A stretch of DNA of 64,000 nucleotides from an uncultured Bacteroidales bacterium (GTDB lineage Bacteria; Bacteroidota; Bacteroidia; Bacteroidales; P3): positions 1 through 64,000 of the forward strand of contig CAJOEN010000031.1 in NCBI GenBank assembly GCA_905233475.1, read 5' to 3'. Both the position numbers and the translations under genes were made by a program. The notes under the pieces are model-generated. The model saw only the letters and a list, made by a program, of their open reading frames with translations. It did no database searches and was not told the origin of the DNA. How positions within the stretch are numbered: position 1 is the first letter of the stretch; each line of letters opens with the position of its first letter. Shown one piece after another: positions 1 through 64,000 of the stretch.

Positions 1-1128
1 GGTAGATTCCAGAGCAAAACGCAACTCAATTTTTCAAAGATAAGAAAAAGATTTCACGTGGTGAAAAAAAACTGATTTTTTTTCGTGGCCTCTTGTTGAG
101 TTTGTTCTGAATGGCGGTCAGATCCTCGTCGGAGCATGCGAATAGTGCGGGGTTGCGAGGTAGGTACCGGCGATACAATTTGTTGGTGTTCTCTATCCTT
201 CCTTTTTGCCATGAGCAATAGGGGTCGGTGAAATACACGGGGACACCGAGTTTTTTAGTGATGTATTCGTGGTCGGCGAACTCCGGCCCGTTGTCTGCCG
301 TGATCGTTTTCAATGCGCCGAAACGTTTGTATGGTAGGAGAATGCTGACTACCTTTTTGGCGACTTCGTGGGAATCCTTTCCGTGAGGCAGGTTGGCGAT
401 GAACGACAGCAGGCTGCTGTTCTCCACAAGCGTGAGTTTGAATAGATTGCCGTCGGAATCCGACATCAAATCCAACTCCCAGTCGCCGAAGCGTTTGCCG
501 TCCACCTCCGACGGGCGTTTGTCGATGCCTACGCGGTTCTTTATGGGCAGGTGCTTGCCCACAGGTCGGTGGCGGTGTTTGAGCTTGTGCGGGCATTCCT
601 TCCACAGGTCGCCGCCGTTATCCTTGTCCCGATGGATGTAGTTGTATATGGACGACTTGCACACCATCAGGTACCCTTTCCTGCGGCACAGCCCTACAAT
701 CTGCTCGGGCGAGAGTTGCTCTTCCCGCATGTATTTCTCTATCCGGTGCTTGACCTGCCCGCACATCTTTCGTGGCTCCCTGAGCCTCTCTTTTCTCAGA
801 TCGGCCTTCCCCTGCGCTTGTCTCCATGAATATCCATGCTTGCCGCTGTTCCTTTTCAATTCGCGGCTAACGGTTGATTTGCTGATGTTTAATGCCGCCG
901 CGACTTGTGCCTGTGTGAAATTTTGTTGGAGTAAGATAAAAATTGTGTATCTTTGCTCCCGGTTTAGTTGTCCCATCTTTTGCAATTTTTTGGAAGGAGG
1001 CGCAAAGATAGCAACTTTTTTCCATCTGAGCAAGGAACAGGGGATTTCCCCTTTCCTTGCCGGAAAAAAATCATATTTTGCAACCTCGATTTTCTCTCAA
1101 AAAGTTGCGTTTCTTATTGGAACTTACC
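1..1128 (-). mobile_element. IS30-family insertion sequence, apparently near-complete, left end at the window edge
   Basis: 26-bp imperfect terminal inverted repeats: GGTAGATTCCAGAGCAAAACGCAACT (1-26) and the reverse complement of 1103-1128, GGTAAGTTCCAATAAGAAACGCAACT. They align without gaps (19/26 identical) and flank a transposase ORF. Confidence 0.85.
26..976 (-). CDS. IS30-family DDE transposase
   Basis: N-terminal HTH (LNREQRYTIFILLQQNFTQAQVAAALNISKSTVSRELKRN) and DDE integrase core (FGDWELDLM, TADNGPEFADH, SWQKGRIENTNKLYRRYLP). Internal start MGQLNREQ at 976 preferred over the ORF start at 1033. Confidence 0.93.
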   Translation of the reverse strand: MGQLNREQRYTIFILLQQNFTQAQVAAALNISKSTVSRELKRNSGKHGYSWRQAQGKADLRKERLREPRKMCGQVKHRIEKYMREEQLSPEQIVGLCRRKGYLMVCKSSIYNYIHRDKDNGGDLWKECPHKLKHRHRPVGKHLPIKNRVGIDKRPSEVDGKRFGDWELDLMSDSDGNLFKLTLVENSSLLSFIANLPHGKDSHEVAKKVVSILLPYKRFGALKTITADNGPEFADHEYITKKLGVPVYFTDPYCSWQKGRIENTNKLYRRYLPRNPALFACSDEDLTAIQNKLNKRPRKKISFFSPREIFFLSLKN

Positions 1129-1264
1129 TACCAAAATATTACATTTCCTCACAATTTTAATAGCCGATTTGTTACAAAATCTCGCAATTTTATTCACCAA
1201 ATTATTACATTTCCTCATAATTTGAATAGCCGAATTCCGTCAAAATCCCCAAATTAATCAAGAA

Positions 1265-1370
1265 GTGCCTTCGACATGCTCAGGCACCGAAAGAGTCGGC
1301 GGTGGTTGAGCCTGTCGCGGTGGTTGAGCTTGTCGAAACCATCCGCGAAAATGCCTGTCGAAACCACCTG
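1265..1370. repeat. Short dispersed palindromic repeat cluster of the 'GGTTGAGCYTGTCGAAACC' type
   Basis: CTTCGACATGCTCAGGCACCG, GGTGGTTGAGCCTGTCGCGGTGGTTGAGCTTGTCGAAACC and GCCTGTCGAAACCACC occur in tandem or inverted arrangement in intergenic DNA. Confidence 0.55.
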
Positions 1371-1431
1371 TCCCACTCTCATCTTGCATCGGTGTTCATC
1401 CATGTAATTCGTGTTTACAATACCACCGTCC

Positions 1432-1509
1432 TCAAAACACCAACATATCAACAACTGCCCCATATTCCAACTCACTAACAGTCAGCGATAAAAAGGAGAA
1501 AAAGTACGG
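1432..1509 (+). repeat. Left copy of direct repeat flanking the DUF1016 gene
   Basis: TCAAAACACCAACATATCAACAACTGCCCCATATTCCAACTCACTAACAGTCAGCGATAAAAAGG..., matched at 2857-2933. Confidence 0.8.
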
Positions 1510-1583
1510 AAAGATAGTTTGTTTCATATTTTTTTCGTACTTTTGCAGTCTTAAATAACTTAACTGCTGTAATAAAACACGAT

Positions 1584-2774
1584 ATGAATTTTGACTCTCT
1601 TGTAGGACGCATCAAGGTAATACATGATGCACTTCAGGCACAGGCTGCCCACGCTGTCAATCTTTCGCTGACAACTCGCAACTGGCTTATAGGCTTTTAT
1701 ATAGTGGAATTTGAACAGCATGGCGAAGACCGTGCCAAATACGGAGAGAAACTTCTTAACCGATTGTCCGAAAAAATCAACAGCAAAGGGTTCGAACCGC
1801 GTCGACTTCGCGAATTCAGACAGCTTTACACTACCTATCCTCATCTGGCTACAGAAGTTGCAAAATTCATCAAAACCAGCCATCTTTCACTTTCTGAATC
1901 CATGTCTTCCTCAATTTGGCGGTCAGCGCCCGCCAAATTACAATCGTTTGATTATCAAGAGAATGATAAATGGCGGTCAGCGCCCGCCAAATTGGAAGAT
2001 TGGGCCACGCCTGCCGAAAGTCTTTTCCGTAGGCTTAACTATACCTGTTTGTCATATCTGACTTGTATTGAGGATCCGTTGAAACGTGCTTTTTACGAGC
2101 AGGAGGCTATTCGTGGCTGTTGGACCAGCAGGGAACTTGACCGCCAAGTATCCTCACTATACTATGAACGAATGGGACTTTCGAAAGATAAAAAGACACT
2201 CCACACATTAACTGCAAAAAACGCCCAGCAATTAACTCCCAAAGACATCCTTCACAATCCTGTCGCTCTGGAGTTTCTCGGTATAGATTCACAGAATGTT
2301 TATACAGAAACGAAGCTGGAAACTGCCATTTTGAACAACCTGCAAAAGTTCCTTATGGAGATGGGGCGTGGTTTCTGTTTCGAGGACAGACAAAAAAGGA
2401 TACTAATTGATCAGGACTATTACAAGGCCGACCTGATTTTTTACCACCGAATTCTGAAATGCCATGTGATAATCGATCTAAAGACAGACCGTTTTCGACA
2501 TGAGTACGCCTCACAACTTAACCTATATATGAATTACTACAAGCACGAGGTTATGCAGGATGACGACAACCCTCCCATTGGCCTTCTGCTATGCACCGAC
2601 TATGGCGAAACAACCGTGCAATACGCCACAGAAGGACTGTCGAAAAATCTATTCGTAAGCAAATACAGACTGCAATTGCCAACAGAAGAAGAAATCCGGC
2701 AATATTTGTTGGAAAACATATCCGAAAAGGACTTTCTTGAACTCAAAGAGGAATCAGAGGCAGACACCCGTTGA
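1584..2774 (+). CDS. DUF1016 / YhcG-like PDDEXK nuclease domain protein
   Basis: N-terminal YhcG-like helical region (RNWLIGFYIVEFEQHGEDRAKYGEKLLNRLSEKI...FEPRRLREFRQLY). C-terminal nuclease-type region with FCFEDRQKRILIDQDYYKADLIFYHRILKCHVIIDLKTDRF (D...ExK-like). Confidence 0.85.
   Translation: MNFDSLVGRIKVIHDALQAQAAHAVNLSLTTRNWLIGFYIVEFEQHGEDRAKYGEKLLNRLSEKINSKGFEPRRLREFRQLYTTYPHLATEVAKFIKTSHLSLSESMSSSIWRSAPAKLQSFDYQENDKWRSAPAKLEDWATPAESLFRRLNYTCLSYLTCIEDPLKRAFYEQEAIRGCWTSRELDRQVSSLYYERMGLSKDKKTLHTLTAKNAQQLTPKDILHNPVALEFLGIDSQNVYTETKLETAILNNLQKFLMEMGRGFCFEDRQKRILIDQDYYKADLIFYHRILKCHVIIDLKTDRFRHEYASQLNLYMNYYKHEVMQDDDNPPIGLLLCTDYGETTVQYATEGLSKNLFVSKYRLQLPTEEEIRQYLLENISEKDFLELKEESEADTR
1913..1939. 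repeat. Palindromic insert, copy 1 (10-bp arms AATTTGGCGG/CCGCCAAATT)
   Basis: AATTTGGCGGTCAGCGCCCGCCAAATT. The 23-bp core is repeated exactly at 1971-1993, 54 bp later and in frame. Confidence 0.8.
1971..1993. repeat. Palindromic insert, copy 2
   Basis: TGGCGGTCAGCGCCCGCCAAATT, identical to 1917-1939. Both copies encode WRSAPAKL. Confidence 0.8.
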
Positions 2775-2856
2775 TTATTTTGTGATACACAATCATCGTA
2801 TTTCATTCATCAACTCTCCTTGACAATCATCATCGTCCCCCTTACCCCTCCCACCA

Positions 2857-2933
2857 TCAAAACACCAACATATCAACAACCGCCCCACACTACAACTTAC
2901 TAACAATCAGTGATTAAAGGCAAGAAAAACGCG
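2857..2933 (+). repeat. Right copy of direct repeat flanking the DUF1016 gene
   Basis: TCAAAACACCAACATATCAACAACCGCCCCACACTACAACTTACTAACAATCAGTGATTAAAGGCAAGAAAAACGCGGA, homologous to 1432-1509. Confidence 0.8.
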
Positions 2934-2997
2934 GAATCTGTTCATATTGTTCGTATTTTTAGAGGTCGCCCCGGGCGTTTTTTTTAGTTTTAAATCG

Positions 2998-3005
2998 TAT
3001 CTTTG
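2998..3005 (+). promoter_or_regulatory. Bacteroidetes-type -7 box (TATCTTTG) upstream of transketolase
   Basis: TAnnTTTG consensus 19 nt upstream of the ATG at 3024. Confidence 0.6.
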
Positions 3006-3023
3006 CAAAAAACAATACCTTTG

Positions 3024-3872
3024 ATGAAAACAGTTATAGAATTGCAAAGCATTGCAAAACAGGTACGTAGAGACATCGTCCGTATGACCAACAAAGCCAA
3101 ATCGGGGCATCCGGGCGGCTCGTTGGGTTGCACCGAATTTATGACAGCCCTTTATTTTGACATTATGAACGCCAACCCCGCCCACTTTACAATGGACGGC
3201 AAAGGCGAGGACATGTTCTTTATGTCGAACGGACACATAACCCCCGTGCTGTACAGCGTTTTGGCACGTGTGGGCTATTTTCCGGTATCGGAACTCGGTA
3301 CTTTCCGCGCCCTTGGTACTCGTTTGCAGGGGCACCCCTCCACAGCGCACAGCCTGCCTGGCATTCGCATGGCGTCGGGCTCTTTAGGACAAGGGCTTTC
3401 CGTAGCCATAGGTGCCGCTTTAGGCAAGAAGATGGACGGCGACAACGGCCTCGTGTTCTCCCTCCACGGCGACGGCGAGCTGGAAGAAGGCCAGATTTGG
3501 GAAGCGGTTATGTTCGCAGGCTCCAAACATGTGGACAACCTTATTGCCACTGTCGATTATAACGGTCAGCAGATAGACGGAACGGTGGACGCCGTGATGT
3601 CGCTGGGCAACCTGCAGGCCAAATGGGAAGCCTTCGGATGGCAGGTGGTGAACATCGCCAACGGCAACGACATGCAACAGGTGGTGGACTGGCTTAATAC
3701 CGCCAAAAGCCTCACTGGAAAAGGCAAACCCATTGCTGTTATAATGAAAACCGAGATGGGCTACGGCGTTGATTTTATGCAAGGCACCAACAAATATCAC
3801 GGTGTACCGCCATCGGACGACGAGTTGGCCAAGGCTCTCGCACAACTGGAAGAAACTTTGGGCGACTTCTGA
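3024..3872 (+). CDS. Transketolase, N-terminal (TPP-binding) subunit
   Basis: KSGHPGGSLGCTEFMTALYF, HGDGELEEGQIWEAVMFAGSKHVDNLIATVDYNGQQIDGT. Start at the internal ATG (MKTVIELQS); the track start is TTG. Confidence 0.95.
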   Translation: MKTVIELQSIAKQVRRDIVRMTNKAKSGHPGGSLGCTEFMTALYFDIMNANPAHFTMDGKGEDMFFMSNGHITPVLYSVLARVGYFPVSELGTFRALGTRLQGHPSTAHSLPGIRMASGSLGQGLSVAIGAALGKKMDGDNGLVFSLHGDGELEEGQIWEAVMFAGSKHVDNLIATVDYNGQQIDGTVDAVMSLGNLQAKWEAFGWQVVNIANGNDMQQVVDWLNTAKSLTGKGKPIAVIMKTEMGYGVDFMQGTNKYHGVPPSDDELAKALAQLEETLGDF

Positions 3873-5263
3873 TGATGAAACGCCTCTGTATCATATTGCT
3901 AATCATGCTTTTGTCGTTATCGGCGGCACAGGCTCAGAAAAAACGCGTACCTGTAAATCCGTTGAACGACAAAACTCATGTGTTGCTCATCCTCGACTGT
4001 TCCAACAGTATGTGGGAGAAATGGCAGAGCGATTCCAAGATTAAGGTGACACAGGCCGTGCTGCTCAAATTCATGGACAGCATTTCGCACCAAAACAATG
4101 TGGAATTCGCCATGCGGGTGTTCGGACACCTGAACAAGAACGACCGCGATACACGTCTTGAAGTTCCTTTCAAATACGATAACAACTACAGAATCAAGAG
4201 TAAGATAAAAACCCTTGTGCCACAGGGAGGCGGTACAGTAACTTCGGCTCTCTCGAGTTCTTTGAACGATTTCCCTACGGGTGTTTCGTCTCGTAACATT
4301 ATACTTATCATAACCGACGGTATAGACAACAGTGGCGATGACATCTGCCAAACGGCGCGACAGGTGCAGACGAGTGGTATGGTGGTGAAAACTTTTGTTG
4401 TAGGCATAGGCGACAAAAGTAATTTCAAAAACGACCTCGACTGTGTTGGTAAATTTTTCCACGTCCCGAACGAGGAGAACTACATAAAAACTCTGTACAA
4501 AGTCTTTGCCATGGCCGAACAGCAGGCCGATGTAAGTTTATATATCAACGACAATTCGGGTAAGACTTACGAATCTACAACTCCTGTGGTGTTTTACGAC
4601 GCACAAACAGGTTTGCCGCGACTGCAGACATTATATACTTGCAACAGCAAATCGCAACCCGACACTTTCAAGATAGACCCGCTTATCGACTACAACGTAA
4701 CTTTTTTCACCAATCCACCTCAAACCCTTTCGAACATAAAGTTTGAGAGCGGACAACACAAGAGAATTGGCGTTACTGCCGAACAGGGCTTTCTGCGTGT
4801 CCGTTTCGACGGAAAACGCGTGCTTTTCGAAATACCCCAGTACACCGTTTCGGTGCGCAAGGCCGAAAATAACGAACTTGTGAATGTGCAAGCCATTAAC
4901 AGTAACGTGCCTTATATTACAGGACGCTATACTGTTGAGATACACTCACTTCCGACGGTAGTGATAAACGATGTGGAGATAAGTTATACAACCTCTACCG
5001 ACCTTGCTATTCCAACTCCGGGACTTGCGGTTATCAACAAGCCGAAAGGTGTTTTCAAAGGTTGCATTTTCTCCATCGACGAACAGAATGGAAAAACCAG
5101 CAAAATCCACGACCTTGACGAGAGCCAATTTATTGAACGCGTTCCTTTAATGGCAGGCGAATACATAGTTCTTTTGCAGGACAAGGAAAAATGGGGGCAC
5201 AACTCGCTGCAGATACGACGTTTTAAGATAGAATCGGCTCGACAGACAAATATAAATTTTTGA
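3872..5263 (+). CDS. von Willebrand factor A domain secreted protein
   Basis: Signal peptide MMKRLCIILLIMLLSLSAAQAQ. MIDAS motif DCSNS in VLLILDCSNSMWEKW. ATGA overlap with the upstream transketolase stop. Confidence 0.85.
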   Translation: MMKRLCIILLIMLLSLSAAQAQKKRVPVNPLNDKTHVLLILDCSNSMWEKWQSDSKIKVTQAVLLKFMDSISHQNNVEFAMRVFGHLNKNDRDTRLEVPFKYDNNYRIKSKIKTLVPQGGGTVTSALSSSLNDFPTGVSSRNIILIITDGIDNSGDDICQTARQVQTSGMVVKTFVVGIGDKSNFKNDLDCVGKFFHVPNEENYIKTLYKVFAMAEQQADVSLYINDNSGKTYESTTPVVFYDAQTGLPRLQTLYTCNSKSQPDTFKIDPLIDYNVTFFTNPPQTLSNIKFESGQHKRIGVTAEQGFLRVRFDGKRVLFEIPQYTVSVRKAENNELVNVQAINSNVPYITGRYTVEIHSLPTVVINDVEISYTTSTDLAIPTPGLAVINKPKGVFKGCIFSIDEQNGKTSKIHDLDESQFIERVPLMAGEYIVLLQDKEKWGHNSLQIRRFKIESARQTNINF

Positions 5264-5288
5264 AAACCAACATAAAACATAGATAATC

Positions 5289-6245
5289 ATGACAAGAACA
5301 TACGAAAACATAACAATGAAAGACCTCCGCAGTGGATTTGGCGAAGGTTTGGTGGCCGCTGGTCAAAAATACCCTAACGTGGTGGCTCTCACCGCCGACG
5401 TTACAGGCTCTGTGAAGATGGACGGCTTTGCCAAGACTTTCCCCGAAAGGTTTGTGCAGTGCGGTATTGCCGAAGCCAACATGACTGGCATAGCTGCCGG
5501 AATGTCGCTAAATGGCAAGATTCCATTCATTGGCGGTTTCGCTGAATTTGTTACGGGGCGCATCTACGACCAGATTCGTCAGGTGGTGGCCTACTCCAAC
5601 AAAAACGTGAAAATCTGTGGCAGCCATGCCGGTATCACCCTTGGCGAGGATGGTGCCACACACCAGACTATGGAGGACATCGGCCTGATGAAAGCTCTTC
5701 CCAACATGACGGTGATTGTGCCCTGCGATGCCAATCAGACGCACAATGCCACCATTGCCGCCGCCGAGCATAACGGCCCGGTGTATCTGCGTTTTGGCCG
5801 TCCCAAAATGCCTAATTTTACTGACATCGACGAACCATTTGTGATAGGCAAGGCTCAAATCCTCAACCAAGGCAACGACGTAACCATCATCGCCACCGGA
5901 CATTTGGTGTGGGAAGCACTGCAAGCCGCACAAGAGCTTGAAAGACAAGGTATAAGCGCCGATGTTGTCAATATACACACAATAAAACCCCTCGACACCG
6001 AAGCTATTATTGCCAGCGCCCGCAAGACAGGTGCTGTGGTTACCTGCGAGGAACATTCCTTTATCAACGGCCTTACCGACAGCGTGGCACGTGTGCTTGC
6101 GCTCAACTGCCCGACCCCGATGCGTTATGTGGCTATGGCAGACCGTTTCGGCGAATCGGGAACACCGGCACAGCTAATGGAACACTTTGGAATGAAAAGC
6201 GCCAATATAATGGCTGCTGTACGTGAAGTGCTGAAACAGAAATAG
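5289..6245 (+). CDS. Transketolase, C-terminal subunit
   Basis: PYR and C-terminal domains: MKDLRSGFGEGLVAAGQKYPNVVALTADVTGS..., GITLGEDGATHQTMEDIGLMKALPNM, EEHSFINGLTDSVARVL. Confidence 0.95.
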   Translation: MTRTYENITMKDLRSGFGEGLVAAGQKYPNVVALTADVTGSVKMDGFAKTFPERFVQCGIAEANMTGIAAGMSLNGKIPFIGGFAEFVTGRIYDQIRQVVAYSNKNVKICGSHAGITLGEDGATHQTMEDIGLMKALPNMTVIVPCDANQTHNATIAAAEHNGPVYLRFGRPKMPNFTDIDEPFVIGKAQILNQGNDVTIIATGHLVWEALQAAQELERQGISADVVNIHTIKPLDTEAIIASARKTGAVVTCEEHSFINGLTDSVARVLALNCPTPMRYVAMADRFGESGTPAQLMEHFGMKSANIMAAVREVLKQK

Positions 6246-6277
6246 TTGAATACTTTATTATACTGTTTTAAAAAAAA

Positions 6278-6312
6278 GGATGCCTCCGCATTGGTCAGGC
6301 ATCCTTTTTTTA
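6278..6312. terminator. Bidirectional rho-independent terminator
   Basis: GGATGCCT...AGGCATCC stem flanked by A8 and T8 tracts between convergent genes. Confidence 0.85.
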
Positions 6313-6381
6313 TTTTTTGTTGTCAAAAAACGATTGTTCTTTCTAACTTCCTTTATTCGTTGCAATGGAAATGTGCCAAAA

Positions 6382-8091
6382 TTAGAGCGTTTTCGCAATA
6401 TTTCTCAGTCTTTCGGTACATTCCTCAAAAGTTTTGAAAGTGTTCTCTTCGGCTACCACGTTGGGTATGAGTTTCATGGATTTTAACATGTACAGGGGTT
6501 GCGGCTGTATTATAGTCATATATACCGTAATGCCCTGTTCCTGAAGGTCTTTTATGGCGGTTTCCATAGCGTAAAGTCCCGATTGGTCCATAAAGGATAC
6601 CAATTTCATGCGAATGATTACGAGCTTTACGTCGCGAGGAATGTCGTGCATAACCTCTTGGAAACGTGTTATTGAGCCGAAGAAAATAGGTCCGTTTAGT
6701 CGTTGAATGTAAATTTTGTGCTTTATCTCCTCTGGCACACCGGCTTCATCTGCCCAAGGCGACTCCTTGTCGAAATTGGATATTTCACCGGCCTGATAAC
6801 TGCCTTCAACGAGGTCGCCGGCACGTTTCATGAACAGCACGCAGGCTATTATCATGCCAATGCCTACGGCGGTTAGCAAGTCCACAAAAACTGTCAGCGA
6901 TAAAACCACCATAAGTACGAAAGCGTCGGCTCGCGGTATTCTGAACAAGTCTTTAAGTCCTTTAAAGTCTATTATTCCCCAGCCCACCGAGATTAGGATT
7001 CCGGCCAATACTGACAACGGCACATACCTTACGAGACTTCCAAGTCCCAACAGCACGGCCAAAAGGAATATGGAATGAGTTACTCCCGACAGCCGTGTAC
7101 GTCCGCCGCTTTTCACATTAACTACGGTACGCATTGTGGCACCGGCACCCGAAATACCGCAGAAAAGTCCCGAAATCATATTTCCAATGCCTTGTCCGAC
7201 AAGCTCTCTGTTGCTGTTGTGTTTGGTTTTGGTGATGTTGTCCGCCACCACAGAAGTAAGCAAGGTGTCTATGGAACCCAATCCTGCAAGGGTAAGTCCG
7301 GGTATAACCGACATTTTTATCAGTGCAAGCCAGTCGATACCGGCAAGCGAAACTCCTTCTTTGGCGAAAAATGGCATGGGAAATCCCGCTGGAATCTCGC
7401 CTATGGTGAGTTTTTCGGGATAGTCCATAAAAAGCGACACAACGGTCATAACGAGCAATGCGACCAATGTAGCGGGAATTTTCTTTGTAAGCATGGGGAA
7501 AAGAGCCACTATAGCTATGGTGCCAAGTCCGATAAGCAGTGCCAAAAAACTTATGCCATCGGCCACCCTTTCGGGTAATTCAAGTAGCATATCCACCACC
7601 AAAACCGGCGATTTCAGGCCAATTAGGGGGTATATCTGTTGCAGGATTATTATGATGCCTATGCCGCTCATAAATCCCGATAGTACGGGGTAGGGGATAT
7701 AGCGCACGTATTTGCCTATTTTTAGGATTCCGAAAAGAACTTGGAACAGTCCGCAAAACACGCCTGCCATCGACATTGTAAGCAGCACCATGGAAAACGA
7801 CGGATTTTGCGTGGAAGCCCATACACCGGCGGTAAGTCCGGCAGTTATAACCGTCATCGGGCCTGTAGGTCCGCTTATTTGCGAATGTGTTCCTCCAAAA
7901 ATCGCGGCAAAGAAGCCAAGCATAGTGGCTCCCACAAGTCCGGCCAAAGCTCCAATGGAATTTGCGGCGGGGTCGTTGATACCTCCAAAGGCTTGTATGC
8001 CAAAAGCCAAAGCCAAAGGCAAGGCTACTACACCGGCTGTAATACCTCCAAAAATGTCCCCTTTCAGGTTCTTTGTGTTAATAATACTCAT
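6382..8091 (-). CDS. SulP-family anion (sulfate/bicarbonate) transporter with STAS domain
   Basis: Multi-pass permease with SulP features (GGITAGVVALPLALAFG, SQISGPTGPMTVI) and a C-terminal STAS-like domain. Start taken as MSIINTKNLKGDIF at 8091. Confidence 0.92.
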   Translation of the reverse strand: MSIINTKNLKGDIFGGITAGVVALPLALAFGIQAFGGINDPAANSIGALAGLVGATMLGFFAAIFGGTHSQISGPTGPMTVITAGLTAGVWASTQNPSFSMVLLTMSMAGVFCGLFQVLFGILKIGKYVRYIPYPVLSGFMSGIGIIIILQQIYPLIGLKSPVLVVDMLLELPERVADGISFLALLIGLGTIAIVALFPMLTKKIPATLVALLVMTVVSLFMDYPEKLTIGEIPAGFPMPFFAKEGVSLAGIDWLALIKMSVIPGLTLAGLGSIDTLLTSVVADNITKTKHNSNRELVGQGIGNMISGLFCGISGAGATMRTVVNVKSGGRTRLSGVTHSIFLLAVLLGLGSLVRYVPLSVLAGILISVGWGIIDFKGLKDLFRIPRADAFVLMVVLSLTVFVDLLTAVGIGMIIACVLFMKRAGDLVEGSYQAGEISNFDKESPWADEAGVPEEIKHKIYIQRLNGPIFFGSITRFQEVMHDIPRDVKLVIIRMKLVSFMDQSGLYAMETAIKDLQEQGITVYMTIIQPQPLYMLKSMKLIPNVVAEENTFKTFEECTERLRNIAKTL

Positions 8092-8229
8092 TGTTTTTCT
8101 TTGTAAAATAGTGGTTTTTAATGTATTGTAAGATTTAATGCCCGAAAAAAGCATTTGCAAAAATACATTTTTTTGTCGATTTTTGGTAAAGTCGGTACGG
8201 ATTCAATGAAAAACGGTGATACGGTGCAA

Positions 8230-9372
8230 TTACCAAACTATAAGCTTTTGGGAACAGTCGGCCGTTTTTACGAAATAAACACCGCTGTCGAGACCGCGTA
8301 TATCCATAACGGCAATGCCGTCGCCGGAGACGGTCTTTCTCACAATCTTTCCGGCCATGTCTATTATTATAATGTGTGTCCCGGCTTCAAGTCCGTGTAT
8401 GGCAATGCGCTCTTTTGCAGGATTGGGATTGATGGTGAAATGGACGTAAGAACTTTCGTCGATGCTGTTGTCGCAACTATGTGTACCACTGGTAGTTAGT
8501 ATCATTGCGTTGTTGGTGTCCCTAACTGCCCAGCCTTTGGCTATGGCATTAGCTACGTTGGCGTTGAAAAATGCGTCGCCTGTGTTGGATATGTCGTCGG
8601 TTGGGGTAAGGTTGTGACTTTCGCCGGAGGCGGTTGGCAAAGAGCACATCATATTGTCGTAAGCTTGTGCACACAATGCGTTTGAGTTGCATATTATATT
8701 GGTTATTAGCGTGTTGCCACTAAAGTCGAGAGCGCTAATGCTGTTAAATTCGCAACTCAGCGTTTCCAAAAGAGTGTCGTTGCTTATATCGATGGTAGTG
8801 AGTTGGTTATGCGAGCAGAAAAGTTCTTTCAGCGCCGTGTTGCCACTGATGTCGAGGGTGGATATATTGTTATGCCCGCAGTGGAAATAAGTTAGCGACG
8901 GGCATCCGCCAAGGTTAAGGCTTGTAATGGCGTTGTTCTGTGCGTAAAGCGTGTTCAGACTTGTGTTGTTTCCGATGGTGAGTTTCGCAATGCTATTGCC
9001 TTGGCAGTAAAGCTCTTTCAATCCGGAGTTTCCGCTTATGTCAATCTCGCTTATAAGAGAGCCGTTTCCGGCGCAACGAAATACCTTAACGTTGCCGTAA
9101 AGGGTAATTACGGTGTCTTCGGCCGTGATAAATATGCTCCGCATGGTAAAGTTTGTGTCGGCAATCATTATGGAATCGAGGGTGCCGCTTACGATTTTTA
9201 CAGGAGTATTCGACGAATCGGCATTGAAATTCATATAGATACGTTCGCCATGAGGTACTTTTATGTCGATACGGCGGTTCATATTTGCCTGCTGGCAGAT
9301 GGCTGAAAAGGCCAAAAACAGAGTCGCAGTAAAAATCAACAATCTTTTGACGGAAGCAAGTGCTTTATTCAT
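8230..9372 (-). CDS. Secreted leucine-rich-repeat protein with T9SS C-terminal sorting domain
   Basis: Repeats such as LKELYCQGNSIAKLTIGNNTSLNTLYAQNN. C-terminus FTINPNPAKERIAI...GVYFVKTADCSQKLIVW. Start at MNKALASVKRLL. Confidence 0.85.
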   Translation of the reverse strand: MNKALASVKRLLIFTATLFLAFSAICQQANMNRRIDIKVPHGERIYMNFNADSSNTPVKIVSGTLDSIMIADTNFTMRSIFITAEDTVITLYGNVKVFRCAGNGSLISEIDISGNSGLKELYCQGNSIAKLTIGNNTSLNTLYAQNNAITSLNLGGCPSLTYFHCGHNNISTLDISGNTALKELFCSHNQLTTIDISNDTLLETLSCEFNSISALDFSGNTLITNIICNSNALCAQAYDNMMCSLPTASGESHNLTPTDDISNTGDAFFNANVANAIAKGWAVRDTNNAMILTTSGTHSCDNSIDESSYVHFTINPNPAKERIAIHGLEAGTHIIIIDMAGKIVRKTVSGDGIAVMDIRGLDSGVYFVKTADCSQKLIVW

Positions 9373-9454
9373 AATAATAATTTTTTTGTTGTTATCAGAA
9401 AATGCAAAGATATACATTTTTTTCCTAAAAGTGAAAAAAAAGCAAATAAAATCG

Positions 9455-9462
9455 TATCTTTG
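9455..9462 (+). promoter_or_regulatory. Bacteroidetes-type -7 box (TATCTTTG) upstream of pheT
   Basis: TAnnTTTG consensus ~75 nt upstream of the pheT ATG. Confidence 0.5.
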
Positions 9463-9535
9463 AAAGTTTGTAATACAATTTAAAAAAAACAGAAAACGTT
9501 TTTTAACACGTTGAAAGATATAAAAATAGATAAAT

Positions 9536-12007
9536 ATGAAAGTATCGTACAAATGGTTGCGTGATTATGTGAAATCCGAACTTACCCCACAAGAGATTGA
9601 CGACGTGCTGACATTCAGCGGTCTGGAAATAGAAGGAATAGAAAAAGTGGAAACCATAAAAGGAGGCTTGGAGCATGTGGTTATAGGCAAGGTTGTTACC
9701 TGCGAGCCGCACCCCGATTCCGACCACCTGCACGTAACCACGGTTGATGTTGGAGGCGATAGGCTACTCGACATCGTTTGCGGAGCACCCAATGTGGCGG
9801 CAGGACAAAAGGTTGTCGTAGCCACCATAGGCACACAGATATGGACATCCGACACGGAGTTTTTTGAGATAAAGAAATCCAAAATACGCGGATGTGTGTC
9901 GGAAGGCATGATATGTGCCGAGGACGAACTCGGTCTCGGCAGCTCCCACGACGGCATTATGGTATTGCCCGACGATGCCACTGTGGGCATGCCCGCCAAG
10001 AAATATTTCGGTGTGGAAGAGGACTACGCCATAGAAGTGGCTATCACCGCCAACCGCTCCGACGCCACCTCGCACATAGGCGTAGGACGCGACCTTGTGG
10101 CTGCCTACAACACCCAGCACGGTGGCAACTTGAAACTGGAAATTCCCTCCGTTGAGGCTTTCAGGCAGGACAACGATGCCCGTAAAATAGCTGTTACTGT
10201 GGAAGATACCGAAAATTGTCCACGTTACACAGGTCTTACCATAACAGGAGTCAAGGTGGCCGAATCCCCCGAATGGCTGCGCAACAAGCTGTCGGCAGTG
10301 GGCATCCGTCCCATCAACAACATTGTGGACATAACCAATTTTGTGCTGATGGAGATAGGTCAGCCCATGCACGCCTTCGACGCAGACAAGATTGACGGAG
10401 GGCATGTGATTGTGAAAAAACTGCCCAAGGACACCATGTTTACTACTTTGGACGGTGTTCAGCGCAAGCTCAACGGCACCGAGCTGATGATTTGCAACGA
10501 GAACGAGGGCATGTGCATAGCAGGAGTGTTCGGCGGCGAGAAATCGGGCGTTACGTTCGAAACTACCAACATATTCCTCGAAAGCGCCTATTTCAATCCC
10601 GTGAGCGTGCGAAAAACATCTAAGTATCACGGCCTCAAGACCGACGCCTCGTTCCGCTACGAGCGCGGCTGCGACCCAAATATCACCGTATATGCCATAA
10701 AACGCGCCGCACTGCTGATAAAAGAACTTGCGGGTGGAAGCATAAGTTCCGAAATAACAGATATTTATCCCAATACGATAGAACGTTGCAGGGTGGATAT
10801 AAACTACTGTAGAATTTTCAGTTTGATGGGCAGAGAAATCCCTGTAGCTACCATCAAATCAATACTTTCCATGCTCGATATACAAGTGGAGGGCGACAAC
10901 GACGAAGGAATGACGGTGCTTGTGCCAACCAACAAGGTGGATGTAACACGCGAATGCGATGTGGTTGAGGAGATTATGCGTATATACGGCTACAACAACA
11001 TTGAATTTGACGACAGACTGCAAAGTTGCCTCTCGTACAGCCACAAACCCAATCCTAACAAAATGCAGAACGTTGTTGGTAACTATTTGGCCAACAATGG
11101 TTTCAGCGAGATAATGAACAACTCGCTTACCAAATCGGAATACTACGAAAACAACGAGGATTTCAGTCCTGCCAACAACGTTGTGATACTCAATCCGTTG
11201 AGCAAGGAACTTAACGTAATGCGCCAGACACTGCTATACAGCGGCTTGGAATGCGTGGTGTACAACCTCAACCATAAAATACTGAACCAGAAGCTGTTCG
11301 AGTTTGGCAAGATATACTGTTACAATCCCGAACAATCCGAAAATCAGGATGTTACAAAACGTTATTTCGAGGAACGCCATCTCTCACTTTTTGCCACAGG
11401 TAGCGAAATTCCCGAAAACTGGAAATTAAAATCGGAAAAAACGGATTTCTATTACCTTAAAGCACACGTTATCAATATCTTGTGTCGTATGCGTATGAAT
11501 ATGGGACGCATTATTGCCGAGCCGGCCCAAGCACATTACTATTCTTCTGGTATCGACTTGATTTTCAAGGATAGCCGTAAGGTTATAGCGTCTGTTGGGC
11601 AGCTTTCGAAAGCCGTTCTCAAACGGATGGACTGCAAGCAGGAAGTATTTTATGCCGACATCAACTGGGATTTGCTTCTGAAAAACATTCCAGCCAAGGA
11701 CATAACCTACGCCGAAGTGCCGAAGTTCCCCGAAGTTCGCCGCGACCTTGCCCTTGTTATCGACAAAAACGTAAGCTTTGCCGAAATAGAACGTCTCGCT
11801 TATGAAACGGAGAAGAAACTGCTGAAAAAAGTAGGATTGTTCGATGTTTACGAGGGCGACCGCATAGAAAACGGCAAGAAGTCTTATGCCGTGAGCTTTG
11901 TTTTGCAGGATACCGAAAAAACATTGTCGGACAAACAGATAGAGGCCGTTATGGGCAAACTGCAAAAGACTTTCGAAAATAGGTTGGGTGCCAAAATACG
12001 TAGTTAG
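9536..12007 (+). CDS. pheT: Phenylalanine-tRNA ligase beta subunit
   Basis: Full-length 823 aa: MKVSYKWLRDYVKSELTPQEIDDVLTFSGLEIEGIE, tRNA-binding and B5 domains, C-terminal FDX-ACB domain. Confidence 0.97.
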   Translation: MKVSYKWLRDYVKSELTPQEIDDVLTFSGLEIEGIEKVETIKGGLEHVVIGKVVTCEPHPDSDHLHVTTVDVGGDRLLDIVCGAPNVAAGQKVVVATIGTQIWTSDTEFFEIKKSKIRGCVSEGMICAEDELGLGSSHDGIMVLPDDATVGMPAKKYFGVEEDYAIEVAITANRSDATSHIGVGRDLVAAYNTQHGGNLKLEIPSVEAFRQDNDARKIAVTVEDTENCPRYTGLTITGVKVAESPEWLRNKLSAVGIRPINNIVDITNFVLMEIGQPMHAFDADKIDGGHVIVKKLPKDTMFTTLDGVQRKLNGTELMICNENEGMCIAGVFGGEKSGVTFETTNIFLESAYFNPVSVRKTSKYHGLKTDASFRYERGCDPNITVYAIKRAALLIKELAGGSISSEITDIYPNTIERCRVDINYCRIFSLMGREIPVATIKSILSMLDIQVEGDNDEGMTVLVPTNKVDVTRECDVVEEIMRIYGYNNIEFDDRLQSCLSYSHKPNPNKMQNVVGNYLANNGFSEIMNNSLTKSEYYENNEDFSPANNVVILNPLSKELNVMRQTLLYSGLECVVYNLNHKILNQKLFEFGKIYCYNPEQSENQDVTKRYFEERHLSLFATGSEIPENWKLKSEKTDFYYLKAHVINILCRMRMNMGRIIAEPAQAHYYSSGIDLIFKDSRKVIASVGQLSKAVLKRMDCKQEVFYADINWDLLLKNIPAKDITYAEVPKFPEVRRDLALVIDKNVSFAEIERLAYETEKKLLKKVGLFDVYEGDRIENGKKSYAVSFVLQDTEKTLSDKQIEAVMGKLQKTFENRLGAKIRS

Positions 12008-12039
12008 CGTAATATGGCCTTTCCCTAAGTGCTTAATTT

Positions 12040-12606
12040 ATGGAAATGTATAGCATTGTAGAACAGGCGGTTAGGGTGCTTTCCTCGGGTGGTGTTATAG
12101 TGTATCCCACCGACACCATTTGGGGTATTGGCTGCGATGCCACGAATTCTTCGGCCGTTGAGAAAGTGTGTGCCGTTAAAAAGCGCAATCCCGGAAAGAG
12201 TATGCTTGTATTGTGTTCCGATTTTGAGCAGGTTATGGAATATGTGACGGATTTCGATGAAGGAATCATAGCATTTGTGGAGAAGCAGGAACGTCCTACT
12301 ACGGTTGTGTATCCTAAGGCGACAAACCTGCCTGCAAACCTCGTGGCTTCCGACGGTAGCATTGGCATACGGGTGCCGCGTTCTGCATTTTGTCGCACTC
12401 TTATAGAAAAATTCGGCAAGCCTATAGTAAGCACTTCGGCAAATTTTTCAGGACAGAAACCGCCCGCCGCTTTCGTGGATATTGACGCAAGGCTACTCGA
12501 AATGGCTGATTTTGTGGTGCCTGCAGATTGTAACGACTCGGACACAGGTAAAAGTTCACAGATAGTGAAAATAGACAAAAACGGTGAAAAGACACTTCTT
12601 CGATAA
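12040..12606 (+). CDS. L-threonylcarbamoyladenylate synthase (Sua5/YrdC family)
   Basis: GGVIVYPTDTIWGIGCDATN, KKRNPGKSMLVLCSD, GSIGIRVPRSAFCR, PIVSTSANFSGQKPP. Confidence 0.93.
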   Translation: MEMYSIVEQAVRVLSSGGVIVYPTDTIWGIGCDATNSSAVEKVCAVKKRNPGKSMLVLCSDFEQVMEYVTDFDEGIIAFVEKQERPTTVVYPKATNLPANLVASDGSIGIRVPRSAFCRTLIEKFGKPIVSTSANFSGQKPPAAFVDIDARLLEMADFVVPADCNDSDTGKSSQIVKIDKNGEKTLLR

Positions 12607-12701
12607 AAAAATAAATATTTTTTGACATATCAGAAAATAAAAAAAAACAAACTGCGTTATCTGAAAGACATTTAAATAACAAAATATAAAAAAACTTCAT
12701 C

Positions 12702-13580
12702 ATGAAAAAAATAATAATTTTGGCTGGTTTCGTCGCATGTGCGGCGTTTACGTTCACATCGTGTAACTCTTCTGGCGAAGAGGAAAATCTCAGTGCCCAA
12801 AAGACAATTGACTCACTGCAAGCCATCGTCGATTCGAAAAATGACGAGGTGGACGCTTTGTTTGAAATCCTTAATGAAATTGAGGATAATTTGGCAAGTG
12901 TATCTTCCAAATTTGGACAGGTTGAGGAACTGCAACGCGGACAAGTGGAAGGTAAAAACGACGTCAAGCTGAAAATCAACAATCAAATTCAGCAAATAAA
13001 TGAAATGATGTCGCAGAACAAGGCAAAACTTGCCAAACTGAACAATCAAATCAAAACCTCGCACAAGGAAAATTCAAAACTGCAGGAATATGTAGAAAAA
13101 CTTCAGACCCGCATATCAGAACAAGAGTCTGAAATACAGAGGCTTGTAACGGAACTCGAACAAAAGAAAATCGTTATCGAAAACCTTAACAACGACGTGG
13201 TAACACTTACCGAGTCGAATGCCGCAAAAGACAAAGTCATAGAAAATCAGGTTAATGACTTGAACACAGTATATTACATTGTGGACACCTACAAAAACCT
13301 CAAGGAATACGGCATTGTAAACAAAACCGGAGGATTTATCGGTATCGGCAGAAAACAGCAGACAACCAACGATATGGACGTATCGGCTTTCACACCGATA
13401 GACAAACGTAAAGTAATCTCTTTGGCAGTTAATGCAAAAGGTGCTCAGGTTGTCTCCAAACACCCCGACAATTCATACGAACTTGTTTTCAACGAAGACA
13501 AAGTCTGCACACAAATCAAAATATTGAACCCCACAGAGTTCTGGAAAACAACGAAATATCTTGTTATTTCTACAAAATAA
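12702..13580 (+). CDS. Coiled-coil lipoprotein, hypothetical
   Basis: Lipobox FTSCNSSGEE; long charged coiled coil. Confidence 0.75.
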   Translation: MKKIIILAGFVACAAFTFTSCNSSGEEENLSAQKTIDSLQAIVDSKNDEVDALFEILNEIEDNLASVSSKFGQVEELQRGQVEGKNDVKLKINNQIQQINEMMSQNKAKLAKLNNQIKTSHKENSKLQEYVEKLQTRISEQESEIQRLVTELEQKKIVIENLNNDVVTLTESNAAKDKVIENQVNDLNTVYYIVDTYKNLKEYGIVNKTGGFIGIGRKQQTTNDMDVSAFTPIDKRKVISLAVNAKGAQVVSKHPDNSYELVFNEDKVCTQIKILNPTEFWKTTKYLVISTK

Positions 13581-13608
13581 GAAACGGTAAAAATATAATT
13601 ATAAATAT

Positions 13609-13643
13609 GAACGGGGAATTTTTCAAAAATTCCTCGTTTTTTT
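13609..13643 (+). terminator. Rho-independent terminator downstream of the coiled-coil lipoprotein
   Basis: ACGGGGAATTTTT-CA-AAAATTCCTCGT followed by T7. It lies inside the 5' extension of the dus ORF in the track. Confidence 0.75.
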
Positions 13644-13657
13644 GCAAAAATGGAGCT

Positions 13658-14644
13658 ATGGCAAAGATAGGAAGTGTTGATTTGGGCGCATTTACGCTCG
13701 CTTTGTCGCCGATGGACGACATAACGGACAAGCCCTTTCGTGGTGTTTGCAAAGATTTTGGCGCCGATCTGCTCATAACCGAGTTCATAGCTTCCGAAGC
13801 CCTGATACGCGAGGCGGAGAAAAGCCGTCGCAAAATGCAGTTCGACAGCAAGGAACACCCCATTGGGGTGCAGATTTTCGGCAACGAAGTGGAGCCGCTT
13901 ATACGCTCGCTCGAGTTTGTGGAGCAGGTGTCTCCCGATTTTGTGGACATCAACTGGGGGTGCCCCATGCGTAAGATAGCCGGACGCGGTGCCGGTTCGG
14001 GGGCCTTGCGCGACCCCGAACGACTTGTTTCCATTACCGCTGAGATTGTGAAAGCCTCCAGACTGCCTGTAACTGTGAAGACACGTCTCGGCTACGACGA
14101 AAACAGCAAACCAATTGTGGAGCTTGCCGAACGTTTGCAGGACATTGGCATAGCCGCCATAAGCATACACGGGCGCACAAAAACGCAACTGTACAAAGGA
14201 ACTGCAGACTGGAGCCTTATTGCCAAGGTCAAGGAAAATCCGCGTATGGCAATCCCCGTTTTTGGCAATGGCGACATCACTTCTCCCGAAATGGTGGTGG
14301 AGTACCGCAACCGCTACGGCGTGGACGGCATACTGATAGGTCGTGCGGCCATAGGCAACCCTTGGATTTTCGAGCAAAGTCGCCGTCTGCTGAATGGCAT
14401 GGAACTGCGGCAAGTACCCGTTTCGGAACGAGTGGCGGTGTGCCGCCGGCACCTGCTCGAAGCGGTGCGCTGGAAAGGAGAACGTACCGCAGTGTTGGAA
14501 ATGCGCAAGCATTATTCGGGGTATTTCAAGGCATTGCACGACTTCAAACCATTCCGTATGAAACTTGTGTCGCTGACAAACCTCGACGACCTGCTTCCCG
14601 TTTTTGACGATATAGAAAGGCATTACCAACAAAACGGACAATAG
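13658..14644 (+). CDS. tRNA-dihydrouridine synthase
   Basis: LSPMDDITDKPFRGVCKDFGADLLITEFI, DINWGCPMRKIAGRGAGSGAL, ISIHGRTKTQLYKG, GNGDITSPEM, IGRAAIGNPWIF. Start moved to MAKIGSVDL at 13658. Confidence 0.93.
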   Translation: MAKIGSVDLGAFTLALSPMDDITDKPFRGVCKDFGADLLITEFIASEALIREAEKSRRKMQFDSKEHPIGVQIFGNEVEPLIRSLEFVEQVSPDFVDINWGCPMRKIAGRGAGSGALRDPERLVSITAEIVKASRLPVTVKTRLGYDENSKPIVELAERLQDIGIAAISIHGRTKTQLYKGTADWSLIAKVKENPRMAIPVFGNGDITSPEMVVEYRNRYGVDGILIGRAAIGNPWIFEQSRRLLNGMELRQVPVSERVAVCRRHLLEAVRWKGERTAVLEMRKHYSGYFKALHDFKPFRMKLVSLTNLDDLLPVFDDIERHYQQNGQ

Positions 14645-14646
14645 TT

Positions 14647-15651
14647 ATGAATGTGCTGCTTACAGGAGCCAACGGATTGTTGGGACACAACATTATTTTG
14701 TGTCTTTTGGAGCATGGGCATAGCGTGCATGCCATTGTGCGTAGAGCTACATCCTTGTGCATACAGGACCCTAATCTGCATGTATTTGAAGGCAACTTTA
14801 TGAATTATAACGATTTGCGAAATGCCGCCGTTGGCTGTGCAGCTGCTATACATGCAGCTGCAACAACCGATATGAGCCAACTGTATTACTCTTGTTTCGA
14901 GGAAGTTATAGTGGAAGGTTCCGAAACAGTGATTAAGGTGTGCAACAATTTGAATATCAAAACAATAGTTTATATAAGTACCGCAAATACAATTGGTTAT
15001 GGTAATCCCGACAAGCCTGCCGACGAACACTCTCCAATGCAGTCGCCGTTTACCGAATCATTTTATGCCAAAGCAAAAAAGCATGCCGAAGAACTTTTTG
15101 TCGCACATTCGCAAAGTGCTTACAATCATGTAATTATAATAAACCCTGCCTTTATGCTGGGAGCTTACGACACCAAACCAAGTTCGGGAGCAATGCTGTT
15201 GGCCGCGCACCGCAGGCACGTCGCCCTAGCCACGAAGGGAGGCAAGAATTTTGTACATGCAGGTGATGTGGCACAGGCCGCCGTGAACGCCCTAACAATG
15301 GGCAATTCGGGAGAACGCTATATTGCAGGATGTAAAAATTTTAGTATCAAGGAATTATATTTGTTGCAAAAAAAAGTTACAGGCTATCCAAAATATGTTA
15401 TAACTCTGCCGACTGTGCTTGTAAAGCTCCTTGGTGTTTTGGGTAACTTATTGAGAGTATGTGGAATAGCTGTCGTATTTTCGTCGGTGAATCTAAAACA
15501 ACTTTGTGTTCAGGAATATTACACCTCCCAAAAGGCTGTAGAAAAACTTGGAATGCCGCAAACACCTGTGGAAAAGGCAATTGCCGACAGTTTAGGGTGG
15601 TTCGCACGCAAGGGCAAAATACGTCCAACGAAAAAAATGTCATTACAATGA
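14647..15651 (+). CDS. NAD(P)-dependent epimerase/dehydratase (extended SDR)
   Basis: MNVLLTGANGLLGHNIILCLLEHGH Rossmann motif; SDR-like active-site region. Confidence 0.88.
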   Translation: MNVLLTGANGLLGHNIILCLLEHGHSVHAIVRRATSLCIQDPNLHVFEGNFMNYNDLRNAAVGCAAAIHAAATTDMSQLYYSCFEEVIVEGSETVIKVCNNLNIKTIVYISTANTIGYGNPDKPADEHSPMQSPFTESFYAKAKKHAEELFVAHSQSAYNHVIIINPAFMLGAYDTKPSSGAMLLAAHRRHVALATKGGKNFVHAGDVAQAAVNALTMGNSGERYIAGCKNFSIKELYLLQKKVTGYPKYVITLPTVLVKLLGVLGNLLRVCGIAVVFSSVNLKQLCVQEYYTSQKAVEKLGMPQTPVEKAIADSLGWFARKGKIRPTKKMSLQ

Positions 15652-16202
15652 ACGCTTTGACTTACCTGCTCGCCGGAAAAACTCAGTACAACCTGCACTC
15701 GCCTTTTGTTTTCGGCCTTTACACCGAGGTTTTGTTGCCGCGGGTTAGTCCATCGTTTCTGCAAACCTGCGGACTCTCACTCCGCGACAGGCGCAATGCC
15801 GCGTTTATGTACAAACTTGCCGACCATTACGGATTGAAGAAAATTTTGGTGCGGAAAAAGCCCAATGTGTCCGGTGTTTTAGAGTGGGCGGAAGAAAAAC
15901 TTCCCCAGCTGTTGGGGACAGAGGCAGGCGTTTCGGGAAATGACTGTAAATCACCTTTTTGCGCAAGTTTGATGATATGCGATGCTGAAAGTTTTCTTTC
16001 GATGAAAAAAGAAAATTCAGAAATCTTTTCGCACGGAACGGTGGTTGTAGTGCCAGATATTCATGTGTTTAGTGCCAGCGAGCGACTTTGGGAAACTATA
16101 ACCAACGACACATCAAATATCCTGACCATTGACGTTTATACAATGGGAATGGTGTTTTTTCGCGAGGAACTCAGTGTACAGCGTTTCCTGCTAAGGGTTT
16201 AA
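15648..16202 (+). CDS. Hypothetical protein, degenerate relative of class I SAM-methyltransferase-like Bacteroidetes proteins
   Basis: YNLHSPFVFGLYTEVL N-terminal motif; ATGA overlap with the upstream gene. Confidence 0.6.
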   Translation: MNALTYLLAGKTQYNLHSPFVFGLYTEVLLPRVSPSFLQTCGLSLRDRRNAAFMYKLADHYGLKKILVRKKPNVSGVLEWAEEKLPQLLGTEAGVSGNDCKSPFCASLMICDAESFLSMKKENSEIFSHGTVVVVPDIHVFSASERLWETITNDTSNILTIDVYTMGMVFFREELSVQRFLLRV

Positions 16203-16352
16203 AACCTTTTATGCAATAATATCCATGCTTTCGAGCTTTATTCGTATTGTCATTTCACAGGCACATGATGATAACTTTTTGTAAAGAGAGGTAAGTAGGA
16301 CGTTTTTTTTCAGTATTTTTGCAAAAATAATTATTGAACAACGGCAGCTAAG

Positions 16353-18455
16353 ATGGACTATTCGTATTTAAGCACACCGATAGAGTACCTGCGTACTGTG
16401 GGACCAGCCCGTGCCACGCTTCTGCAGCGCGAGTTGGGCATACACACTTTCGGCGACCTTTTGGAATATTATCCATTTCGCTACCTCGACCGCACCAGAT
16501 TCATTACCATCAACCAGATTGCCGAAACCAACAACTACATTGTTACTAAAGGAGTTATAACCGACATAAAAACAGTGGGAGAGGGACGGAAAATGCGTCT
16601 GACGGCTATTTTGCGCGACGTTACGGGCAGTTTGGAATTGGTGTGGTTTCAGGGAATAAAATGGGTTAAGGAGAGCCTGCGTACCAATGTGGAATATCTG
16701 GTTTTGGGGCGTCCCACACTGTTCAACGGCAGTTACAACATAGCCCATCCCGACCTTGAACCCGTGAAACCCGAGGGCGAAGCCGTTGCACAATCGTTTA
16801 TACCGATATATTCGTCCACCGAAAAACTGAAATCCCGAGGGTTTTCCACCAAAGGCATATCCAAGATAATGTCGGTGCTGTTGGGCGATGCGCACGGAAA
16901 CATACCGGAGACACTACCCAAACACATAATAAGCCGTTTCGGACTGATGGGGCGCGAGGAAGCCATGTTCAACATACATTTCCCCAAAGATGCCGAAACC
17001 AACGCAAAGGCTGTGCGACGGCTCAAATTCGAGGAAGTGTTTATGATGCAGCTGGAGTACCTTTATGCCAAAACCGAACGCAGGGAAAAGGGTAGGGGAT
17101 TTGTTTTCAATCATATAGGAAATTATTTCAACAGCTTTTACAAAAACAACCTGCCTTTTGAACTTACCGGTGCCCAAAAACGTGTGGTGCGCGAAATTTA
17201 CACCGACATGCGTACCGGCAAGCAGATGAATCGTCTGCTACAAGGCGATGTGGGCAGTGGCAAAACACTTGTAGCTCTGCTATGTATGCTCATAGCCTGC
17301 GACAACGGTTTCCAAGCCTGCCTTATGGCACCGACTGAAATACTTGCTACACAGCACTTTGCCAATATTATGAAATTTCTTCAAAATATCGGCATTGAAG
17401 CGGAACTCCTTACGGGTTCCACAAAACCGGCAAGCAAACGAAAAATAAAAGAACGTCTGCAAAAAGGTGAAATACAAATACTTATAGGTACTCACGCTTT
17501 GATAGAAAAGGATGTGGTTTTTGCCAATCTGGGGCTTGTGGTGATAGATGAACAACATCGTTTTGGCGTTGAGCAAAGAGCCAAGATGTGGGCAAAGAAC
17601 ACCATTCCGCCCCACATTCTTGTAATGACGGCCACTCCAATTCCACGCACCCTTGCCATGACCGTTTACGGCGACTTGGACTGCTCCATTATCGACGAAC
17701 TCCCCCCGGGGCGCAAACCTATACGCACTTTGCACCAATACGACGGCGACAGGCTTAAAGTGTTTGGCTTTATGAAACGTCAGATATCCGCCGGACATCA
17801 GATTTACGTCGTTTATCCGCTTATCAACGAATCGGAAAAGCTTGATTTAAAAGACCTTATGGACGGATACGAAAGTATTTCGAGAGCTTTTCCGCAGCCT
17901 CAGTACCAGATAAGCATTGTGCACGGGCAGATGAAAGCCGATGCAAAGGACTATGAAATGGAACGTTTCAAAAAGGGACAGACACATATAATGGTTTCCA
18001 CTACGGTGATAGAGGTTGGTGTGGACGTGCCGAATGCTTCGGTTATGGTAATAGAGAACGCCGAGCGCTTCGGCCTGTCGCAACTGCACCAGCTGCGCGG
18101 ACGTGTGGGTCGGGGAGCCGAACAGTCGTACTGCATACTTATGACCTCCGACAAACTCACCACCGACGGACGGGCACGCATAAAGACAATGGTAGAGACC
18201 ACCGATGGCTTCAAAATTGCCGAAGCTGACCTCAAGCTGCGCGGCCCCGGCGATTTGCAGGGACTACAGCAGAGTGGCGTTATAGACCTAAAACTTGCCG
18301 ATATTGTGCAGGACGAGAATATGATACGTGTAGCCCGCGACACGGTGAACGAAATCCTTTCGTCCGACCCTCGGCTACTTTCGCCCGAAAACAGCCTGCT
18401 AAAACGATATGTGCAGAAAAAGTCGGCAAAAATAAACTGGGGTAGAATTTCATAA
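16353..18455 (+). CDS. recG: ATP-dependent DNA helicase RecG
   Basis: 700 aa: LLQGDVGSGKTLVALLCML, VIDEQHRFGVEQRAKM, MTATPIPRTLAMT, LHQLRGRVGRG. Confidence 0.97.
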   Translation: MDYSYLSTPIEYLRTVGPARATLLQRELGIHTFGDLLEYYPFRYLDRTRFITINQIAETNNYIVTKGVITDIKTVGEGRKMRLTAILRDVTGSLELVWFQGIKWVKESLRTNVEYLVLGRPTLFNGSYNIAHPDLEPVKPEGEAVAQSFIPIYSSTEKLKSRGFSTKGISKIMSVLLGDAHGNIPETLPKHIISRFGLMGREEAMFNIHFPKDAETNAKAVRRLKFEEVFMMQLEYLYAKTERREKGRGFVFNHIGNYFNSFYKNNLPFELTGAQKRVVREIYTDMRTGKQMNRLLQGDVGSGKTLVALLCMLIACDNGFQACLMAPTEILATQHFANIMKFLQNIGIEAELLTGSTKPASKRKIKERLQKGEIQILIGTHALIEKDVVFANLGLVVIDEQHRFGVEQRAKMWAKNTIPPHILVMTATPIPRTLAMTVYGDLDCSIIDELPPGRKPIRTLHQYDGDRLKVFGFMKRQISAGHQIYVVYPLINESEKLDLKDLMDGYESISRAFPQPQYQISIVHGQMKADAKDYEMERFKKGQTHIMVSTTVIEVGVDVPNASVMVIENAERFGLSQLHQLRGRVGRGAEQSYCILMTSDKLTTDGRARIKTMVETTDGFKIAEADLKLRGPGDLQGLQQSGVIDLKLADIVQDENMIRVARDTVNEILSSDPRLLSPENSLLKRYVQKKSAKINWGRIS

Positions 18456-18483
18456 AAAAATGTAATTAAAGACATCGATAAAC

Positions 18484-18987
18484 ATGACAGAAATACATCT
18501 GCGAGCCATTGAGCCTGAGGATATTGAGGCTATGTACCAGTGGGAGAACGACCAAACATTGTGGGCTACAAGCAACACTCATGCACCATTTTCGAAACAT
18601 GTTCTTACTCAATATATTATGGAAACACAGCGGTTCGACATACAAACATCCAAGGAACTGCGGCTTGTGGTCGAGGCAAATGGGCAAGTTGTGGGTTGCA
18701 TTGATTTGTTCAATATAGATGTGTTTAACCATCGTGCAGAGCTAGGAGTGTTGATAAACAATGACTTGCGAAATCGTAGCTACGCAACTTCGGCGATAAC
18801 GGCACTTTGCGACTACGCAAAAAAACATTTGCAAATGCACCAGCTTTGCGCCGAAATACTCACCGAAAACGCCGTGTCGCTACATCTTTTCGAGAAATGT
18901 GGCTTTCTGCGCACGGGAGAGAAAAAGGACTGGTTTTTCGAGAACGGATTTTACAAAAATGTTGCAGTTTATCAAAAGATATTGTAA
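18484..18987 (+). CDS. GNAT-family N-acetyltransferase
   Basis: MTEIHLRAIEPEDIEAMYQWEND, ELGVLINNDLRNRSYATSAITALCDYAKK, NAVSLHLFEKCGFLRTGEKKDW. Confidence 0.9.
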   Translation: MTEIHLRAIEPEDIEAMYQWENDQTLWATSNTHAPFSKHVLTQYIMETQRFDIQTSKELRLVVEANGQVVGCIDLFNIDVFNHRAELGVLINNDLRNRSYATSAITALCDYAKKHLQMHQLCAEILTENAVSLHLFEKCGFLRTGEKKDWFFENGFYKNVAVYQKIL

Positions 18988-19099
18988 CATATTGTTTATC
19001 AATGCGATGATTATGGAGAAGAGATTTTTTTCGTCGTGAAACATTTTTTTTGTAAATTTGTGAATTATTTTCAAAAGTACATTTAAAACGCAAATACTT

Positions 19100-19597
19100 A
19101 TGATACAACGCATTCAATCTTTTTTACTGGTTCTTGCCCTTGTGGGATTTATACTGCTTTTCCTTTTCCCCACGGCGACTTTCGAGGCAAAAATGAACAC
19201 CAACGTAACATCTTCGAGCCTGACATTGCTCCCGGGCGAAAACAGCCTTAATCCCGAAACAGGCGAGGCGTTTATGGCACAAAACTCTGTTATACTTATG
19301 ATTATGGCCATTGTTCTAGGCATTGGCACACTGGTTGGCATTTTCTTGTACAAAAACCGTGTCCGTCAGATGAGGTTTGTGTCCATGCTCGGACTTATCA
19401 ACTTGGTTTACATAGGCATAATGTTCCTTTCCATAATCCCCGATGCGGCGGAAAAACTTGCCAATATGGGTGAAGTTGAGACAACTTATTCGGTAGGCAC
19501 TTTCGTTCCAATAATAACGATAGTGTTGATAGTATTGTCTCAACGTGCCATACGTAGCGACGAAATGAAGGTACGTGCCGCCGACAGAATTAGATAA
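19100..19597 (+). CDS. DUF4293-like four-TM membrane protein
   Basis: MIQRIQSFLLVLALVGFILLFLFP; four predicted TM segments. Confidence 0.75.
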   Translation: MIQRIQSFLLVLALVGFILLFLFPTATFEAKMNTNVTSSSLTLLPGENSLNPETGEAFMAQNSVILMIMAIVLGIGTLVGIFLYKNRVRQMRFVSMLGLINLVYIGIMFLSIIPDAAEKLANMGEVETTYSVGTFVPIITIVLIVLSQRAIRSDEMKVRAADRIR

Positions 19598-19683
19598 TGT
19601 GCGCAAAATCAATATTTTATATATTTTTCAATCAAAAACATCAAAAAAAATCATTTTTTTTGCCTACATTGAAAAATTATTGC

Positions 19684-19691
19684 TATCTTTG
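19684..19691 (+). promoter_or_regulatory. Bacteroidetes-type -7 box (TATCTTTG)
   Basis: TAnnTTTG consensus upstream of the 19738 lipoprotein gene. Confidence 0.55.
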
Positions 19692-19737
19692 CAACACAAA
19701 AAAATAAATTATAATTAATCTAACACATTAAAAAACA

Positions 19738-20202
19738 ATGAAAAGGACCGTATTATTTTTAGGAAGTGCGTTGTTCGTTGCAGGTATGATGTTATCCTGC
19801 GGAAACAACAATGTCGAGGCTGTAGAAGAAGACACCACAGCTACCACCGAAGAAGTAACTGCTGAAGAAGTTCAAGCCCCTGAAGCTGTTGCTCCCGAAG
19901 CAACAACCGTAAGCAAAGAAGAAATTTTGAGCAAAGCTCGTGAAGCCGGCCAAGCAAAATGCAACTGCTACAAAACCGACCCCGCTTCTGTTGAAAACTG
20001 TTTCAAAGCCATTTTGAGCGAAAGCTACGCCGCTTACAAAGACGACGCTGATTTTCAGGCAGAAATGAAAGCTGAGTACAACCGTTGCATTAAAGAAAAA
20101 GCAACCAATGCCGCTAAAGAAGTTGGCAACAAAGCTGTTAAAGCCGGTGCCCAAGCTGCCTCTGAAGCTGCTTCCGACGCTCTGAAAAACTTCAAAAAAT
20201 AA
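19738..20202 (+). CDS. Ala/Glu-rich lipoprotein, hypothetical
   Basis: Lipobox MMLSCGNNN; 154 aa. Confidence 0.75.
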   Translation: MKRTVLFLGSALFVAGMMLSCGNNNVEAVEEDTTATTEEVTAEEVQAPEAVAPEATTVSKEEILSKAREAGQAKCNCYKTDPASVENCFKAILSESYAAYKDDADFQAEMKAEYNRCIKEKATNAAKEVGNKAVKAGAQAASEAASDALKNFKK

Positions 20203-20226
20203 CAAGATTTTTTCATAATCAACGAA

Positions 20227-20257
20227 AAGACAGGCGCTTGCCGCCTGTCTTTTTTAT
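20227..20257 (+). terminator. Rho-independent terminator
   Basis: AAGACAGGCG-CTTGC-CGCCTGTCTT followed by T tract. Confidence 0.88.
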
Positions 20258-20280
20258 ACATTTTAATTCCGAATACACCA

Positions 20281-21285
20281 ATGTCCGTAATACTCGCCAT
20301 AGAATCGTCGTGCGACGACACCTCGGCAGCCATTCTGCGTGGCGACCGCCTACTATCTAACGTCATTGCAAGTCAGGATGTTCACCGTCGGTACGGCGGT
20401 GTGGTGCCCGAATTAGCCTCGCGTGCCCATCAGCAGAACATAATCCCTGTGGTGGACGGCGCCATACGTAATGCAGGAGTCCAAAAAAACGACATCAAGG
20501 CTGTGGCCTTCACCCGAGGCCCCGGACTGCTGGGCTCGCTGCTGGTGGGAGTGTCGTTTGCCAAAAGTTTCGCGCAGGCTATGGACATCCCCCTCATAGA
20601 GGTGAACCACCTGCAAGCCCACGTACTTTCCCATTTCATCAAGGAAACCGACGACAGCGAAACGCCGCAGTTCCCGTTTATCTGTCTGCTGGTTTCGGGC
20701 GGACATACGCAGATTATACTGCTGAGAAGTCATTTCGACATGGAGATTATAGGAAACACCATCGACGACGCGGCAGGCGAAGCCATCGACAAGGCGGCCA
20801 AAATTATGGACCTCGGCTATCCGGGCGGACCTATAATCGACCGTATGGCCAAGGACGGCGACCCGCTGAAATATGCTTTCGCACAGCCCAACATCCCCGA
20901 TTTCAACTACAGTTTCAGCGGAATAAAGACCTCGTTTCTGTATTTTCTGCGCGACAGACTTGCCGAAAATCCCAATTTCATTGCCGAAAACCAAGCCGAC
21001 CTCTGCGCTTCGATACAACATACTATCGTGTCGTTTCTGCTGAAAAAGCTCACCAAAGCCATGAACAAAACGGGCATACGTCAGGTGGCGATTGCTGGAG
21101 GAGTGTCGGCAAACTCGTACCTGCGCGAGCAACTTACAGCTCTCGGCAAAAAGCACGGCTGGAAAGTGTTCCTGCCCAAAAAACAGTTCTGCACCGACAA
21201 TGCAGCAATGGTGGGAATAGCGGGATATTTCAAATTTTTAAATAAAGATTTCGCCGATATTTCGCTGCCACCGTACACGAGGTAG
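20281..21285 (+). CDS. tsaD: tRNA N6-adenosine threonylcarbamoyltransferase
   Basis: ILAIESSCDDTSAAIL, VNHLQAHVLSHF, LVSGGHTQIILL, GGVSANSYLREQL. Confidence 0.97.
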   Translation: MSVILAIESSCDDTSAAILRGDRLLSNVIASQDVHRRYGGVVPELASRAHQQNIIPVVDGAIRNAGVQKNDIKAVAFTRGPGLLGSLLVGVSFAKSFAQAMDIPLIEVNHLQAHVLSHFIKETDDSETPQFPFICLLVSGGHTQIILLRSHFDMEIIGNTIDDAAGEAIDKAAKIMDLGYPGGPIIDRMAKDGDPLKYAFAQPNIPDFNYSFSGIKTSFLYFLRDRLAENPNFIAENQADLCASIQHTIVSFLLKKLTKAMNKTGIRQVAIAGGVSANSYLREQLTALGKKHGWKVFLPKKQFCTDNAAMVGIAGYFKFLNKDFADISLPPYTR

Positions 21286-21364
21286 AGTTCGGAATTCGGA
21301 ATCAATCATACAACTCTAACAATCAATATTTTAATATCTTAACATCTAAACAATCCAACATCCA

Positions 21365-22498
21365 ATGAAAAACCTCTTTACCAGAACCTTAGCGCTTGTT
21401 GCAATACTTGCAACGACTTTTTCTTGTCAATCGCAAAACAGAGTGGAACTTACTGTAAGTGAGGGACAACTCCGTACAGAAATAGCACAAATGCTGATGC
21501 TGGGTTTCCGTGGTACCACTTTGACGAAAGAAAGTCATATCTATCACGATGTCAAGAATTTGAAAATTGGCGGAGTGATACTATTCGAATACGACGCACC
21601 TTCGCGCAAGCGTCCCCGCAACATAACTTCACGCTCGCAGTTGAAAAAACTCTGTGCTGATTTACAATCCATTAACGAAGAAAAACTCCTCATTGCCATA
21701 GACCAAGAGGGCGGCAAGGTGTCGAGACTGAAGGAAAAGTACGGATTTCCAACTTTCGCAGGGGCAAAAGATATGGCAATTTCCGGTAGCACCGACAGCA
21801 CCATATATTGGTCGGAACTAACGGCCAAAACACTGAAACAGATGGGGATAAACCTCAATTTCGCCCCCTGCACCGACGTGGACGTAAATCCCGATTGCCC
21901 TATCATCGGCAAACTGGGACGCAGTTTCTCGTCCTCGCCCGAAGATGTGGCAAAACACGCCAAGGCATGGATTGCCGCACACAAAAGACATGGCGTGCTT
22001 TCGTGCGTGAAACACTTTCCCGGACACGGCAGCTCCGAAAGCGACACCCATCTCGGCATTGCCGACGTTAGCGACACATGGAGCGACAAAGAACTGATAC
22101 CCTACCGCAGACTTATAAAGGACAACGTGGTGGATATGGTGATGACCTCGCATGTGTACAACAGCAAGCTGGATGCCGACTGGCCCGCCACACTTTCGGA
22201 AAAAGTGATTACTGGATTACTGCGCAAACGACTGGGTTTCAAGGGCGTGGTAGTTACCGACGACCTCGCCATGGGTGCCATGGTTTCGCAGTACTCCTTC
22301 GACGCCATACTCACACGCGCCATACTTGCCGGTGCCGACATCCTTTGTCTTTCCAACAACGGCGACACCTACGACCCCGAAATAGCAGCCAAAGCCATCG
22401 ACATCATCTTTGAAAAAGTGAAGGACGGCACCATCCCCGAAAACCGCATACATGAGTCGTACAACAGGATTATTGCGCTGAAGAAGAAGGTGAAATAA
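21365..22498 (+). CDS. nagZ: Glycoside hydrolase family 3 beta-N-acetylhexosaminidase (lipoprotein)
   Basis: IAIDQEGGKVSRLKEKYG, CVKHFPGHGSSESDTHLG, GVVVTDDLAMGAM; lipobox TTFSCQS. Confidence 0.9.
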   Translation: MKNLFTRTLALVAILATTFSCQSQNRVELTVSEGQLRTEIAQMLMLGFRGTTLTKESHIYHDVKNLKIGGVILFEYDAPSRKRPRNITSRSQLKKLCADLQSINEEKLLIAIDQEGGKVSRLKEKYGFPTFAGAKDMAISGSTDSTIYWSELTAKTLKQMGINLNFAPCTDVDVNPDCPIIGKLGRSFSSSPEDVAKHAKAWIAAHKRHGVLSCVKHFPGHGSSESDTHLGIADVSDTWSDKELIPYRRLIKDNVVDMVMTSHVYNSKLDADWPATLSEKVITGLLRKRLGFKGVVVTDDLAMGAMVSQYSFDAILTRAILAGADILCLSNNGDTYDPEIAAKAIDIIFEKVKDGTIPENRIHESYNRIIALKKKVK

Positions 22499-22515
22499 CA
22501 GCCGCCAAAGTCACC

Positions 22516-22562
22516 GAGTTTTTTCCAAAAGTGATAAAATTTTGCGGTTTTGGAAAAAACTC
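22516..22562. terminator. Long perfect hairpin (15-bp arms) between convergent genes, candidate bidirectional terminator
   Basis: GAGTTTTTTCCAAAA (22516-22530) and TTTTGGAAAAAACTC (22548-22562). Confidence 0.6.
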
Positions 22563-22643
22563 AAACTATTTTGAAACTCGCATCTTGATTCCAATCACAC
22601 CATCCCCGAAAGCCGCATACACGAGTCGTACAATATTACATCT

Positions 22644-23540
22644 CTATTTTCCCCACTCAAACCTCATCTCCGCACAGCTCTCATTTACAACCAATTCCGT
22701 TTCCACGCCGAGAGGCAGGGCAAGGTTGTTGGTGCCTACGTGACCGAAATTCTGGCAGAAAAGCACCGGATAATCGTATTCCGCAACTGCTTCGTAAACA
22801 ATCTCTTCGGCGGTTTTCCCGAAAGGAATGGTGTTGTTGTGCATATCGCTCGTACGTTTGAGGTTCTGCATCATGCGGTCGATGTGGTAGAGGTATTCGT
22901 CAAGGTCTTCGATAAACAGTATCTTGCCGTCCGTGTCGATGTCGGAATGGGAGCCGCAGAGACTGTAAAGGATGGAGAGGTTGCCGCCCACGACCTCGGC
23001 CTTGCAACTGCCGCTGCGGTTGTGTGCCGAGGGTGTAATCTCCAACTGCAAACCGCTGTAGCCGTGCAGATTGCCGAACAAAGCCGCTTTAAGACTCTCC
23101 ACGGCGGGATATGACTTGGCTGTGGCATCGGTGGGGATATTGAGCGGCATGGTGGCATGCAAAGTACTGATGTCCAGATTTTTGTTGATATGCGAGTGCA
23201 GTACCGTAACATCGCTGTAACCCACTATCCACTTGGGATTTTTGGCGAAAGCGGTGAAATCAAGTCGGTCGATGATACGTACTGTGCCGTAACCGCCACG
23301 GGCACAGACTATTGCCTTTATTTCGGGATTGTCGAGATACTGTTGCAGGCTGGCGGCGCGCAAAGCGTCATTGCCGGCAAACTGATTGTCGGTGGCGTAG
23401 AGGTTTTCATTGGTTACAACCTCTAGTCCCCACGAGCGGAACAAGTCCACCGAGGGCTTTATCTCTTCTGGTGACACCTTGCGGGCGGTAGCCACGATAG
23501 CTATCTTGTCGCCTTTTTTCAGAAAATCGGGAGTTGTCAT
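22644..23540 (-). CDS. LD-carboxypeptidase (peptidase S66)
   Basis: FLKKGDKIAIVATARKVSPEEI, ICARGGYGTVRIIDRLDF, KWIVGYSDVTVLH, GGNLSILYSLCGS. Confidence 0.92.
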   Translation of the reverse strand: MTTPDFLKKGDKIAIVATARKVSPEEIKPSVDLFRSWGLEVVTNENLYATDNQFAGNDALRAASLQQYLDNPEIKAIVCARGGYGTVRIIDRLDFTAFAKNPKWIVGYSDVTVLHSHINKNLDISTLHATMPLNIPTDATAKSYPAVESLKAALFGNLHGYSGLQLEITPSAHNRSGSCKAEVVGGNLSILYSLCGSHSDIDTDGKILFIEDLDEYLYHIDRMMQNLKRTSDMHNNTIPFGKTAEEIVYEAVAEYDYPVLFCQNFGHVGTNNLALPLGVETELVVNESCAEMRFEWGK

Positions 23541-23635
23541 ATTTGTATTAGTTCAAAATAACACTTTATTCAATATGCAAAGATAATCTTTTTTAATAAA
23601 TTATGAGCATTTTATTATTATTTCCTTGTTCGCTA

Positions 23636-24976
23636 TCATATATATTTATGTATAATGTTTTCCAAATTACCAATCATATAAAAAGGCAAATTGATAAGGC
23701 GGAATGGCTTTTTCTTTATTACTGTGTTGAGGTTGTTCACCGAAAATTGTCCCGACCAAACTCTAACTGCCATATCTACAGATGAATGCTCAACAAACGA
23801 GTGCAGTGAGCGCAAATGTGAATCCACACCAGCCTTTACCTCTATGGGAATTACTTTAGAATCCACCTGCCAGATAAAGTCCACTTCGGCACTCTCACCA
23901 CCCTTGCCACGTGTCCAAAAAGCCCTTCGCTGACCGATGCGGTTGTTAAGTGTCAGCAACTCCTGCGCTACGATATGTTCTGCCACCCGACCTTTCCAAG
24001 TGCCCATAATATCTTGTGAACCAATTATTTCCATTCGAATACCTGCCGCATAGTTCACCAGTCCTGTATCAAGCCAAATAAGCTTTGGTTGTCGCCTTGT
24101 TTCCGTAAGTATAGGACTTTCCGCGGATGTGGTAGGATAAGTCAATTCCAAAAGCATGGCCTTCTGCAACAAACGGAAGGCATTGCCTATTTCGTTGATT
24201 TTATAGCCAGAGCCGGCAAATCCGTTAAGGGTAACTGTCTGACCAGCCTTTAGCCACCCGTGTTCGAGTATGAAACGTACCGCACGCGAAAGTTTGTCCT
24301 TTTGCACATATTTGTTCACATCGTCGCGATAAGCCTGAAGCAGAGTTTCGTAAATATCATCCAAAGCAAGCACATCGCGACTTACAGAATACACTTGTAC
24401 AGCCTCCGGCATTCCGCCTACAATCACATACTGGTTGAACAAGGACATAAGCCTGTTGTGCAAAGGCACGGAATATTTTTCGTCGTACATTATTTCCAAT
24501 AGATTGTCGAACCCCATTGCTCCAACAAACTCGGAAAACGAACAGGGACGTATCGGCAGATATTGCACACGTCCGACAGGAAACGACGTGTTCACATCAA
24601 CAATATTTTCGAGCAAAGAACCTGCCGCCACCACATGTAGATTATTATGCTCTTCGTAGAAATAACGCAATAGTGCTATTGTCTTTGGTGAATTTTGAAT
24701 TTCATCAATAAAAAGCAGTGTGTCGCCTTTCTGCCTGATTTTGCCGCTATGCGCAAAAAGCAGATTTACAAGGTCATCAAAAGGAATTTCTGTTTCCAAC
24801 AACTTACGGTGCTCGTAATTTTCCAAATTAAAATACAAATAATTGGAAAAAGAACGACCAAATTCATTGATAATTGTTGTCTTTCCTACTTGTCGAGCAC
24901 CACGAAGTATAAGCGGCTTACGCCTCTCGTTAGACTTCCAATCCTCTAATACGCTGATTACATTACGCTTAAACAT
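23636..24976 (-). CDS. AAA+ ATPase with DUF4143 C-terminal domain
   Basis: PLILRGARQVGKTTIINEFG Walker A, TLLFIDEIQNSPKTIALLRYF Walker B, C-terminal GGESAEVDFIWQVDSKVIPIEVKAG. Confidence 0.93.
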   Translation of the reverse strand: MFKRNVISVLEDWKSNERRKPLILRGARQVGKTTIINEFGRSFSNYLYFNLENYEHRKLLETEIPFDDLVNLLFAHSGKIRQKGDTLLFIDEIQNSPKTIALLRYFYEEHNNLHVVAAGSLLENIVDVNTSFPVGRVQYLPIRPCSFSEFVGAMGFDNLLEIMYDEKYSVPLHNRLMSLFNQYVIVGGMPEAVQVYSVSRDVLALDDIYETLLQAYRDDVNKYVQKDKLSRAVRFILEHGWLKAGQTVTLNGFAGSGYKINEIGNAFRLLQKAMLLELTYPTTSAESPILTETRRQPKLIWLDTGLVNYAAGIRMEIIGSQDIMGTWKGRVAEHIVAQELLTLNNRIGQRRAFWTRGKGGESAEVDFIWQVDSKVIPIEVKAGVDSHLRSLHSFVEHSSVDMAVRVWSGQFSVNNLNTVIKKKPFRLINLPFYMIGNLENIIHKYI

Positions 24977-25021
24977 TTCGCAGACATGTTATTTTTATCT
25001 GCAAATATACAAAATTTATTC

Positions 25022-25114
25022 ATTCGGTAGGATACTTTTGTCAAAAATCGACTTATTCGGTAGGATACTTTTGCCAAAAATCGACTTATTCGGTAGGATA
25101 CTTTAGAAAAAGTT
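25022..25114. repeat. Three direct copies of a 33-bp repeat upstream of the DUF4143 ATPase gene
   Basis: ATTCGGTAGGATACTTTTGtCAAAAATCGACTT starting at 25022, 25055 and 25088 (third copy truncated). Confidence 0.9.
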
Positions 25115-25196
25115 ATATTTATACATGAAACTTTTAGTAAAAATCGTAAAAGTTTAGCTTATACTTAAAAATTCTTGCTTTAATTCTGTTAAATCA

Positions 25197-25826
25197 CTAA
25201 TCAACAGTATGGAAAATCCTGTCGCCGGCATCGCCCAAACCGGGAATTATATAGCCTTGGTCGTTGAGGCCTTTGTCGAGCGATGCGGCGTAGATACGCA
25301 CATCGGGATGGGCGGTCTGCACTGCCTCAAGTCCTTGCGGCGAGGCTACTATACAGAGGAAACGAATATCCTTAACGCCGTGTTTCTTCAGCTGTCCTAT
25401 GGCGTTCACCGCCGAGCCGCCGGTGGCAAGCATGGGGTCGAGAAGTATGATGTTGCGTCTTGCTATATCGGACGGCATTTTGAAATAATACTCAACAGGA
25501 TCAAGTGTTTCTTCGTTGCGGTAAAGTCCTATAAAACCGAATGTTGCAGTTGGCACTGCCTGTAAAATGCCGTCCATCATGCCAAGTCCGGCGCGCAGTA
25601 TGGGGACAAAAACGTAGTCGTCCATATTTATACGTTTTGCCGTAATTTTAGACATTGGCGTATCTATCTCACGTTCATATGTTTCTACGTCGCGAAAAGC
25701 CTCGTAGCAGAGCAGGGTGGAGAGTTCTTTGATTATTTCGCGGAACTCCTTGGTGGAGGTGTTTTTGTCGCGCAAAACGCCCATTTTGTGGCTTACAAGT
25801 GAGTTGTTCAGAATATATTCTTTCAT
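25197..25826 (-). CDS. upp: Uracil phosphoribosyltransferase
   Basis: LVSHKMGVLRDKNTSTKEFREIIKEL, VPILRAGLGMMDGI, LLDPMLATGGSAVNAI. Confidence 0.96.
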   Translation of the reverse strand: MKEYILNNSLVSHKMGVLRDKNTSTKEFREIIKELSTLLCYEAFRDVETYEREIDTPMSKITAKRINMDDYVFVPILRAGLGMMDGILQAVPTATFGFIGLYRNEETLDPVEYYFKMPSDIARRNIILLDPMLATGGSAVNAIGQLKKHGVKDIRFLCIVASPQGLEAVQTAHPDVRIYAASLDKGLNDQGYIIPGLGDAGDRIFHTVD

Positions 25827-26115
25827 AATGTAAAAAAGTATTATTCAATATGTTGTAACGGCTATGTATAAGAATTTGTCCCCACCGTTGTTTTTTGCAA
25901 ATGTACGATTTTTTTTATTGAAATATAAATGAGATTTTCGGATGTTTGGATTTTAGGACATAGTGTTGTTCATCAAATCTACCCGAAAATCAATTATTAA
26001 AAAAACACAACCCTTAACCCTTAACTCTTAACTCTTCTTAACTCTCCTCATTAATGGTGATGTATAATTAGAATATACCTATTTATAGTTATAGGGCAAT
26101 GCGAAAAAAATATCG

Positions 26116-26123
26116 TACTTTTG
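26116..26123 (+). promoter_or_regulatory. Bacteroidetes-type -7 box (TACTTTTG) upstream of feoAB
   Basis: Matches TAnnTTTG, ~76 nt upstream of the ATG at 26199. Confidence 0.45.
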
Positions 26124-26198
26124 TATCTGTAAATCAAAACTGAAATATCGTCGAAAAACGGTAGTAAGTTGTTTGTTTACAATAAAATACAATTATTG

Positions 26199-28742
26199 AT
26201 GAGTAATAAAGAAGAATATAAGATAGCGAGTTTGGCGGATATTCCGACCGCTTACAAATGTGTGATAGTAAAAATCGGCGGACATGGCGGATTGCGGCAC
26301 CGACTGATGGAAATGGGCTTTGTGCGTGGCGAGACGGTTCAGGTGATAAAGAACGCCCCGTTGAGCGACCCCATTGAATATCAGATACTTCAGTCGCGGG
26401 TGTCGTTGCGCCGAAGCGAGGCACGCAAAATCGACGTCATCGAGCTTACCGACAGCAATTCCGATGCCGTGCGCTCCGATACAACAAAGGACGAATATTT
26501 CGGCACTTTTGTTGAGGAATACGACAACAACGAACAGCTGTCGAAGAAAATTCAGGAGGCAAGTCACACTATTACAGTGGCTTTGGTGGGTAACCCCAAC
26601 TGCGGCAAGACTTCCTTTTTCAACCACGCCACAGGCCTGCACGAGAAAGTGGGCAACTACGGCGGCGTTACCGTAGATATAAAAACGGGAGTATTCTACC
26701 ACAAGGGCTACACCATACGTCTGGTGGACTTGCCGGGCACCTATTCCATTAACGAATATTCGCCCGAGGAACTGTGTGTGCGTGAGTATCTTAGCAAGAA
26801 CGAACACGACATGATTCTTAACATCGTCGATTCGTCCAACCTCGAACGCAATCTGTTCCTCACCACCCAGCTTATCGACATGAACACGCCTATGATAATG
26901 GCACTCAATATGTTCGATGAGTTTTCGGCCAAGGGGGACAAGTTCGATTACAAGACCCTCAGCACAATGCTTGGCTTTCCGATAGTGCCTACCACAGCAT
27001 CACGAGGTACGGGCATACCCGAAGTCCTTCAGGCAATTATCGACGTTTTTGAAAACAAAAAGGACATAACCCACCACATTCACATCAACTACGGAAACGA
27101 CATTGAAAATGCCATTGCTTCGGTGAAAAAGGAGATAGAAAACAACAAGGATATTATCAATCTTTATCCGTCGAGGTATTTGGCTATCAGTGCGTTGGAA
27201 AACGTGAAACACACCGTTGCCGAGCTGGAGGCCCTGCACAACGGCAAGCAGATACTCGATGAGGCCAAGCGTCGTCGCGAAAATCTCGAAAAACACCACC
27301 ACGAGCCTATCGACACACAGATAAGCAACGCGCGCTACGGCTTTATCCGCGGCGCACTGAAACAGACTTTCGTTCCCAACAAAAGCAACACCAAACGCTG
27401 GCGCGCTTTCCGTGCCGACGACATACTCACCAACCGCTGGCTGGGACTGCCTGTGCTGCTGGTGTTTATGTGGATAATGTTCGAAACCACCTTTATAGTG
27501 GGCGCCTATCCGCAGGACTGGCTCGATATGTTTATTTCGTGGCTGGGCGGCCTTGTGCGCGGCTGGATGCCCGAAGGTATGCTGAGCGACCTTGTGGTGG
27601 ACGGCATTATCGGCGGCGTGGGTTCGGTTATATCGTTCCTACCTAACATATTGATACTCTTTTTGTTCATCTCGATAATGGAAGACACGGGCTATATGGC
27701 ACGTGCCGCCTTTATGATGGACAAACTGTTTCACAAATTCGGCTTGCACGGACGCTCGTTCATACCTTATATAATGGGCTTCGGCTGTGCCGTGCCTGCA
27801 ATAATGGCCACACGTACCCTCGAAAATCGCAAAGACCGTCTGGTAACGGTGCTTACCATACCTTTTATGTCGTGCTCGGCGCGACTGCCTGTATATCTGA
27901 TACTTATAGGGACGTTCTTCCCCAAAAACCAGGCACTTGTGATGATGAGTCTTTACCTGTTTGGTGTTCTTGTCGCCGTGCTTTCGGCTAAAGTGCTGAG
28001 CAAGACGGTGTTCCGCAGCGTTTCCGAGGAGTTTGTGATGGAACTGCCGCCGTATCGTGTACCTACCGCGCGCAACGTGCTGATGCACATGTGGGATAAG
28101 AGCGTGCAGTACCTCAAAAAAATGGGTACCATAATACTTGCCGCCTCCATAGTGATATGGGCGTTGGAGTATTTCCCCCGCAACTCTGCCGCCGAACAGC
28201 TTGTGGCACAGCAGATTGAGCAGACCGAGGGTATGCCCGTCGACAGCTGTTTCACTGCCGAAATGAAAACTGCCGCCATCGACTCCCTCTCCTACCTGCA
28301 GGCCGCCGTCCACAGCGAGAAATCCTTTGTGGGACGTTTCGGACATCTGATAGAGCCTGTGGTACGTCCCTGCGGTTTCGACTGGCACATAGGCGTGGCG
28401 CTTTGCACTGGCATCGCCGCCAAGGAGATAATAGTCTCCACCCTCGGAGTGCTGTATCAGGCCGGCGATGTGGAAGATGCCGAAGGCGAGAGCGCGCTAC
28501 AGGTGAAGATAAAGGAACAGACATGGCCCGAAGGCAGCGAGTATGCGGGAAGGCCAATCTATAGCCCGCTGGTGGCCTACGGACTGATGATTTTCGTGCT
28601 GCTCAGCGTGCCGTGCATTTCCACCCTTGCCGCCATCAAGCGCGAAGCCGGCTGGGGTTGGGTGCTGTTCACCTTCGTCTATACCATTTTCCTCGCTTGG
28701 CTGTTCTCCATGCTTATTTTCCAGATAGGGTCGCTGTTTTAG
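26199..28742 (+). CDS. feoB: Ferrous iron transporter, FeoA-FeoB fusion
   Basis: N-terminal FeoA SH3-like domain; G domain GNPNCGKTSFFNHATG...DLPGTYSINEYSPEE; FeoB permease core with MGFGCAVPAIMATRTL. Confidence 0.96.
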   Translation: MSNKEEYKIASLADIPTAYKCVIVKIGGHGGLRHRLMEMGFVRGETVQVIKNAPLSDPIEYQILQSRVSLRRSEARKIDVIELTDSNSDAVRSDTTKDEYFGTFVEEYDNNEQLSKKIQEASHTITVALVGNPNCGKTSFFNHATGLHEKVGNYGGVTVDIKTGVFYHKGYTIRLVDLPGTYSINEYSPEELCVREYLSKNEHDMILNIVDSSNLERNLFLTTQLIDMNTPMIMALNMFDEFSAKGDKFDYKTLSTMLGFPIVPTTASRGTGIPEVLQAIIDVFENKKDITHHIHINYGNDIENAIASVKKEIENNKDIINLYPSRYLAISALENVKHTVAELEALHNGKQILDEAKRRRENLEKHHHEPIDTQISNARYGFIRGALKQTFVPNKSNTKRWRAFRADDILTNRWLGLPVLLVFMWIMFETTFIVGAYPQDWLDMFISWLGGLVRGWMPEGMLSDLVVDGIIGGVGSVISFLPNILILFLFISIMEDTGYMARAAFMMDKLFHKFGLHGRSFIPYIMGFGCAVPAIMATRTLENRKDRLVTVLTIPFMSCSARLPVYLILIGTFFPKNQALVMMSLYLFGVLVAVLSAKVLSKTVFRSVSEEFVMELPPYRVPTARNVLMHMWDKSVQYLKKMGTIILAASIVIWALEYFPRNSAAEQLVAQQIEQTEGMPVDSCFTAEMKTAAIDSLSYLQAAVHSEKSFVGRFGHLIEPVVRPCGFDWHIGVALCTGIAAKEIIVSTLGVLYQAGDVEDAEGESALQVKIKEQTWPEGSEYAGRPIYSPLVAYGLMIFVLLSVPCISTLAAIKREAGWGWVLFTFVYTIFLAWLFSMLIFQIGSLF

Positions 28743-28834
28743 TGTTGAATTGTTGGATTGTTTAATTGTTGTTTTTTGGGTGAACAGTGATCTGTGAACA
28801 GTGAAAAAGAGCGACGGATGGTGAATATGTGAAA

Positions 28835-28890
28835 ATGTTAAGATGTTAAGATGTTAAGATGTTAAGATGTTAAGATGTTAAGATGTTAAG
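28835..28890 (+). repeat. 8-bp microsatellite (ATGTTAAG)x7
   Basis: Seven exact tandem copies followed by degenerate GAGTTAAG and GAACTAAG. Confidence 0.95.
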
Positions 28891-28957
28891 GAGTTAAGGA
28901 ACTAAGAGGTGAATAATTGTACATTGTAAATTACATTTCAACTCTCAACTTAAAGAA

Positions 28958-29176
28958 ATGGGTGTTCAGGTTATTATAACGGGATTGATAGTGGCTGCGG
29001 CGGTGGCGTTCCTTGTCGTGACGTTACGGCGCAAACTCACCAACAACGACTGTGGCGGCGATTGCAAAAGCAAAAACGCTGGCGGATGCGCTTCGTGTCC
29101 GATGTACGACAAAAATGCCTGCGGATGCACAAACCGCAACGGCTCCGCACAGGATTGCGGCTGTGGGAAAAAATAG
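28958..29176 (+). CDS. FeoB-associated Cys-rich membrane protein
   Basis: One TM followed by Cys-rich tail CGGDCKSKNAGGCASCPMYDKNACGC, downstream of feoB. Confidence 0.85.
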   Translation: MGVQVIITGLIVAAAVAFLVVTLRRKLTNNDCGGDCKSKNAGGCASCPMYDKNACGCTNRNGSAQDCGCGKK

Positions 29177-29223
29177 TTTTGCTTACTCGGAAAAAAAAAC
29201 GTAAATTTGTAGTCTTCAAACCG

Positions 29224-29949
29224 ATGAAAAACATCTCTGAAATGAAAACCAAACTTTTTACCAAAGATATGCGTCTGGCCGACCTTATCATTGCCAACCA
29301 CCACCTTCTGCCAACCCTGCCGCGTTTCGGCATTACGCTGGGATTCGGCAACCGTAGGGTGGAGGAGGTCTGCCAGAAGAACGGCATTCCCGCCGATTTT
29401 TTCATACTTATGTGCAACGCCTACACTTTTGAATCCTACATTCCCTACGAGGAAACCATTATGGACACCGACATACGCTACCTTGTGCCTTTCCTCACCG
29501 CCTCGCACAGCTATTATCTTGATACACAGATACCTCACATCGAAAGGCACATGATGAACATCATTGGCGGCGACAACAGCAACTATTCCGTGGCCTTGCG
29601 CACTTTTTTCAACGACTACAAAAAGGACATCACCGAACATTTCGACTACGAGGAAAAGACGCTGTTTCCCTACATCGCCGACTTGCAGAAAGGAAAGAAA
29701 CGTAGCGACTACAGCATCTACGACTTCGTGCAGACGCACAACTCGGGCATAGAGGACAAACTGAGCGACCTAACGCTGATACTTTTCAAATACCTGCCCG
29801 AAAACAAGTCCGACAACGACGTTATAGACTTGATTTTGGACCTGATAGAACTGACCTCCGACCTGAACAAACATGCCATGATTGAGGACAAAATTCTTGT
29901 GCCTTACGTCGAAGCTCTGGAGAAAGGAGTTGGCAATGACAAACTATAA
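29224..29949 (+). CDS. Hemerythrin-domain (RIC/YtfE-like) protein
   Basis: His-rich helical pattern HSYYLDTQIPHIERHM, EHFDYEEKTLFPYI, QTHNSGIEDKL. N-terminal LADLIIANHHLLPTLPRFGITLGFGNRRVEEVCQ. Confidence 0.82.
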   Translation: MKNISEMKTKLFTKDMRLADLIIANHHLLPTLPRFGITLGFGNRRVEEVCQKNGIPADFFILMCNAYTFESYIPYEETIMDTDIRYLVPFLTASHSYYLDTQIPHIERHMMNIIGGDNSNYSVALRTFFNDYKKDITEHFDYEEKTLFPYIADLQKGKKRSDYSIYDFVQTHNSGIEDKLSDLTLILFKYLPENKSDNDVIDLILDLIELTSDLNKHAMIEDKILVPYVEALEKGVGNDKL

Positions 29950-30535
29950 GCCGAAAATACTTTTGGTGGAACCTTCCCGAATCGTTGCCGAGGGCTTGAG
30001 TAAAATACTGTCCGACAGTGGTTTGTTCGGACAAATGTCGCACCTCTCATCCATAGCCCACCTCGACGACTATATGCACAGTATTCATCCTGATGTGCTG
30101 ATAATCAACCCATTGCTTGTAACTCCCGACAAACAATCCGACCTCAGTGCTTTGCAACAGAGATACCCCAACCTGAAAATAATGGCTTTTTGTACCCAGC
30201 TGGCCGACAACGCTATAATGTCGAAATTCCATACCGTAGCCAACATTTACACCAATCCTTCGCACCTTGTAAAAAGTGTGAGGGACATAACGGAGCATCG
30301 TGCTGTAATTCAGAAAAAAACATCCGAAAACGATGTCCTTTCGCGACGCGAGATCGAGATACTCATACTTGTGGCCCAAGGACTTATGAATAAAGAAATA
30401 GCCGAAAAACTCAATATATCACTCAACACCGTAATAACCCATCGCAAGAACATCATCAAAAAAACGGGCATTAAATCTGTGGCCGGTCTCACATCTTACG
30501 CACTGATGCACAATTACATAAACATAGGTGGATAA
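29936..30535 (+). CDS. LuxR-type HTH response regulator
   Basis: Receiver-like N-terminus KILLVEPSRIVAEGLSKIL and C-terminal LSRREIEILILVAQGLMNKEIAEKLNISLNTVITHRKNIIKKTGIKSVAGLTSYA. Overlaps the upstream gene by 14 nt. Confidence 0.92.
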   Translation: MTNYKPKILLVEPSRIVAEGLSKILSDSGLFGQMSHLSSIAHLDDYMHSIHPDVLIINPLLVTPDKQSDLSALQQRYPNLKIMAFCTQLADNAIMSKFHTVANIYTNPSHLVKSVRDITEHRAVIQKKTSENDVLSRREIEILILVAQGLMNKEIAEKLNISLNTVITHRKNIIKKTGIKSVAGLTSYALMHNYINIGG

Positions 30536-30568
30536 AACTGTGAATTTTACGTGTTTAAAAATATATCT

Positions 30569-31765
30569 ATGAAACGAATTGTATTACTTATTGTTACGAT
30601 AACCATTACAGCGCATACAATATCGCAATCCGCCGACACTACTCGGAACAGTCGTTTTTCGTTACGTGCCGACTTCGAGTATTTCTTTAAGGACAACGAG
30701 TTTTCTGCCGAAAAAACAAGCGGTTACACTATACCGGGCTTCTATTTCCGTCCGCGTTTGGTGTGGAATGTGGAAAAGCATGTGCGTTTGGAGGCCGGCG
30801 TACATTGGCTGCATTATTGGGGAGCCAGCAGTTATCCGCGAAATATTTCGTTCACAGCTTTTCCCGAAATGGGGGAGGAGTCCGCTCCAAGTCATGTGCT
30901 GCCGTGGATGCAGGCTCGCGTAGATGTGTTGCCCCAACTGTCGCTTGTGTTCGGCAATTTGTATAACAACGACAAGCACCTGCAACTGCCGCGTCCGCTC
31001 TACGACGACGAACTGCTATACGCCACCGACCCCGAGGCAGGTATTCAGATGTTGTTGAATTTCAAGTATTTCAATGCCGATATTTGGGCAGACTGGAGAA
31101 ATTTTATTTTCCGAGGTAGCGAAACGCAGGAGCGTTTTATTTGTGGTTTTTCGGGCAGGGTTAAACCTATACAGACCAATGTCGTAAATCTTTCGCTACC
31201 CATACACGCTATAGTGCAACACACTGGTGGAGAGATGGTTGCCGTTTCTTGTGCGACAATTTCCATGTTCAATTTTTCTGCAGGTCTGCAACTGGGCTTG
31301 CGTATGGGAAAGGTAGAAGTTACAACGGGTTGCCATGCTGTTGCTTTTATCAACAGTGGCGATACAACACTCTCATTTAAAAATGGTTGGGGTATTTATC
31401 CGCATTTGGGGGCAAAATTCGCAGGTGTTTCAATGGATGTGGCATATTGGCACGGCGATAATTTTGTGCCTTTGCTCGGCAGTCCGCATTTTTCAAACGT
31501 ATCGGTCAAAAAAACAGGTCTTGTCTTCGACCCGATGGATATGCTTTGCGCAAGCGTCGGCTACGAGCTTAAGAAATTCCGCCACACCACGCTTGCCGTA
31601 GAAGGTCTTACCTACATTTATTTCCCTTACTCCGGCACTTTTGGCGATTTTACCAGAATTGAAAAAGACGGTGCCGCAAGTTTTGCTTTCGGATTCTTTC
31701 TGAAAGTAAATCCCAAGATTGCTCCACATGGCTTTTATGACAGATTGCGCAAAAAACGCAAATAA
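30569..31765 (+). CDS. Predicted secreted/outer-membrane beta-barrel-like protein, hypothetical
   Basis: Signal peptide MKRIVLLIVTITITAHTISQS; alternating beta pattern. Confidence 0.65.
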   Translation: MKRIVLLIVTITITAHTISQSADTTRNSRFSLRADFEYFFKDNEFSAEKTSGYTIPGFYFRPRLVWNVEKHVRLEAGVHWLHYWGASSYPRNISFTAFPEMGEESAPSHVLPWMQARVDVLPQLSLVFGNLYNNDKHLQLPRPLYDDELLYATDPEAGIQMLLNFKYFNADIWADWRNFIFRGSETQERFICGFSGRVKPIQTNVVNLSLPIHAIVQHTGGEMVAVSCATISMFNFSAGLQLGLRMGKVEVTTGCHAVAFINSGDTTLSFKNGWGIYPHLGAKFAGVSMDVAYWHGDNFVPLLGSPHFSNVSVKKTGLVFDPMDMLCASVGYELKKFRHTTLAVEGLTYIYFPYSGTFGDFTRIEKDGAASFAFGFFLKVNPKIAPHGFYDRLRKKRK

Positions 31766-31769
31766 AAAA

Positions 31770-31799
31770 GGCGGCAAATAAATATTCTTGCCGCCCAAA
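31770..31799. terminator. Bidirectional terminator hairpin
   Basis: GGCGGCAA...TTGCCGCC flanked by A-rich tracts between convergent genes. Confidence 0.8.
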
Positions 31800-31827
31800 A
31801 AACAAATTTAAAAATGAATGAAGTTTA

Positions 31828-33003
31828 TCAGTTGAATATATCTTTCATTTTGTTGAAGAATCCCTTTTCCTGTTTACTTGGATTTGGTTGGAAATTAGGC
31901 GAGTTACGCAATTTTTCCAACAATTCACGTTCCTCCTTATTGGTTGCCTTGGGTATCCACACGTTGATACTTACAAGCATATCTCCAATGCCGTAGCCGT
32001 TTACATCGGGCAATCCTTTTCCCCTCAGTCTCAATATTTTGCCGGAAGGGATACCGGGTTCAATTTTCATTTTTACCTTGCCCTGAAGCGTGGGTATTTC
32101 GAGATTTGTGCCGAGGGTGGCATCGACGAAATTGATGTATGCGGTGTATAACAAGTTGTTTTCCTGCCGTTCGAAAGTGTCGTGCGGCAGTTCTTCAATT
32201 TGCACGATAAGGTCGCCGGGTATGCCGTTGTGCGGGCCAGCGTGTCCTTTGCCCTGAAGCTGGAACTGCATTCCTTCGGCCACGCCGCGCGGTATTGGCA
32301 CAGTTACCACCTCTTCGGAGAGAATTACGCCTTCTCCGTTACATTGCGGGCATTTGTGTTTTACCGTCTTGCCCAGGCCGTTGCATTGCGGGCATGTCGA
32401 TTGTGTCTGCATTTGGCCGAGTATGGTGTGGCGCACTTCCACCACGACACCTGCGCCGTGGCAGTGGTTGCATGTCTCCATTTCGCCGTCCTTGGAGCCT
32501 GAGCCTCCGCAAGTTTTGCAGGCGACGTATTTTTTTACCTTGTATTTTTTTTCAACGCCTTTTTCAATATCTTCGAGTGTTACTTTGGCTTTGATACGCA
32601 GGTTGCCGCCTCGTTGCACACGTTGTTGCGAGCGACCGCCTCCGCCACCGAAACCTCCAAATCCGCTGAAGCCACTGAACCCGCCTCCGCCGAAATTGAA
32701 GCCGCGTCCAAAAACGCTGTTCAGAATGTCGTTGAGGTCGAAATCGGCGAAACCGCCGCCGAAACCGCCAGCGCCGCCTTCTACGCCTGCATGGCCGAAC
32801 TGGTCGTAGCGTGCCTTTTTGTCAGGGTCGCTGAGTACGGAATAGGCTTCGGCAGCCTCCTTGAATTTTTCTTCGGCCTCCTTGTCGCCCGGATTGCGGT
32901 CGGGGTGATATTTTAAAGCTAATTTGCGGTAGGCTTTTTTGAGGTCTTCCGTTGTGGCGTTTCTGTCCACTCCCAAAACTTCGTAATAATCTCTTTTTGC
33001 CAT
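31828..33003 (-). CDS. dnaJ: Chaperone protein DnaJ
   Basis: [39 protein letters not shown]; CxxCxGxG zinc repeats. Confidence 0.98.
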
Positions 33004-33021
33004 GTCTTATTTATGCCTTTC

Positions 33022-33618
33022 TTAAATTGCAACCACCACTTTGGGAAAGCGCAGAACTTTGTCGTTCAAGTAGTAACCTTTTTCCACAACATCTATCACA
33101 GTGCCTTTCTGCTCCTCGTCGGCGGCAGGGAATTGAGTTACGGCCTCGTGGGTCTCCTCGCTGAATTTCTGACCTTTAGCCTCTATTTCCTTCAAGCCTT
33201 TCTGTTGGAGTATATTCATCAGTTTGTTGTATATGAGTTGCACGCCTTCGCGCGAGGCTTCGTCCGACATCGACTGTAGGGCGCGTTCAAGGTCATCAAC
33301 TACGGGAAGAATGGCTTTGATAGTGTCTGCTGCACCGTTGATAAGCAAGTCGGCTTTCTCTTTATTGGTGCGTTTGCGGTAATTTTCAAATTCCGAGTAG
33401 GTGCGTAGATACTTGTCGTTCAGTTCGTTAAGTTTCTCGCCGAGTTCCTGTATTTTGGTCTCGCTATCGTTTTTGTGATGTTTCTTGTCTTTTTTGTTTT
33501 TTTTATCCTCGTGTGCCTCGCTCTGTGTAGCCTCGGCATTTTTGTCGGACTGCTGCGAAGCGTTGTTGTCGTTTGTCTCAACATCCTGAGGGTCAATATT
33601 TTTTGTATTTTCGTCCAT
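33022..33618 (-). CDS. grpE: Nucleotide exchange factor GrpE
   Basis: NDKYLRTYSEFENYRKRTNKEKADLL; adjacent to dnaJ. Start at MDENTKNID. Confidence 0.95.
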   Translation of the reverse strand: MDENTKNIDPQDVETNDNNASQQSDKNAEATQSEAHEDKKNKKDKKHHKNDSETKIQELGEKLNELNDKYLRTYSEFENYRKRTNKEKADLLINGAADTIKAILPVVDDLERALQSMSDEASREGVQLIYNKLMNILQQKGLKEIEAKGQKFSEETHEAVTQFPAADEEQKGTVIDVVEKGYYLNDKVLRFPKVVVAI

Positions 33619-33711
33619 TGCGGTATTTTTATTTTTCTTGAATATCATATTATTTGCTGCAGATTTTTATGTTTCAAAAACTTTGCCAAAATGTTCTATT
33701 ATGACAAAATG

Positions 33712-35259
33712 TCATTTTTGTGGTTCGGATTCTGCGGTTTGTGTAGTTTTCCAAATGTAGATGTCAGTTTTCTGTAGTGGTCTGATGTCGCCGTACCAAT
33801 GGAATCCTTTGATGAATTTTTTGTCTTTTGGCAGAAGTTTAATGGGATACGCCTGCATATCGGGGTCGCGGTAGGTAGTCACACGGTAGGGCTTGCGGTC
33901 TTTGATGTATATACGCATATCGGAGCCCTCGCCAACGTTCACGCCAAGCAATTCCTGCGTTTTGTCGGGCTTGTCCTCGGTTAGGTAATACACCGACTGG
34001 GCATTGCCAATAATGTCGGCGTATGAGGGTTCGCCTTCGCGGAAAAACACCACACTGTTTTTCCCTTTCACTTGGTTGTACTGCGTTTCGGCAACTTTCT
34101 GCACTACAAAGGCCGCACTTTTGAGGTGTATGGTTTTTACGCCCGATGTGTCGAATTTTATTGCTATGGTGTCGGCAGTGCACTGCGTACTGTCGTACCA
34201 AGCAATGGGATTGCTGTAGAGGGTTATTAGCGAATCTGGTACATTATAGAAAGCCGAGTCGCACTGCCCCTGCACGTCGCTGCGGAAAATGCGCACTTTG
34301 TGATAAGCGCTTACAGTACGGATTTCGTTGCTGTCGTTGATGGTAGAGTATATGGTGTCGGAGTGCATGTAAAGGGTGTCGTTTTTGTCGTTTACAAAAT
34401 GTGCTGTGGCACTGTCGGTTATGAAATTGTAATGGCGCATGCCGTCGGTTTCGCCGTAATGCCCTGTGCAGAAAATGTTGTTTGCGGAATCCCAGATATT
34501 TACATTGTGCCGTGCCACTCCGAATTTTGTTTTGCGGTAGTAGTCGAGGGTGTCGCAGGTAAGTCGCTGGTTTCCATTGTATATCGACGATTTTTTTACG
34601 GAAGTGGCGTGCCCTTCGTCGGTATTGTAAGTGCCTTGTTTACTGAAAATTATGGTGCTGTCGCTAAAAATATGGGTGGGACCGCGAAAAACGGCGAGTT
34701 TGGTAATGGTATTGTAAGTCATTGTGTCGGAGGTAAGTACGGTGGTGGAGTCGGTCAGCATGACATCGTCGTATATGAAAAACTCCTTGATATCGGCGTA
34801 GTATAGTCCGTTGTAGCTGTCGAGGGTTTTGTCGCCGTTCACCGCATGGCCGTGGTAGGTGTATTTTGCGGTAGAAGTATTGCGGTTGTACGATATGTAA
34901 TTAGTTGTAAGCGAGGTGGCTCCATCGACAAGTAGCACTTCGTCGCCCCAAATTTCCACCACACGTGTATTGCCGTTGTAGAAAAGTTCGTCGCCAAAAA
35001 TGGTGGTGGTGTCCGAAATTTCGATAACTATATTGCCAAATGCCGTAAAATTGTTGTTTTTAGTGTCGAAATGAGCCGAGTCGGAGTTCAGAACCATTCC
35101 CTCGTGGGTGGCTTTCACCGTTTTGTACAATATCCACACATCAGGATTGTCGGCATTGCGTGAGCCCACCCCCGACTGATATTCAATTACTTTTTGAGCA
35201 TTGGCTTCAATGCAGAAAAACAGTGCAAGTAGCAATGTTACAATGGTTTTACGTAGCAT
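33712..35259 (-). CDS. OstA/LptA-like outer-membrane biogenesis protein
   Basis: Signal peptide; OstA-like repeats (DSAHFDTKNNNFTAFGNIVIEI). Confidence 0.8.
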   Translation of the reverse strand: MLRKTIVTLLLALFFCIEANAQKVIEYQSGVGSRNADNPDVWILYKTVKATHEGMVLNSDSAHFDTKNNNFTAFGNIVIEISDTTTIFGDELFYNGNTRVVEIWGDEVLLVDGATSLTTNYISYNRNTSTAKYTYHGHAVNGDKTLDSYNGLYYADIKEFFIYDDVMLTDSTTVLTSDTMTYNTITKLAVFRGPTHIFSDSTIIFSKQGTYNTDEGHATSVKKSSIYNGNQRLTCDTLDYYRKTKFGVARHNVNIWDSANNIFCTGHYGETDGMRHYNFITDSATAHFVNDKNDTLYMHSDTIYSTINDSNEIRTVSAYHKVRIFRSDVQGQCDSAFYNVPDSLITLYSNPIAWYDSTQCTADTIAIKFDTSGVKTIHLKSAAFVVQKVAETQYNQVKGKNSVVFFREGEPSYADIIGNAQSVYYLTEDKPDKTQELLGVNVGEGSDMRIYIKDRKPYRVTTYRDPDMQAYPIKLLPKDKKFIKGFHWYGDIRPLQKTDIYIWKTTQTAESEPQK

Positions 35260-35475
35260 TTGACTTCAGATTTTAATATGCAAAAGTACATTTTTTTTAC
35301 GATTTTTTCGTTTTTTTTATTTTCCTGCTCGCTGAAGCACGCAAATTACGAATAATCTTGATACGAGCAACCTCATTTTGCAATGAGCAAAATTGTGTTC
35401 GATAGCGTATTGTTCTTAATAACAAGGTGTTACATTGCAAACAAAAATATATTTTGCCGTATGGAAAAAATGTCG

Positions 35476-35483
35476 TAACTTTG
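35476..35483 (+). promoter_or_regulatory. -7 box (TAACTTTG) for the riboswitch transcript
   Basis: TAnnTTTG consensus immediately 5' of the aptamer. Confidence 0.65.
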
Positions 35484-35489
35484 CAGTTC

Positions 35490-35668
35490 GAATTTGGTTC
35501 ATCCAAGAGCAATTTTGCCAAGGATGATTAAAAGGGAATCGGGTGCAAATCCCGGACAGTCCCGCTGCTGTAAGCTCCGCAACAGTCGTTTCCAATCCCC
35601 TGCCACTGTCCGCCTCGTGCGAATGGGAAGGCCGCGAAACGATGGAGTAAGTCAGAAGACCTGCCAGG
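35490..35668 (+). ncRNA. Cobalamin (B12) riboswitch
   Basis: Conserved core GGGAATCGGGTGCAAATCCCGGACAGTCCCGCTGCTGTAAGC ... GGAGTAAGTCAGAAGACCTGCC (B12 box region). Confidence 0.96.
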
Positions 35669-35942
35669 TTTGATTTTTGAAAAGCTTTCGAGGAAAGAGC
35701 TTGAAAAAAGACAACACACCAATGTTCGAATTTTTCACGATTTTTTGAAAGCTGTTTTGAGTTAGAAAGTCAAAATAGTTATATGCTGTTGTTCGAAAAA
35801 AGGTACAATATCGCTGTAAGGTATGCCGCAATGACTCACACGATAAAAAGTGTGGGGTCGCGCGGTTTTCGTTTATGGCTGTGCCAAACTGCTCGGACAA
35901 TAGCGGAATAAACAATAGTAATAATCTTTAAATCAATTTATT

Positions 35943-37506
35943 ATGCTTAAAAAACTTATTATTTTATGTGCTTCTCTGGCATTTGGTGCCGGACTTTACG
36001 CACAAAGTGGCGATGCTACTATTGCAGCCAGCGATGTAAAATACTGGATTGGCTCCGGAAACAACGAAGTCGTGTTTGCGGTAAACTTTGGTTCCCCCGA
36101 CACCTGTCTGGCTTGGGGTTTCCGTTTCAGCGCCGACAGTATCATAGTCAAGGACATGATGGACTCCATCGCAACCTACGACACACGTTTCAGCTACTCT
36201 GGTGCGAGCAGTACACTCAGCAACATCACATTTTCGCCGACAAACAACATTACATTTACATCGCTGTCAAACTTTTGGATGTACAATGTGAATGGATCCT
36301 TGGCCGATTGGGGATACGATCAGCAATGGGTGAAAGACGGCGATTTTGTGAAATGGGGCGATGCTGATGTTGCTACATATTCCGAGACAACAAATTGGCC
36401 TTGGGTTTACGAATGGTCACAAACTGTTACCGCTGTTTATGTTCCCGACGCCACCATTGCTTCAACAGATATAAAATACTGGGTAGGCACAGGCAGTCAC
36501 GAAGTTGTTATGGCTGTAAACTGGGCTAATCCCGACACCTGCCTTGCATGGGGCTACCGCTTCAGCGCCGACAGCATCACCGTTTCCGACATGATGACCG
36601 ACATAGCCAACGCCGACAATCGTTTCAGCTACGATTCCGCTTCGGGCTGGCTCCTCGACATAAAATACATAAACGGAACCGACACACTGAAAATCTCCTC
36701 CGGCAGCTATTGGATGTACAACGTCAATGGCATGGCCGCTCAATTTGGCGATGTCAGTGTTGCCTTTGTAAACGACACAGACTCTTGGGGTTATCCTTCA
36801 GAGATGGCTTGGACAAAAACTGTAAATCCCGTTTATGCTCTTGATGCAATGATAGACGCAAGCCAAATCACCTATTGGGTGGGCACAGGCAGCAACGAAG
36901 TTGTTTTTGCCGTAAACTGGGCTAATCCCGACACTTGCTTGGCATGGGGCTACCGCTTCGGCTCCGACAGCATTACCGTTTCCGACATGATGACCGACAT
37001 AGCCACTGCCGACAATCGTTTCAGCTACGACTCCGCTTCTGGCTGGCTCCTCGACATAAAATACATAAACGGAACCGACACACTGAAAATCTCCTCCGGC
37101 AGCTATTGGATGTACAACGTCAATGGCATGGCCGCTCAAATTCGGCGATATAAGCGTTGCCATTGTAAACGACACAGACTCTTGGGGTTATCCTTCAGAG
37201 ATGGCTTGGACAAAAACTGTAACTCCCGTTACAAATCCTTCTCAGCAGGGTATAGTTGCCGCCGCCGGCTCGATAAACTTCTCGGTTTATCCCAACCCAG
37301 CAAGCAGCAAAATAAATGTTACTGTTGAAAACGGTGAGGCAACACAAATTATCCTTATGGACGCCAGCGGCAGAACAATCAAAACCGTTGCTGCGGAAGA
37401 TGCTGTAAATCACACAATAGACGTTTCCGCTCTTTCGGCAGGCGTTTACTTTGTGAATGTCCGCAACGAAAACGTTTCCAAAGTTAGCAAACTGATAATC
37501 CGATAG
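35943..37506 (+). CDS. Secreted repeat protein with T9SS C-terminal sorting domain, apparently frameshifted at ~37138
   Basis: Three ~130-aa repeats (YWIGSGNNEVVFAVNFGSPDTCLAWGFRFSADS...). ORF 35943-37328 leaves frame in repeat 3. The correct continuation is ORF 37123-37506 (FGDISVAIVNDTDSWGYPSEMAWTKTV...NFSVYPNPASSKINV...GVYFVNV). Confidence 0.8.
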
Positions 37507-37522
37507 TTGAAATAGAAATATC

Positions 37523-38497
37523 ATGAAACGAAGCTCATTTTTGTTTTTATCAATATTCATATTGATGGCTGGAGTAAGTGTCGCTCAATTTGACGGTGCT
37601 GTCGGTACTGCCGGTTGCAAGGCCATACAGTACAACGACAGCAGGATAGTGAATTGGGCGACAACTTGCACCGTTTACCGTGGATACTTCGATATTGCCA
37701 ACAACCGCAACAGAGCCTCTTTCGGATACGATTCGGTAGCAATTGGCGTGGCTACGGCAAGCAACACTATGGAAGCCGTCAGCCTTGGCGACAGCGGTGT
37801 GGCGGTGCTCACTTTCGAGACACCCATTGCCAACGGCGAAGGCGCCGATTTCGCGGTCTATGAAAACGGCTTTGACGACGGTTTTCTTGAACTGGCCTTT
37901 GTGGAGGTTAGCTCCGACGGCGAACGCTATGTGCGTTTTCCGGCCACATCGAACACTCCTACAGCAACGCAGGTGGGAAGTTTCGCCAACAACATGGACC
38001 CCACGTTGTTAAACAACCTTGCAGGCAAATACCGCATAGGCTGGGGAACGCCTTTCGATTTGGAGGAACTCCGCGACAGCACGGGTATCGACATCAACAA
38101 TATAACCCATGTGCGTTTGGTGGACTGCATTGGCACCATCAATCCGCAGTACTGCACCTACGATGCCAACGGAAATATCGTGAACGACCCGTATCCTACG
38201 GCTTTCAACAGCAGCGGTTTCGACCTTACCGGCGTGGCTGTGCTTAACCAGCGTAGCACACAAATAGTTTTGGCGAAAACCGTTGATATTAAGGCCTTTC
38301 CAAATCCATGCCGTGATTTTCTGAAAGTTGCGGAAATGCCGATAGGAGAGGAGTACCAAATTTTGGATATGCGAGGCAATGTTGTTGAACGTGGTGTTTG
38401 TATGCAGAACTCATTCTGTATCAGCACGCAAGGACTAAAACAAGGCTTATATGTGCTTCGTATAGGTTCTTTTGCCAAAAAAATCGTGAAACAATAA
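37523..38497 (+). CDS. Cobalamin-riboswitch-associated cell-surface protein with T9SS C-terminal sorting domain
   Basis: FDGAVGTAGCKAIQYNDSRIVNWATTCTVYRGY...FAVYENGFDDGFLELAFVEVSSDGERYVRFPA...LAGKYRIGWGTPFDLEEL; C-terminus KAFPNPCRDFLKV...GLYVLRIGSFAKKIVKQ. Confidence 0.85.
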   Translation: MKRSSFLFLSIFILMAGVSVAQFDGAVGTAGCKAIQYNDSRIVNWATTCTVYRGYFDIANNRNRASFGYDSVAIGVATASNTMEAVSLGDSGVAVLTFETPIANGEGADFAVYENGFDDGFLELAFVEVSSDGERYVRFPATSNTPTATQVGSFANNMDPTLLNNLAGKYRIGWGTPFDLEELRDSTGIDINNITHVRLVDCIGTINPQYCTYDANGNIVNDPYPTAFNSSGFDLTGVAVLNQRSTQIVLAKTVDIKAFPNPCRDFLKVAEMPIGEEYQILDMRGNVVERGVCMQNSFCISTQGLKQGLYVLRIGSFAKKIVKQ

Positions 38498-38522
38498 GAA
38501 AATCACTCCATTATCTTAGTAG

Positions 38523-38560
38523 TAAGGCGTTGCGAATTTCTTTGCAACGCCTTATCCTTT
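38523..38560 (+). terminator. Rho-independent-like terminator
   Basis: TAAGGCGTTGC...GCAACGCCTTA stem followed by T-rich tract. Confidence 0.75.
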
Positions 38561-38616
38561 TGTGTGGGCTGTCTTAATAGCTGTAAATAAAACGAATGCG
38601 TGGCTAAACTTCTTAC

Positions 38617-39795
38617 CTACTCAATTATAGTGTAGTTGTTCCAGAAATCTTCATCGTATTTAATTCCTTGAAAATCAAAACTGTTCTTACCGCTTGCCTC
38701 TTTGCCGGAAAGATTAATACTGTCTGTTGCCGGACGAGTGTCGGAAAACAGAGCTTCGTCACTAATCGTAAATGTAGTGTCGTTTACAATATCCTCTTCG
38801 GTAATAATGTAGTAAAAATATAAAGGCACGGCATAACCGTCTATTATTCGGTAATTGAACTTGATTGTGTAAACCTCTTGTCCGTTTTTAGTGTCCGTCG
38901 ATTCAACAAGTTCATATGAATAAATGGTATTGTGTTGGGAATCGAAACAGATTGTAAGTTCGGTGATACTGTTGTGTTTTCGGATAATGCCGTTGAGGGT
39001 ATAAACCGTGTTGCCGTCGATTGTGTCAATTTTTACCAAGGTGAAATCGGCTTTGGCAACAGTTTTTTCAAAAGTCCCGTTTTTATAAAAGTATATGTTA
39101 TTGTTGAGCATTTGTGCAAGGCCGTTGCAATCGAACATTCCGTATATATTATACGAGTTTTCGGGGTGGGGGTCTATTTTTCCCTGCTTTGTTTTTCGCA
39201 AGCCTGTAACGAAAAAGAGTTCGTCGGAATAGCCGCAGTTCGAAAAAATAATCCAATCGCGGTTGCGCCTTCTATTCTGCTTTTGCGGAAAAAGTACATC
39301 CAAAGCCACTTCCACAATTTCGTTAGAAGGTTTTTTCCCAACCGTATAATTAGTTGTTTGCTTGTAGTATGTAGTAGCCACATTTGGAGTAGGATAAGCC
39401 TTGTAAAAACAGCTGTCGAAAACAGCTTTCAGTGTCTTGTTCCAAGTTGTGGCTTTGGCCGTTATGGTAATGTCTTTAAGTTCGGTTTCTCGCGGTTCAA
39501 GCATAATAGTACCCAATTCCAAGTTTTTTCTTTCCAATGGAAATTCGGCATTTTGGTAGCCAATAAATTGAATGACAATGGTATCCGGCAGAAGATGCCC
39601 TTTCGTTTTTATTGAAAAATGTCCCTGCGTGCTTGTGGTGGCACCCGTGTAAGAGTGTTTTAGGTAGCAGTTGCAGTAGGGCAGAGGTTTTCCTGTTTTT
39701 GAATCAACAACTGTTCCGCTTATAGTGAAAACATTTTGTGCGGCAACGGCCACAGCAAACACCAAAAATACGATTTCAAAAGTGATTTTTTTCAT
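38617..39795 (-). CDS. Carboxypeptidase-like regulatory domain (CarboxypepD_reg-like) secreted protein
   Basis: FTISGTVVDSKTGKPLPYCNCYLKHSYTGATTSTQGHFSIKTKG. Confidence 0.85.
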   Translation of the reverse strand: MKKITFEIVFLVFAVAVAAQNVFTISGTVVDSKTGKPLPYCNCYLKHSYTGATTSTQGHFSIKTKGHLLPDTIVIQFIGYQNAEFPLERKNLELGTIMLEPRETELKDITITAKATTWNKTLKAVFDSCFYKAYPTPNVATTYYKQTTNYTVGKKPSNEIVEVALDVLFPQKQNRRRNRDWIIFSNCGYSDELFFVTGLRKTKQGKIDPHPENSYNIYGMFDCNGLAQMLNNNIYFYKNGTFEKTVAKADFTLVKIDTIDGNTVYTLNGIIRKHNSITELTICFDSQHNTIYSYELVESTDTKNGQEVYTIKFNYRIIDGYAVPLYFYYIITEEDIVNDTTFTISDEALFSDTRPATDSINLSGKEASGKNSFDFQGIKYDEDFWNNYTIIE

Positions 39796-39832
39796 ATTGT
39801 TTTTTAAAAAAAATGATATTCAATAGTATAGA

Positions 39833-40495
39833 TTATATTTTAAATTGTATGTAGGTGATTTTTTTCCCTTCACTGAGGAACATGCTTTCGTAGAAAGTCC
39901 TCACCTCGCACACTTCGAGGTCGAGGCCGGAGCCGTAAAGGTCGTCGGTGGCGAAGGCTACCTCGTATTTGCCTTGCGTAATCACCTCATTCAGAGTGTA
40001 GTCGTAGAGTTCGTAGGAGTCGGTTTTCAGATGTATTGTGCTGTTGGGTTTCAGAATGTTTTTGTAGTAGCCCAGAAAACGTTCCGAAGTGAGGCGTTTG
40101 TTGGGCTTTTTGGGCTGAGGGTCGGGGAAAGTGACCCATATCTCCGACACCTCGCATGGTGCGAAAAACTGCTCTATCAGCTGTATGCGTGTGCGAATAA
40201 AAGCCACGTTCTTCATCTGTTCCTCGTTGGAGGTCTTGCAGCCTCGCCACAGCCGTGCTCCTTTTATGTCGATACCGATAAAGTTCTTTTCGGGGTATTT
40301 GCGGGCGAGGGCGACAGTGTATTCGCCTTTGCCGCAGCCAAGTTCGAGCACTATGGGGTTGTTGTTTTTGAAAAAATCTTCGTGCCAGCGGCCTTTCAGC
40401 GCGAAAGTGTCGGTTTTCAAATCCTCATACGAAACTTGAAAAAGGTTGGGAAATGTAAGGTTTTCTTCGAAACGAGCTAATTTGTTCTTACCCAT
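39833..40495 (-). CDS. trmB: tRNA (guanine-N7-)-methyltransferase
   Basis: PIVLELGCGKGEYTVALARKYPEKNFIGIDIKGARLW; VTFPDPQPKKPNKRLTSERFL. Confidence 0.96.
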   Translation of the reverse strand: MGKNKLARFEENLTFPNLFQVSYEDLKTDTFALKGRWHEDFFKNNNPIVLELGCGKGEYTVALARKYPEKNFIGIDIKGARLWRGCKTSNEEQMKNVAFIRTRIQLIEQFFAPCEVSEIWVTFPDPQPKKPNKRLTSERFLGYYKNILKPNSTIHLKTDSYELYDYTLNEVITQGKYEVAFATDDLYGSGLDLEVCEVRTFYESMFLSEGKKITYIQFKI

Positions 40496-40516
40496 TATTT
40501 TACAAAAGTATATAAT

Positions 40517-40550
40517 AATGGCGGAAATTCAAGAATGAATTTCCGCCATT
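40517..40550. terminator. Hairpin with 14-bp perfect stem at the 3' end of the SPOR/HU gene
   Basis: AATGGCGGAAATTC-AAGAAT-GAATTTCCGCCATT. Confidence 0.6.
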
Positions 40551-40558
40551 GGTTTATT

Positions 40559-42274
40559 TTACCATTTTTTTATTGCCAAATTGCTTGTGTACCACGTTTT
40601 TAGTTGGAACATTACCGCCTCTATCTTAGTTTGTGAAGGTGCGCTTCCCGCACTCACGTAGTAGAAATCGCCTTTGTTGATGACATAAGCGTCGGCACCT
40701 TTCCTACGCAGTATGGAAGCCATCTTCATAGCACTTGCCTTGTCTTTGTAAGTGCCTGCAATAACGTCGAATCCTTGTTTGGTGGAAGAGTATATCGGGG
40801 CGGTGTAAACGGGTTCGGGAGGAACTATTATTACGTCTTTTTCAACTTCACCGGCGTCTATAAGTTCCTGCAGGTATTGGCTGAACAAAGAGTTGTCGAA
40901 AATTTCGCTTATAACTTCGTAGCGAGCACGTTTCTGCTTGCGGTCCTGTAGTTCGTCGTTGATGTATTCGCGAACGAAATCGTTGTAATTGAAGAATTTG
41001 GATATATGGTATCTGTCGGTGTTGTTCAGTTTTTCGTCCAAACGCTCATCAATGAATTCCGTAAGTTTTTCTTTCATTTTGCTGGTGGCTGTAGAATATT
41101 GCTTTGCCACAAGGAATTTGTTCAACCTGTCGGAAATAAGATTCAGTACGGTGTAGCGGTTCTCCTCAACGGCGTTGGGGTTTGTTATTTCCACAAGCGA
41201 AGCGTCGTATGTAAATGGGTTGGTGTATTTTGTGTAGTCGAAATCCGATGTGTTCACATCAGGTGCGGTGCCGGTAACCTCATCTTCGGCTTCGATAGCG
41301 CTGTCATCATCAATAGCGGACAAGCTGTCTTCCGTGGGCTGTTCTGTTGTAGCAGAAACCGCAGTAGTGTCGGGAGCGGCGGATTTTTTCATTATAAAGA
41401 AATAATAGTATGCCGCACCGCCCAAAGCAAGAAGCAGGAGTATGATAAGAATTATGATCAAGGCTTTGCGACCTTTGTGTTTTTTCTTTTCAGGAAGTGT
41501 GTCGGTAGTTTTGTTGTTGGTGGTTTCCGGAACATCGTCGAACATATTGGTAATGCTATCATTCTCGCTTACAATGGGTTCCGTTTCTTTTATTTCTTCT
41601 GACGGGGCAGGGGTGGAGGGTAGGGGAGCCGGCTCGGAAACGGGTTCGGGCTTTGTTTCCATTTCAAATTCCGATGGTATTTCCGGCTGAGGTTCATTAG
41701 TAACCTCCACATGTTCAGTTTCTGTGTTTTCAGTGCTGTAAGCCATATTTTTTTCTTGTTCTGCTACGGCTTCTTCCGAAACAGCCTGTTCTGGTTCTGG
41801 TTCCTCTTGGACAAAGGCGTCGGGATTGTCGAAAACAGCGAATGGGTCGTTGTTCGGAACATCGGTGATTTTTTCAACATCTGTTAAAGGCTCCGACAAA
41901 GCTCTGTCTTTCATCAGGTTGAGTGCTTCTGCAGGAGCAAATACAAAGGTTCCGTTTTCGAAACTCAAATCGCCAATTTCGGGGAATGTGTGTTTTTGTG
42001 TCTTCATTTTGTCCATCAGCGCATCCGAAAAGTTTTTCCACATTTTGGCGGCTGTTGTTTCGTCCACACATTCTTTTTTTGCTATCAACTGGATTATGTT
42101 TCCTCGGTCATCGGAATATGGCTGAAATTCAACGGTTTGCTTTTTGGGATAAAAAGTGTTGGTGTTTTCATCCATGTAGGCGTCTTCGGTTCTTACTACG
42201 AAGGCTCCAATTCCGTTCATTTCAACGGTTGTTCCGCTTTTCAGCAGCGATACGATATGATCTGTTATGTTCAT
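40559..42274 (-). CDS. HU (CCDC81-like) / SPOR domain transmembrane protein
   Basis: N-terminal HU-like domains (ITDHIVSLLKSGTTVEMNGIGAFVVRTEDAY), central TM (ALIIILIILLLLALGGAAYYYFFI), C-terminal SPOR-like FDVIAGTYKDKASAMKMASILRRKGADAYVI. Confidence 0.85.
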   Translation of the reverse strand: MNITDHIVSLLKSGTTVEMNGIGAFVVRTEDAYMDENTNTFYPKKQTVEFQPYSDDRGNIIQLIAKKECVDETTAAKMWKNFSDALMDKMKTQKHTFPEIGDLSFENGTFVFAPAEALNLMKDRALSEPLTDVEKITDVPNNDPFAVFDNPDAFVQEEPEPEQAVSEEAVAEQEKNMAYSTENTETEHVEVTNEPQPEIPSEFEMETKPEPVSEPAPLPSTPAPSEEIKETEPIVSENDSITNMFDDVPETTNNKTTDTLPEKKKHKGRKALIIILIILLLLALGGAAYYYFFIMKKSAAPDTTAVSATTEQPTEDSLSAIDDDSAIEAEDEVTGTAPDVNTSDFDYTKYTNPFTYDASLVEITNPNAVEENRYTVLNLISDRLNKFLVAKQYSTATSKMKEKLTEFIDERLDEKLNNTDRYHISKFFNYNDFVREYINDELQDRKQKRARYEVISEIFDNSLFSQYLQELIDAGEVEKDVIIVPPEPVYTAPIYSSTKQGFDVIAGTYKDKASAMKMASILRRKGADAYVINKGDFYYVSAGSAPSQTKIEAVMFQLKTWYTSNLAIKKW

Positions 42275-42276
42275 TT

Positions 42277-43020
42277 TTATAAGTTTTTCAGTTTTAATAA
42301 ATCTTCGGGGGTGTCTATCGCGATGTTTTCGTGATTTGTTTCTTTTACTCTGATTTTGAAGCCGTTATCGAGCCAGCGTAGCTGTTCGAGCGACTCACAA
42401 ATTTCTAGTTTACTCTGTTGTAACTCAATAATTTGCATAAGCACGTCGCTACGGTAGGCGTATATGCCGATGTGCTTGTGGTATTCGTGGTGTTGCGACC
42501 AAGTTTCCTGCTCTTTGCCACGTTGGAAAGGCAATGCAAATCTGCTGAAATACAAAGCATTGTCGTTTCTATCGCAAATTACTTTTACAACGTTTGGCGA
42601 AAAGAGTTCTTCGTTAGAAGTGATTTTTTTCTTCAAAGTGGCTATTTCAACCGCAGGGTCGTTGAAACACTGTATAAGTTGCTCTATTTGAGTATGTTCT
42701 ACAAAAGGTTCGTCGCCTTGAATATTTATCACCACATCGGGACGAATATTTTTGGCAATGAGATTTTTCAGCACCTCGCCGCAACGGTCGGTGCCGCTTT
42801 TATGGGTACTGGAGGTCATTACGGCCTGTCCGCCGAATTCCCTTACGCAGTCCATAATGCGGTCGTCGTCGGTGGCCACGATTGCGCCGCTGAGTTGCGG
42901 TATGCGCGAAACACGCTCGTACACATGCTGTATCATCGGTTTGCCGTTGATGATGGCCAATGGCTTGCCGGGGAAGCGTGTGGAAGCGTAGCGTGCGGGA
43001 ATTATGCCTGTAACATTCAT
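42277..43020 (-). CDS. kdsB: 3-deoxy-manno-octulosonate cytidylyltransferase
   Basis: IPARYASTRFPGKPLAIINGKPMIQHVYERV; VINIQGDEPFVEHTQIEQLI. Confidence 0.96.
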   Translation of the reverse strand: MNVTGIIPARYASTRFPGKPLAIINGKPMIQHVYERVSRIPQLSGAIVATDDDRIMDCVREFGGQAVMTSSTHKSGTDRCGEVLKNLIAKNIRPDVVINIQGDEPFVEHTQIEQLIQCFNDPAVEIATLKKKITSNEELFSPNVVKVICDRNDNALYFSRFALPFQRGKEQETWSQHHEYHKHIGIYAYRSDVLMQIIELQQSKLEICESLEQLRWLDNGFKIRVKETNHENIAIDTPEDLLKLKNL

Positions 43021-43032
43021 AAAATCAGTATG

Positions 43033-43647
43033 TTAGAACAGTCCGTTTATTTCTGCATTGATTTTTTCTATCACAGTACCAAGGTCGTTGGGATTGTCGG
43101 CGAAGTTAAGTTCTTCAATATCAATAACAAGTAATTTACCTTGGTCGTAATGTTCAATCCATTCCTCGTAGCGTTGGTTAAGGCTCGAAAGGTAATCTAA
43201 ACGTATGGTATTTTCGAAATCGCGTCCGCGTTTCTGAATCTGTTTAACAAGTGTCGGCACGCTTCCGCGAAGGTATATAAGTAGGTCGGGGTATTTTATG
43301 AACGACGAAAGTAGCTCAAATATAGATAGATAGTTTTCGAAATCGCGGGTGTTCATAAGTCCCATTTCGTGCAGTGTTGGGGCAAAAATATAGGCATCCT
43401 CGTAAAAAGTTCGGTCTTGAATGACATTTTTTTGTTCCTTATGTATCTCCAAAACCTGCTTGAAACGTGTGTGCAGTAAGTAGATCTGCAGGTTGAACGA
43501 CCAACGCCTCATATCTTCGTAAAAACTGTTCAGATATGGGTTGTTGTCGGTACTTTCGTACAGAGTGTCGTAGTTCAAATGTTTGGCCAAAAGCCCCGTA
43601 AGCGTTGTTTTTCCAGAACCTATATTTCCCGCTATGGCTATGTGCAT
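43033..43647 (-). CDS. Deoxynucleoside kinase family protein
   Basis: MHIAIAGNIGSGKTTLTGLLAKHL Walker A; VIQDRTFYEDAYIFA DRS-like motif. Confidence 0.92.
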   Translation of the reverse strand: MHIAIAGNIGSGKTTLTGLLAKHLNYDTLYESTDNNPYLNSFYEDMRRWSFNLQIYLLHTRFKQVLEIHKEQKNVIQDRTFYEDAYIFAPTLHEMGLMNTRDFENYLSIFELLSSFIKYPDLLIYLRGSVPTLVKQIQKRGRDFENTIRLDYLSSLNQRYEEWIEHYDQGKLLVIDIEELNFADNPNDLGTVIEKINAEINGLF

Positions 43648-43845
43648 TTTTTTACGTTTTTTATATTAGATAATATCCCTACAAGGTTTAAACACTCATT
43701 TTCAGCTTATTAAGGCTTTACAATTAGCATTATACCAAATTGCAAATATACATTTTTTTTTTGATTTTTTCGGCGCCGTTTTCCAAAAATGTATTATTTT
43801 TTACGAAAGGGATGTCAAATAGCCATATAGTTTATTCCTTTTTAT

Positions 43846-43873
43846 TTGTTACATAATTTATAAAATGTTAAGT
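43846..43873 (+). other. attL: XerCD dif-like site
   Basis: TTGTTACATAA-TTTATA-AAATGTTAAGT. Same architecture as E. coli dif (GGTGCGCATAA-TGTATA-TTATGTTAAAT) and directly repeated at 49992-50019. Confidence 0.88.
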
Positions 43874-43923
43874 TGAATTTTTATTTTAATTTTTTCATAA
43901 TCAATTCAATAACATAATAAAAA

Positions 43924-44187
43924 ATGAAACAGACAAACAATAAAATTCGGAAAATAAATGGTGATGATTACCATTATTTAACCTCTCGCTTTGCTTTTCG
44001 CTTCGATGGCGAATTATATCTATTTAAACCATTAGTAACTTATCGTCGTGCCTATCGATTTTGTTTGGCACTATCTAAGTTAATTTCTTGTCCTGTCTTC
44101 TTATATAATATGAACTATTATAATGAATTATTTCGTGTCCGTACAATTAATTATAAGACTTCTAAATCTAAAAGAGTAAAACAATGA
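43924..44187 (+). CDS. Phage hypothetical protein (87 aa)
   Basis: Overlaps the Rep start by ATGA (stop 44187 / start 44184). Confidence 0.75.
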   Translation: MKQTNNKIRKINGDDYHYLTSRFAFRFDGELYLFKPLVTYRRAYRFCLALSKLISCPVFLYNMNYYNELFRVRTINYKTSKSKRVKQ

Positions 44188-45581
44188 TTAATTGCGAACA
44201 TCCTAATATTATCATTAACCCGTCTGTATATCAGCATATACAGAAGAACCATATTATATACTTAAATGATCATCCTCGTAATTTTCTTACTGCTGGCCTT
44301 CTTAATGTAAAATATTTGTATTGTGTTCTTTCTGAGATACGTAAGTCGTTGAACATTAAGACTTCTGATTTTAATCTTCATTATTTTGTTGATGATTTTG
44401 GTATTCGTCAGCTTGTTTTTCTTCAAGTTCCTTGCAATCATTGTAACTTATGCCGCCGCAGACGTCAAAATGACTTAGTTCAGCGTTTCCGCTTTGAAAC
44501 AGAGGAACACTCTGAATTACCTTATTTTGTTACCCTTACTCACAATCGCTATTCTCTTCCTAAGGATAATCTTGTACATATTCGAACAATTCAGCTCTAT
44601 ATTAAGCGGCTTCGTGATTATGCTCTTCGTGATTTTGGTATTACTGATATATCATTCTATGCTCAAGGTGAGTACGGTAAGAAGCGTAATCGTCCACATT
44701 ATCATTTTCTTATATGGGGTCTTCCTAAGTTCGATAATATTCTTGTCGCTCGTGATTGGTTTTCAAAGTCTTGGCGTACTAAGACTAAGATTTCATTTTA
44801 TCAGCGTTCAACTGGAAAAATTATTAAGTCTAAGGCTCCTCTTGGTATTGTTCATTGTAGTCAAGTTGCTTCACCTGATTATCTTGATTATTATTTTAGA
44901 ACTCGTGGAAAACGGATTTCTGCTACTGACGCATTCAAGTACGCGTCTAAGTATTCTACTAAGGATGGTGGTTTATCTACTTGGTCTTGTCATTTAGGTG
45001 AGAAGTATGTTAAGAGAACTTATTCTGCTGATTTACTTGGTCTTAATCCTCGTATTGATATTTATTTTCTTGACAGGTTTGGTACCACTTCTCCTGTTAT
45101 TAAAAATAGGTGGTTTTTTAATGTTGTATTCGGCAATTTAAGTAAGGAAACATATAAGTTACGTAGCGAGTTGAAACACATTGTTGCTTCTTTATCTGTG
45201 AAAAATAGAAAGTTAGTCGATTGGTGTACCTATAAGATTAAGCCCATTGCTGACGATTATGGTTATATTGTCGGTTATCCCTATATTAATAAGCGTGAAG
45301 TTATTGATTATTTAAAGAATAAGTGTGTTGTCTCTCGGCTCAAGCGTGTTAAGTCTCGATTTAACCAGTTTTATTATTATAATGGTATTATTGTGAATAA
45401 TTTATTGAATTTATATTGGGATACCGATTTCGATGAGTTGGAAAATAGGCATTTGGCTAAGGTTATTTACCAACAACGTTGCTTTGCTGTTGTCCCTGAG
45501 CTCACTGTTGAAGAGGTTGCAATTAATTCACATCGTTCTGCTCGATATGCTTATTATCAGGATATTAATCAATCATTGTAA
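44184..45581 (+). CDS. Microviridae replication initiator (VP4-like, HUH/rolling-circle)
   Basis: CNHCNLCRRRRQNDLVQRFRFETEEHSELPYFVTLTHN, GEYGKKRNRPHYHFLIWG (HUH), DAFKYASKYSTKDGG (catalytic Tyr region). Confidence 0.93.
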   Translation: MINCEHPNIIINPSVYQHIQKNHIIYLNDHPRNFLTAGLLNVKYLYCVLSEIRKSLNIKTSDFNLHYFVDDFGIRQLVFLQVPCNHCNLCRRRRQNDLVQRFRFETEEHSELPYFVTLTHNRYSLPKDNLVHIRTIQLYIKRLRDYALRDFGITDISFYAQGEYGKKRNRPHYHFLIWGLPKFDNILVARDWFSKSWRTKTKISFYQRSTGKIIKSKAPLGIVHCSQVASPDYLDYYFRTRGKRISATDAFKYASKYSTKDGGLSTWSCHLGEKYVKRTYSADLLGLNPRIDIYFLDRFGTTSPVIKNRWFFNVVFGNLSKETYKLRSELKHIVASLSVKNRKLVDWCTYKIKPIADDYGYIVGYPYINKREVIDYLKNKCVVSRLKRVKSRFNQFYYYNGIIVNNLLNLYWDTDFDELENRHLAKVIYQQRCFAVVPELTVEEVAINSHRSARYAYYQDINQSL

Positions 45582-45623
45582 TTCATTTAATTCATATATT
45601 TATTAACTAAAACATTTACAATT

Positions 45624-45719
45624 ATGAAATTAGCTACTTTTCCTTTCCGTCTTATATGGAACATTATCAAAACAGTTGTCGAGATGATTCTCGGAGATTT
45701 AAACCTCAAAAAAAAGTAA
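45624..45719 (+). CDS. Small phage peptide (31 aa), single hydrophobic/amphipathic helix
   Basis: MKLATFPFRLIWNIIKTVVEMILGDLNLKKK*, located between rep and the major capsid gene. Not in the provided ORF track. Confidence 0.6.
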   Translation: MKLATFPFRLIWNIIKTVVEMILGDLNLKKK

Positions 45720-45725
45720 TTAGTT

Positions 45726-47942
45726 ATGGCAAGTATTTATAAAAGACAAAAGGGTTATGTGAAGAAGCCTAATCGGAATAATTTCGATTTGACTTTTTCT
45801 AACAATTTCACGACTAAAATAGGTCAGATAACTCCTATTATGTGTAAGGAAGTTAATCCCGGCGATAAGTTTAATATTAATTTTGCCGCTGGTCTTCGTG
45901 CAATGCCTTTGGCGTTCCCTATTCAGACACCTTTACAGGCTCAATTTTCATTTTTCTACGTTCGTAATCGGACATTATGGAAAGATTGGATGGACTTCTA
46001 TGGTAGGACAAAGGATGGTCTCATTCATCCATATATTTCTATTCCTTACTCTCGTGCTCATGAGATGGGAACTTGTTCTCTTGCTGATTATCTCGGTGTT
46101 CCTACTACTTATGCTCAACAAGAAATAATTGATTTTGAATCATATTTCTTCCATGGTGACCCTCAAGTCCGCACCTCAGCTAATAGTACAACTTCTGTTA
46201 ATGTCACTACTATTCCCGCCGAGGGTGATTCTTATAACAATCAAGGAGATAATATTACTGTATCTGATATTGGTGCACGTGTCTACCCTTATCGATTTGT
46301 TTGGAATGTAGTTACTACAGGAACACTTGGTTATAAGGTAAATAACTATTTCGGCCAAGATTCATATGGACTTTATATTAAAGTTAATGGCCGTCAGTTG
46401 AAAGACCGTCTGAAATTCCCATTTGGTGACGCCTCAACGATTATTAATAATCTTTCTGACTGCACAATTCTTGTCTCTGTAAATGACGATGGTTCAACAG
46501 GTTACGAAAATTCTGTTGTTCGTGGTCGTGGCAAGATTAGTTCTGTTACTGTTACCGATGGAGTATTGGAATGTGAATGGAGTGACCCTCTCAAAGACTT
46601 GTTTGCAACAGGTAACTATTCGGACGCATATATCACATTTGTTTTCCTTGTCAATCCTTGGGTCGCTTTTTCTTCTTCGTTATTCACTGGCAATCAGGTG
46701 TCTGTTAACTTTCAACTTGTTAGTACTTCTGATGTCTCCAATACAAGCAATCCCTTTGTTATTCAAAGTGGTGATGAAGTTCCTGATATACGATTGAATG
46801 CTCTTCCATTCCGTGCATATGAGGCTATTTATAACTCATATTATCGAAATGAAATAAATGACCCATTTGTATTGAATGGTACACCTGAGTATAATCGTTA
46901 TGTAACTAACTTGGATGGCGGTGCTGATAGTATTACACCATTATTCTTACGTATGCGTAACTATGAGTTAGATTTTTTGACATCTGCCGTTCCCTCTCCA
47001 CAACATGGCATTGCTCCTCTTGTTGGTGTGTCTTCAACTGGTGTATTCAAGTTTGAGGATGAAGATGGTCATATCTTTACCCTAACACCTAAGATAGGTG
47101 ATGATGGTAATACTCTCACTGGTATTGATAGCTATGATGAGGGTCTTCCTGTAGGTAATATCAAGAGGCTTACTGAACTTATTAGGTATGGTATTTCTAT
47201 TAATGATTTCCGACAGGTTAATTCATTACAGCGTTTTCTTGAGACAAATATCCGTCGTGGGTTAAAGTATAAGCAACAGATATTATCTCATCATGGTGTT
47301 AATGTTCGATATGATGAGTTGGATATGCCTGAGTATCTTGGTGGTCTTACTCGTAATATAAATGTTACTCAAATCACTTCTACTGCTGAGACTTCTGAGA
47401 TGGCTCTTGGTGAATTCGGTGGTCAAGCTGGATTATTTACTCAAAACACTCATGGTATTAATCATTATTTCGATGAGCCGGGCTTCTTATTCTGCATGCT
47501 CACTATTGTTCCTATTCCTAACTATTCTCAGCTTCTTGATAAGAAGTTTCTTAAGGACAATCAGTTAGATTACTTCTTCCCTGAGTTTAACCATATTGGT
47601 TACCAACCTATCGATTATCGTGAGGTTACTCCAATTCAGGCTAAGTTACATGGGGTTGATTACAATAGTGTATTTGGCTACCAACGACCTTACTACGACC
47701 TTGTATCTTCGGTTGATGAGGTTCATGGCCTTATGCGTACCACTATGCAGGGCTTCTTATTGACCCGTAATTTTGGTACTCCTCCACGTCTTGGTCATGA
47801 CTTTCTTGAGATAAATCCTGATGATATGACTAACCCGTTTGTCGACACTTCCGTTGATTCTGATACATTTGTTGGTCAAATTTCCTTTGACATTAAAGCC
47901 AAGCGTGCTGTTTCTAAGGTTGCTATTCCGAGACTTGAATAA
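45726..47942 (+). CDS. Microviridae major capsid protein VP1
   Basis: 738 aa: NNFDLTFSNNFTTKIGQITPIMCKEVNPGDKFNINFAAGLRAMPLAFPIQTPLQAQFSFFYVRNRTLWKDW; TPIQAKLHGVDYNSVFGYQRPYYDLVSSVDEVHGLMR. Confidence 0.95.
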   Translation: MASIYKRQKGYVKKPNRNNFDLTFSNNFTTKIGQITPIMCKEVNPGDKFNINFAAGLRAMPLAFPIQTPLQAQFSFFYVRNRTLWKDWMDFYGRTKDGLIHPYISIPYSRAHEMGTCSLADYLGVPTTYAQQEIIDFESYFFHGDPQVRTSANSTTSVNVTTIPAEGDSYNNQGDNITVSDIGARVYPYRFVWNVVTTGTLGYKVNNYFGQDSYGLYIKVNGRQLKDRLKFPFGDASTIINNLSDCTILVSVNDDGSTGYENSVVRGRGKISSVTVTDGVLECEWSDPLKDLFATGNYSDAYITFVFLVNPWVAFSSSLFTGNQVSVNFQLVSTSDVSNTSNPFVIQSGDEVPDIRLNALPFRAYEAIYNSYYRNEINDPFVLNGTPEYNRYVTNLDGGADSITPLFLRMRNYELDFLTSAVPSPQHGIAPLVGVSSTGVFKFEDEDGHIFTLTPKIGDDGNTLTGIDSYDEGLPVGNIKRLTELIRYGISINDFRQVNSLQRFLETNIRRGLKYKQQILSHHGVNVRYDELDMPEYLGGLTRNINVTQITSTAETSEMALGEFGGQAGLFTQNTHGINHYFDEPGFLFCMLTIVPIPNYSQLLDKKFLKDNQLDYFFPEFNHIGYQPIDYREVTPIQAKLHGVDYNSVFGYQRPYYDLVSSVDEVHGLMRTTMQGFLLTRNFGTPPRLGHDFLEINPDDMTNPFVDTSVDSDTFVGQISFDIKAKRAVSKVAIPRLE

Positions 47943-47972
47943 TTATTGTTTTCATCTGTTTTATTGTTTATT

Positions 47973-48000
47973 GGGCTGTAGTCCGCTGCAGCCCTTTTTT
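47973..48000 (+). terminator. Intra-phage rho-independent terminator downstream of VP1
   Basis: GGGCTGTAG-TCCG-CTGCAGCCC followed by T6. Confidence 0.85.
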
Positions 48001-48037
48001 AAAAAAGTTTAAAAATTTTAATAAAAGAAATATTATT

Positions 48038-48379
48038 ATGAATACACGTCAAAAAATTTTTATGCGCTCTTGCGTACGAATCAAAAACACTAAGTTGTTG
48101 GAGCATGAGTCTCCAGTACAATCTGGATTGTCCGTTACTCCGTCTCAGATGTTGCGAATGACTGAACAAGGTATTGCTATCAGTCCTGCTGCTGTTGATG
48201 AGACAATATTTAGCGATAATGATTACAAGAACACTAATGATTTCCATGTTAATGTAGAGGATAGACGTCATATTGATATTAATATGGTATGGGAGACAGA
48301 ACAAGACATTAAAAAGAAATTCCGTAAAGCTCGTAAGGACGGAGCATTTGTAGATGTTGAACCGAAAGGAGGTGAATAA
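48038..48379 (+). CDS. Microviridae internal scaffolding-like protein (VP3-like)
   Basis: Position between VP1 and VP2; 113 aa with QSGLSVTPSQMLRMTEQGIAISPAAVDETI. Confidence 0.75.
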   Translation: MNTRQKIFMRSCVRIKNTKLLEHESPVQSGLSVTPSQMLRMTEQGIAISPAAVDETIFSDNDYKNTNDFHVNVEDRRHIDINMVWETEQDIKKKFRKARKDGAFVDVEPKGGE

Positions 48380-49491
48380 TGGGCCCCGCTGTTATTAAGG
48401 GATTGTTTGACTTAGGTACTGGCCTTGCTTCTGTTGGTGGTTCTCTATGGTCTAATTCTCAAAACAGGCGTTCTCAAGAGAACGAGAATGCCCGTAATCG
48501 CGCATATTCTCGTGAGCAAAATCGCTTGAATTTAGAACAATGGCAACGTGAAAACGTATATAATAGTCCATTTGCTCAAATGCAGCGTCTTCGTGCTGCT
48601 GGCATTAATCCTGCTATGGCATATTCCGATGGTATTGAGAATTTGGCTGCTCAGAGTCCTGAGATGATAGCTTCTCAAAGTAAGGCCTATACTGGCACTC
48701 CTAATCCATTTTCTTCATTTGTTGATGATTATTCTACTATGTCTCAGTTACGTGCTACTATTGAAAATATTAATGCTGATACTGAGTATAAGAGAGCTAA
48801 GTCCGGCGAGAGTGCTATTGTTCGTGCGTTGTATGAACAGAAGTTGGAGATTGATGGCACGAAGTTCACTTGGGATAAGGAAGATAGGGAGTTAGATAAG
48901 GAGCGCAATATTACTGAGCTTAATCTTGTTCGTGAACGATATGAGACACAGAAGGAGGAAACAAGGAAAGTTGCTCAACAGGTTCGTAATCTTTCCAAGG
49001 AGTATGATATTAAGGAGCTTGAGCGGGAATTCCTCGAACTCACTAAGGATGATAGAGTTATGTCTATTAAGCTTAATAATAGTGAATTACGTTCTAAGAT
49101 ACGTCTTAACGGTCAGACGTATGAACTTAATGAATTTGTCAAAAAGGAGCGTGTAGCTCGTGTTAATGCTATATCTTCTTATAATGATAAGATTTTATCT
49201 CAGTTTTTGCGTGAGGCTTCTAATGGTGCTATTAATTTTGATTCTATGGATGAGAGCGGTAAGTCTATGCTAAGAGCTGTTTATGGTGAAGATTTCTTCC
49301 ATAATCAGCAGTTGCAGAATGAAGCATATCTTGACGCTCTTGCATGTGAATTGGTGTATGGAAATGCTCAGCATATTCAGCTCGAAAATACTTACTATGG
49401 CATTCAGCAGTTGAGTAATCTTATTAGTTCTTATTCTAAGGTTCGTGGTTCTCTTGGTAAGCGTAATGGTGGTTTTAAGTCTCGTAAGTAA
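48379..49491 (+). CDS. Microviridae DNA pilot/minor spike protein VP2
   Basis: LNLEQWQRENVYNSPFAQMQRLRAAGINPAMAYSDG motif; Gly-rich hydrophobic N-terminus; TAATG overlap with the upstream ORF. Confidence 0.93.
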   Translation: MGPAVIKGLFDLGTGLASVGGSLWSNSQNRRSQENENARNRAYSREQNRLNLEQWQRENVYNSPFAQMQRLRAAGINPAMAYSDGIENLAAQSPEMIASQSKAYTGTPNPFSSFVDDYSTMSQLRATIENINADTEYKRAKSGESAIVRALYEQKLEIDGTKFTWDKEDRELDKERNITELNLVRERYETQKEETRKVAQQVRNLSKEYDIKELEREFLELTKDDRVMSIKLNNSELRSKIRLNGQTYELNEFVKKERVARVNAISSYNDKILSQFLREASNGAINFDSMDESGKSMLRAVYGEDFFHNQQLQNEAYLDALACELVYGNAQHIQLENTYYGIQQLSNLISSYSKVRGSLGKRNGGFKSRK

Positions 49492-49573
49492 TAAACCTAA
49501 TAAAATTAACTCTTGCTAAATGCTTAATATCAATCATTAATAGCACTGGCTTGTGTATTTCTTATTTGGGGTT

Positions 49574-49606
49574 CCCTACCGCCAATTCATTGTAATTGCG
49601 GTAGGG
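49574..49606. other. Stem-loop in the phage non-coding region
   Basis: CCCTACCGC ... GCGGTAGGG with an inner AATT/AATT extension. Confidence 0.7.
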
Positions 49607-49622
49607 TTCTTGCATTCCCATT

Positions 49623-49644
49623 AGTCCCGTGAGGGACTTTTTTG
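49623..49644 (+). terminator. Rho-independent terminator at the end of the phage structural operon
   Basis: AGTCCC-GTGA-GGGACT followed by a T tract. Confidence 0.85.
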
Positions 49645-49775
49645 TAGAAATTCTTCGATTTCGATGTACAAGAGTCTAAAACACTCTTGCTGGTGTTCTT
49701 GTATATTATTCGGCAACTCACAGATTTCTGTAACTCTGTACGTTGCGAAAACTTTTTGTCATTCAATTAAAACAA

Positions 49776-49819
49776 TACGTATGCGCGCGCGCGCGATTTA
49801 CGCGTGTGTGTGCGTGCGA
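49776..49819. repeat. Two adjacent alternating purine-pyrimidine (Z-DNA-prone) tracts
   Basis: TACGTATGCGCGCGCGCGCG and TACGCGTGTGTGTGCGTGCG, in otherwise AT-rich phage DNA. Confidence 0.85.
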
Positions 49820-49991
49820 AATGTTATATGTTTGAAAAAAATGTTATATTTGTTCCATGATTACAATTATTTTTATAGGATTAATATTATTGATTATTAA
49901 GTTATTACTTGAAATAATTTTTATGTTTATTGACCGAAAATAATATTTTTTGAATAATTTTTTTGTCAATTAAAAAAAATGTAGTAATTTT

Positions 49992-50019
49992 GTGTTACAT
50001 AATTTATATTATGTTAAGT
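49992..50019 (+). other. attR: XerCD dif-like site
   Basis: GTGTTACATAA-TTTATA-TTATGTTAAGT. The right arm is one base different from the E. coli XerD arm TTATGTTAAAT. Confidence 0.9.
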
Positions 50020-50230
50020 AGAAGTTTTTGAACCTTTCCCCTAAGGCTATATATTTTGTTGCGACAACATCTTTAATTTCAAGATATTATCGCTACAAAA
50101 CTAAAGGGGACTTCTATTTATTCGTTTGAGAGCGCGTGTCTCCGACACGCCTGTTCTTTATTTGCCTGATATACCTCACATTAGCATGTGAGGTTATTGA
50201 ATGTGCTGACGTTTTTAATGACTTTAAAAA

Positions 50231-52054
50231 TTATTCATCCGTGTCGATATCGTGAATACGTGAGCGTTTGCGTTCGGTCTCGTTAAGTATTATCTTGCGG
50301 ATTCTCAAGGCTTTCGGAGTGATTTCAAGATATTCGTCATCGCGAATGTATTCCAAAGCCTCCTCAAGCGAGAATTTTATCGGCGGTGTTGTGGTCGATT
50401 TGTCGTCGGCGGATTTGGTACGCATATTGGTCAAATTTTTGGCGGTTACTACATTGATAACTATGTCATTATCAGGACGTAAGCCCTCTCCTATCACCTG
50501 TCCGGCGTAAACTTCGTCTCCGGGCTCGATAAAAAATGCTCCACGGTCTTGTAACTTGCTGATACTGTATGCGGTAGCAACTCCGGGTTCCTTGGCTATA
50601 AGCGCCCCCATTTTTTTGAATCCAAAATCGCCTTTCCAAGGCTCGAAATCCTTGAAGCGGTGGGCAATGATGGCCTCCCCGTTGGATATTGTAAGCAGTT
50701 GGTTGCTCAGCCCTATTATTCCTCGCGAAGGTATTGTAAAATCAAGCTGTACGCGGTCGCCCTTGGTGTTTATCGAATCCACGTCGCCTTTGCGCTGTGT
50801 TACAATGTTTATGACCTTGCTCGAAAATTCTTCCGGAACAAGTATTGTAAGTTGCTCCACAGGCTCGCACTTTACGCCATCTATTTCTTTTATAATTACC
50901 TTTGGCTGACCTACTTGCAATTCGTAGCCCTCGCGTCGCATTGTCTCAATAAGTATGGACAGGTGAAGTACTCCCCTGCCGTAAACTATCATGGAGTCGG
51001 GCGAATCGGTGTCCTCCACGCGCAGTGCGAGATTTTTTTCCAACTCGCGGTACAGGCGGTCGCGTAGATGACGGGAGGTTACGTATTTGCCGTCTTTGCC
51101 GAAAAGCGGAGAGTTGTTGATTGTGAACAACATACTCATCGTGGGTTCATCCACTTTTATCGGTTTCAGGGGTTCGGGGGCTTCAATATCGCAAATGCTG
51201 TCGCCAATATCGAAATTTTCCAATCCTAATACAGCGCAAATCTCGCCGGCTTCCACAGGGGTTTTGATTTTTTCTTTTGCAAGTCCCTCAAACACATATA
51301 GTTCCTTTATTTTTGAGCGTACTTGTTCGCCATCGCGACGGACAAGCATAACGTCCTGACCGGCCTGCAGTTTGCCGCGGTGAAGTCGTCCCACAGCTAT
51401 TCGTCCTACGTACGACGAGTAGTCGAGCGATGAAATCATAAGCTGGGTGTTGCCCTGCGGACATTGGGGGGCGGGTATGTGTTCCACTATCAAATCCATA
51501 AGGTAGGAAATGTCTTCGGTAGGCTTGTTCCAATCGACGCTCATCCAGCCTTGTTTGGAAGAGCCGTAGGCGGTTGGGAAATCAAGCTGCTCCTCGCTGG
51601 CACCAAGGTTGAACATGAGGTCGAAGACTGCCTCCTGAGCAAGTTCGGGATTGCAGTTGGGCTTGTCCACTTTGTTGATTACAACTATCGGCTTGAGATT
51701 GAGTTCAATGGCTTTCTGCAAAACAAAACGTGTTTGCGGCATAGGCCCTTCAAAAGCATCTACAACCAGCAACACGCCGTCGGCCATGTTTAGCACGCGC
51801 TCCACCTCTCCACCGAAGTCGCTGTGCCCCGGGGTGTCGATGATGTTTATCTTGCAGCCTTTGTAGCGTATGGAGACGTTTTTCGACAAAATGGTAATGC
51901 CGCGTTCGCGTTCCAGATCGTTGTTGTCGAGAATAAGGTCGTTGGTTTCTTGGTTTTCGCGGAATAGTTTGGCTTGGTGCAACATACGATCAACAAGGGT
52001 TGTCTTGCCATGATCGACATGTGCTATAATCGCTATATTTCTAATGTTTTGCAT
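50231..52054 (-). CDS. typA: Ribosome-associated GTPase TypA/BipA
   Basis: [67 protein letters not shown]. Confidence 0.97.
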
Positions 52055-52197
52055 AAAAAAAACGCTATTAAAAAATCGTGCAAATTTACGAAAAAGTTTC
52101 GAGTTTTTTGCTGTGAATCTGCAACTTTTTGCTTCGAAAGACGAAATACACTATCTCATCTTATTTTAGCACAAGTTGTTACTTGAAGTACAAGAAA

Positions 52198-55100
52198 CTA
52201 TTCTTTCATGGCGTCGCTACGGCCTTTGCGCAAAACACTCTGTATCTGTTTTCGCACTATCGAGAAGGTCTCTTTCTTTTCAAACTCTTTGGCATAGCCG
52301 TTTTTGAATTTGTCGAGACGTATTTTCAGCTTTGCGTTGTCCAAATCGTTGAGGTCGCCTTTGTAACCAACAAGCAGTTTCAATTTCAACGGCCATTGCA
52401 GTGCACAGAATTTGTAGTCGAAAGTCATGTCGGCGTACTGCGTTCCCAAAATGCCCACCTTATAGCGGTCTATCGAAAATACAAATGGGAAGAAATTTAT
52501 AACCTTGTTTTTCATCACAAACTCAAGTGAAAGGCTGTCCACAAGATTTCGTTCTTTGTTCTTGAAAAGCAATATTTTAGAAAGCTTTCGGAAAGTCTCG
52601 TTGTCGAGTAGTACAAGACTGTCGCCACGAACGAGGCATGAGGCGTTGAGCGACGGAATATCAACGCCAAAATCGGAGTTGAGTTTGCCCAAAGCCATGA
52701 TGTCGGCTGAGATAAGTCCTTCGAACGACCTCAACATGGGCATCAAAGTATCAACTGCCGGTATCTGGGTTATCAGCTTGGTAATGTTGAGTTTATCAAC
52801 TTTAAGGTCGGCTGAGACATTGGCACTGCTTTTGTCGGCGGCCTTGTAAAACAGTGTTGTATGCACGTTGCCCAACGAAGAGTTGAAATTAAGTCCGTCG
52901 AGAATTATGTAACTGTTTTTCAGCACTACCTTGCCGTTCACATCGTTCAGCACAGCCTTGTCGTAACGTACCTCCTTGAGGTTGGTTTGCAGTGTTATGT
53001 TGAAATTGTTGGGTACGACAATAATCTCTCTTTTTGTCGTATCTTCTACTGCCTGAGCATTTTGTGCAATGGCGGAGTCGCTGCCCGACGATGATTTTAT
53101 AAGGTTTAGTAAGTCATTGGCACTCAAAAGATTGGACTGTAAAACCAAGTCTCCTTCCCATTTTTTACGTCCCAGCAGTGAACGGCGCACATGTTTAACG
53201 ATGCCCGACATCTGCAAGTCGGTATGCCGCACCCTAACGCTAAAGTCGTTGAGTTTCAAATCCCTGCCATCGAGGGTGAGCTCAGCTTTGCCCACGCGTA
53301 CGGGGTAGTTCATTTCGGGAGTACGCACTTTCACCGAGGCGAGATTGACTTTGGTATCCACGTTCCAACGTGTTAAAAATGTTTGTATTACGTCTGCACT
53401 ATCGCCAATGGTTGTGTCGGGTTGGAGGCTGGCCAGCAAATAGTCAATTGTTTGTTGGGTGTTAAGCTGGCGGTAAATGCTTTTGCGGCGATGATTGATA
53501 TTGGCAGTGTCCCTTTTTGAAAGGCTGTCGTGTGGGCGTTGTAAGTCTGCCAAAGGTCTAATACTCAATGCTATGTCGGCAGTTTTTAAATTGGCTGAAA
53601 TGCTGTCGTAGAGAATGTGCGTTTGTGCAGTGTTCAACGTAAGTGTGAGCAATGGCGAAGCCTGATTGTTTTTCGACGGCAACATGGATAGTCCGACTGT
53701 TGTTCCTTTACTCTGAAAATCAATGTTTTCCATTAATTTTAGGTTGGGATTGCTGATGTCTATCCGAGCCAACGTTGCCGTAACGATATTTCTGACCTCT
53801 GGTGCCATTTGTGCCTCAATTCTCACATTACCCACCGTGCCATTTGCCAAAGTAGCGTATATTAGTGATAATGAGTCTATTGAAACATTGGCTTCAACCA
53901 AAGCCTTCTCCCCCACCCTTTTTGCTACAGTGTTGGTTTTCAGCGAAATATCGGCATTCCTGAAATTGGCATAGAGGGTATCAACAGGCGATTTTACGCT
54001 GAAATTGTGCAATCCAACCTTGGCCGTAGCATGTATGCGTTCAAGTTTCATATTTGTAACGCTGCTCAGCAATGTATTGACATTCAAATCGATATCGGCA
54101 TTGCCTGCAACATTCATTCCTGCGGGAAGAACGGGGAAATACCTCAAAGTCTTATCCACATTGGCTTTCAGCTTGGCTTTGGCCGAAACAAACGGGTCGT
54201 TGAGAATGTCATTGGCAGTGGCGTTTAGCTCTGCCGACAAAAAATTGCTGCTAAGCGAAAAGCGGTCGATACTCGCGTGCGATGTCTTGATTTTATTGAG
54301 ATCTACAAATGCACTTGCCAGAAGGTTTATATCGCAAATATCGAACCCCAAAGCGTCGTAGTTGAGGTATGCGTTGGATAGAACCGCCGAAGCCTGTACC
54401 ACAGGAAACGATTTTTCGGTGTAAGTACCTGTTACATAAGTATTGACATCAAGGCTGCCTTTCACGTCCACGTGGCTCAGAATGGGCAGATAGGCCGTTG
54501 GCACCATTTGTTTAAGCATATCCAAAGCAGGTATTTGCCCGTTTATCCATATATTCATGTCAATAACATTGGTGTCGGGCATGGAAACGTAGCCGTCCAT
54601 GCGGAAACGGTTCTCGTTTACATACAGCGAAGCAGAGTCAAGGTCGAAACAAGTTGAATTGATGTCTGCTAACAATTTGGTTTTCAGTCCGATGTTGATA
54701 TTGTTTGCAAGCTGGATACTGTCGGTTTTCAGCGATATCCCATCAAGCTCCGCCGAAATGTCCACAGCCGTTTTCATTTTGTAGAAATCGCCCGAGAGTG
54801 CAAGGCGGAGATTATCGAGAGAAGCGAATACATTGGACGAAAAGTCTTCGTAAACTACTGATTTCGTGCGGAATGAAATTTTATTTACATTGATGGAATT
54901 TACGTATTCATCAATGGCAAATACCGATTCCGTAGTGTCTGGTTCCGAAGGCAGTGCTATGTCCCAGTTGGCTGAGCCTTCGGGAGTTACGTATGCGTAT
55001 GCCGTAACGCCGTCGAAAGAAATTTCTTCGATGTTCAAATCCTTTTTTTTCAGGTAATTGACTGGGTCTAACTGTATGCGGCAGATGTCGAAACAAAGCA

Positions 55101-55458
55101 AGGTGTCGCGTTTTTGGGCAAAAGCGGGTGCATCGTCGGCAAAAGCCTTGGACACTATACTACCGTTGTTCAGCGTGAGGTAAAAATCCGGGAACGTGGA
55201 AAGAAAGGTTATGTCCACCTGCTCAAACTGCACATCGGCATTTAGAAATTTATCGGCGTAGGTATTTACTATTTTGGTGACTTTTTGAGGGGAGAAAATG
55301 ATATAAAGTGCCACCCCAACGGCTATCAGCACCAAAAGTACAAGAGACAGAAGTGTTATTAAAGTGATTTTCAAGGCTTTGCGCCAGACACTCTTCTTCT
55401 TGGTCTTTTTTATTTCTTTATCAATGCTTTTCACGGTTTGAATTTTAATGTTGTTCAA
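52198..55458 (-). CDS. AsmA-family outer-membrane biogenesis protein
   Basis: Single N-terminal TM, long beta-rich region with DVKGSLDVNTYVTGTYTEKSFPVVQASAVLSNAYLNYDALGFDI, C-terminal AsmA_2-like domain. Confidence 0.85.
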   Translation of the reverse strand: MNNIKIQTVKSIDKEIKKTKKKSVWRKALKITLITLLSLVLLVLIAVGVALYIIFSPQKVTKIVNTYADKFLNADVQFEQVDITFLSTFPDFYLTLNNGSIVSKAFADDAPAFAQKRDTLLCFDICRIQLDPVNYLKKKDLNIEEISFDGVTAYAYVTPEGSANWDIALPSEPDTTESVFAIDEYVNSINVNKISFRTKSVVYEDFSSNVFASLDNLRLALSGDFYKMKTAVDISAELDGISLKTDSIQLANNINIGLKTKLLADINSTCFDLDSASLYVNENRFRMDGYVSMPDTNVIDMNIWINGQIPALDMLKQMVPTAYLPILSHVDVKGSLDVNTYVTGTYTEKSFPVVQASAVLSNAYLNYDALGFDICDINLLASAFVDLNKIKTSHASIDRFSLSSNFLSAELNATANDILNDPFVSAKAKLKANVDKTLRYFPVLPAGMNVAGNADIDLNVNTLLSSVTNMKLERIHATAKVGLHNFSVKSPVDTLYANFRNADISLKTNTVAKRVGEKALVEANVSIDSLSLIYATLANGTVGNVRIEAQMAPEVRNIVTATLARIDISNPNLKLMENIDFQSKGTTVGLSMLPSKNNQASPLLTLTLNTAQTHILYDSISANLKTADIALSIRPLADLQRPHDSLSKRDTANINHRRKSIYRQLNTQQTIDYLLASLQPDTTIGDSADVIQTFLTRWNVDTKVNLASVKVRTPEMNYPVRVGKAELTLDGRDLKLNDFSVRVRHTDLQMSGIVKHVRRSLLGRKKWEGDLVLQSNLLSANDLLNLIKSSSGSDSAIAQNAQAVEDTTKREIIVVPNNFNITLQTNLKEVRYDKAVLNDVNGKVVLKNSYIILDGLNFNSSLGNVHTTLFYKAADKSSANVSADLKVDKLNITKLITQIPAVDTLMPMLRSFEGLISADIMALGKLNSDFGVDIPSLNASCLVRGDSLVLLDNETFRKLSKILLFKNKERNLVDSLSLEFVMKNKVINFFPFVFSIDRYKVGILGTQYADMTFDYKFCALQWPLKLKLLVGYKGDLNDLDNAKLKIRLDKFKNGYAKEFEKKETFSIVRKQIQSVLRKGRSDAMKE

Positions 55459-55464
55459 ATATTA

Positions 55465-56835
55465 TTATTTTCCCACGCAAAAACGGCTGAAAATTGTTCC
55501 CAAGACCTCATCGGAGGACACTTCGCCGGTGATAAGTCCGATGTAGTATAGCGCCTGACGTATGTCCACCATCAGCAAATCGCCTGCCACACCGCTTGCA
55601 AGTCCTTCTTTAACAGGCTTTAAGGTGTCTATTATTTTGCACATGGCCTCGTAATGCCGCACATTGGTAAGTATAACATCATTTTCTCCTCCTTTAATTT
55701 TCACACGGGAAACCAGTCCCTGTTTGAGTTCCTCAATTCCTTTGCCATACAAGGCAGAAATCCAATAGCAATCGGAATCTGGCTCGATATTTCCATATTT
55801 AGGAGCTTTTGACGTATCCATTTTATTAACGACAAGCAGGCATTTTTTAGCTTCATTTTTGGCCTCTTCCAACAGTGTTGCCATATTCTCCGTCGGTTTC
55901 TGACTATCTCCTACGACAAGCACAATTTCTGCCGAGCCGATGGCTTTACGGCTTCGTGCTATGCCCATTTTCTCCACAGGGTCATTGCTGTTGCGTATGC
56001 CTGCGGTGTCTATGAATCGAAATGTTATGCCATCAATAACTACTGTGTCCTCAATGGTGTCGCGTGTGGTGCCGGGAATGTCGGATACTATGGCGCGCTC
56101 GTCGCCGAGCAAAGCGTTGAGCAATGTGGATTTGCCAGCGTTTGGTTCGCCCACAATAGCCACAGGCACACCGTTTTTTATCGCATTGCCCTCACGGAAA
56201 GAATTGACAAGGCTTTCTACCTCTTTTTCAATGCTTTGCACAAGATGTTTTAAATTGTTTCTGTCGGCGAATTCCACGTCCTCGTCGCTGAAATCGAGTT
56301 CCAATTCGAGCAGTGCCGACAGTTCCACAAATTGTTGCCTTAGTTGCGACAACTTTTTGGAGAAACCGCCTCGCATTTGGTTTATTGCTATACGGTGCGC
56401 CGCTTCGGATTTGGAGTCGATAAGGTCGGCTACGGCTTCGGCTTGCGAAAGGTCGAGTTTGCCGTTTATGAAAGCTCTCATGGTGAACTCCCCTGCTTCG
56501 GCAAGGCGCGCGCCGTTTTTTACAAGTGTCTCCAAAATTTTTTGCTGTACATACAAAGAGCCGTGGCACGAAATCTCTACGGTGTCGTCGCCTGTGTAGG
56601 AATGTGGCGAGGCAAAAAATGTGGCAACTACCTCATCTACAAGCATTTCTCCATCATAAAAACAGCAATAACGTGCGGTATCGGCCTTTAGCGAATTTCC
56701 AAGCCTCTCCCCTTTTCGGTTGCGTAACAATTTGTCGCACAGCGTTTTCACGTCTTTTCCGGAAATACGTATCACGGCAATTCCTCCGACACCAGCCGGA
56801 GTGGATACGGCACATATTGTTTCAAAATCTTTCAC
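55465..56835 (-). CDS. mnmE: tRNA uridine-5-carboxymethylaminomethyl(34) synthesis GTPase MnmE
   Basis: ICAVSTPAGVGGIAVIRISGKDV; GEPNAGKSTLLNALLGDERAIVSDIPGTTRDTIED; C-terminal ...GTIFSRFCVGK. Confidence 0.97.
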   Translation of the reverse strand: MKDFETICAVSTPAGVGGIAVIRISGKDVKTLCDKLLRNRKGERLGNSLKADTARYCCFYDGEMLVDEVVATFFASPHSYTGDDTVEISCHGSLYVQQKILETLVKNGARLAEAGEFTMRAFINGKLDLSQAEAVADLIDSKSEAAHRIAINQMRGGFSKKLSQLRQQFVELSALLELELDFSDEDVEFADRNNLKHLVQSIEKEVESLVNSFREGNAIKNGVPVAIVGEPNAGKSTLLNALLGDERAIVSDIPGTTRDTIEDTVVIDGITFRFIDTAGIRNSNDPVEKMGIARSRKAIGSAEIVLVVGDSQKPTENMATLLEEAKNEAKKCLLVVNKMDTSKAPKYGNIEPDSDCYWISALYGKGIEELKQGLVSRVKIKGGENDVILTNVRHYEAMCKIIDTLKPVKEGLASGVAGDLLMVDIRQALYYIGLITGEVSSDEVLGTIFSRFCVGK

Positions 56836-56853
56836 GGCAACAATATTTTGGCA

Positions 56854-57342
56854 TTATTTGTTCCAATTTTCACCATATATACGAGCAACATCGCTTTCGG
56901 AAAGCTGAATGTCCATTTTTATGCGGTAGGCACTCGGTTTCAGCAACATAAAAGAAAATACAAATACCAAAGCCTCAAGACATACAAGCAGACTGTTTTC
57001 CACAAAAATGCTGACAGCTGCGATTGCAGAAAGTGTAAAAGCCGATATATAAAGGCTTTGCAGCATAAGAGAGTAGTATCGGCTTACTTTTTGCTCAATG
57101 GTTTCGAGGTTTGCAAGCGACGACAGGCGTTTTTTTAGTATGTTGCGGGTGTAAAAAAACTGGAATACCGCAAGACCTATGGCCACAAATGCAAGTGTAA
57201 TTTGGGTTTTCAAATTTCCAACAGGTGATGAAAAAAAGCCGAAAATCTGTGTTAGTATACTGAAAACTAATGATATTACTCCCACACACAGTGTTGTAGC
57301 GGCATGGAGGTTTATGTTTTTTTTGTATCTCTCTATGGTCAT
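56854..57342 (-). CDS. Hypothetical four-TM membrane protein
   Basis: 162 aa with four hydrophobic segments. Confidence 0.6.
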   Translation of the reverse strand: MTIERYKKNINLHAATTLCVGVISLVFSILTQIFGFFSSPVGNLKTQITLAFVAIGLAVFQFFYTRNILKKRLSSLANLETIEQKVSRYYSLMLQSLYISAFTLSAIAAVSIFVENSLLVCLEALVFVFSFMLLKPSAYRIKMDIQLSESDVARIYGENWNK

Positions 57343-57428
57343 TTGGTGTTGATTTGAATATGTTCCAAAAACTGCATTTCGTCTTTTTTATTGTGTGCCG
57401 TTTTTTTATAAGTGTGTCCCTACAGCAA

Positions 57429-57454
57429 AAAAGACGGGGAAAAATCCTCGTCTT
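57429..57454 (-). terminator. Rho-independent terminator downstream of the tRNA
   Basis: On the minus strand, AAGACGAGG-ATTTTT-CCCCGTCTT followed by T tract. Confidence 0.8.
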
Positions 57455-57461
57455 TCGTTTG

Positions 57462-57535
57462 TGGCCCCTCTAGGGCTCGAACCTAGGACCCCCTGATTAT
57501 GAGTCAGATGCTCTAACCAACTGAGCTAAGGGGCC
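57462..57535 (-). tRNA. tRNA with CAU anticodon, likely tRNA-Ile2 (lysidine-modified)
   Basis: GGCCCCTTAGCTCAGTTGGTTAGAGCATCTGACTCATAATCAGGGGGTCCTAGGTTCGAGCCCTAGAGGGGCCA folds as a cloverleaf; 5' half resembles E. coli Ile2. CCA is not encoded. Confidence 0.93.
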
Positions 57536-57673
57536 AATTTCGGTAAAATTCCGTTCCGAAATCGTTTGCAAAAGTACGTCTTTTTTTCGGTTCTACCAAA
57601 TATTTTTGCCAAATTATTTTTTTTTAGTCCGCAAATACTTGTTTTACAGATAAATAATTTTGAGGCAAAAATG

Positions 57674-58717
57674 TCATACATCCTTGTGATACTCGTTTGA
57701 AATGGCTTTAAGGCAGTCCGAAAATGCCAAAATGTCGCTCTCCTGCGTATCAAAACTGCACATCCATCGCACCTCGTTTTTGGCCTCGTCCCAGTCGTAG
57801 AAAAAGTAATGTTCCAAAAGGTTTTTCCACATAGTGCGCGGCATACGGGCAAAAACGGCATTTACCTGCACGGGATATACTATGTCCACACCGGGTATGT
57901 CTTTCACACTGCTATATAGCAGTTGAGCCATAGCGTTGGAATGCTGTGCGTTGCGTTTCCACAAATCGGTTTCCAGATAGGCTTTGAACTGTGCCGCCAC
58001 AAACCTCATCTTGGAGCACAGCTGCATGGCCTGTTTGCGGCGGTAGAGGAAATCCTCTTTCAGTATGGGATTGAGCAACACCACGCTCTCTCCCATCATA
58101 AGGCCGTTTTTGGTACCGCCAAAGGATATGGCGTCGGCGCCGATGTCTGTTGTCATTTCACGGAAAGTGCAGCCCAAGGCCACGGCTGCGTTGGCCAAGC
58201 GTGCCCCGTCGATGTGCAGAAGCATGTCGTTGGCATGTACGAAGTCCGACAGTTCTTTCAACTCGTCCAATGTGTAAAGGGTTCCAAGTTCGGTAGGTTG
58301 TGCCACCGACACCACGCGTGGCTGCGAGTGGTGCTGAAATCCTATGCCGTGCAGGTGCTGTTTTATGAGTTCGGGCGTGAGCTTGCCGTCGGGAGTGGCA
58401 ACGGTGAGGAGCTTGGCTCCCGTTATACGTTGCGGAGCACCGCACTCGTCCACGTTGATATGGGCTGTTTCGGCACATATCACGGCGTTATGCGAACGCA
58501 ACATACTGTCGATACACAGTACATTGGCACCAGTGCCGTTGAACACCATATATGCGGTGGTCTGCTCGCCGAAATGCTCTTTAAATAGTTTCTCCACTTC
58601 CGATGAAAGTTCGTCGTCGCCGTAAGCAAGGGCATGTTCGGTATTTGCCTTTTGTATGGCTTCTATAACTTCGGGCGAAATCCCGGAATGGTTGTCGCTT
58701 CCAAATCCGCGCTTCAT
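57674..58717 (-). CDS. Low-specificity L-threonine aldolase (PLP-dependent)
   Basis: RGFGSDNHSGISPEVIEAIQKAN, HIDGARLANAAVALG, DAISFGGTKNGLMMGE. Confidence 0.92.
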   Translation of the reverse strand: MKRGFGSDNHSGISPEVIEAIQKANTEHALAYGDDELSSEVEKLFKEHFGEQTTAYMVFNGTGANVLCIDSMLRSHNAVICAETAHINVDECGAPQRITGAKLLTVATPDGKLTPELIKQHLHGIGFQHHSQPRVVSVAQPTELGTLYTLDELKELSDFVHANDMLLHIDGARLANAAVALGCTFREMTTDIGADAISFGGTKNGLMMGESVVLLNPILKEDFLYRRKQAMQLCSKMRFVAAQFKAYLETDLWKRNAQHSNAMAQLLYSSVKDIPGVDIVYPVQVNAVFARMPRTMWKNLLEHYFFYDWDEAKNEVRWMCSFDTQESDILAFSDCLKAISNEYHKDV

Positions 58718-58798
58718 AATAATTAGCAATTAGTAATGAGTAATGAGTAATGAGTATTTTACAATGAACAATTAAACAATAAACAGTTCAACAAATAA

Positions 58799-59680
58799 TC
58801 AAAACGTTATCGGTGCTTGGCATACGTTGATGATTTCCTGCTGTCCTTCCGCAAGGAATACAATGACTTTCAGGTGCTTGAGATTGACATCGACGCCAGA
58901 AATCTGTTCTGGTATGGTGTATTTATACGATCGGCGTATCTGCGTTCCTACTACGGGGGTTATGTCGTCGCCCCACTGTCCGGTAAGGAGATGACGTAGC
59001 ATGTCCATGTGGCAGTAAAGGCTTGTGCCGAAGTCGTAATGCGATGGGTTGTAGGTGGAGCCGCCGTTCTGCCGACCCCAAACGCTGTCCTCCACAAGTG
59101 CCACATTCAGTTTGTCCGAAATATTGGTGTCGTTGGTGTCTTTCGACACGTAGTAAATGGCCACAGCCACAGTCAGTTCCCGGGTGTTGGGGTCGATAAC
59201 GGCTTTTGCGTTGAGGTTGGCGTCGGAGGACTGCAACATAACCAAATTGGCGGCGTTTGCCCAATAGCTCCTGTCCATAGCAGTGCCCGTATTTTCGGTA
59301 TCCATTGCGTATGTTTCGAACACTCGCCGGTTTACTGTACCTGCCGGATAACTAGTAAGGTGCGACTGTTCGGCAAGTTCCGCGCCAAAGTCTGTGGTAT
59401 AGGTGTTGTCGGCGTCGGTGCCTGTGTGTATGTTTATGCAGAAAACCCTGCCCGGATGGTTCACCTTCAAGCCGTTCAAAATGCGGTGTCCGTCGGAACT
59501 TAGCGGATCCTTTATGCCTGTAAAATGCTCCACAAGCACATTCTTTTCCTGCGGTGTGGAAGAGGCCGACACCGTAGCTGTCAAATCTGAGGTCTCATTT
59601 TTGTCGTCGTCGCCACAGGATACTGTGCCCGTTGCCAAAAAAGCCAATGAGACTACAAGTGTTAGGTGTATTTTTTTCAT
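58799..59680 (-). CDS. Omp28-family lipoprotein, no CxxC
   Basis: Lipobox TVSCGDDD; KNVLVEHFTGIKDPLSSDGHRILNGLKVNHPGRVFCINIHTG. Confidence 0.85.
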   Translation of the reverse strand: MKKIHLTLVVSLAFLATGTVSCGDDDKNETSDLTATVSASSTPQEKNVLVEHFTGIKDPLSSDGHRILNGLKVNHPGRVFCINIHTGTDADNTYTTDFGAELAEQSHLTSYPAGTVNRRVFETYAMDTENTGTAMDRSYWANAANLVMLQSSDANLNAKAVIDPNTRELTVAVAIYYVSKDTNDTNISDKLNVALVEDSVWGRQNGGSTYNPSHYDFGTSLYCHMDMLRHLLTGQWGDDITPVVGTQIRRSYKYTIPEQISGVDVNLKHLKVIVFLAEGQQEIINVCQAPITF

Positions 59681-59747
59681 TTTTTACTGTTTTGCAAAAT
59701 AATATAACGGCTAAGTCGGCGTATTATTGTTGTTTGTGTGCAATAAA

Positions 59748-59776
59748 AAGGGAGAGGAAAAAATCCCTCTCCCCAT
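59748..59776 (-). terminator. Rho-independent terminator
   Basis: GGGAGAGG-AAAAAAT-CCCTCTCCC; T tract on the minus strand. Confidence 0.8.
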
Positions 59777-59796
59777 ATAAAAGTAGTATGAAAAAA

Positions 59797-60777
59797 CTAT
59801 TGCTTGTAGGACATTTCGGCCTTGCAGACATTTATCACTTCGCGTTCGCCTTCGGCTACAAACACAATAACCTCAAGGTCTTCCAACACTGCTGTTACAG
59901 AATTGTTGTTGGTCTGATCGGTGAAGGCCTCCGGAATAGTATAGGTATATTCTTTCTCTATCAGAGAGCCTTGTGTTACAGGAGATATGTCGTCGCCGGC
60001 GGAATAGGTATGCGTCAGTGAAGAATATCTGAAAGATGATATGAATTTCTGGAACATTTCGTTGTGTCGGTACTGTGTGCCAACAACTTGGTTTGGATTT
60101 CCGCTTGCCCCCGACTGATAACCCAATACATTGTTCTGAATAAGAGCTACATACAGTTTGTTGGAGGAGCCGGTACCATCGGCGGTGTAATACACCTGCA
60201 CTTTTACTTTCAGCTCGCGTGTGTTTTTGTTGATTGAAGCGGCGGCGGCAACATTAGCGCATGCCGACATGGCGACTATCTGGTTTGCAGCTGGGGCATA
60301 ATTGCCATAGTTTAAGGTTAGTTTAGCTGAACCAGTGTTGAAGTCGTGGCGGTTTATAGTGCCAGCCGGGATGCTGTATCTGCCGTTTTCGACATTGAAT
60401 ACACTGTTGTACACAGCTCCTGCTGTGGTGGTGTATGCATCGGCCAAGCCACCAGGCACATGGTAGTTTATTACGAAAGCTTTGCCAGGATGTGCAGCAA
60501 CTACTTCGTTGGCTGCTTTATGTCCGAGTGGACAATATCCGCAATGGTTGCCGGTAAGTTCCTCAATAAGCACATTACGCATTGATGGTGTCTGCGAAAC
60601 GTTCACTATCAATGTGTCTTCGCTTGGCTCCGGTTCTGGCTCCGGTTCAGGATCGTCCGTTACTACATCCGGAGGGTTGGAGTTGTCCTTGTTTTCTTCT
60701 TCCTTGGTGCAGGAATATACACACAAGGCTGTTGCAAGAAATGCCAACGAAAAAATCTTATAGGTGTTTTTTTTCAT
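59797..60777 (-). CDS. Omp28-family lipoprotein with CGYC motif
   Basis: Lipobox VYSCTKEE; NVLIEELTGNHCGYCPLGHKAANEVVAAHPGKAFVINYH. Start at MKKNTYKIFSLAF (60777). Confidence 0.88.
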   Translation of the reverse strand: MKKNTYKIFSLAFLATALCVYSCTKEEENKDNSNPPDVVTDDPEPEPEPEPSEDTLIVNVSQTPSMRNVLIEELTGNHCGYCPLGHKAANEVVAAHPGKAFVINYHVPGGLADAYTTTAGAVYNSVFNVENGRYSIPAGTINRHDFNTGSAKLTLNYGNYAPAANQIVAMSACANVAAAASINKNTRELKVKVQVYYTADGTGSSNKLYVALIQNNVLGYQSGASGNPNQVVGTQYRHNEMFQKFISSFRYSSLTHTYSAGDDISPVTQGSLIEKEYTYTIPEAFTDQTNNNSVTAVLEDLEVIVFVAEGEREVINVCKAEMSYKQ

Positions 60778-60890
60778 GGTGTTTTTTATGTTTTTAAATG
60801 ATAAAAATAACGTTGCAAAGTTTTTTTGTTGTGTAGTTATCAAAAAAAAGGATAAGTAATTCCTCCTTTTTTTCGAACAATACGATTTTA

Positions 60891-61763
60891 TTAGTTCAAC
60901 GTGATAGGAGCTTCGCACACGTTTATCACTTCCTGATGGTCTTCAGTAAGGAACACTATAATATCAAGATGTTCGGGAACAACGGGTTCGTTAGATATTG
61001 TAGCCGGCAAGGTATATTTGTATTCTTTCTTTATCTGTTGTCCTACAACCGGTGTGATAGCATCACCCCATTGTTCAGTAACAAGGTGGCGCAACATGTG
61101 AGTGTGGCAGTATTTTTGAGTTGTGGCGTCATACTGTGTGGGATTGTGAGTCTGTCCACCGGATTGCTGTCCCCAAATGCTGTCTTCGATTACAGCAACA
61201 TTTATCAAGTTTGTAGTGTTGGTTGGAGCAGAAGTGTAATAAACAGCCACACCCACGGTAAGTTCTCTTGTGGATTTGTTTATCATGGCTTTTGCTGCAA
61301 TGTTGGCACAAGCGGGTTGCGACATAATCTCTGTTGCCGCTGCTGTGAATTTATCACGGCTCATTGCTGTACCACCGCTGCGTTGGCTGTATGATGAGAA
61401 CACATGCCTGTTGACAGAACCTGCAGGATATCCTTTGATATTGGACTGATTTGCAAGAGCGGAACCAAAACTTGTAGTGTATTTTATGGCATATTGTCCT
61501 GTATGGATGTTGATGGCATAAACTCTGCCAGGATTGGCGGCCATTAACTCGTTAACCATTCTGTGTCCGTCAGGACAATAGCCACAATTTACGCCCGTAA
61601 ATTCCTCAATAAGAGCATTTCTGTTTTGAACCTCAGTAGGTGCTGAAATGTCCAAAGAAATTTCTTCTTCGTCATCATCCTCCTCTTCGTTTTTGTTACA
61701 TCCTGCGAAGAGCATTGCTGTAGCAACCAAGGCTACTCCTAATAATCTAAATGTTTTTTTCAT
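60891..61763 (-). CDS. Omp28-family lipoprotein with CGYC motif
   Basis: Lipobox LFAGCNKNEEE; NALIEEFTGVNCGYCPDGHRMVNELMAANPGRVYAINIHTG. Confidence 0.88.
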   Translation of the reverse strand: MKKTFRLLGVALVATAMLFAGCNKNEEEDDDEEEISLDISAPTEVQNRNALIEEFTGVNCGYCPDGHRMVNELMAANPGRVYAINIHTGQYAIKYTTSFGSALANQSNIKGYPAGSVNRHVFSSYSQRSGGTAMSRDKFTAAATEIMSQPACANIAAKAMINKSTRELTVGVAVYYTSAPTNTTNLINVAVIEDSIWGQQSGGQTHNPTQYDATTQKYCHTHMLRHLVTEQWGDAITPVVGQQIKKEYKYTLPATISNEPVVPEHLDIIVFLTEDHQEVINVCEAPITLN

Positions 61764-61800
61764 GGTTTTTTGATTTTAAAATTATCTTTTTTTTTGTATT

Positions 61801-63516
61801 TTATTCTTTTACAAAAGTGCGAATTGCCGTACCCTCGGGAGTTGTCACACGCACAATATAACTCCCCTGCGGCAAATCCAACAGGCTTATAGCTTCGGCA
61901 TTGTCTTGCGAAAGCAATATTCTGCCCTGCATGTCGAAAATTTCGGTTTTCAACACCTTTTGCCCGCAGTCTATGTTTAGTGTACCGCCGGCGGGATTGG
62001 GATAAACGGCAAAATCTACATTTTGTGCGGGGGTAATGCTGTTGGGGAGAGTGCAGTTGAGCAAGTATTGGGCTTTGGCACCAAATTGCCCGTTGTCGGT
62101 AAACACCGTGCCCCGGTTGTCGGCAAGGCTAAAACTGCCGTTTCCGTAGTCGCTGTTGATACCGTCGCCTGCGGCATCATAAACTTCAAGCATGTAACAG
62201 CCGTTGGCCGGAACGCCTATCTTTATCACGTTCTCCATAGTGCCTGCAGATGCAAGGTTTTGGAACGGCCCGCCAGAGCTTATACTCGTACCGTCGATTT
62301 TCATGAACTTATAAGTCGTCTCCCTGCCGTAGGCATCGGTGTTTATGGTGAGTGTCAGGCTGTCGCCATAAGTGTTGTATTTGTTTTTCCTAAGCAGGCA
62401 TTTTATAGTGTCGTTGCTCACGGCAACACCGTTTATGCTTGTAATTGTTGCGTAGCCGGTATATGACACTCCCGATAAGAAAGAGCCTGTTATTGTAGGT
62501 AGATGTATTGTATCTGAAAAGCCACGGGTGATGTTTAGTCCGGAGCGGGTATAAGTAGCTGTTCCCGAGATATTTGTGCCATATTTTATTTCTATGGAAT
62601 TTACGATGGTCTGACCAAGATTGACATATCGCACATAAGCAGGGAATTCAATATTGCAATTCTCTTGATTATCAGCTGGTTGCATATTGGAGAGCATTAA
62701 ACCGGCGTTGGTGTAGGTAATTGCCGCCTTGCAACTATTTATTATGTTGGCCTTGCCTTCCGACACAAAGGCTACAATGCTTAAATCGTTGATTCTTACT
62801 GGCGCATTTCCTATTGTTTGTGGCAAAGTGTAGGTGTATGTTCTTGCAACGAAAGAACCGCTGTCGGTAGTTGTAACGGTATCGCCCCATACACTGCCAT
62901 TAACAAAACCACGGAACATGTGCATGTGGTTGTATTGCCCGTTTATCACTTGAGAGGGGTAATAACTTGCTCCTCTCTGCGGTCCCAAAACATTGTCCTG
63001 CACAAGGGCTGCACTTATAAAGTTGGTATCAACGGCACTGTTGGCGGTGTAAAAAAGTTGCACATTCACTGTCATCACGCGGGTGGCACAGTCTATGGTG
63101 CAACGAGCGGCGATATTGGCACATGCAGGAGTATTCAGCTGATTGTTAGTGTACTGGTTGAAATAAAACTCTCCATAAATTGGAGAAGTGCCTGTGAAAG
63201 TGGTACGATTTATCATTCCTGAGGGATAGGACGTTACGTTCCATTTGTCCCGCAAACGGTCTCCATCGAAGGTAGTATAGGTGTTTGCGGCGTATCCCCC
63301 TGCATGTATGTTGATAGCGAAAACCCTATTGGGATTGGCGGCAACAATATCATCTACAATACGGTGTCCGTCAGGGCAATAATCGCTATTTATGCCAGTA
63401 AACTCCTCCAAAACAACATTTTTGTTCGAAGGAGAGATGGAGACAAATGTTTGTTGTGCGGACAATGTGGCTCCAACTAATATAAAGGCCAAAATAGCAT
63501 TTTTTTTCACCTGCAT
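61801..63516 (-). CDS. Large Omp28-family secreted protein with T9SS C-terminal sorting domain
   Basis: NVVLEEFTGINSDYCPDGHRIVDDIVAANPNRVFAINIHAG; C-terminus FAVYPNPAGGTLNIDCGQ...GSYIVRVTTPEGTAIRTFVKE. Start at MQVKKNAILAF. Confidence 0.87.
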   Translation of the reverse strand: MQVKKNAILAFILVGATLSAQQTFVSISPSNKNVVLEEFTGINSDYCPDGHRIVDDIVAANPNRVFAINIHAGGYAANTYTTFDGDRLRDKWNVTSYPSGMINRTTFTGTSPIYGEFYFNQYTNNQLNTPACANIAARCTIDCATRVMTVNVQLFYTANSAVDTNFISAALVQDNVLGPQRGASYYPSQVINGQYNHMHMFRGFVNGSVWGDTVTTTDSGSFVARTYTYTLPQTIGNAPVRINDLSIVAFVSEGKANIINSCKAAITYTNAGLMLSNMQPADNQENCNIEFPAYVRYVNLGQTIVNSIEIKYGTNISGTATYTRSGLNITRGFSDTIHLPTITGSFLSGVSYTGYATITSINGVAVSNDTIKCLLRKNKYNTYGDSLTLTINTDAYGRETTYKFMKIDGTSISSGGPFQNLASAGTMENVIKIGVPANGCYMLEVYDAAGDGINSDYGNGSFSLADNRGTVFTDNGQFGAKAQYLLNCTLPNSITPAQNVDFAVYPNPAGGTLNIDCGQKVLKTEIFDMQGRILLSQDNAEAISLLDLPQGSYIVRVTTPEGTAIRTFVKE

Positions 63517-63733
63517 AAAGTTACACAAGCATTTATATTTTAACAACTTGCAATCCAAATTATTTAAAAAAACACCTTCTGTGGTACGTCCAAAGATACA
63601 ATATTTTTCAAAAACAGGCAAATTTTTTTCAAAAAATAATCATTTTTCGCAATGTCAAAAAAATAGCGTAAATTTGCACCTCTAAACGTAACCGAGTATT
63701 TATAAACGCAACTTACTATAAACCAACACAATA

Positions 63734-64000
63734 ATGAACATATTCACCCTCGATGATGCGGAGCGTATTCCCAAAGGAACGGCGGTTTCGGTGGGTATGT
63801 TCGACGGTGTACACCGAGGACACCGCCAAGTGCTGAATGCTTTGCATACTTTTGCCAAAGAAATTGGTACAGAGCCTCTTGCAATAACTTTCGACCGCCA
63901 TCCGCGCTATGTGCTTGCAGGCGAAAACAACGATTTTTTTCTGCTAAACACCAATGCCGAACGTTATCGGATTATGGAAGAGTGCGGTATCGACAATCTT
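63734..64000 (+). CDS. ribF: Bifunctional riboflavin kinase/FAD synthetase, 5' part only (runs off window)
   Basis: MNIFTLDDAERIPKGTAVSVGMFDGVHRGHRQVLNALHTFAKEIGTEPLAITFDRHPR. Open at the window end, absent from the ORF track. Confidence 0.9.
   Translation, partial: MNIFTLDDAERIPKGTAVSVGMFDGVHRGHRQVLNALHTFAKEIGTEPLAITFDRHPRYVLAGENNDFFLLNTNAERYRIMEECGIDNL

Follow-up and report, generated by a model that had tools for sequence, protein, structure and literature searches.

A cobalamin riboswitch preceding two candidate T9SS-delivered B12-capture proteins in an uncultured Bacteroidales bacterium

The riboswitch unit and the reading frame of ORF1

The window, by which is meant the whole 64-kb stretch of Bacteroidales DNA analyzed, contains a cobalamin riboswitch followed on the same strand by two genes, ORF1 and ORF2. 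The riboswitch, predicted folds, sorting tails, type IX secretion system (T9SS), btuB-, btuG- and btuCD-type genes, B12-dependent enzymes, and operon and fusion context described below were computed here. The features are as follows, with signal peptides judged by eye:

35476..35483, + strand: Bacteroidetes-type -7 promoter box TAACTTTG (from sequence)
35478..35682, + strand: cobalamin riboswitch aptamer, RF00174 (cmscan, Infernal)
35683..35942, + strand: 5' leader from the aptamer to ORF1 (folded)
35943..37328, + strand: ORF1, signal peptide (...LYAQ) and three predicted tandem DUF4430 / transcobalamin-beta-like domains (PF14478, AF2, Foldseek)
37123..37506, + strand: out-of-frame remainder of ORF1, comprising the end of repeat 3 and a T9SS type A sorting domain (PF18962, TIGR04183)
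37523..38497, + strand: ORF2 (FAVYENGF protein), signal peptide (...SVAQ), predicted BtuH-like jelly roll and T9SS type A sorting domain
37583-38260, + strand: the predicted BtuH-like jelly-roll domain of ORF2 (AF2 model, Foldseek, hhalign)
38522..38555, + strand: intrinsic terminator with a 15-bp stem, directly 3' of ORF2 (terminator scan)

The aptamer matches the full RF00174 model (positions 1-189) with 108.7 bits in cmscan (E 2.8e-26, gathering score 31.5), and a TTG lies about 19 nt 5' of the -7 box TAACTTTG. This bears out the preliminary description, which had reported a B12 riboswitch with its own -7 box in front of a repeat protein and a second surface protein. The pattern TAnnTTTG is found within 160 nt 5' of the aptamer core in 24 of 29 related riboswitches, against 2.3 expected from shuffled sequences. 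A terminator-type expression platform directly 3' of the aptamer was considered and rejected, as folding and the terminator scan revealed no hairpin with a U-run there; the sole terminator-like site in the leader, at 35850-35863, has a weak stem of 5 bp and is at chance level. With the terminator placed directly 3' of ORF2, the unit therefore looks like promoter-riboswitch-ORF1-ORF2-terminator. No BtuB-, BtuG- or DUF4465-type ORF is present in the 64-kb window, in agreement with the reported absence of a BtuB-like receptor. Further along, at 44184-49491 on the + strand, the window carries an integrated microvirus-like prophage with genes for replication initiation (phrog_942), major head (phrog_514, 4.9e-101) and DNA pilot (phrog_8689) proteins in a row.

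Both proteins had been described as carrying C-terminal sorting domains. For ORF2 this holds, with residues 259-322 matching PF18962 (1.1e-07) and TIGR04183 (2.8e-05), but ORF1 as encoded lacks one, its tail lying in another frame because 44 bp present in homologues are deleted from repeat 3. Repeat 2 has an in-frame deletion of 45 bp at the same spot. The domains of ORF1 span residues 24-168, 169-300 and 301-411, with the reading frame lost in the third. The out-of-frame sorting domain at 37285-37503 matches PF18962 at 1.7e-17 and TIGR04183 at 3.9e-16, remains open to a stop at 37506, and is the top scorer among the 50 TIGR04183 matches in the genome. In the ORF1 homologues L062 and L085 the tail is in frame, and in the nearest relatives, L085 and L086, the intact gene encodes four repeats followed by the tail; there too an OstA gene flanks the locus, and ORF2 is about 75% identical.

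Repeats 2 and 3 (36446-37245) share a near-identical deletion of 45/44 bp, yet their first 300 bases are just 89% identical; the shared deletion may reflect independent loss, gene conversion or an assembly artefact. ORF1 in the source genome is either truly frameshifted or mis-assembled, and ORF2 may therefore be the sole working member of the unit there. It is conceivable, if doubtful, that ORF1 is a decaying pseudogene in a locus that is being lost from the lineage, leaving a BtuB-BtuG locus as the only functional one. About 15 residues are missing from two of the three repeats, the deletion in repeat 3 shifts the frame, and btuB-btuG are indeed present elsewhere in the genome. Decay sits poorly, however, with a tail that is still open and contains the sorting domain with the highest score in the genome, or with a riboswitch, promoter, ORF2 and terminator that all look intact, and a tandem-repeat assembly error in a draft genome would give the same picture.

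Predicted folds of ORF1 and ORF2

Three stretches of ORF1 match DUF4430 (PF14478) with an E-value of 1.1e-11 and a score of 45.4 bits against a cut-off of 23.8, and in intact relatives the repeat is about 145 residues long. The AlphaFold2 model of repeat 1, built from a 112-row alignment, has a mean pLDDT of 94.5, and the best 19 matches of this model in a Foldseek search of the PDB are chains of transcobalamin, intrinsic factor and haptocorrin, together with 3U7Z. The statistics of these matches are weak by E-value (0.015-0.16), with probabilities of up to 1.00 and a target TM score of 0.62 to 5NO0. In the model a beta-hairpin immediately follows the helix, which within the SLBB superfamily is the hallmark of the transcobalamin clade (PMC1796856). 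The repeat is accordingly predicted to adopt a beta-grasp fold like the beta domain of transcobalamin and intrinsic factor. It resembles the C-terminal beta domain of these carriers in its PF14478 matches and in the extra hairpin, but differs in that no alpha/alpha toroid was detected with ORF1-type domains and in that it occurs in 1-5 tandem copies with a T9SS tail. When the transcobalamin clade of SLBB/DUF4430 domains was surveyed in 2007, low-GC Gram-positives, planctomycetes and euryarchaea were listed, and Bacteroidetes were not (PMC1796856). Two other assignments were discarded: an hhalign probability of 0.1% ruled out the ORF1 repeats as BtuH domains, and DUF4465 (PF14717) has no Pfam match in ORF1 or in ORF2, which ruled it out for ORF2. 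Neither protein has a lipobox; the single early cysteine of ORF1 falls within the signal peptide, and ORF2 has no cysteine at the lipobox position within its first 30 residues.

Pfam recognizes only the sorting tail of ORF2. The 226-residue domain preceding it was modelled with a pLDDT of 95.4, and the comparison of predicted structures with BtuG and BtuH that had been put forward as a check found a match between this fold and both BtuH2 and the BtuH domain of BtuG1. BtuH2 with bound B12 (7BIZ) ranks third and fifth in the Foldseek results and 8BLW_B, which is BtuG1 including the BtuH domain, seventh, in a list that also contains generic jelly rolls; CBM32/discoidin (F5/8 type C) domains score there much as BtuH does. 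At the level of sequence, a family profile of BtuH was assembled from members in the B12 loci of other Bacteroidales, among them a protein from L195 that matches 7BIZ at 5.9e-49 and 8BLW_B at 2.9e-71. Alignment of the ORF2 profile to this family by hhalign gave a probability of 83% (E 9e-6, score 44.6), confined to the N-terminal core, while 20 column-shuffled controls scored at most 23.5 and an unrelated profile gave 0.1%. Alignment of the C-terminal half was not significant, a match there that looked convincing by eye having failed the shuffled control. Direct sequence matching to BtuH2 was negative, as profiles A1 and A3 fail to retrieve 7BIZ, and PDB sequence searches with ORF1, ORF2, A1, A2 and A3 returned sorting domains or noise and nothing else.

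Asn399 of BtuH2, which contacts the phosphate of B12 (PMC8941943), aligns with the invariant asparagine of the FEN motif (N115 of ORF2), whereas most of the BtuH2 contact residues (H476, Y510, W511 and W577) lack a clear counterpart in ORF2. The two families share a similar core motif, VSLGxxGGxxxxxFDxxIxNxxGxDFxVxxNxF, which includes the position of Asn399, as well as a jelly-roll fold, predicted in the case of ORF2, a place behind a riboswitch and an association with BtuB/BtuG. Unlike BtuH (BtuH2, 7BIZ; the H-domain of BtuG1, 8BLW), ORF2 has a T9SS tail, is not a lipoprotein and lacks PKD domains. Profile and model together suggest that the ORF2 domain is distantly related to the B12-binding domain of BtuH, and because the C-terminal half of the match is not significant we prefer the term BtuH-like to BtuH.

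B12 loci in relatives and in the source genome

A homologue search across 295 Bacteroidales genomes matched ORF2 in 104, about 80 of these through the domain itself and the rest through the sorting tail only. In 66 of the 80 genomes with an ORF2 homologue, an RF00174 riboswitch precedes the homologue on the same strand at a distance of 104-3087 bp, where about 0.05 would be expected by chance, and in 48 of the 66 it is the only one in the genome; in the other 14 of the 80 no riboswitch is nearby. The 48 Bacteroidales loci that were mapped all encode an ORF2 homologue with a sorting tail, with BtuB no more than four genes away in 30 and BtuG in 27. The commonest operon runs from the riboswitch through a DUF4465, propeller/DUF4430 or DUF4430-repeat protein to ORF2, BtuB and BtuG. 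The preliminary description had proposed control of surface proteins rather than of an adjacent transporter, which is true of the source genome but not of many relatives, where btuB and/or btuG follow. Relatives are spread over many Bacteroidales families and extend to Flavobacteriales and Chitinophagales; cultured, T9SS-positive strains of Winogradskyella and Taibaiella carry the operon too.

The gene 5' of the ORF2 homologue often encodes a T9SS-tailed DUF4465 (BtuJ-type) protein, and those members of the DUF4465 family that have been tested bind B12 (PMC12751083, PMC13398666). BtuJ/DUF4465 (PF14717) is a B12-binding jelly roll that in relatives belongs to these same riboswitch operons and is sometimes fused to the ORF2 domain, but it is absent from the window, where DUF4430 repeats occupy its place. 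Fusions take two forms, 1-5 DUF4430-like repeats with the ORF2 domain and tail, or DUF4465 with the ORF2 domain and tail. In very large Bacteroidales proteins of 2,235-2,383 residues (L112, L118, L132 and L133), DUF4430-like repeats occur together with the ORF2 domain and a T9SS tail, and the L132 protein has fibronectin type III domains as well. In L039, L046, L048, L056 and L061 the gene 5' of the ORF2 homologue encodes a propeller with a DUF4430-like domain and a T9SS tail, an architecture that recalls BtuGH, the fusion of BtuG and BtuH, except that the second domain is transcobalamin-like.

T9SS-tailed BtuG-like proteins exist too. Beside the BtuB-BtuG-BtuH locus of L195, a BtuG-like DUF5074 propeller that carries a T9SS tail is encoded at 2812-4548 on the - strand, adjoining a gene (4-2473, - strand) whose product joins a DUF4430-like domain to a DUF5074 propeller. 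The surface lipoprotein BtuG (DUF5074) resembles the present proteins in its surface capture of B12, its regulon and this tailed counterpart, but it is a beta-propeller, and in the source genome it is encoded at the other riboswitch locus.

These neighborhoods bear on whether ORF2 could be a CBM32/discoidin-like, glycan-binding jelly roll, the proteins being adhesins or lectins whose expression merely tracks B12 status. The similar Foldseek scores would allow this, and the surface location implied by a T9SS tail would fit an adhesin or lectin. Such a role is nevertheless very improbable given the tight linkage seen in many families to the cobalamin riboswitch, BtuB, BtuG and DUF4465, the fusion of the ORF2 domain to transcobalamin-like and DUF4465 domains, the profile link to BtuH, and the lack of any CBM32 or discoidin Pfam match among 72 members of the ORF2 family.

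The source genome, which is 97.7% complete, has two cobalamin riboswitches, the second of which precedes genes for a TonB receptor (BtuB) and for a BtuG-like protein with DUF5074. A FecCD permease occurs once, next to an ABC ATPase (BtuCD-type), and the B12-dependent enzymes encoded include methylmalonyl-CoA mutase and a subunit of lysine aminomutase, both named by eye from their sequences. CbiC, the sole marker searched for de novo B12 synthesis, was not found. T9SS is indicated by a match to GldM/PorM, the one core component searched, and by the 50 sorting domains. This is the profile of a T9SS-bearing scavenger of B12, the lack of de novo synthesis being judged from one marker gene.

A proposed T9SS-borne route for B12 capture

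ORF1 and ORF2 are likely to form a B12-repressed unit for extracellular capture of B12 (cobamide), a variant, delivered by T9SS, of the lipoprotein-based Btu system of Bacteroides. The earlier suggestion that they are T9SS-delivered candidate analogues of BtuG and BtuH gains support from the predicted folds, the gene neighborhood in relatives and the domain fusions. When intracellular cobamide is scarce, the riboswitch would permit production of both proteins, which would leave through Sec and then T9SS, where the C-terminal tail would be cleaved and a surface anchor put in its place. Intact ORF1, as an array of transcobalamin-beta-like domains, and ORF2, as a BtuH-like jelly roll, would jointly retain cobamide on the cell surface and hand it to the BtuG-BtuB pair of the second riboswitch locus, and from there to BtuCD. 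For ORF1 and ORF2, we infer the B12 binding, the direction of regulation, the surface anchoring and the hand-over to BtuG-BtuB.

T9SS cargo may be either anchored or released. The two proteins might then bind B12 but serve as a released or surface reservoir instead of feeding BtuG-BtuB directly, comparable to BtuJ on vesicles. In B. theta BtuJ delivers B12 by vesicles (PMC12751083), and the ORF1-ORF2 unit is unlinked from btuB in the source genome; in many relatives, however, it shares one operon with btuB and btuG, and we consider a reservoir unlikely.

Surface B12 capture as known in Bacteroides is lipoprotein-based. No description of T9SS-delivered B12 capture was found among the papers of the PMC full-text library; the nearest report concerns Flavobacterium, in which a TonB receptor is preceded by a cobalamin riboswitch (PMC9723704). 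Arrays of 1-5 transcobalamin-like copies are found in proteins that reach about 2,400 residues. On balance, we favor the view that Bacteroidota display a second, T9SS-borne set of B12 catchers, in which tandem transcobalamin-like arrays and the BtuH-like domain joined to them act as a multivalent trap on the surface, paralleling the lipoproteins of Bacteroides. If so, B12 capture proteins would be far wider in the phylum and use a different display route, and the fold of an animal B12 carrier would be placed in Bacteroidota B12 operons. The ORF2 domain, for which there is no Pfam model, gains a testable function. In the rumen, where microbes are the source of the host's B12, such traps would bear on who gets the vitamin.
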